32,450 nt of DNA. It comes from Bacteroidota bacterium (GTDB lineage: Bacteria; Bacteroidota; Bacteroidia; Palsa-965). The notes below the pieces were generated by a model that made no database searches, was not told the origin of the DNA, and saw only the letters and a program-made list of their open reading frames with translations. Positions 1 to 32,450 of the stretch are shown here, piece after piece (positions within the stretch are counted from its first letter, which is position 1; each line of letters opens with the position of its first letter). Where the stretch lies: assembly GCA_021299855.1 (NCBI GenBank), contig JAJTEY010000022.1, positions 1-32,450 of the forward strand. The letters are read 5' to 3'. A program made the translations under genes and the position numbers.

Positions 1-265
1 AATAAAAGACGTATTTAATTATTGCCATACAATTGCTACAAGTTACAAATTAAAAATCCGATATTTTGATCCTTAGATCCAAATACTAAGTAGGGCGCTA
101 TTCAAAAATGTACCTGTGCTCCTCAGTGATAAAAATTGCTCTTGCCTACAAGGATTTGTGCATCATCGGTGTGTGGCTTAATTATACCGAGAAATTTGCG
201 GGCTCACGGCATCCTGCCATACAGGATATATAAATCGCGCATGGTGAATTAAGGACCATTTTTTC

Positions 266-514
266 TTAGTATAAAATTTGACGATTGGCAGAACCCAAAT
301 TCACTGTAGTCCACGACCAACTTGTTCCGTTAAAGTGGTACACGTGCGAGGTTACGGCAATATGAATAATACCGCGCTTATCCTGCACGCCTTGCCAAAT
401 TTGTGCAATTGGCTTGTCGTCGGCTGTTGTATATTTCTTAATGTAATATGGACTATGCTGAGCGACAACAGTCAACAATAACAAGTGAAACCATATAACG
501 AGAAGCGTTCTCAA
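266..514 (-). pseudogene. Truncated N-terminus of a secreted or sensor protein resembling two-component-regulator beta-propeller proteins
   Basis: 82-aa ORF with a hydrophobic N-terminus (MRTLLVIWFHLLLLTVVAQ) then 'PIAQIWQGVQDKRGIIHIAVTSHVYHFNGTSW', similar to the first blade of reg_prop-type sensor proteins. It stops abruptly with no recognisable continuation in 1-265. Confidence 0.35.
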
Positions 515-1674
515 ACTTTTTCCAGCGCTTGTTCAATATCAGCAACAATATCGGTGATATGTTCCAATCCAACAGATACACGCACGAGTCCGGGTGTAAT
601 GCCAACAGCAAGACGTTCTTCTTCGCTGAGTTTGGCGTGTGTTGTTGACGCAGGATGTGTAACTGTAGTTCGTGTATCACCGAGATTTGCGGTGAGCGAA
701 CACATTTTAATCGCATCCAAAAATTTTCTGCCGGCTTCAATCCCTCCTTTTATTTCGAACGTGATAACACCTCCGCCTGCGCTCATTTGCTTTCTTGCTA
801 TTTCATATTGAGGATGCGATAACAGGAATGGATATTTTACCTGTGCAATTTTTGGATGATGTTCGAGTAAGCCTGCCAATTTCAATGCGTTGGAACTATG
901 TCGTTCCATACGAATGAAAAGCGTTTCAAGACTTTTCGATAATACCCAGGCATTGAAGGGTGAAAGAGACGGTCCGGTACTGCGACAAAAGAGATATACT
1001 TCTTTAATCAAATCTTTTTTTCCTAAAACGGCACCACCCATTACCCGTCCTTGTCCATCAATGAACTTTGTTGCGGAATGTGTGATAAGATCTGCTCCAT
1101 ACAATGCCGGTTGCTGTAACGCCGGTGTTGCAAAACAATTGTCTACATTAAGCAGCACATTATTTTTTCGTGCGAATTGCCCGAGCCATTCCAGATCGAT
1201 GATATCTAGTCCCGGATTAGTCGGAGTTTCTACAAAAATCATTTTTGTGTTGGGACGAATTAACGATTGCCACTCTTCGGGTTTTGATAAATCTGCATAC
1301 GAGTACTCAATTCCCCATTTCGGTAAGTACTTCGTAATGACTGTATGCGTTGAACCGAAAATGGATCGACAGGCCAATAAATGATCACCGCTTTTCAGAA
1401 ACGTAAGAAACGAAGCTGTAATTGCAGACATTCCGGATGCTGTTGCAAAACACGCTTCAGTGCCTTCCAACGCGCACAATTTTTCTTCAAATTCCGTTAC
1501 ATTGGGGTTCACAAATCGACTGTAGATATTTACATCTACCTCATCTGCAAATGCAGCCCGCATGTCCTCCGCATTATCAAACACAAAGCTTGAGGTCATG
1601 TACAACGGCGTTGAATGTTCCTTTTCTTCCGTGCGTGGCGTTTGAATACGAATGGCTTTCGACTCCGGTTTCAT
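511..1674 (-). CDS. metZ: PLP-dependent Cys/Met metabolism enzyme, O-succinylhomoserine (or O-acetylhomoserine) sulfhydrylase-like
   Basis: 387 aa; TPLYMTSSFVFDNAEDMRAAF, YSRFVNPNVTEFEEKL, PLP-Lys motif 'THSATKFIDGQGRVMGG'; adjacent to metX. Confidence 0.85.
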   Translation of the reverse strand: MKPESKAIRIQTPRTEEKEHSTPLYMTSSFVFDNAEDMRAAFADEVDVNIYSRFVNPNVTEFEEKLCALEGTEACFATASGMSAITASFLTFLKSGDHLLACRSIFGSTHTVITKYLPKWGIEYSYADLSKPEEWQSLIRPNTKMIFVETPTNPGLDIIDLEWLGQFARKNNVLLNVDNCFATPALQQPALYGADLITHSATKFIDGQGRVMGGAVLGKKDLIKEVYLFCRSTGPSLSPFNAWVLSKSLETLFIRMERHSSNALKLAGLLEHHPKIAQVKYPFLLSHPQYEIARKQMSAGGGVITFEIKGGIEAGRKFLDAIKMCSLTANLGDTRTTVTHPASTTHAKLSEEERLAVGITPGLVRVSVGLEHITDIVADIEQALEKV

Positions 1675-1683
1675 CTTGAGCGA

Positions 1684-2115
1684 TTAATTGATCTTATTTC
1701 CGTTAACCCAAACTTCCCAAGTGATACTTGCACCCGCTTTCTCCAATGTTTTGGACACAGAGCAATATTTTTCCATGGATAAGGCACACGCGCGTTTGGC
1801 TTTCTCTTCATCGATAGTCCCTTCGAGTTTGTAAACCACATGAGCGTTTTCCCACAATGCAGGCTCTTTACCTTTTTCCCGTTGACCGTCAATATCAATT
1901 TTGAAGTCGGTGATTTCCTGCTTTTGTTTTTTCAAAATCATGATCATATCTATTGCACTGCATCCGCCAATGGACATCAACAAAGCTTGCATAGGTCGAA
2001 CACCCAGACCTTCACCTCCAATTTCCGGATTCGCATCAAAATGCATGGAAACGCCATCTTCCCCGGAAGCCACGAAATGGAAGGCATTGTTTAAACGACT
2101 TAACTGAACTTTCAT
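1684..2115 (-). CDS. OsmC/Ohr family protein
   Basis: 143 aa; 'RPMQALLMSIGGCSAIDMIMILKKQKQEITDFKIDIDGQR' is typical of the OsmC-like family. Confidence 0.85.
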   Translation of the reverse strand: MKVQLSRLNNAFHFVASGEDGVSMHFDANPEIGGEGLGVRPMQALLMSIGGCSAIDMIMILKKQKQEITDFKIDIDGQREKGKEPALWENAHVVYKLEGTIDEEKAKRACALSMEKYCSVSKTLEKAGASITWEVWVNGNKIN

Positions 2116-2165
2116 AAGTTGTAATTATTGATCAAATATAGGAAATGTGCATCGCGCAGGCTTAG

Positions 2166-2173
2166 TATATTTG
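2166..2173 (+). promoter_or_regulatory. Bacteroidetes -7 element (TATATTTG) upstream of metX
   Basis: Matches TAnnTTTG; ends 7 nt before the ATG at 2181. Confidence 0.5.
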
Positions 2174-2180
2174 AACCCAT

Positions 2181-3194
2181 ATGCCGGGACAAAAGCTTGT
2201 TATTCCTTCATTTACTGCAGAAACGGGGAGAACGTTTCACGAACTCGAACTGTTCTATTACACATACGGAACTTATCGCAAGGGAATTTCTAAAGTTGTT
2301 TGGGTGTGTCACGCGTTAACTGCAAGTGCAGATTGTGCAGATTGGTGGCCGGGACTCATCGGAACAGGTAAGACTATCAATCCGGAAGAGTACTTTATTA
2401 TTTGCGTAAATATTCCGGGATCTTGTTACGGATCAACGGGACCATTATCCGTGAATCCTCAAACGCAGAAACCGTATTACAGCGATTTCGGATATGTCAC
2501 TATTCGCGATATAGTAAGCGCGTTTACTATTTTGAGAAAAGCGCTGCATATAGAAGAAATCTACTTGCTTTTGGGTGGTTCGATGGGCGGTTATCAATGC
2601 TTGGAATGGGCCATACAGGAACCACAGGTCATTAAGCATTTGGCGGTTGTTGCTACATCGCCTAAAGAGTCGGCTTGGGGAATTGCCATTCATACTGCGC
2701 AGCGTTTGGCAATTGAAGCAGACGCAACATTTGGAGACCATTCCAATACTGCAGCAAGCAAAGGTTTAAAAGCAGCACGCGCAATCGGTATGTTAACATA
2801 CAGAAGTTATGAGGCCTTCGTTGCTGCTCAAACAGATGTTGACGACCGCATTGATAATTTCAAAGCGTCTTCCTATATCGATTATCAGGGAGACAAGTTG
2901 GTGAATCGTTTCAATGCGTACTCTTATCACGCACTTACAAAAACGATGGACAGTCATAACGTTGGAAGAGCTCGGGGAAGTGCAGAGCTCGCCTTACGTC
3001 AAATTCAGGCGCCAACAATTGTAATTGGTATTAGTTCTGATTTCTTATGTCCGATCGCAGAGCAGCAGTTTCTTGCAGCACACATTCCTCAATCGCGCTT
3101 CGTGCAAATTGATTCACCATTCGGTCACGATGGTTTCTTGGTGGAAGGTGAAGTTATCGGAAGAGTTATTCAGGAGTTCCTGAAAAGCAAATAG
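2181..3194 (+). CDS. metX: Homoserine O-acetyltransferase (alpha/beta hydrolase fold)
   Basis: 337 aa; 'VCHALTASADCADWWPGLIGTGKTINPEEYFIICVNIPGSCYGSTGP', nucleophile elbow 'LLGGSMGGYQCLEW', C-terminal 'GHDGFLVE'. Confidence 0.92.
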   Translation: MPGQKLVIPSFTAETGRTFHELELFYYTYGTYRKGISKVVWVCHALTASADCADWWPGLIGTGKTINPEEYFIICVNIPGSCYGSTGPLSVNPQTQKPYYSDFGYVTIRDIVSAFTILRKALHIEEIYLLLGGSMGGYQCLEWAIQEPQVIKHLAVVATSPKESAWGIAIHTAQRLAIEADATFGDHSNTAASKGLKAARAIGMLTYRSYEAFVAAQTDVDDRIDNFKASSYIDYQGDKLVNRFNAYSYHALTKTMDSHNVGRARGSAELALRQIQAPTIVIGISSDFLCPIAEQQFLAAHIPQSRFVQIDSPFGHDGFLVEGEVIGRVIQEFLKSK

Positions 3195-3195
3195 T

Positions 3196-3507
3196 CTATA
3201 CCGCTCGTGTCCTGGAGCGGATGAGCTCTTCCTGAGATTTTTCGCACATCACTAACGGAAGCGCGTACATTTCCGGCAACTCTTGTGTGATATGCTCTCG
3301 GATATATTCTACAATAGTATTAAACAACAATGCTTTTGTTTTACATGCCAATAAGTAGCGTGGCACCATAACCAAGTTTTCTTGTTGTAGCGACAATCGT
3401 CGGATGTCGTCAAAACGAACATCAGCAACTAAATTTTCTTTGAGCAATAATTTGGCAACTTGTTGCAAAAGCTCCTGATTAGGAGAAGAAATATGCATAA
3501 GTATCAT
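3196..3507 (-). CDS. CutA-like divalent cation tolerance protein (divergent)
   Basis: 103 aa; size and 'LPEMYALPLVMCEKSQEELIRSRTRAV' resemble the CutA1 'E-(V/L)PEIIALP' region. Confidence 0.5.
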   Translation of the reverse strand: MILMHISSPNQELLQQVAKLLLKENLVADVRFDDIRRLSLQQENLVMVPRYLLACKTKALLFNTIVEYIREHITQELPEMYALPLVMCEKSQEELIRSRTRAV

Positions 3508-3673
3508 AATACAACAGTTTATATGATAACCATCGATAAATGAAAATTGTTGCGACAGTCAATATTTACTACCACGAATTAGCATTTATTAAGATAATTA
3601 CCTTGATAAAGCAGGGGCTTACTGCAATAGATTGCTTCGTTTTACTGCAATAGAGTTATGTCCGCCCGTAATA

Positions 3674-3930
3674 TTATTTGGTAATTCCGTCGATATTAAA
3701 AATTGAACGAGAAGATTCATCTATGGGCTTCCACAATTCAATCTTGTTGCCTTTAGGATCCATGATGTGTGCGAAACGACCGTATTCAAATGCCTATACT
3801 TACCCGATAATCTCAACGCCATGTTCTTGTAGTCGGATTAGCAATGGAGCAAGTTCTACGACAGAAAGATGAAGCGCAGTTATGTTAATACGTAAAGGTT
3901 TGTTGATCGAAATAAAATTCGTTCAGGACC
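3674..3930 (-). pseudogene. Decayed VOC/glyoxalase-family fragment
   Basis: Minus-strand reading 'LHLSVVELAPLLIRLQEHGVEIIG*V*AFEYGRFAHIMDPKGNKIELWKPIDESSRSIFNIDGITK*' has a VOC C-terminus (DPKGNKIELWKP) interrupted by TAA and TAG codons. Confidence 0.7.
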
Positions 3931-3994
3931 TAGTCTGTATCAATACCTAATTGCGGGTAAACACGTGCCGCGTTTTTGCTAAATTCAACAGAAA

Positions 3995-4018
3995 GGGCTG
4001 TCGCGTTAACGACAGCCC
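3995..4018 (-). terminator. Probable intrinsic terminator downstream of nrdA
   Basis: 9-bp perfect stem gggctgtcg/cgacagccc, loop cgttaa; a short T-run (TTTC) follows on the minus strand. Confidence 0.65.
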
Positions 4019-4052
4019 CTGAAAATCAACTTCAAAAAACCAAGCAGGCGAA

Positions 4053-6431
4053 TTATCCGCTGCAAGACTCACAAGCATCCGGATTATCCAGAGAGCAAGC
4101 AATTTCTGCCTGACGTTGCTCAACACTTACCGGTTCGGCATTTGGCGTTGAGATAGACAAAGCAGCTTGATCCACTGTAAACTTAATCGCATCCGCTGCA
4201 GCTTTTGTACGCAAGTAATACATGCCTGTTTTCAATCCACGCTCCCATGCGTAGAAGTGCATAGAAGTCAACTTAGCGAAGTTAGGATTGCTTACAAACA
4301 AGTTCAGCGACTGTGACTGACAGATATACGCGCCACGATCAGCAGCCATATCAATCAATGCACGTTGTGGTACCTCCCAAACTGTGCGGTAAATATCCTT
4401 GATGTTTTCCGGAACCTCAGGAATGTCCTGAATAGATCCGTTTGCAGCAATGATTTTATTTTTCAAGTTGTCATTCCACAAGCCCAACTTCACGAGGTCT
4501 TTCAACAAATGCTTATTCACCACCACAAATTCTCCGGACAATACACGACGTGTATAAATGTTAGAAGTATATGGCTCGAAACATTCGTTGTTACCTAAGA
4601 TTTGTGATGTGGAAGCGGTTGGCATTGGTGCTAACAACAAGGAGTTGCGCACACCATGAGTTTTAACTTCTTCACGCAAAACATCCCACTCCCAACGACT
4701 GCTTGGTGTTACGCCCCACATATCGAACTGGAAGATTCCTTTTGAAACCGGTGATCCCGGGAATGTTTCGTAAGGTCCTTGTGCTTTCGCCAAATCTTTC
4801 GACGCAGTCATTGCAGCGTAATAAATCGTCTCGTGAATTTCCTTATTCAACTGACGCGCTTCCGGGCTATCGAATGCCATACGCAACAAGATGAAGGCAT
4901 CTGCCAAACCTTGCACGCCTAATCCGATTGGACGATGACGCATGTTAGAGCGCCGTGCTTCAGGAACCGGATAATAGTTGTTGTCGATGATCTTGTTCAG
5001 GTTGCGTGTAACAACGTACGTTACATCAAACAAACGCTGATGATCGAATTCGCCTTTTTCTGTATCAACGAATCGTGGCAATGCTAATGACGCCAGGTTA
5101 CACACCGCGATTTCATCCGGAGCAGTATACTCGATGATTTCCGTACACAAGTTGGACGACTTGATCGTTCCCAGATTCTGCTGGTTGCTCTTACCGTTGC
5201 AGGCATCTTTATACAACATGTATGGGTTGCCTGTTTCGATTTGCGCTTCCATAACCGCGAACCACAAATCCTGCGCTTTGATAGTCTTGCGTTGACGACC
5301 TTCCTGCTCGTAACGCTCGTACAACTTTTCAAATTCTTCACCCCAGGTATCATACAAGCCCGGTGCTTCGTTAGGGCAGAATAATGACCATGAGCCGTTT
5401 TCTTTCACACGCTTCATGAACAAATCAGGAATCCACAACGCAGTGAATAAATCACGCGCGCGCATTTCTTCTTTACCGTTGTTCTTACGCAAGTCTAGGA
5501 ATTCGAAAATATCAGCATGCCATGGCTCCAGGTAAATAGCAAAAGATCCTTTACGCTTTCCGCCACCTTGATCTACATAACGTGCGGTATCATTGAATAC
5601 GCGCAACATCGGGATGATGCCGTTGGATGTTCCGTTAGTGCCTTTGATGTATGAGCCTGTTGCACGCACGTTGTGAATGCTTAGGCCGATACCGCCTGCG
5701 CTCTGAGAAATTTTCGCGCAGCTCTTTAAGCTGTCGTAAATACCATCGATGCTATCGTCTTTCACTTGCAATAAAAAGCAAGAAGACATTTGCGGCTTTG
5801 GTGTTCCTGAGTTGAATAGTGTTGGAGTAGCATGTGTAAACCAACGCTCACTCATCAAATTATATGTTTCGATTGCCGCATCGATGTCTTCTTTGTGAAT
5901 CCCCACGGAAACACGCATTAACATGTGTTGCGGACGTTCTGCTACTTTGCCGTTAATTTTCAGCAAATAAGAACGCTCCAATGTTTTGAATCCAAAGTAA
6001 TCATAACCGAAATCACGATCATAGATAATGGATGAATCCAAGATCTGAGCGTTATTCTTAATGATTTCAAAAACGTCATCAGCAACTAAAGAAGCACGTT
6101 GATTGGTTTTAGGATCCACATAGTTGTACAACAACTCCATGGTTTTCGAGAATGACTTCTCGGTGTTTTTATGCAAGTTGGAAACTGCGATGCGGGAAGC
6201 CAGCAACGCATAGTCCGGATGTTTCACGGTTAATGAAGCCGCGATCTCAGCCGCCAGACTGTCCAGTTCACTGGTCGTTACGCCGGGATAAATCCCTTGA
6301 ATAACTTTCATCGCTACTTCCACCGGGTTAACGTGTACCGAATCCAGTGCGTAGCACAATTTTTGAATTCGCGCAGTGATCTTATCAAACTTCACTGACT
6401 CTTTGCTGCCGTCGCGCTTAATTACATACAT
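4053..6431 (-). CDS. nrdA: Ribonucleoside-diphosphate reductase, alpha subunit (class I)
   Basis: 792 aa; N-terminal ATP-cone ([22 protein letters not shown]), '[29 protein letters not shown]', '[38 protein letters not shown]', C-terminal CxxC tail (CESCSG). Confidence 0.97.
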
Positions 6432-6481
6432 AGGCTTTTATTTCGTAAGGGTTGTAATAGGTAGGTGATTGGTCTCTTGGT

Positions 6482-7459
6482 TTAAAAATCTTCGTCAAGG
6501 CTGAATACGTTCTGTGAACGATCGGATGTAACACCGGCTTTCTGGTATTCAGCAACACGTTTTTCGAAGAAGTTGGTTTTGCCTTGCAGGGAAATCATTT
6601 CCATGAAGTCAAATGGATTGGTTGCGTTATATACTTTCTTGCATCCTAATGCCAGCAATAAACGGTCCGCAACAAACTCGATGTACTGGCACATCAATTC
6701 AGAATTCATTCCGATTAATTTCACCGGCAAAGAATCAGTCACAAACATTTTTTCAATTGTTACCGCATTGGTAATGATTTCGGTAACGCGTTCTTCCGGT
6801 AAACGATTTTGCAAGTGAGCCGTGTACAGCAAGCATGCAAAGTCGCAGTGTAAACCTTCGTCGCGAGAAATTAATTCGTTAGAGAACGATAGTCCCGGCA
6901 TCAAGCCGCGCTTCTTCAACCAGAAGATAGAGCAGAATGATCCGCTGAAGAAGATGCCTTCAACCGCAGCAAATGCAATCAGACGCTCGGCAAAAGTTCC
7001 ATTGGAGATCCAACGCAATGCCCAGTCTGCTTTTTCTTTTACTGCAGGAACAGTTTCGATAGCATGGAACAAACTGTCTTTCTCTGCCGGATCTTTGATA
7101 TAGGTGTCAATCAACAACGAATACGTCTCGCTGTGGATGTTCTCGATCATGATCTGATAGCCGTAGAAACAACGACCTTCAGGATACTGTACCTCATTCA
7201 TGAAGTTGATCGCAAGATTTTCATTCACGATGCCGTCAGAAGCCGCAAAAAATGCGAGGACATTTTTGATAAAGAAACGTTCGTCGTCATTCAGCTTGTT
7301 TGCCCAGTCGGTTAAGTCGGCAGAAAGGTCAATTTCTTCAGCAGTCCAGAAGCTGGCCTCTGCTTTTTTATACATGTCCCAAATGTCGCGGTGCTTGATG
7401 GGGAAAAGAACAAAGCGATCTTTGTTCTCGGCTAAAATAGGTTCATTCACTTCTGCCAT
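6482..7459 (-). CDS. nrdB: Ribonucleoside-diphosphate reductase, beta subunit (class I)
   Basis: 325 aa; '[21 protein letters not shown]', '[40 protein letters not shown]'. Confidence 0.97.
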
Positions 7460-7518
7460 AACTGCGCTGTTAATGCGATTTATATTCTTAATTTATTGAA
7501 GGTCAGGTTCTTCTGGCG

Positions 7519-7542
7519 AAAAAAGCAGGCGTGTGGCCTGCT
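7519..7542 (-). terminator. Terminator/attenuator-like hairpin in the nrdB leader
   Basis: Minus strand AGCAGGC-CACAC-GCCTGCT followed directly by TTTTTT, about 60 nt upstream of the nrdB ATG. Confidence 0.7.
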
Positions 7543-7888
7543 GATTTTCTTTAAGGTGTTTGATATGAAGCACTTAACAAGTAAGGTGTTCGGCACATTC
7601 ACCGACAACAAATTTTTGCAAATGAGTCGGACTAGTCAAGTCTATTCCATTAACAAATGCCCGAAGTTTTGAACATACAAGCGTAACGGCTCTTGTTGAT
7701 AACGCGTAATAAAACCACCCTTTTTCAATAACGACGCGGAAGCCAGGCGGAGTATGTAAATTTTAATAAAAAAACAGGTTAAGTAGTTGCAAATATTGTC
7801 GCTGTAACATGTAGAAAACGTTATCGAAATAGGTAAAACAATTTACACGGCATTAAGCATGAAAATCGAGAAGAATCAATCCGACGAC

Positions 7889-8452
7889 TCATGTCAACTT
7901 CGCAGCTTCATCCAATGCGTCATACCACTCTTTCCCGTATTTACGAATGAGGGCATCTTTTACAAATTTGTAGACGGGAACTTTTAATTTTTCTCCGCAA
8001 GCACACGCGGGTTTACAAATGTCCCAGGTTTCGTAATTCACGGCGTCAAACTTCTTGTACGTTGTTATACGAACCGGATACAAATGACAGGAGACGGGTT
8101 TTTGGAAACCTATCTTACAATCTCGCCATGCTTTTTCTATACCGCAAAATGCAGTGCCGTTTTCAAATATCGTATACGCGCATTCTTTACCTGCAGCGAC
8201 AAGCGGAGTAACTTTATCACCATCGCCGTCAATAATCCATTTGCCTTGTTTCGCAATGGCCTTTTTGCCCTTCTCAGTTAGATAGGGTTCAATCGCAGGA
8301 TAAATGGCTTCCAGCACTTGTTCTTCGCCGGGTTCTAGTGGTGCACCGGAATCGCCATGCACGCAACAAGCGCCTTTGCATGCGTTAAGGTCGCACACAA
8401 ATTGTTTTTCCACTACTTCATCAGAAACGAGTGTTCTGCCAATTTCTATCAT
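7889..8452 (-). CDS. DUF3109-like Cys-rich protein
   Basis: 187 aa; conserved cysteine pattern 'CDLNACKGACCVHGDSGAPLEPGE', 'CHLYPVRI', 'CKPACACGEK'. Confidence 0.85.
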   Translation of the reverse strand: MIEIGRTLVSDEVVEKQFVCDLNACKGACCVHGDSGAPLEPGEEQVLEAIYPAIEPYLTEKGKKAIAKQGKWIIDGDGDKVTPLVAAGKECAYTIFENGTAFCGIEKAWRDCKIGFQKPVSCHLYPVRITTYKKFDAVNYETWDICKPACACGEKLKVPVYKFVKDALIRKYGKEWYDALDEAAKLT

Positions 8453-8710
8453 ACGTCAAAGATAGTACCTCTAAAACAATCAGCTGTCGTTGTCGATGTC
8501 GTTATTGTCTGCATAATCTCAGTAGCGATACTTTGCATTGACACTATATTTTATTCAGAGTATTAATCGGACAAAAGAAAAACACGACCTCACAGCTCTC
8601 GCGTCGGGCTTGGAGGTTGGGAGCAGTCGCGTTCTTTTTATAGACGTAACTCGTAAGAGGAGTATCCGAAATTCAATGAGGACATCTTCAAATAAAACGG
8701 TTCAATCGGT

Positions 8711-8718
8711 TATCTTTG
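8711..8718 (+). promoter_or_regulatory. Bacteroidetes -7 element (TATCTTTG) upstream of glyS
   Basis: Matches TAnnTTTG; ends 6 nt before the ATG at 8725. Confidence 0.5.
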
Positions 8719-8724
8719 CGCCTT

Positions 8725-10266
8725 ATGGCAAATCAAGAAGATCTTTTTAAAAATATCATTTCTCACGCAAAGGAATACGGCTTCATTTTTCCGTCCAGTG
8801 AAATTTACGACGGGTTAAGCGCAGTATACGATTATGGCCAAAACGGAGCGGAATTGAAAAAAAATATTCGCGAGTTCTGGTGGCGTTCCATGGTGCAGAT
8901 GAACGAGAATATTGTAGGCATTGATGCGGCAATCTTTATGCATCCTACAACATGGAAGGCTTCCGGTCACGTGGACGCATTTAACGATCCGTTGATTGAT
9001 AATAAAGATTCAAAAAAGCGATATCGCGCCGATGTGTTAATTGAAGACGCTGCGGCGAAGTTGGAAGATAAGATCAAGAAGGAAGTAGAAAAGGCCGCGA
9101 AACGATTTGAAAATTTTGATGAAGCGATGTTCCGCTCGACGAATGGTCGTGTAGTAGAATATCAAAAGAAGATAGATGAGATCAATACGCGCTTCAAAAC
9201 AGCAATGGAAAATAACGACATGGCTGAAATGAAACAGATTATAGTTGACCTCGAAATTGTTTGTCCAATTTCGGGAACACGTAATTGGACGGATGTTCGC
9301 CAATTCAATCTAATGTTCGGCACGCAGGTGGGTTCGGTAGCGGAAGATTCCAGCACGATTTATTTACGTCCGGAAACAGCACAAGGAATTTTCGTGAATT
9401 TTTTAAATGTGCAAAAAACAGGAAGGATGAAAATTCCTTTTGGTATTGCGCAAACCGGAAAAGCCTTTCGTAATGAGATTGTAGCAAGACAGTTTATTTT
9501 CCGTATGCGCGAGTTTGAACAAATGGAAATGCAATTCTTCGTGCGTCCCGGAACCCAGAAAGAATGGTACGAACAATGGAAGGCTGCACGTATGAACTGG
9601 CATCGCGCCATGGGATTTGATGCCTCAAAGTATCGTTTTCATGATCACGTTAAATTAGCGCACTATGCCGATGCGGCTTGTGATATCGAATTTGAATTTC
9701 CGTTCGGATTCAAGGAGTTGGAAGGTATTCACTCGCGCACCGATTTCGATTTGGCGAATCATGAAAAATTCTCGGGTAAGAAGTTGCAGTACTTTGATCC
9801 GGAATTGAATCAGAATTATGTTCCATATGTGGTAGAAACTTCAATCGGATTAGATCGCATGTTTTTGGCGATAATGTCAACTGCATACACTGAAGAAAAA
9901 CTGGATGACGGAAGTGGACGTGTTGTTCTAAACCTTCCTGCATTTTTAGCTCCGATTAAAGCTGCTGTGTTGCCATTGTTGAACAAAGATGGTTTACCGG
10001 AGAAGGCCAAAGAAGTAATAGATTTATTAAAGTATGATCACATCATCACTTCGGAAGAGAAGGATACCATCGGTAAACGTTATCGTCGTCAGGATGCAAT
10101 TGGAACTCCATATTGCATCACTGTTGATCATCAAACACTTGAAGATAATACGGTAACAATTCGTGAACGCGATACCATGAAACAAGAGCGCGTATCAATC
10201 GATCGATTGCCTGAAATTATCGATGCTCGCGTGAGCATGAAGCACGTGCTGAAAAAATTGGCTTAA
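8725..10266 (+). CDS. glyS: Glycyl-tRNA synthetase (dimeric type)
   Basis: 'DGLSAVYDYGQNGAELKKNIREFWW', 'TIYLRPETAQGIFVNFLNV', 'GIAQTGKAFRNEIVARQFIFRMREFEQMEMQFF'. I place the start at ATG 8725 rather than the TTG at 8716 in the ORF track. Confidence 0.95.
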   Translation: MANQEDLFKNIISHAKEYGFIFPSSEIYDGLSAVYDYGQNGAELKKNIREFWWRSMVQMNENIVGIDAAIFMHPTTWKASGHVDAFNDPLIDNKDSKKRYRADVLIEDAAAKLEDKIKKEVEKAAKRFENFDEAMFRSTNGRVVEYQKKIDEINTRFKTAMENNDMAEMKQIIVDLEIVCPISGTRNWTDVRQFNLMFGTQVGSVAEDSSTIYLRPETAQGIFVNFLNVQKTGRMKIPFGIAQTGKAFRNEIVARQFIFRMREFEQMEMQFFVRPGTQKEWYEQWKAARMNWHRAMGFDASKYRFHDHVKLAHYADAACDIEFEFPFGFKELEGIHSRTDFDLANHEKFSGKKLQYFDPELNQNYVPYVVETSIGLDRMFLAIMSTAYTEEKLDDGSGRVVLNLPAFLAPIKAAVLPLLNKDGLPEKAKEVIDLLKYDHIITSEEKDTIGKRYRRQDAIGTPYCITVDHQTLEDNTVTIRERDTMKQERVSIDRLPEIIDARVSMKHVLKKLA

Positions 10267-12029
10267 TCGATAAGCCCTAATTGTCGCATCAGGAAAGAGG
10301 CTGTTCTATTTTGAACAATGCCTCTTTCTATTTTATAGGCGAAGTGCAATTCATTATTTGTAACGACACCTTCAAACTTATAGTTGTTTACCGCAGGGGC
10401 GTGAGTCTGCGCCATTGCGCATAGTTTTAAATCGTGCGTTGCGAAAATGGTTAACGCGGGTAATGGCAATAATTTTTCTAAAAACTGAAATGCCCCATTG
10501 TACTTATCGTCTGAATTTGTTCCGCGTAGAATTTCATCCAGCAAAACGTATGCGGTTTGTCCGCTTTGCAATCTTTCTAAAATGTGTTGCAGCTGCTTCA
10601 GCTCCTGAAAAAACAGCGATGTATTTTCTTCCAGTGAATCAGTAACGCGAATGCTGCTCAACACAGGAGCCGGGGTATAATGAAAATGTGTGGCAGCTAC
10701 GACGCATCCTGCATTAGCTAATACGATGTTCAACCCCAGAGTCCGCAGAAAAGTACTTTTCCCCGACATGTTTGATCCTGTTACTAAAATCAATCGGGCC
10801 GGTAAACTAAAGTTGACATCATTCGAAATGACACGATTCGGGGCAATTAAAGGATGTCCCAGTTCTTTTGTTTCGACTGCTATTGACCCTTCTTGTAATT
10901 GCGGAATGGTAAAATGAGGATGATTAAATGAAAACGTAGCGGTACTCACCAATACTTCCATTTCTGCTAGAGCATCGAACCATCCTGCAACATGTTGACC
11001 GTATTTGGTGCGCCACTGTTCTGCTTCGCTGATGCATAATAGATCATGTAATCCGAACGTGGTTAACAAGAAGTTACCCAAAACATTTTTTCGGTTATCA
11101 AATCGTTTAGAAACATTGGCAAGTGCGCGGACACCTGCAGCAGCATCTTGCGCTTGTGTTTGAATCTGTTTCAGTTTTTCGGCGTGAAAGGACTCCTGCT
11201 CAATACTGCGAAATACCTCAGTGAATTTTTTCATCAGTTCGTTGTGCTTCCCAATAATTTCACTGAGTTCATCGCAGTGTTTTTTATATCGTCCGTTGAT
11301 GATCCATGCTACAGCAATAATTGGTGTAAACAACCACGTCCAATCAAAATATAGTGCACATGCGGCACCTCCTATGGAAAGTACGATCCATGTGTAACGA
11401 ATAGCAGCGAAATAGCTTGTGTTCGCTTGTTGACTTTGAGCGGCCCATTTCAATAGCGGAGCATAGTCAGCATTGTCCTTATTTTCCTGATACGTTAATG
11501 CAATGAAGTGTTGACGAAATTCTTCTTTGTCCTGCAGCTCTTGATTGGCGGCTTGTTGGGAACGAATATGTGCACCGGTCGGAATTCTTTCAGGTGCGAG
11601 TAAATCTCCTAAACGCTGTTGACCTTGAGGAGAAGCGATACGATTGATAGTTTGGAACAGACTATGCACACCAAAAATGTCGAGATCGTCGCGTTCAGCG
11701 GATTTGAACAGAATAGGGAATAGATCGGGAAGTTGATGTGTGGTGCAATAGCGCAATTCTTGTTGATTTAATTTTAATTTGAAAGCAACCAACTCCTGCT
11801 GTGATTGCAGATCCGCAAATTTTTTAACCAGAAAAAGAAAAGCAGCAATCAAGCCAATTAATGGGAGAAAAAAGTACGGAATATAAGTGTGATAGAATAA
11901 CAACAGAACAACAGTGAGAATGGTTGCGAGCCGCAAACGAGCCAGCAGGGTTACTTTTTTACTGATGGATAGCAGTTCCTGTTCGAAACGTTGAATGCGG
12001 GCTTGGTAATATTGTAGTTTGTTACTCAT
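10263..12029 (-). CDS. Membrane-anchored MutS-family ATPase
   Basis: 588 aa; hydrophobic N-terminal segments (LATILTVVLLLFYHTYIPYFFLPLIGLIAAFLFLV), Walker A 'VTGSNMSGKSTFLRTLG', 'YVLLDEILRGTNSDDKYNGA', 'ATHDLKL' typical of the MutS ATPase domain. Confidence 0.9.
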   Translation of the reverse strand: MSNKLQYYQARIQRFEQELLSISKKVTLLARLRLATILTVVLLLFYHTYIPYFFLPLIGLIAAFLFLVKKFADLQSQQELVAFKLKLNQQELRYCTTHQLPDLFPILFKSAERDDLDIFGVHSLFQTINRIASPQGQQRLGDLLAPERIPTGAHIRSQQAANQELQDKEEFRQHFIALTYQENKDNADYAPLLKWAAQSQQANTSYFAAIRYTWIVLSIGGAACALYFDWTWLFTPIIAVAWIINGRYKKHCDELSEIIGKHNELMKKFTEVFRSIEQESFHAEKLKQIQTQAQDAAAGVRALANVSKRFDNRKNVLGNFLLTTFGLHDLLCISEAEQWRTKYGQHVAGWFDALAEMEVLVSTATFSFNHPHFTIPQLQEGSIAVETKELGHPLIAPNRVISNDVNFSLPARLILVTGSNMSGKSTFLRTLGLNIVLANAGCVVAATHFHYTPAPVLSSIRVTDSLEENTSLFFQELKQLQHILERLQSGQTAYVLLDEILRGTNSDDKYNGAFQFLEKLLPLPALTIFATHDLKLCAMAQTHAPAVNNYKFEGVVTNNELHFAYKIERGIVQNRTASFLMRQLGLID

Positions 12030-12062
12030 ACCGGTAAAGTTAGTAGTAGCACGTAGTTATTA

Positions 12063-12098
12063 ACGCAGAAAGCCCCATTGTTATGAGGCTTTCTGCGT
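12063..12098 (-). terminator. Intrinsic terminator downstream of the T9SS cargo gene
   Basis: Stem cgcagaaagcc/ggctttctgcg (11 bp) with a 12-nt loop, just 3' of the stop at 12115. Confidence 0.7.
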
Positions 12099-12114
12099 GT
12101 AAAGACTTTTAATC

Positions 12115-13158
12115 TTAGTTGCGCACCATCTTCAAAGTTTCCACTTTGCCGTTGTGTACTACTTTAATAAAGTACACACCTGCAGCGAATGAAGAAACGT
12201 TGATGTAGTTGTTCAACGCAACTGTGTTAGTTTCGAAAACTACTTTTCCTGTTACGTCAACAATTTGCATCTGCATTGCGTCCGTATTCTCACGACGAAC
12301 GCGAACGTTGATCATGTCTGAAGAAGGATTTGGCAATACAGATAGGAAGTCAATAGGTAATGTGTTATCCTGAATGCCGGTGACTCCTGCAATGTCGTAA
12401 GCAAATAAGTAGTTTGGAGAACCTTGTAGAACACCAATCAGACTTAAAGCAGGAGTAGAAACAATATGACATCCGCCCGCAAGATCACCGGCTGTTCCCA
12501 TGTCTGCAGTGACGTTATGAATTACGCTTGTTTGAACCCCTGTTGCAACGTTTACCTGAATTAGATCCGCGTTATTTGTAGTTGTGCCGGTTTGGTGGAA
12601 AGCCCATAAGTATGGTCCGCCTGCATTGGTATTGTCAAAGCCAAGACCATAAGTTGCGGTTAAGCCGTGTAATCCTGCCGCAACCTGAGATACCGGAACC
12701 CCGGTCATATCCACTAATGTGAAATCAGTTGCCCATGTTCCTACCCAGAAACCACCTGCATTGCTGTTGGCTGTTGGGTCGTACGCATAAATAACGGCAG
12801 TGTTAGCTCCTGCATAAATGCTGGTGCCATCAGTAGTCATGGAACGAACTCCTGTTACTCCGGGAACGGTGAAGCTTCCATTAAGTGAACCTGTTAAGCT
12901 GAAACTCCAGATAGTGTCACTACCCCAGCGGGAAACCCAAAATTCTGTGCCGAATTGCACAACGCCTGCGTTTCCTGAACCTGCACCTGCAGCCGTAATG
13001 TCGTAGCTAAACAATACTTGCCAAGGTGCAGCAAGTGACGGGTTAAAATTGTGTTGGCCAACGCTTGGGGCTGCTTCTGCAGTGTTGTTGGATTGTTGTG
13101 CTTGTGCAGCAAAAGAAAATACCGCAACTACGCTAAGTGTTAAGTAGATGTTTTTCAT
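12115..13158 (-). CDS. Secreted protein with T9SS type A C-terminal sorting domain
   Basis: 347 aa; signal peptide (MKNIYLTLSVVAVFSFAAQAQ) and C-terminal 'LPNPSSDMINVRV...VDVTGKVVFE...NVSSFAAGVYFIKVVHNGKVETLKMVRN'. Confidence 0.93.
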   Translation of the reverse strand: MKNIYLTLSVVAVFSFAAQAQQSNNTAEAAPSVGQHNFNPSLAAPWQVLFSYDITAAGAGSGNAGVVQFGTEFWVSRWGSDTIWSFSLTGSLNGSFTVPGVTGVRSMTTDGTSIYAGANTAVIYAYDPTANSNAGGFWVGTWATDFTLVDMTGVPVSQVAAGLHGLTATYGLGFDNTNAGGPYLWAFHQTGTTTNNADLIQVNVATGVQTSVIHNVTADMGTAGDLAGGCHIVSTPALSLIGVLQGSPNYLFAYDIAGVTGIQDNTLPIDFLSVLPNPSSDMINVRVRRENTDAMQMQIVDVTGKVVFETNTVALNNYINVSSFAAGVYFIKVVHNGKVETLKMVRN

Positions 13159-13214
13159 TAAAATTTGGTTTAAGGTGAAACAATATTAGGCATATTTCTC
13201 CCATTACACAATGA

Positions 13215-14140
13215 TTACCACAGATATCCGAATAACTCCATCATCCAGGCAATGCCCAAATGAATGATAACTCCGCCCCAGATCGATTTGCTTTCAATAA
13301 CCCAAACACTCAGAAGAATGCCACCAAACAATGAACTTATTGCTTCAGCCGGCGGTTTACCTAAATGGGCGCAAACGTAAAAGAATGCTGCAGGAAGTAT
13401 AATTTGTTTTCCGAGATACTTGGTGAATGCTAAAATCAGAAATCCACGAAAGAAAAACTCCGTTGTAACAAAATCAACTCCGTAACAAGATTCAAACAGC
13501 AAAGTGTAAGCTGTTTGGTTTTCGGTGATTTGTGCAGCGCAAAGAACTTTTTCGGCGAGCGGATAAAATTTTTGAAAGGATGGCTCTACTGCGGCTATCG
13601 CAACTACTGCAGAAAAAATCAGCAGTGTGATCAGATAACCTTTGGGTTTAAGTTGTTTCGTGCTGAAACCATATAAGGGTTGTGTATTTCTATCCATGAA
13701 ATACCAAAAGACGATAACCGGCAATCCTAACGTAAATACGCGGATGACATTATTGATGCATTTCATCCAGAAACGAAATTCCGGAGTGGTGTTGAAGTCT
13801 TGCAGCCAATTTTGATGCTGGTAGAAGTAAATGCGAAATGCGAAAGCACTAACGGCAAAGATGGCTGTGAGCCACAACCCGCGTTGATGAAATGGTTTCT
13901 TATTCGTAGAAAAAGGAATAAGCAAAAGCAAACTACCTATAAATGCGGCAGCATAAAACAGCCAATTAATAATAAACTGTAGATCGCTTTGATTACCACT
14001 TTTGCTGACTACTGCTGCAAACCGAAATTGCTCTTGAAAGTAAACCAACGTCAGGGTAATGACGAGCAGGATAAGAAAGTAACGCTTGTTAAGATCTGTT
14101 TTATAGTAAGTGTAAGCGCTTGACCATAATGCTCGCATCC
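13215..14140 (-). CDS. CPBP/CAAX-protease-like integral membrane protein
   Basis: Multiple TM segments; 'VTTEFFFRGFLILAFTKYLGKQIILPAAFFYVCAHLGKP...HLGIAWMMELFGYLW'. The track start (14174) lies inside a terminator hairpin, so I prefer the internal Met (MRALWSS). Confidence 0.75.
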
Positions 14141-14164
14141 GATAAACATAATGATAAGTGTGAT

Positions 14165-14270
14165 AAAAAAACAAAGGGCCGCTTCCCCAAACGACCCTTT
14201 GTACTTGCAGATGTGTTGAACGGTATTCCGTCTAGCTGACTGATCCCAAAACCCTCATGGACAGTACAGC
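14165..14270 (-). ncRNA. Candidate small structured RNA with its own promoter-like element and intrinsic terminator
   Basis: Minus strand: TACTTTTG at 14282-14275, closing helix GTACT/AGTAC (14267-14263 with 14205-14201), hairpin ACGG-AATA-CCGT, then terminator 14202-14171 followed by T7. Confidence 0.55.
14171..14202 (-). terminator. Intrinsic terminator (end of sRNA candidate)
   Basis: Stem ACAAAGGG(C)CG / CG(A)CCCTTTGT followed on the minus strand by TTTTTTT. Confidence 0.75.
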
Positions 14271-14391
14271 GATACAAAAGTAGGAGCAGGTGTTGTATTC
14301 CGCTAGCCAAATTTTAGCAAAGGGTTTGCAAATAATGACCTATTTTAGATCTCGAACCATGGAAAATGATTAAATATGGACTATTTATGTG

Positions 14392-14400
14392 TAATTTTTG
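14392..14400 (+). promoter_or_regulatory. -7-like element (TAATTTTTG) upstream of the AraC gene
   Basis: Resembles TAnnTTTG with one extra base; ends 7 nt before the ATG at 14408. Confidence 0.35.
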
Positions 14401-14407
14401 ATGGTTC

Positions 14408-15310
14408 ATGAAAACGTTGCCTTTTAAAATTCCTTTACCGTCTGAAACCTCTATCGTTGTTGAAGAGGAGATTCAGCCGCATTTTTATACGTATTTGCAC
14501 CAGCATCAGGAAGTGCAGATTACGTGGATTTTGAAGGGAGAAGGAACACTACTGGCAGGCAATTTTACGGGAAACTTTGGTTCGGGAGATATCTTTTGGT
14601 TTGGTCCGAATCAGCCGCATGTGTTTCGGTGTGATCCAATTTATTTTCAGAAGAAGAATTGGTTGAAGGCCCAATCGATATCGGTATATTTCAATATCAA
14701 TGAAGCGCAATCTGCTTTAATGGGGTTACCCGAACTGGAACTGCTCAAAAAATTTTCACAGCGATCCTCCAGAGGTTTTCGCATAGAACCGGACGATTAT
14801 GTTGCGATCACGGAAGCATTCCTGAAAATACGAGTTAAACACGGCATTGCACGATTAACGGCATTTTTGGAGTTGATTGATCAAGTGCTGAGCAACAGCA
14901 AACACATTCCTCTATCTGATGAACCTGTCGGGCATAACTTATCAGAAAAAGAAGGAACGCGTATGCATTCCATTTACGATTTTACATTGAAGAATTTTCA
15001 CAAGGACATTTCCGTAGCCGAAGCCGCCGATATCGTACACATGACTCCTGAAGCATTTTGTCGCTTCTTCAAAAAACATACGCGTAAAACATATGTCACG
15101 TTTTTAAATGAAGTACGTGTTGATCACGCGTGTCGTCGACTAAAAAACGCGGACGATAAATTGGTTAGCGAAATTGCCTATTCTTGTGGCTTTGGAAACG
15201 TTTCCCACTTTAATCGTGTGTTCCGAAAAGTCACGGGTAAAACACCGCGTGAATATCAAACACAAGCATTAGCACGTTTTAAAAAGAGCGATTTGCAAGA
15301 GCGTCTATAA
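14408..15310 (+). CDS. AraC-family transcriptional regulator (N-terminal cupin, C-terminal HTH_18)
   Basis: 300 aa; 'HQEVQITWILKGEGTLLAGNFTGNFGSGDIFWFGPNQPHVF' cupin; 'ISVAEAADIVHMTPEAFCRFFKKHTRKTYVTFLNEVRVDHACRRL...ISYSCGF-like IAYSCGFGNVSHFNRVFRKVTGKTPREY'. Confidence 0.93.
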   Translation: MKTLPFKIPLPSETSIVVEEEIQPHFYTYLHQHQEVQITWILKGEGTLLAGNFTGNFGSGDIFWFGPNQPHVFRCDPIYFQKKNWLKAQSISVYFNINEAQSALMGLPELELLKKFSQRSSRGFRIEPDDYVAITEAFLKIRVKHGIARLTAFLELIDQVLSNSKHIPLSDEPVGHNLSEKEGTRMHSIYDFTLKNFHKDISVAEAADIVHMTPEAFCRFFKKHTRKTYVTFLNEVRVDHACRRLKNADDKLVSEIAYSCGFGNVSHFNRVFRKVTGKTPREYQTQALARFKKSDLQERL

Positions 15311-15318
15311 CGCCGCTA

Positions 15319-16752
15319 TTAATTGGCGGAGCGCATGTAGGACATCGTATCAGCAAAGTTCAAATCAGTTACTTCCAACTCCCTGTAAGATGTGATCATT
15401 CCGTTCCGATCAAAACAGATCTCGATACTTACCGTACAATATTGAGTGGCTTCTTTCGATGGGCGATAAACCTGCATATCCATATTGAACGTAACAACAT
15501 GTTCATCGTTAATTTCTTGATGGAAAAACGATTCGGGATTTATCGCATACACCGGATTTTGAAAGTCGGCGTGTATGGCGGCATCCTGAATTTCCTGTAC
15601 TGTAACATCGGATAAACCTATGAACGTGCGAACGGTAGTTTGATAATAATTGCTTGCGTCGAATGCGTTATTAGTTAAATCAGTGTAGTAATTCGAGATG
15701 ATTTGCTCATAATCAGCATTAGACATGAATGCAACCTCGTCAACATACTGGGTAGTTATCTCCTCTTTGGGTTGTGATTCTTTCACCGCTAAAATGACAA
15801 CCACAGCAATCACCAATATAGCAGAAGGAATTATGATGGCCCACCAATTTGTTTTTTCCCCGGATGCAACCGTCTTCGTCTGAGGTTGTGGTGAAACTTT
15901 TTCTTTCGTTGCACCGGCATGCATGCTTTGAGAAAGTGCATGTTGTATGGCGTGTGCAAATTGATCACACGTTTGAATACGACGACTTACATCTTTGGAT
16001 GTTGCAGCCTCAATGACATATTCAATATGCAAAGGAACAGCCGGATATACTTCCGATGCTCTAGGCAACGGCACACTCACAATCTTATTAAACACCTCAA
16101 ACTCTGAGGTCATTCCATCGTACGGACATTGTCCCGTAAGCATTTGGTAAAACGTAACGCCAAGCGAATAAATATCGCTGCGTACATCCGCCGGTTCACC
16201 TTTTACTTGTTCCGGACTCATGTAGTAGACCGTACCCATCTGTGTCCCAGTGCGCGTGAGTTTCGCATTGCTGTCGTTGAGCAATTTGGCAATACCGAAA
16301 TCCAGAATTTTAATTTGACCTTCGTTCGTGATTAAAATGTTGGAAGGTTTAATGTCGCGATGAACAATGTTTTTACCATGTGCAAAAGAAAATGCAGATA
16401 GAATTTGTAACATCCACGCTGAAGCTTTTTCAAAAGGTATCGGCCCTGAAACATTTCTAATGTAGTCGTCCAGCGGTGTGCCATCAACGTATTCAAGAAT
16501 CAGGTACAAGCCTTCACTATCCTCGTAATAATCGATAAGATTAACGATTCCGGGATGTTGCAATTGCACTAAAAGTGCAGCTTCGTTTTTGAAACGTAAA
16601 CGTAATTGTTCATTACGTACCAAATGAGCATGCAACGATTTGATCGCCACTTTTCTTGAAAGATGCGTATGCTCTGCTAACCATACCGCCCCCATTCCTC
16701 CTTCACCAATCAGTGAAAGAATACGGTACTGTAAAATCTGTTTGCCAATCAT
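15319..16752 (-). CDS. Transmembrane Ser/Thr protein kinase with an extracytoplasmic C-terminal domain
   Basis: 477 aa; 'GEGGMGAVWLAEH', 'HRDIKPSNILI', 'DFGIAKLL', 'YMSPEQ'; TM 'WWAIIIPSAILVIAVVVILAV'; about 130-aa C-terminal domain. Confidence 0.93.
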   Translation of the reverse strand: MIGKQILQYRILSLIGEGGMGAVWLAEHTHLSRKVAIKSLHAHLVRNEQLRLRFKNEAALLVQLQHPGIVNLIDYYEDSEGLYLILEYVDGTPLDDYIRNVSGPIPFEKASAWMLQILSAFSFAHGKNIVHRDIKPSNILITNEGQIKILDFGIAKLLNDSNAKLTRTGTQMGTVYYMSPEQVKGEPADVRSDIYSLGVTFYQMLTGQCPYDGMTSEFEVFNKIVSVPLPRASEVYPAVPLHIEYVIEAATSKDVSRRIQTCDQFAHAIQHALSQSMHAGATKEKVSPQPQTKTVASGEKTNWWAIIIPSAILVIAVVVILAVKESQPKEEITTQYVDEVAFMSNADYEQIISNYYTDLTNNAFDASNYYQTTVRTFIGLSDVTVQEIQDAAIHADFQNPVYAINPESFFHQEINDEHVVTFNMDMQVYRPSKEATQYCTVSIEICFDRNGMITSYRELEVTDLNFADTMSYMRSAN

Positions 16753-16761
16753 GTGCTAAAT

Positions 16762-18555
16762 TTATAACTGGAATTTGATTGGAATTTTCTGATCGGTACG
16801 AACGGACTGTCCTCCAATTTTACCCGGATTCCATGCCGGCATTGACTTTACAAGACGAATCGCTTCTTTCGTTAAGCCCGGTCCGTTTTTCACTTCAACG
16901 GATGCGCGGACATTAGAAAGGCGACCATCTTTTTCGACAGTTGCAACAATCATTACGGTCCCTGTAATTTCATTTTCGCGTTCGTAAGAAGGATACTTCA
17001 AGTTGCGCGAAATGAAAGCAGACATGGCGTCGTAGCCTCCGGAGTATGTTGGCTTTACATCCACATCATAGGTCTGGTAAACAGTTCCACTGCCGGGAGT
17101 TGGCTCCGGTTGTGGTTTGGTTGTTGGACCCGTAACGACTGTTGGTACCGGTGGTGGAGGAACAACTGCCAAGCCCTTATCGGCTTCGGCAATCTTAGTG
17201 TCAACAGCTGTGTTCGATGGATCCACTTGTTTCGCTGCAGTATAGGCGTCCTTCGCTTCTTTCCATTTCTTTTGCTTTAACAGTTTATCGCCGACCTGAA
17301 TCAAGCTGTCAGCACGCTTTTTCAAAGCTTCTGCATTGCCTTTATCCACAAGCGACTGAGCAACTGCCTTATCAGTACTGTCTTTGGTTTTTGCTTCAGC
17401 AATACTGTCGTTTTTGCGAACGGTTTCTAAACTGTCCTTCTTGCGCTTCTCGGCTATAGCAGTATCTTCATTGCTTCCTCCGGAATTTATAACCACGATT
17501 ACGATTATCGCTATAACAGCAAGAACACCTCCGATAATACCAATCATGTTACCGTTACTCTTCTTTGCGCTTGGTGGCGCGTCAGCAAGAGCGGCATCAC
17601 TTTGGTAAGTAGGCTTTGGTGTTGGTGTAACTTGAGGATTCGTGCGATCAAACGCAACAGTTTTTTCAAAATCAGGTTGCTGTTCAACTACAACGGTTTT
17701 TTCAAAGGGAGCAGGAGCAGCCGGTGTGCGTTCGATGTTTTCTACAGCTGCTAAAAACTCACGACAGCTTTGGAAACGATCAGCAGGATTTTTAGCAGTT
17801 GCCTTTGCTAACACTTGCTCCATGGCTGAACTTACAGCAGGATAAACCGTGCTCGCATTGGGCAACGGTTCATTGACGATCTTATTGTAGATCTCATACT
17901 CCGTTGTTAAATCTTTGTAAGGATTGGTTCCGGTTAACAACTGGAAAAACGTGACCCCGAGCGAATAGATATCGGAGCGCTGATCTACATTTTCACCTCG
18001 AACTTGTTCGGGACACATATAATAAATTGTCCCTACCTGAGTTCCTGTCTTCGTTAACTTCTTATCAACCTCCGATAAAAGTTTCGCAATACCGAAATCA
18101 AGAATCTTACAACGCTCGTCTTTGGTTAATAAAATGTTGGATGGCTTAATATCACGGTGTACAATTCCCTGATCATGTGCATATGCAAATCCGGTTAAGA
18201 TTTGCTTCATTAATTTAAGTGCACGTTCTTCCGGAACAGGACCAGTTACTTTACGGATATAATCATCCAACGCTGTGCCGTCCACGAATTCCATAACGAG
18301 GTACAATCCGTCTGCTTCCTCCAGGTAATCGTACAATGCAACAATTGCAGGATGCTGCAAATGAGCCATCGTAGAAGCTTCTTTCTTAAAACGCTCACGA
18401 ATACTTTCGTTGTTCGCTAATCGTTCGTGCAATGATTTGATAGCCACCATACGACCCAACTTCACATGCTCAGCCAGGTACACATTACCCATGCCGCCTT
18501 CACCAATCATCTTTTTGATTTCGTAATGTAAAATCTGCTTACCGATTAAACTCAT
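16762..18555 (-). CDS. Transmembrane Ser/Thr protein kinase with C-terminal TonB_C-like domain
   Basis: 597 aa; 'HRDIKPSNILLTKDERCKILDFGIAKLL'; TM 'MIGIIGGVLAVIAIIVIVVI'; C-terminal 'ISRNLKYPSYERENEITGTVMIVATVEKDGRLSNVRASVEVKNGPGLTKEAIRLVKSMPAWNPGKIGGQSVRTDQKIPIKFQL'. Confidence 0.92.
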   Translation of the reverse strand: MSLIGKQILHYEIKKMIGEGGMGNVYLAEHVKLGRMVAIKSLHERLANNESIRERFKKEASTMAHLQHPAIVALYDYLEEADGLYLVMEFVDGTALDDYIRKVTGPVPEERALKLMKQILTGFAYAHDQGIVHRDIKPSNILLTKDERCKILDFGIAKLLSEVDKKLTKTGTQVGTIYYMCPEQVRGENVDQRSDIYSLGVTFFQLLTGTNPYKDLTTEYEIYNKIVNEPLPNASTVYPAVSSAMEQVLAKATAKNPADRFQSCREFLAAVENIERTPAAPAPFEKTVVVEQQPDFEKTVAFDRTNPQVTPTPKPTYQSDAALADAPPSAKKSNGNMIGIIGGVLAVIAIIVIVVINSGGSNEDTAIAEKRKKDSLETVRKNDSIAEAKTKDSTDKAVAQSLVDKGNAEALKKRADSLIQVGDKLLKQKKWKEAKDAYTAAKQVDPSNTAVDTKIAEADKGLAVVPPPPVPTVVTGPTTKPQPEPTPGSGTVYQTYDVDVKPTYSGGYDAMSAFISRNLKYPSYERENEITGTVMIVATVEKDGRLSNVRASVEVKNGPGLTKEAIRLVKSMPAWNPGKIGGQSVRTDQKIPIKFQL

Positions 18556-18589
18556 GTCTTACTGATATTGAATGAATATTGTATTGCTT

Positions 18590-20971
18590 TTATTTCCCGC
18601 CCATTCCCGGGATAGAATCTTTCTTTTTCAATGCTATATAAATTCCCACAATGAAAATCAATGAAATGATTCCAACTGCATAATAGTCTAATGACATCTC
18701 TCCCGCACTTTCAAAACGTTCAGTGTAATCCTTATAAAATTGCTTGTGGAGAATTTCAACTGAACTGACGTTAACAGTATCTGTCACCGGTTCAGGAATA
18801 ATTAACTTGCCCGGATTGGCACTGTCCATCTTAATTTGGGAAGTGTCTATTTTCATGACTTCCGCTACTACAGTATCTTGTAAAATGCTGAAGCCTTCTG
18901 TTCCCCAACGCGATAATGTTCCGTAACTGATAAATTCAACCAACGGATTTTTAATTTTTGCAACAAGACCTGCAAGCATAATTTGCGGAATCAACGCTAA
19001 TGGAACAAGCGTCATTACTTTCTCCGCAGTATCCACAACTGCAGATAACAACAAGCCCATCAATGTTGAGCTCAACGCCAATACCAGCATCCAGTTGAAT
19101 GAACCCATCGGATCGTTCCATTCCGGATTATCGCCGGAATAGTTAAGGTAAACGATACCCACAAACAACAACGATTGCACTGCGCTGAAGAATCCTAACA
19201 CGAATAATTTCGACATCATGTATGTCGGAATTAACATGTTGAACATTCGTTCACGTTTGTATATCGGAAGTTCGCTTACGATTTCACGCGCTGCATTATT
19301 CGCTCCAAACCAAATAGCGCAGATAGCCATCAAGAATGGAACCGATTGCACCACGTCTTTGAAGATCAAACAAATTAGTCCGGCAATAATCGGCGCTTGC
19401 GCAATCATGATAATAGTATTAACACGATCGTTTGTCTTGATTTTGAAATAACGCGCTGTTAACCACCGCAACTGATCGAACCACGAAACTTTGGTCCGCG
19501 CAGGTTTTTCTGCAGGCGGTTCCGGAACAACGTCAGGATGCGGATGCTCGCGCTCGTATTTTTCAATCCACGGCTTCGAACGATCTCCCGCGATGTTAGC
19601 GTACACATCAACCGAATTTTTAACGTTGAAATAATTCTTGTAACCGTCGGTACTGCCATAGTAAACCAGGTGTCCGCCTTCTGCAAGGAACATCACGGAA
19701 TCCATGTAGTTCAAATCTTCCGGCTTGTGAGTAACCATAACGACGGTGGTGCCGCGTTGTGCTAATCCGCGCAGAATCCCTAAAAATTCTTCGATCGTTT
19801 GCGGATCGAGTGGCGAAGTAGGTTCGTCCAAAAAGATCACCAAAGGATCAGTAAGCAACTCAACAGCAATTGAAACACGTTTGCGCTGGCCTCCGGAAAT
19901 TTTTCCGACCAGATTTTTGCGAATATGTGCAATGTTCAGATCCTGCAAAACCTGATCAATTTTTTCTGCAATTAATTCCGGGTTCGCATTTTGTAATCGC
20001 AATCGCGCTGCATAGTATAATGATTGTTCCACCGTCAATTCACGGTGTACAATATCATCCTGCGGAACATATCCAATTTGTGTTTTTAAGAATTCATAAT
20101 TCTGAATTAATTCCAGATCGAATAGATAAACGGCACCACTCGTGATGGGAGCATCGCCGTTCAAAGCTTTCATCAATGTGGATTTACCGCATCCCGAAGG
20201 ACCCATAATTCCCATTAGTGAACGCGACGGAATAGTAAAGGACATTTCTTTCAATCCCTTATATCCGTTCGGATAGGCTTTTTCAATACGCTCTGCACGT
20301 ATCGCGACATCTTTCGAAATGTCTTTCGCTTCTCCTTTTAATTTCATTTTGAAGCGACCAACCAAAATCACATCACGCTCGGTGACTTTAGTGGCGCCCG
20401 TGATTCGCTTGCCGTTAACATAAGTGCCGTTCAGTGAATTCAGATCTTTAACCTGAAAACTTCCGTCACTTAATTTTTCTATTGCTGCATGACGACGACT
20501 AACAGAAGCATGATTGAAAACGACATCACACTCTGCATTACGTCCAATTACGACAACATTTTTGTTGGCGAACTTGTCCATGATGTTCGTGTGTTCGCCG
20601 GTGGATTTGTCATCCACCGCGGCACCTGCAGCATTAAACTGTGATTCGTCGCCATTAACCAATAAGCGCAACGACTTATTGCCGGAAAACCAGATTTCAT
20701 CACCAGGATTTATTTTTACCGGAACACCAACATTCAAACGATTGCCGTTTACAAACGTACCGTTCGAACTTCCGATGTCCTGTAACAACAATTGTCCCTG
20801 CGTGTCACAAATAATTTGTGCGTGCTGACGAGAGACCGTGTTGTCCGGAATTAAAATATCTACCTGACCTTCTGCTTTACCGATGGTCAGTACAAGATGC
20901 GATCCTTTAATCAGTTTTACTTTCCGCAGTAACTGATTTCCGGCGACGAATAACAGTTTGATTTCGTTCAT
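18590..20971 (-). CDS. ABC transporter with two N-terminal FHA domains, ATPase and ABC-2 membrane domain
   Basis: 793 aa; FHA1 'DNTVSRQHAQIICD...DIGSSNGTFVNGNRL', FHA2 'HASVSRRHAAIEKL...DLNSLNGTYVNGKRI', Walker A 'GPSGCGKSTLMKALNG', signature 'ISGGQRKRVSIAVELLTDPLVIFLDEPTSPLD', C-terminal TM segments. Confidence 0.95.
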   Translation of the reverse strand: MNEIKLLFVAGNQLLRKVKLIKGSHLVLTIGKAEGQVDILIPDNTVSRQHAQIICDTQGQLLLQDIGSSNGTFVNGNRLNVGVPVKINPGDEIWFSGNKSLRLLVNGDESQFNAAGAAVDDKSTGEHTNIMDKFANKNVVVIGRNAECDVVFNHASVSRRHAAIEKLSDGSFQVKDLNSLNGTYVNGKRITGATKVTERDVILVGRFKMKLKGEAKDISKDVAIRAERIEKAYPNGYKGLKEMSFTIPSRSLMGIMGPSGCGKSTLMKALNGDAPITSGAVYLFDLELIQNYEFLKTQIGYVPQDDIVHRELTVEQSLYYAARLRLQNANPELIAEKIDQVLQDLNIAHIRKNLVGKISGGQRKRVSIAVELLTDPLVIFLDEPTSPLDPQTIEEFLGILRGLAQRGTTVVMVTHKPEDLNYMDSVMFLAEGGHLVYYGSTDGYKNYFNVKNSVDVYANIAGDRSKPWIEKYEREHPHPDVVPEPPAEKPARTKVSWFDQLRWLTARYFKIKTNDRVNTIIMIAQAPIIAGLICLIFKDVVQSVPFLMAICAIWFGANNAAREIVSELPIYKRERMFNMLIPTYMMSKLFVLGFFSAVQSLLFVGIVYLNYSGDNPEWNDPMGSFNWMLVLALSSTLMGLLLSAVVDTAEKVMTLVPLALIPQIMLAGLVAKIKNPLVEFISYGTLSRWGTEGFSILQDTVVAEVMKIDTSQIKMDSANPGKLIIPEPVTDTVNVSSVEILHKQFYKDYTERFESAGEMSLDYYAVGIISLIFIVGIYIALKKKDSIPGMGGK

Positions 20972-20973
20972 TT

Positions 20974-21876
20974 TTATTTACCGCTGGTAATCGTGATTTC
21001 GTTGGTTGATGGTTTGTACTTAAAGCTGGTAGAAATTGGAACGGTAATTTGATAATCGTCCACAAGCACATCAGCTTGTCCGTCTACGAAGTATTCAAAA
21101 TCTCCGCTGATCACGGAAGTGGCTCCGCTTAAGGCAGTATACAAATTATTTACCGCAAGATCGCCCGCAACGTCACCTTCTTCGCCCGGCTTCAATTTGT
21201 TAGGCTGTTTCCCTAACCATTCACCTACACGCTTCTTGTAATCTTTATCAGCGAATACATCAATCCAAACGTTCTTAATCTGAACATCTAAAGGCAGTGT
21301 ATTTTTCAAGTGAACTTTAAAATCGAAAGTGCTGGTTGTTGCTTCTGCCTTTTTCAATTTCACTTCATTCAAAGTCACCGAATTGTTTCCAAGGCCATCT
21401 TCAATCAACATCGGAACAAAATCTTTCGGACGGAAATAAATGCGTGTCTTCTCTGACTTGTTTGATCCGAGCATGCTGAATTTGCCTTCCACCTGAATGT
21501 CGAATGCAATGGAATCTTTAGTTTTCATCAGCGTTGGCAAATCATTGCGCATCGCAGCAAGATGAAACTCAATGTTAAGGCCGATGGTGTCGGATGATTT
21601 TCTTTTTAATGAAACATCATCAACACCTTTCGTTTCACCTATCAGAGAATCTTTGTAATATAATTTCACAACCAGATCTTTTCCTTTGATAGAAAAGAAA
21701 TTGTCGTTACGAACGATGATGCTCGTGCGCGCAATAAACCCGCGATCTGTGCGATCAACCACTTCAAGATTAATAGCTTTTTCGAAGTTGGGATATTTGA
21801 ACATGGCAAATAGTGCGCCTACGATTACAGCAATCAGGCCAACGTTCAATACGATAAGTCTAGTTCTGTTGCTCAT
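20974..21876 (-). CDS. Single-TM envelope protein, possible LEA/WHy-like domains
   Basis: 300 aa; N-terminal TM (LIVLNVGLIAVIVGALFAMF), beta-rich repeats 'GFIARTSIIVRNDNFFSIKGKDLVVKLYYKDSLIGETKG' and 'STFDFKVHLKNTLPLDVQIKNVWIDVFAD'. Confidence 0.5.
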   Translation of the reverse strand: MSNRTRLIVLNVGLIAVIVGALFAMFKYPNFEKAINLEVVDRTDRGFIARTSIIVRNDNFFSIKGKDLVVKLYYKDSLIGETKGVDDVSLKRKSSDTIGLNIEFHLAAMRNDLPTLMKTKDSIAFDIQVEGKFSMLGSNKSEKTRIYFRPKDFVPMLIEDGLGNNSVTLNEVKLKKAEATTSTFDFKVHLKNTLPLDVQIKNVWIDVFADKDYKKRVGEWLGKQPNKLKPGEEGDVAGDLAVNNLYTALSGATSVISGDFEYFVDGQADVLVDDYQITVPISTSFKYKPSTNEITITSGK

Positions 21877-23246
21877 TATTCGGGGCAGTTATATTTATAA
21901 TTCGATAACATGTGGTTGCGGATACAAACCGCGCGCTTGTTGGAGTATGGGTGAGAACGGAAAATGTTATCCAGTGGATCGTATTCCGGATTTCCATCAG
22001 CATCATGCATACGCTCCCACAAACCGATTCCTACACATGGATCCCATCCACACTTCATGCACAAGTCTGAGCCCCACAAGTCGCAGTGTGATTCATTTTC
22101 TTGATTAAATGAAGTTGTTACGATTGACTCCAGCATTTGTGCGCCCATTCCAATTTCGTTATTGCCAAATGTCTGTTCGAACCACTTGTTCTTTTGAATA
22201 TGTTGGCGAATATGGCCTAATTGGTTGTGACCGATTTCATGTCCTAAGATCGCAGCAATCTCATCGTCATTTTTGCAGAAGTCGATAATACCGGTGTAGA
22301 TGAATACTTGTCCACCTGCAGTGAATGCGTTCAATACATTGTCATCAACCACGTAGATTTCGTAGGTCATTCCGTAAGGATTTGGAATGTTCTGTACCAA
22401 CTTGTTAAAGATACGCTGAATGCGAGCAACAACAGAACCGCTTTCTATGATGGTTGCCGTCTTGAACATTTCATCTTTGATAGACTGGCCAACTTCCAAT
22501 TCCTCTTCCAGCGTCACTTCAATTCCTGAATCTTCAATAGTTTCTTTTTCGAAACCACGAATGATGTCAAGAATGCTTCCTGTGCCCATGTCATTTTCAT
22601 CTTTCAGACACGAGAAGTCATAAACGATTTCTGAACCCGCCGGCTCTTCAACCACAACAATTACAGGCTCTTCATTCGGTTGAGTTGGTTGTTGTTCAAT
22701 TTCTTTCCTGCGTCTCTCGCCTTCAGCAGGAGGTACAGGTGCTTCTGCTTTTTGTCCTTCTTCATCACGGGTAACATCCGTTTTCGGCAGATCTTTTTTC
22801 TTCAGCACTTCCGATTTTTTCAAATCGCTATCATCACCGGCTCCCCCTTCATTCGCGAAATACATCACTAGGAATAAAGCGATCACCGCACCCATCGATA
22901 TGATGGCGCTTCGCATAAAGTTGTCCTGAGCGGCAGGTGCTTTTTTCGGTGCGGACTTTGGCGATGTAAAGCCGCGCGTTTTATCGAGGTTGGCTTGTTT
23001 TAAACCTGACGTGTGTTTTTCCCAATCCAGTTGCGCTTCACCAAGCTTTACAATGTCGCCTGAAACTAAGAATACGCTTTCGGCAATTTTTTTACCATTC
23101 ACATACGTGCCCGATGTGGAGTTGAGGTCGGTGAGGAAGATATTTCCATCATCGTCCAGGAAGATCTCAGCATGCTTACGACTTACCGCAGCATCATTGA
23201 GAACAACGTCATTTTCGGCATCCCTGCCGATTCGAATCATTTTCAT
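21876..23246 (-). CDS. FHA-TM-M48-family metallopeptidase fusion
   Basis: 456 aa; FHA 'DAAVSRKHAEIFLDDDGNIFLTDLNSTSGTYVNGKKI'; TM 'SAIISMGAVIALFLVMYF'; 'NAFTAGGQVFIYTGIIDFCKNDDEIAAILGHEIGHNQLGHIRQH'. Confidence 0.93.
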   Translation of the reverse strand: MKMIRIGRDAENDVVLNDAAVSRKHAEIFLDDDGNIFLTDLNSTSGTYVNGKKIAESVFLVSGDIVKLGEAQLDWEKHTSGLKQANLDKTRGFTSPKSAPKKAPAAQDNFMRSAIISMGAVIALFLVMYFANEGGAGDDSDLKKSEVLKKKDLPKTDVTRDEEGQKAEAPVPPAEGERRRKEIEQQPTQPNEEPVIVVVEEPAGSEIVYDFSCLKDENDMGTGSILDIIRGFEKETIEDSGIEVTLEEELEVGQSIKDEMFKTATIIESGSVVARIQRIFNKLVQNIPNPYGMTYEIYVVDDNVLNAFTAGGQVFIYTGIIDFCKNDDEIAAILGHEIGHNQLGHIRQHIQKNKWFEQTFGNNEIGMGAQMLESIVTTSFNQENESHCDLWGSDLCMKCGWDPCVGIGLWERMHDADGNPEYDPLDNIFRSHPYSNKRAVCIRNHMLSNYKYNCPE

Positions 23247-24460
23247 CTTGTTGGAGTTTGATTAGGGGGTGTTCTTGCGGTTAAATGAGAATTTAAAAAT
23301 AAGGTTATTACTCCAATGATAAACACCCAGCATCCGGGACCGGAGTTACTTTCTTCGGATGTAATATTAAAAACGCCTGCAAAACCGAATGTTTCGTGGC
23401 CTGCGAATACTACGGTTAATGCTGAAACACTTCCCCACAGAACAAATGCGGGACGCAGGTTTTTACCTGTGGCCGAGCCCGGAAAATAATAGCGCACTAA
23501 TGTGAAAAACAATGCACCGTATAGCAGTAACCAAATCAGGCGAAAGATAAGTCCTCCATATTCGTTGCCACCGCCGATCATAGAGGTCATTAACGTAAAA
23601 CCGCTCAGATGAATAATTCCGGGGTGTCCGCTCCAATGCTCAATGGTAAACCACATGGGTAGGTTGCTGAAAAACAGAAACGTTAGTAATGCCATAACTA
23701 TAAATTCGATTTGCAAATAAAATTCCTGTTCAACGGGAAATACATGATTCAAAATAGCACCTGCAACAAGCAGCGACAAAATAGTCAAACCATATCCCGC
23801 ACCTAATAATGGAGTCGCAGTATCAACTTCTTCTGTTGATGCAGTTAAAATCAACACGGTTAATAGCCCTTGCATACTTAAACCTGCCCAGGGTAAAAAG
23901 TGACACAACGGCAATTTCCGGCCCCAAGGAGTTGCGCTAAAAATCGTTAAGCCGATGACCAGACATAAGATGATTCCCGATGATGCAATTAAACCCGAGT
24001 ATCCCGAAAGCGCCGCTAAAGGTTCGTCTCCCGATAAATTAATTATTAATGAAATCAGCGAATAATATGCTTTACCCGATGTTGAGTAGTACGGCAACAG
24101 TACACTTATTGCGGCAACTATTCCGGATATCATTAATGCAACAAGTACTCTATCTTTTTCGGTAAACTCCTGAGCCGATGCTGTCGGAGGAATAACAATA
24201 TCTGGTTGAGAAGTGGATGTTTTGAAATAATTTTTCCAAGGCAAAACAGAATTGCCGGCTTTAACGATATCGTTATCCTCCAACATCACAGAGCCGCTGA
24301 TTTTTCGCCCATTTACAAAGGTGCCGTTACCCGAGTCCAGATCAGTTAAAAAAACGTGCCCTTCATCATCACGGAATAATTCCAGATGATAACGTGAAAC
24401 CGATGTGTCCTGCAACACGATGTCATTTTCACGGGCGCGTCCTACTTTAACTAATTTCAT
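23243..24460 (-). CDS. FHA domain fused to a polytopic membrane domain
   Basis: 405 aa; FHA 'DTSVSRYHLELFRDDEGHVFLTDLDSGNGTFVNGRKI' followed by about 8 hydrophobic segments. Confidence 0.88.
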   Translation of the reverse strand: MKLVKVGRARENDIVLQDTSVSRYHLELFRDDEGHVFLTDLDSGNGTFVNGRKISGSVMLEDNDIVKAGNSVLPWKNYFKTSTSQPDIVIPPTASAQEFTEKDRVLVALMISGIVAAISVLLPYYSTSGKAYYSLISLIINLSGDEPLAALSGYSGLIASSGIILCLVIGLTIFSATPWGRKLPLCHFLPWAGLSMQGLLTVLILTASTEEVDTATPLLGAGYGLTILSLLVAGAILNHVFPVEQEFYLQIEFIVMALLTFLFFSNLPMWFTIEHWSGHPGIIHLSGFTLMTSMIGGGNEYGGLIFRLIWLLLYGALFFTLVRYYFPGSATGKNLRPAFVLWGSVSALTVVFAGHETFGFAGVFNITSEESNSGPGCWVFIIGVITLFLNSHLTARTPPNQTPTR

Positions 24461-25266
24461 ATTAAATGTATTAACGCATTTTTAAAATCTGTGCACGTTT
24501 GAAAGCGATGCTCCGGTTGTTTCATGGTTGCTTTGCGGACGATAGCTGCAATCGTAGGCGACAAATCTTTACGGATATTTCGCACATCGGAAATTTGCTC
24601 TTGCATTACTGCTTTGAATACATCATCACGCCCTGTTGAGTTGGGGAATGGTGTTTGTGTGGTGAGCAATTGAAATAAAGTCACGCCCAGCGAATATATA
24701 TCCGACAAAGTACTTACTGCTTTTCCTGAAATCTGTTCCGGACTCATGTACACCGGACTTCCCATAATTTTTTCGGGATTTCCTTCCTGCAAAGTATGCG
24801 CAATACCAAAGTCAAGCACTTTGATTTCTCCGGAGTTGGTAATCATAATATTTAAAGGTTTCAAGTCGAGATGAATGACATCCTGTGAATGTGCATAGGC
24901 AATTGCATCCAACACTTCACACATCATCGCAGCAGCAACAGATTCCGGTAAGGGTCCTGAAACCTTATTTATATAATCTTCCAGATTTACACCGTCTACA
25001 AACTCCATCACCAAATAAACCGCTTCACCTCCGTCAATAAAATCAACAAGGCGAACAATATTCGCATGATTTAAGTATAAATATCGATTAGCTTCTTCTT
25101 TAAATTTCTTACGCACAAATTCATTATTCCGAAATCCTGTGCGCAGTTCTTTTATCGCAACAGGAAACCCTGTGTGCAAATCAACTCCCTGATATACGAT
25201 AGCCGTGCCGCCCGTGGAAAGCTGGCCAACGATTTCGTATTGAGTAGTGATTTTATTTAAGAGCAT
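24457..25266 (-). CDS. Ser/Thr protein kinase, soluble, non-RD type
   Basis: 269 aa; 'LSTGGTAIVYQGVD', 'VAIKELRTG', 'VIHLDLKPLNIMI', 'LDFGIAHTL', 'YMSPEQISG'. Confidence 0.92.
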   Translation of the reverse strand: MLLNKITTQYEIVGQLSTGGTAIVYQGVDLHTGFPVAIKELRTGFRNNEFVRKKFKEEANRYLYLNHANIVRLVDFIDGGEAVYLVMEFVDGVNLEDYINKVSGPLPESVAAAMMCEVLDAIAYAHSQDVIHLDLKPLNIMITNSGEIKVLDFGIAHTLQEGNPEKIMGSPVYMSPEQISGKAVSTLSDIYSLGVTLFQLLTTQTPFPNSTGRDDVFKAVMQEQISDVRNIRKDLSPTIAAIVRKATMKQPEHRFQTCTDFKNALIHLI

Positions 25267-25284
25267 ATGTTATAATAAATGCAA

Positions 25285-26619
25285 TTATTGACCATCTTTT
25301 CCTCCCGGAGGCGGTGGTGTTGTGGTCGGCCCTGTTGACCCGGGAGCAGGTTGTTCCGTCGGCGTTGTCGGGTCAGTTTGAGGAATGGTTGTACCGGTCG
25401 GGCCGGTTGCTCCCGAAGTTCCTCCGGTATTGGTTGCGCCAGTTGAACTGTTTGTAGGTTTTGGGGAGGTAGCGCCAGTAGCGCCTGTTGTCCCGGTTTT
25501 ACCGGTAACCCCTGTCGGCGACGGTTTGTTAGTTGGAGTTTCTTTTTTAGGTGCAACCGTTGGATTTTCTTCCTGTTTTTCCTCCGGTTGGTTCGGGTTA
25601 TTACCGATTTTAAATTCTTTCGGTTCGTCCTTTTTGGGTTCAGGCGTTGGCTCTGTTTTGTTATTATAAATGAAAAACAGAATTATTAAAACAATGAGAA
25701 AAGCAATGCCGCCAATTAGAAAAAGTTTACTCTTTTTCTTCTCTTCATTTACGGCAGGAATTTCAGCAGTTGTTTCAAACGGATCTTTCTTCGGTGTATT
25801 GATGATTGTTGTTTTACCGGACATGTCGCCGGTATTCACCAGATCGGCAGGATTCATGTCCACGAACACACTGGCAGTAAATGGACTTGATGTAATTTCA
25901 ATCAACTGCACCGTAATGTTATCATGTCCTCCCGCTGCTTTCGCTGCATTAATTAAAGTTGTGGCTTGTTGTTCCAGCGAACCTTCACGCAGAATTTTTT
26001 TCATCGATGCATCATTCACCAATCCGCACAAACCATCCGAACACATCATGAACACATCGCCAACTTTGGGCTGAATGGGATGTTCGTTTACGGTAGGTTC
26101 AACATTCGGACGAATGCCTAATGCTTTTAATAACTCGTTTTTTCGCGGATGATTTTCTGCTTCCGCATCAGGAATAATGCCCTGATCAACCAAAGACTGA
26201 ACGAATGAATGATCCTTTGTGATGCGATGCAAACCTCCAGCGGTAAACAAATAGATACGACTATCGCCAACATGGCCAATGTGCACATGATCACCATGAA
26301 CGACTAAAACTGTACATGTAGTTCCCATTCCTTTTAGGTTGGGATCCATTTGCGCTGTGGCATAAATCTGTTCGTTCGCAAATTGAATAGCGGAAGAAAT
26401 ACCGGAAGGAATATCCGTCAAGTCCTGACTATCCATAAATTCAAGAATACTCTTGACCGCAATTGATGATGCTGTTGCGCCTCCTACGTGTCCGCCCATG
26501 CCATCGCATACCACGAATACATAACCATTCCGCGTTTGTCCGGATCCCATAGAATCTTCGTTGGCTTTGCGCACCAAGCCAACGTCTGTAAGACCGAATT
26601 CTTTAAGTTTTTCGCTCAT
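25285..26619 (-). CDS. PP2C-family Ser/Thr phosphatase with TM and low-complexity collagen-like tail
   Basis: 444 aa; 'VRKANEDSMG', 'FVVCDGMGGHVGG', 'HIGHVGDSRIYLF', 'GGHDNITVQLIEI'; TM 'LFLIGGIAFLIVLIILFFIY'; tail 'GVTGKTGTTGATGATS...GATGPTGTT'. Confidence 0.95.
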   Translation of the reverse strand: MSEKLKEFGLTDVGLVRKANEDSMGSGQTRNGYVFVVCDGMGGHVGGATASSIAVKSILEFMDSQDLTDIPSGISSAIQFANEQIYATAQMDPNLKGMGTTCTVLVVHGDHVHIGHVGDSRIYLFTAGGLHRITKDHSFVQSLVDQGIIPDAEAENHPRKNELLKALGIRPNVEPTVNEHPIQPKVGDVFMMCSDGLCGLVNDASMKKILREGSLEQQATTLINAAKAAGGHDNITVQLIEITSSPFTASVFVDMNPADLVNTGDMSGKTTIINTPKKDPFETTAEIPAVNEEKKKSKLFLIGGIAFLIVLIILFFIYNNKTEPTPEPKKDEPKEFKIGNNPNQPEEKQEENPTVAPKKETPTNKPSPTGVTGKTGTTGATGATSPKPTNSSTGATNTGGTSGATGPTGTTIPQTDPTTPTEQPAPGSTGPTTTPPPPGGKDGQ

Positions 26620-26624
26620 GCAAA

Positions 26625-28193
26625 TTATAGATGGAAGGTGAATGCAACATCACCCAGTAAAACATGATCCGCATCATTGAGCGGATGCGTTCCGCTAATT
26701 TTTGTCCCGTTAACTTTTACACCATTAGAGCTGTTCAGGTCGCGTATATAATACTTTCCGCCTTCATAAGTTACAACGGCATGCTTGCGTGAAACCGTAT
26801 TGTGAGCAAAAACAATATCTGCTCCGGCTTCACGGCCAATAATTATTTCAGGTTTGTTAATTTCCAGTACACCGCCAAATTCTTTCGCAGTTACAATTCG
26901 TGCAAATGAGCCACGGGCGCGCATTTCATGAATAAGTTGTTTTTCCCTTTCCTGCTCATGTTTACGACGCTCTTCTTCCTGCTGCTTTCTTTTTTCCTCC
27001 TCGGTCTGTCGCACGATGTTTTCAAGATGCCTATCCTGAGCTGCAATTTTTTCTTCTGCCTGACGTTGCTTTTCCTGCATGCTTTTCAAATTCTTCTGAC
27101 GCAATGCTTCTTCCGCCGCAATGCGCTGTACACGGGCTTTATTCCATTTAAAGCCGGCAAAAATTAAGCCGATAAATGCAACGCCCAATAGAATGAACAA
27201 GAGTTTATTTTCTTCGAAACGATCTGCAAAAGTTGGCGGAGGCGCAGTGTATGAAAACAGAATTGATTGTCCGGTTTTTGTTTTTAAAACAGCACTGTGA
27301 TTTTTTCCATCGCGTGAAGAAGCGGCAGTATAAGAAATCGTGTACTCAGATCCTGCCAATCGTTGAGGAGCGTTTTTAATAAACTTGATCAACTGCTGAA
27401 CAACATTTTCTGCGTTGTTTCCGTCTGTCCACATCGTTTCTCCGAAAGAAGCATCCACCACATCTTTAATGGTGTATTTATCTTTCATGCCGATGTCATA
27501 ACGCAACGAGTAGATCGGAATGTTTAAAGCAACAGCCTTATCACTCACGGATCCTGCAGTCTGGCGCGTATCGAAGATGTTGTAATACTCATCAGATAAC
27601 AACAGAATAATTTTCTTCTTGTCTGTTTTATATTTTTCGAAATACGATAACGCTTCATGCAAGGCCAAAAATATTTCCGAACCTTGATTCTGATTTGCTA
27701 AGGCACTTGGTGCCGTTATTGCATTTACTTTTTCTTTTACGACATCAGGTTTGTTCGTGAATTCCGGTTGTGCAGGATATAATAATTGATCATTGCGATA
27801 CCAGTCAAACGTGACTACAGCCATTTCGTCTATTGCGCCCAACATGCCGCTCATCGCATTGCTCAATACGCCTTTGAAAAATTCACGTTGCATCGCGCGT
27901 TGGGGCAGATAGTGATTTTCCATAACAACAAGTATGGAAAGTCCCTGATCGTCGGGTTTCGCGGGTTTCGAAGCGAAAGTAAACGTGCAATTCGCGCCGT
28001 CTTCAACTATGAAGAAGTCGCTGTTGTGTGAAACGGGATTGCGATCTGTTGCAACAAGTTTAACGGACGGAAAGCTATCCGCGCTTACGGATTTAAACTG
28101 AACCTGCGCGTATAGTGGCATGCAGAGGAAAGCCCACAGCACAGCAAGGCATCCGAAGCGCCGATAGCGTTCCAAGCAGAACGTATTTCGCAT
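26625..28193 (-). CDS. VWA-like domain, TM, coiled coil and C-terminal FHA domain protein
   Basis: 522 aa; signal peptide, VWA-like core 'QGLSILVVMENHYL...KIILLLSDEYYNIFD', TM 'LLFILLGVAFIGLIFAGF', charged coiled coil, FHA 'HNTVSRKHAVVTYEGGKYYIRDLNSSNGVKVNGTKI'. Confidence 0.88.
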   Translation of the reverse strand: MRNTFCLERYRRFGCLAVLWAFLCMPLYAQVQFKSVSADSFPSVKLVATDRNPVSHNSDFFIVEDGANCTFTFASKPAKPDDQGLSILVVMENHYLPQRAMQREFFKGVLSNAMSGMLGAIDEMAVVTFDWYRNDQLLYPAQPEFTNKPDVVKEKVNAITAPSALANQNQGSEIFLALHEALSYFEKYKTDKKKIILLLSDEYYNIFDTRQTAGSVSDKAVALNIPIYSLRYDIGMKDKYTIKDVVDASFGETMWTDGNNAENVVQQLIKFIKNAPQRLAGSEYTISYTAASSRDGKNHSAVLKTKTGQSILFSYTAPPPTFADRFEENKLLFILLGVAFIGLIFAGFKWNKARVQRIAAEEALRQKNLKSMQEKQRQAEEKIAAQDRHLENIVRQTEEEKRKQQEEERRKHEQEREKQLIHEMRARGSFARIVTAKEFGGVLEINKPEIIIGREAGADIVFAHNTVSRKHAVVTYEGGKYYIRDLNSSNGVKVNGTKISGTHPLNDADHVLLGDVAFTFHL

Positions 28194-28840
28194 TATTGTG
28201 CGCTTTTAAACTTAAACGTTGTATTGGCTACTTTAATCGTGTCGCCGTCGTTCAAGTCGTACGGTTTACCTATTTCTAATTCTTCGTTGTTCAGGAATGT
28301 CGCGTTAGCAGCCATTTCGTCTTTGATGAAAAACTTGCCTTTCTTGCATAAAATAGTAACGTGCTTTCCGGACACGGCAGCATCATTCGTGATAACAATG
28401 GAATTGCCCGGATCGCGACCAATGCTGTTATTTCCTTCATAAATACGGAAATCTACGCCCATCGGATCAATGGTGTACGATATCAACCATCCGGTAATCA
28501 TGCGTGTTGCGCGAGGATTTTCAGCAACGGTATTTCCTGTTTCGTCAATCTCTAAGCCCTGAATAAAAGTGCGGTTAAGATCTTTTGCAGGTGTTGCAGG
28601 TGTGTTCGGATTAGCACCTGAAATTTGTGTTTTGTCCGGTGTAACGGTCGGGCCGTGTCCACCGAATATCTGTGTCTTGGCAGCATCGAGTCCACCTTGC
28701 GTATTTTCAAAGTTACCGCTGATCATAGTCTTGTCCATGTTGCCGCCTTCAGAGCCGGACGCAGACTTTGGACAATACGGACATTCTTCCAACGATTCCT
28801 TATAGAAGTGACCGTTGTTGCAACGCTTAAAACCTTTCAT
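28193..28840 (-). CDS. FHA domain protein with N-terminal zinc-ribbon-like motif and repeated Thr motifs
   Basis: 215 aa; 'CNNGHFYKESLEECPYC'; linker with DKTMISG/AKTQIFG/DKTQISG/NRTFIQG; FHA 'DAAVSGKHVTILCKKGKFFIKDEMAANATFLNNEEL'. Confidence 0.88.
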   Translation of the reverse strand: MKGFKRCNNGHFYKESLEECPYCPKSASGSEGGNMDKTMISGNFENTQGGLDAAKTQIFGGHGPTVTPDKTQISGANPNTPATPAKDLNRTFIQGLEIDETGNTVAENPRATRMITGWLISYTIDPMGVDFRIYEGNNSIGRDPGNSIVITNDAAVSGKHVTILCKKGKFFIKDEMAANATFLNNEELEIGKPYDLNDGDTIKVANTTFKFKSAQ

Positions 28841-28944
28841 AAATTATTCTTGTTTGGGTTAGGGTTTCCACACCTGCAACAGGGCAGGCGTTGTTCTGGT
28901 AAATATAGTAAATCAGGGATAAAACGTTGGTTAACGGCTAATTA

Positions 28945-29508
28945 TTATTTGCCGTTGAATTGATTCATGGTAAATGCAAGGCCGATAGTTCCAAAACCTT
29001 TAACGGCCTCAACGCATTTTTCCAATCGTTCGGACAACACCTTCTGTTCCTCGCTGTTCCATTTGCCTAAAACATATTCAGCTTGACGACCTTTCGGAAA
29101 ATCATTCCCTACGCCAAAACGTAATCGTGCGTATTCCGCGGTTTGCAATGTTTGTTGAATATGAGATAATCCGTTGTGCCCGCCATCACTACCTTTTGGC
29201 TTGATGCGAATGGTGCCGAAGGGTAAAGCAATGTCGTCGGTGATGACGAGCAAATTTGAAACGGAAATTTTTTCTGCCTGCAACCAATATTGAACAGCCT
29301 TGCCGCTCAGGTTCATGTATGTGGTAGGCTTAATTAAAATAAAGGTTCGTCCTTTGAATTTGTATTCCGTGACAAATGCATGACGATCCTGCCGGAAAAT
29401 AAGACTGGATGCCCTCGCAAGAGCATCCAGTACTTCAAATCCGATATTATGTCGTGTGCCGGCGTATTCATCGCCGATATTACCCAGTCCTGCGATCAGG
29501 TATTTCAC
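28945..29508 (-). CDS. pth: Peptidyl-tRNA hydrolase
   Basis: 187 aa; 'MKYLIAGLGNIGDEYAGTRHNIGFEVLD', 'LIKPTTYMNLSGKAV', 'GSDGGHNGL'. Confidence 0.96.
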   Translation of the reverse strand: MKYLIAGLGNIGDEYAGTRHNIGFEVLDALARASSLIFRQDRHAFVTEYKFKGRTFILIKPTTYMNLSGKAVQYWLQAEKISVSNLLVITDDIALPFGTIRIKPKGSDGGHNGLSHIQQTLQTAEYARLRFGVGNDFPKGRQAEYVLGKWNSEEQKVLSERLEKCVEAVKGFGTIGLAFTMNQFNGK

Positions 29509-29517
29509 GTGCTCGAA

Positions 29518-30102
29518 TTATTTTTTAGCAGCCTTAGCTTCTTCAGCAGGGGTTGCTACGTTACGCGTAGTCTGAATAGTAACGATAGTAACATTCTTGT
29601 TATCCAGGAACGTTAAGCCGTCGATGCTCATATCGGCAACACGAATAGCCTGACCGATGTTCAGGTTTTCGATGTCGATCGTGATCATGTCAGGCATCTT
29701 GTCCAACATGCCGCGAACTTTAAGTTTACGCTGCTTCTTGATCAACTTACCACCGGCTTTAACACCTGCAGAGTTACCTACGAATTTTACAGGAAGGCTT
29801 AAAGTAACCCCTTTGCCCGGAAGGATTTGTAAAAAATCCACGTGAACAAATTGGTCAGTAACCGGATGCGTTTGGTAATCCTGTACGATAGCGGTGTACT
29901 TGTTGCCGTCGATGTCCAGATCAACTGTGCGTACTTCAGGGCTGTTGATCAACCCTTCCAACGCCAGATGGCCTAATTGAAAAGCCACCTGATCAGAACC
30001 ACCGTACAACACACAAGGAACGTTACCGCTTCTGCGGATTTCTGCAGCATCTTTTTTCCCTACGCTCGCACGACGCGAGCCGCTCATTGCTACTGATTTC
30101 AT
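29518..30102 (-). CDS. rplY: 50S ribosomal protein L25/general stress protein Ctc
   Basis: 194 aa; 'GKKDAAEIRRSGNVPCVLYGG', 'YTAIVQDYQTHPVTDQFVHVDFLQI'. Confidence 0.93.
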   Translation of the reverse strand: MKSVAMSGSRRASVGKKDAAEIRRSGNVPCVLYGGSDQVAFQLGHLALEGLINSPEVRTVDLDIDGNKYTAIVQDYQTHPVTDQFVHVDFLQILPGKGVTLSLPVKFVGNSAGVKAGGKLIKKQRKLKVRGMLDKMPDMITIDIENLNIGQAIRVADMSIDGLTFLDNKNVTIVTIQTTRNVATPAEEAKAAKK

Positions 30103-30135
30103 GTTGTGATTGTTTATTGGTTATTAATTAAAAAA

Positions 30136-31068
30136 TTACATGATAAAGTGATTGCTGATGGATTCGTAATTCACCACGCGGTGGAATACATCTGCAAACA
30201 TGTTGGCTACGGAAAGCACTTTAATTTTCGGGCTTTCGCGTTTCAACGGAATCGTGTCCGTTACAATTAACTCGGTAATTCTCGATTGTTCGATGATGTC
30301 GTAAGCTTTGCCCGACAATACAGGATGCGTAATCAATGCGCGCACGCTTGCAGCACCTCGATCCATCATCATATCCGCAGCTTTGCACAACGTGCCGCCC
30401 GTATCTACGATGTCATCAATCAAAACAATATTTCTTCCTTCAATTTCTCCGATTGCAGTCATACTATCTACCACGTTCGCTTTAGAACGCTGCTTGTAGC
30501 AAATTACAATCTCGCTTTTCAAATGCTTCGCATAAGCGTTCGCACGTTTTGATCCGCCCATGTCAGGAGCTGCCATCGTTAAATTCGGCAATTGCAAACT
30601 TTCGATATACGGAATGAACATGGTTGACGCATACAAATGATCTACCGGAACGTTGAAGAATCCCTGTATTTGATCAGCATGCAAGTCCATCGTTACAATA
30701 CGATTTACTCCTGCAGCAGCCAACATATCAGCTACCAGTTTCGAGCCAATCGCAACACGCGGTTGATCTTTACGATCCTGACGAGCAAAACCGTAATATG
30801 GAATTACCGCAATAATTTCCTTTGCTGATGCACGTTTCGCAGCATCTACCATCAACAACAATTCAAATAAATTGTCCGTTGGAGGAAACGTACTTTGAAT
30901 TAAAAACACCGTTGATCCACGCACTGTTTCCTCCAAAGAGGTTTGAAATTCTCCATCGCTGAAACGACTTACAGTAAGTTTACCTAAAGGCTGACCATAA
31001 GCAGCAGCGATTTTTTCTCCAATGTAATTGGAGGCAGTGCCGGAAAATATTTTTACTTGTGCAGACAC
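30136..31068 (-). CDS. prs: Ribose-phosphate pyrophosphokinase
   Basis: 310 aa; 'SRFSDGEFQTSLEETVRG', 'VIPYYGFARQDRKDQPRV', 'IVLIDDIVDTGGTLCKAAD'. Confidence 0.96.
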   Translation of the reverse strand: MSAQVKIFSGTASNYIGEKIAAAYGQPLGKLTVSRFSDGEFQTSLEETVRGSTVFLIQSTFPPTDNLFELLLMVDAAKRASAKEIIAVIPYYGFARQDRKDQPRVAIGSKLVADMLAAAGVNRIVTMDLHADQIQGFFNVPVDHLYASTMFIPYIESLQLPNLTMAAPDMGGSKRANAYAKHLKSEIVICYKQRSKANVVDSMTAIGEIEGRNIVLIDDIVDTGGTLCKAADMMMDRGAASVRALITHPVLSGKAYDIIEQSRITELIVTDTIPLKRESPKIKVLSVANMFADVFHRVVNYESISNHFIM

Positions 31069-31090
31069 GGTATTGTGTGTTGAAGGGCTG

Positions 31091-31098
31091 CAAAGGTA
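31091..31098 (-). promoter_or_regulatory. -7 element (TACCTTTG) upstream of prs
   Basis: Minus-strand TACCTTTG, 22 nt upstream of the prs ATG. Confidence 0.5.
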
Positions 31099-31559
31099 AG
31101 TATTTCCACGATTTAACCGCCAAAAAATAGCGGTTTTTCGGCGAAAACTGCCAAAATATAACGCATCTTCCTTAAAAAGAAAGTGTAATCGAATTCAATT
31201 CCGGGAAAAGACAACTTTTGATGATGGTCTATTTGATTGAATAACAGCAGATTGTATTTTCCGTGTCCGCTTATAAGAAATCCGCAACCGATTCACCGCG
31301 GCTTTGGTGCGCCACTCCTGCTGGGTTGGCAAATGCAGAAGAAATTACCCTGTCGTCGGATGAAATTGTAGGCGTGCCCGGGCATTTCCAAAAACAGAAT
31401 TTTTTATTCATCGGATATTAACTTCGTTTGGAAATTGATGTCCGCCTGCCTTCAAGCACAGTAATAGTCAATGTTGGCGAATAATTAAACGTCAAGAAAA
31501 TCTTTCATCGGTGAACTATTTTTGCACTTCGTTGTTCTATAGGCGAACGTCATCCTCAC

Positions 31560-32180
31560 ATGCAAGTACTCGAGAAACAAGGACGGAAGCATCCGTTAGT
31601 CAATTTGGTCAACTTTGGTTTAGCCGGAGTCACCATGTTGTTCGTCACCTTGTTGGTGTTGTTCGCGTTATCGCATCCGGAGCGCGAGTTGAGTCATCGT
31701 GAATTCCCGCGCATATTTTTCTTAAGCACGCTTATTATTATCGCCGGAAGCTACACGGTAGAACGCGCCTACAAAGGATTTGATGTAGATAACGGCGAAC
31801 AATTGATGAATAATTTATTGCTTACAGCCGGCATCGGTGCTGCGTTTTCTGTCACACAATTTATCGGTTGGAATCAGTTATGGACATCCGGAATAACCTT
31901 GTACGAAGTTGGAGTAGGAGGCAGCACGCACACTACAGCAGCCGGTGCATTTTTGTTTGTGTTATCCGGGTTGCATGTATTGCATTTGGCGGTAGGTTTG
32001 GGTTTTCTGTTTATGGCCATGTTTAAACTGGTGCATGTGCGTCAGGATGCGGTGAAAGCAGTAATTTATTATACCGATCCCGTTGAGCGTGTGCGCATTC
32101 GCATGTTGGCCCGTTATTGGCATTTTCTGGATGTGGTTTGGGTGATTATGTTCTTATTCTTCCTGTGGTTCTTTTTGTAA
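31560..32180 (+). CDS. Haem-copper oxidase (cytochrome c oxidase) subunit III-like
   Basis: 206 aa; multiple TM segments, 'QLWTSGITLYEVGVGGSTHTTAAGAFLFVLSGLHVLHLAVGLGFLF', 'ARYWHFLDVVWVIMFLFFLWFFL'. TATTTTTG at 31517-31524 upstream. Confidence 0.92.
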   Translation: MQVLEKQGRKHPLVNLVNFGLAGVTMLFVTLLVLFALSHPERELSHREFPRIFFLSTLIIIAGSYTVERAYKGFDVDNGEQLMNNLLLTAGIGAAFSVTQFIGWNQLWTSGITLYEVGVGGSTHTTAAGAFLFVLSGLHVLHLAVGLGFLFMAMFKLVHVRQDAVKAVIYYTDPVERVRIRMLARYWHFLDVVWVIMFLFFLWFFL

Positions 32181-32270
32181 CTACGTGAAAAACAGGTTAT
32201 ACGTCAAGCGGTTTCAATTTTTTGCCGGAATTCAAAAACAATACTTATTTTCGCATCCCCGTACCGAAAT

Positions 32271-32354
32271 GCCCAGATGGCGGAATCGGTAGACGCGCTG
32301 GTCTCAAACACCAGTGGATTCACTTCCATGCCGGTTCGACTCCGGCTCTGGGTA
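32271..32354 (+). tRNA. tRNA-Leu (anticodon CAA)
   Basis: Acceptor GCCCAGA/TCTGGGT + A, anticodon arm CTGGT-CTCAAAC-ACCAG, T-arm GCCGGTTCGACTCCGGC, long variable arm. Confidence 0.96.
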
Positions 32355-32359
32355 CGAAC

Positions 32360-32384
32360 AAAAAGCCTCACTAGAGGCTTTTTT
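32360..32384 (+). terminator. Intrinsic terminator downstream of tRNA-Leu
   Basis: aaaaagcctc-acta-gaggcttttt, T-rich 3' side. Confidence 0.8.
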
Positions 32385-32387
32385 ATT

Positions 32388-32450
32388 ATGGCCACGGTTT
32401 ACATTCTATATTCAACCCAAGCGGATAGATATTATATCGGATCATCGAAG
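32388..32450 (+). CDS. GIY-YIG nuclease-family protein (partial, runs off the window)
   Basis: ATG at 32388: MATVYILYSTQADRYYIGSSK, matching the V/FYILYS...YYIGSS N-terminus of GIY-YIG proteins. Not in the supplied ORF track. Confidence 0.85.
   Translation, partial: MATVYILYSTQADRYYIGSSK

Follow-up and report, generated by a model that had tools for sequence, protein, structure and literature searches.

A putative FHA-tethered M48 protease encoded within a predicted Ser/Thr phosphorylation gene cluster of Bacteroidota

In the threonine phosphorylation pathway of type VI secretion (PpkA/PppA/Fha), a kinase, a PP2C phosphatase and FHA proteins occur together; a vWA domain is also present in this pathway. 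A second arrangement is known from Mycobacterium tuberculosis, where the FHA-FHA-ABC exporter Rv1747 and the neighbouring Ser/Thr kinase PknF have been described as a two-gene operon (PMC3908365). Rv1747 forms membrane nanoclusters, and in vitro phosphorylation by PknF promotes condensation of its FHA region, an effect reversed by the phosphatase PstP (PMC9312465). Among M48 peptidases, the proteases BepA, LoiP and YcaL of the E. coli periplasm and the Geobacter protein 3c37 share the HExxH motif, a Glu as third zinc ligand and an HPx4R plug motif; M48 enzymes possess a movable active-site plug (PMC7950410).

Sequence analysis of a 32,450-nucleotide stretch of a Bacteroidota contig (hereafter the window) revealed a run of minus-strand genes extending from 28840 to 15319, several of which overlap by 1-4 bases:

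28193-28840, minus strand: Zn-ribbon/FHA protein carrying four conserved [KRSQ]T-x-[IV]-x-G motifs, a candidate phosphothreonine scaffold
26625-28193, minus strand: protein with vWA-like domain, TM and C-terminal FHA domain, predicted from sequence (Pfam FHA, E value 2.1e-19; weak vWA match)
25285-26619, minus strand: PP2C phosphatase with TM and extracytoplasmic tail (NCBIfam Stp1, above cut-off)
24457-25266, minus strand: cytosolic Ser/Thr kinase, a conserved neighbour (Pfam Pkinase, E value 2e-55)
23243-24460, minus strand: FHA protein with polytopic membrane part (Pfam FHA, E value 1.4e-20)
21876-23246, minus strand: FHA-TM-M48 fusion, 456 aa (open reading frame, Pfam, relatives)
20974-21876, minus strand: membrane-anchored LEA_2-domain protein, a conserved neighbour (Pfam, E value 1.1e-7)
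18590-20971, minus strand: FHA-FHA-ABC-ABC2 exporter, a conserved neighbour (Pfam, co-occurrence)
16762-18555, minus strand: Ser/Thr kinase-TM-TPR-TonB_C protein (Pfam)
15319-16752, minus strand: Ser/Thr kinase with TM, its C-terminal part extracytoplasmic (Pfam)

As with Rv1747 and PknF, an FHA-FHA-ABC exporter is found here beside Ser/Thr kinase genes. Pfam matches give the product of 18590-20971 the domain order FHA-FHA-NBD-TMD, which is that of Rv1747, and Ser/Thr kinase genes are adjacent. Unlike the two-gene M. tuberculosis arrangement, however, the cluster in the window is larger, with a protease, a vWA-FHA protein, a Thr-repeat protein and a phosphatase nearby. The joint occurrence of a kinase, a PP2C phosphatase, FHA proteins and a vWA domain recalls the type VI pathway; four FHA proteins matched the TagH/Fha family (TIGR03354) at 20-36 bits against a cut-off of 120, and no secretion genes were recognized among the window genes examined. 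In many of the cluster proteins a phospho-module on the cytoplasmic side is joined to a part that lies in or beyond the membrane. A phospho-circuit around the protease gene is clearly there, in the form of adjoining kinases, a PP2C, other FHA proteins and a Thr-repeat protein.

The FHA-TM-M48 gene shares bases with both neighbours, its start with the end of the FHA-polytopic gene and its end with the start of the LEA_2 gene. Its product is made up as follows:

23040-23237, minus strand: FHA domain, residues 4-69 (Pfam, E value 6.7e-22)
22854-22910, minus strand: single TM helix, residues 113-131 (hydropathy, flanking charge, model helix 108-134)
22629-22853, minus strand: low-complexity linker rich in Glu, Lys and Pro, residues 132-206 (pLDDT, composition)
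21927-22427, minus strand: M48 peptidase domain, residues 274-440 (Pfam Peptidase_M48, E value 2.9e-22; Foldseek)
22227-22241, minus strand: HEIGH zinc-binding/catalytic motif, residues 336-340 (H336, E337 and H340 invariant)
22092-22094, minus strand: third zinc ligand E385 (invariant in the 16-row alignment)
21933-21953, minus strand: HPx4R active-site-plug motif, residues 432-438 (invariant in the 16-row alignment)

The alignment comprises the window protein and its relatives. Both Pfam matches lie far above cut-off, the FHA domain scoring 78.1 bits against 20.7, and the protein contains one hydrophobic segment (residues 113-131; mean Kyte-Doolittle value 2.25). A sequence-only reading of this DNA, which had described an FHA domain, one TM and an M48 domain with HEIGH at 22227-22241, is confirmed by Pfam, hydropathy and the exact coordinates of the motif; it had missed the neighbours, the signal-peptide relatives, the cysteines, E385 and the plug motif. 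Since full-length relatives at 33-41% identity keep this predicted architecture, it is not due to chance. It is a new combination of known kinds of part, and no description of an FHA-M48 architecture was found in a search of mostly open-access literature.

In the FHA domain, R8, S22 and T44 are kept, while Ser45 replaces the usual Asn of NGT; in nine FHA relatives this position is Asn. R8, S22 and T44 are at positions that contact phosphate in FHA structures, and the Ser of the window protein may weaken binding.

All residues expected for an active M48 enzyme are present in the predicted protease. The hallmarks of peptidase family M48 were found together, namely HExxH, a downstream Glu ligand, the plug (H432-P433-x4-R438) and the M48 fold; the counterparts of E385, H432-P433 and R438 in BepA are E201, H246/P247 and R252 (PMC7950410), so that the motif of the movable plug is present as well. 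An AlphaFold2 model built from 16 sequences has a mean pLDDT of 73, exceeding 90 across much of the M48 core. The best Foldseek matches of the M48 part were 3c37 (E value 3.3e-9) and BepA (E value 1e-6), with ZMPSTE24 also matched, and the FHA part matched CT664 and others. The kinship with BepA and LoiP suggested earlier thus stands at the level of the family but is only distant, with 73.6 bits against a cut-off of 365 for LoiP (NCBIfam NF052399) and 50.1 against 570 for BepA (NF052400). The open reading frame stops with the M48 domain and has no space for TPR repeats. By sequence, motif and predicted fold the window protease is a member of M48, whereas by the curated cut-offs it is neither LoiP nor BepA. 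Unlike BepA, LoiP, YcaL and 3c37, it is anchored through an FHA-TM part, lacks TPR repeats and belongs to a family with 7-10 cysteines.

The cysteines bear on the orientation of the protein. The M48 domains of the window family contain 7-10, against 0-3 in 11 other M48 proteins of the class; five are invariant in the family alignment (213, 388, 404, 441 and 454) and 324 is nearly so, a pattern that suits an oxidising compartment and thus an external M48 domain. In most of the ten FHA forms, the N-terminal flank of the TM holds more Lys plus Arg residues than the C-terminal one, and the N side is positively charged in the window protein. Moreover, FHA-less relatives start with a hydrophobic, secretion-signal-like stretch (as judged by eye and hydropathy), e.g., MKELFFLIFLVAVANSIAQ, directly before a conserved YDFSC that marks the start of the mature domain. 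Because charge bias, conserved cysteines and secretion-signal relatives in the same slot agree, the placement of FHA in the cytoplasm and M48 outside, as read earlier from the sequence, is well supported, and we consider this predicted topology strong. That both domains are cytoplasmic, with the hydrophobic segment serving as a monotopic anchor or buried helix, finds some encouragement in the several Lys residues of the linker; set against the strong 19-residue TM with positive charge on its N side, the conserved cysteines and the secretion-signal orthologues occupying the same slot, it is scarcely credible.

Scanning 84,980 species genomes turned up 12 clear relatives (L027-L038), all from Bacteroidota MAGs, and five distant M48 proteins. 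All 12 adjoin cluster partners where the contig extends, the partners being Zn-ribbon/FHA, vWA-TM-FHA, PP2C-TM, Ser/Thr kinase, LEA_2 and FHA-FHA-ABC exporter proteins. The order Zn-ribbon/FHA, vWA-FHA, PP2C, kinase, M48, LEA_2, FHA-FHA-ABC recurs across divergent Bacteroidota MAGs. Within it, the protease slot takes three forms. FHA-TM-M48 stands alone in the window, L027, L029, L030, L033, L034 and L037, although the contig of L029 ends near the gene and a tandem copy there could be missed. In L028, L031 and L032 it is followed by an FHA-less M48 with a secretion-signal-like start. The slot of L035, L036 and L038 holds only the FHA-less M48, and in L038 a separate small FHA-TM gene lies upstream of the kinase. 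The tandem pairs are located at:

L028, 9491-11551: FHA-TM-M48 and FHA-less secretion-signal M48
L031, 1115-3151: FHA-TM-M48 and FHA-less secretion-signal M48
L032, 9506-11542: FHA-TM-M48 and FHA-less secretion-signal M48

These pairs suggest a tethered and a free enzyme with separate roles. In a tree, the branching of FHA-fusion forms, secreted forms and the window branch favours neither the FHA fusion nor the secreted form as ancestral.

Since FHA-less forms exist, in the same slot or in tandem, the possibility that the FHA-TM part is merely an anchor or a loose fusion, and that the protease is constitutive in the envelope and unaffected by phosphorylation, is a serious rival to any phospho-dependent role. 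The long, predicted disordered linker and the Asn to Ser change in the window FHA fit it too. Nine relatives at about 40% identity, however, have kept their FHA domain with near-canonical residues, which goes beyond the needs of an inert anchor, and the FHA and secreted copies side by side in L028, L031 and L032 suggest different jobs. On balance we find it rather unlikely.

The linker also bears on how a phospho-signal might reach the protease. The sequence-only reading had envisaged inside-out control, in which binding of a phospho-ligand to the FHA domain would be relayed through the membrane as a change in conformation or oligomerisation and so directly switch the protease on or off. Topology, adjoining kinase and phosphatase genes and the M48 plug motif (PMC7950410) are as such a switch would need. 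Between TM and protease, though, lie about 75 residues, mostly predicted to be disordered and variable in number among relatives, and with a single TM these offer no rigid path for a signal; in the AlphaFold2 model pLDDT falls below 50 at residues 84-107, 136-173 and 186-198, and given this low confidence of the linker a mechanical signal through the TM is unlikely. Some lineages, moreover, keep the protease without FHA. Inside-out control thus remains plausible insofar as topology and phospho-circuit fit, but allosteric switching goes too far and we hold it to be improbable; activation driven by dimerisation is possible. Because of the disordered linker and the FHA-less lineages, recruitment is favoured over allosteric switching, and the evidence suggests that phosphorylation would position the envelope protease, not necessarily switch its activity on.

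A candidate for the docking site is the Zn-ribbon/FHA protein, whose Zn-ribbon was read from the Cys pattern and has no Pfam match. Between its two domains, the window protein carries the spaced motifs DKTMISG, AKTQIFG, DKTQISG and NRTFIQG, and in the linkers of Zn-ribbon/FHA proteins [KRSQ]T-x-[IV]-x-G is repeated up to five times. In nine orthologues [KRSEDQ]Tx[IV]xG was observed 31 times against 0.4 expected from composition shuffles, and the motif density reaches 3.9 per 100 residues, compared with 0.01 for the remaining open reading frames of the loci; the patterns were written after inspection, and these figures convey strength and are not formal p-values. T56, T71 and T91 are invariant, while the linkers between motifs diverge. 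On the simplest reading, this protein is a strong candidate for a scaffold that would present phosphothreonines at several sites to the cluster's FHA domains, and it is the likely ligand of the protease FHA. More distant scaffold homologues keep one to six KT/RT motifs each, and most adjoin vWA-FHA-like and PP2C genes; neither M48 nor FHA-FHA-ABC was found in their genomic neighbourhoods. Since these homologues occur with vWA-FHA-like and PP2C genes but without M48 nearby, the protease is an accessory, and most simply M48, LEA_2 and ABC would form an effector tier added to a scaffold core.

We therefore propose, at about even weight for and against, that the product of 21876-23246 is an extracytoplasmic M48 protease, tethered to the inner membrane, that docks via its cytoplasmic FHA domain onto a phosphothreonine scaffold beside the exporter. 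A cluster kinase would phosphorylate the repeated Thr motifs of the Zn-ribbon/FHA protein, and perhaps the kinase and phosphatase linkers too. The protease, the vWA-TM protein and the FHA-FHA-ABC exporter would each bind the phosphorylated Thr sites through their FHA domains, so that the protease is gathered beside the exporter and could process an exported or envelope substrate outside; the PP2C would undo the assembly. The domains, catalytic residues, gene order, Thr repeats and co-occurrence from which this proposal starts are read from the sequence. Our confidence is moderate for docking of the protease FHA and weak for its co-localisation with the exporter and for the substrate. Docking would not be essential to the cluster, since the slot in L035, L036 and L038 holds an FHA-less protease. 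The phosphorylation-promoted condensation of Rv1747 may serve as a partial precedent for such gathering. A broader version, an envelope module of Bacteroidota new to the literature, in which phosphorylation of a Thr-repeat scaffold in the cytoplasm assembles an FHA-tethered, disulfide-stabilised M48 together with FHA-FHA-ABC and so couples export to extracytoplasmic processing, is conceivable but doubtful. If recruitment is correct, Ser/Thr phosphorylation in a bacterium would set the working place of an extracytoplasmic protease through an FHA domain that reads it; the KTx[IV]xG repeats provide a defined candidate ligand, which makes the whole FHA circuit testable.

The distribution of the protease is patchy. 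The cysteine-rich M48 family was found in five of 395 Bacteroidia genomes, none of them another listed member of the genus or family of the window. FHA-FHA-ABC occurs in six of the 395, including all five with the cysteine-rich M48 (Fisher p 8e-11, a statistic that ignores relatedness), whereas the Zn-ribbon/FHA protein is more widespread than M48 (16/395). G126 was considered as a sixth co-occurring genome and rejected, its M48 being distant, with a lipoprotein-like start, and on another contig than FHA-ABC. Patchiness, together with strong matches of the kinase to the PD-T4-6 and MAD6 models, could indicate a system for anti-phage defence or conflict in which the protease would act as an effector. 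The PADLOC matches are confined to generic kinase and ATPase domains, however, no PADLOC model fits the M48, LEA_2, Zn-ribbon/FHA or vWA-FHA proteins, the PP2C is matched only weakly, and the components are envelope proteins; identity as a defence system was rejected on account of those generic matches, and we regard the defence reading as very improbable.

Some minor observations concern the neighbouring proteins. The FHA-polytopic gene is missing from its slot in most relatives. The polytopic part of its product has no other Pfam match, and in their N-terminal parts this product and the M48 gene product share 41% identity, perhaps as the result of a local duplication. The linker of the kinase-TM-TPR-TonB_C protein carries EKTVVVE and EKTVAFD, which resemble the scaffold repeats. 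The PP2C tail is collagen-like and rich in Gly, Thr and Pro in the window, while two relatives (L027 and L033) have LysM, which suggests that this tail contacts peptidoglycan or the surface.
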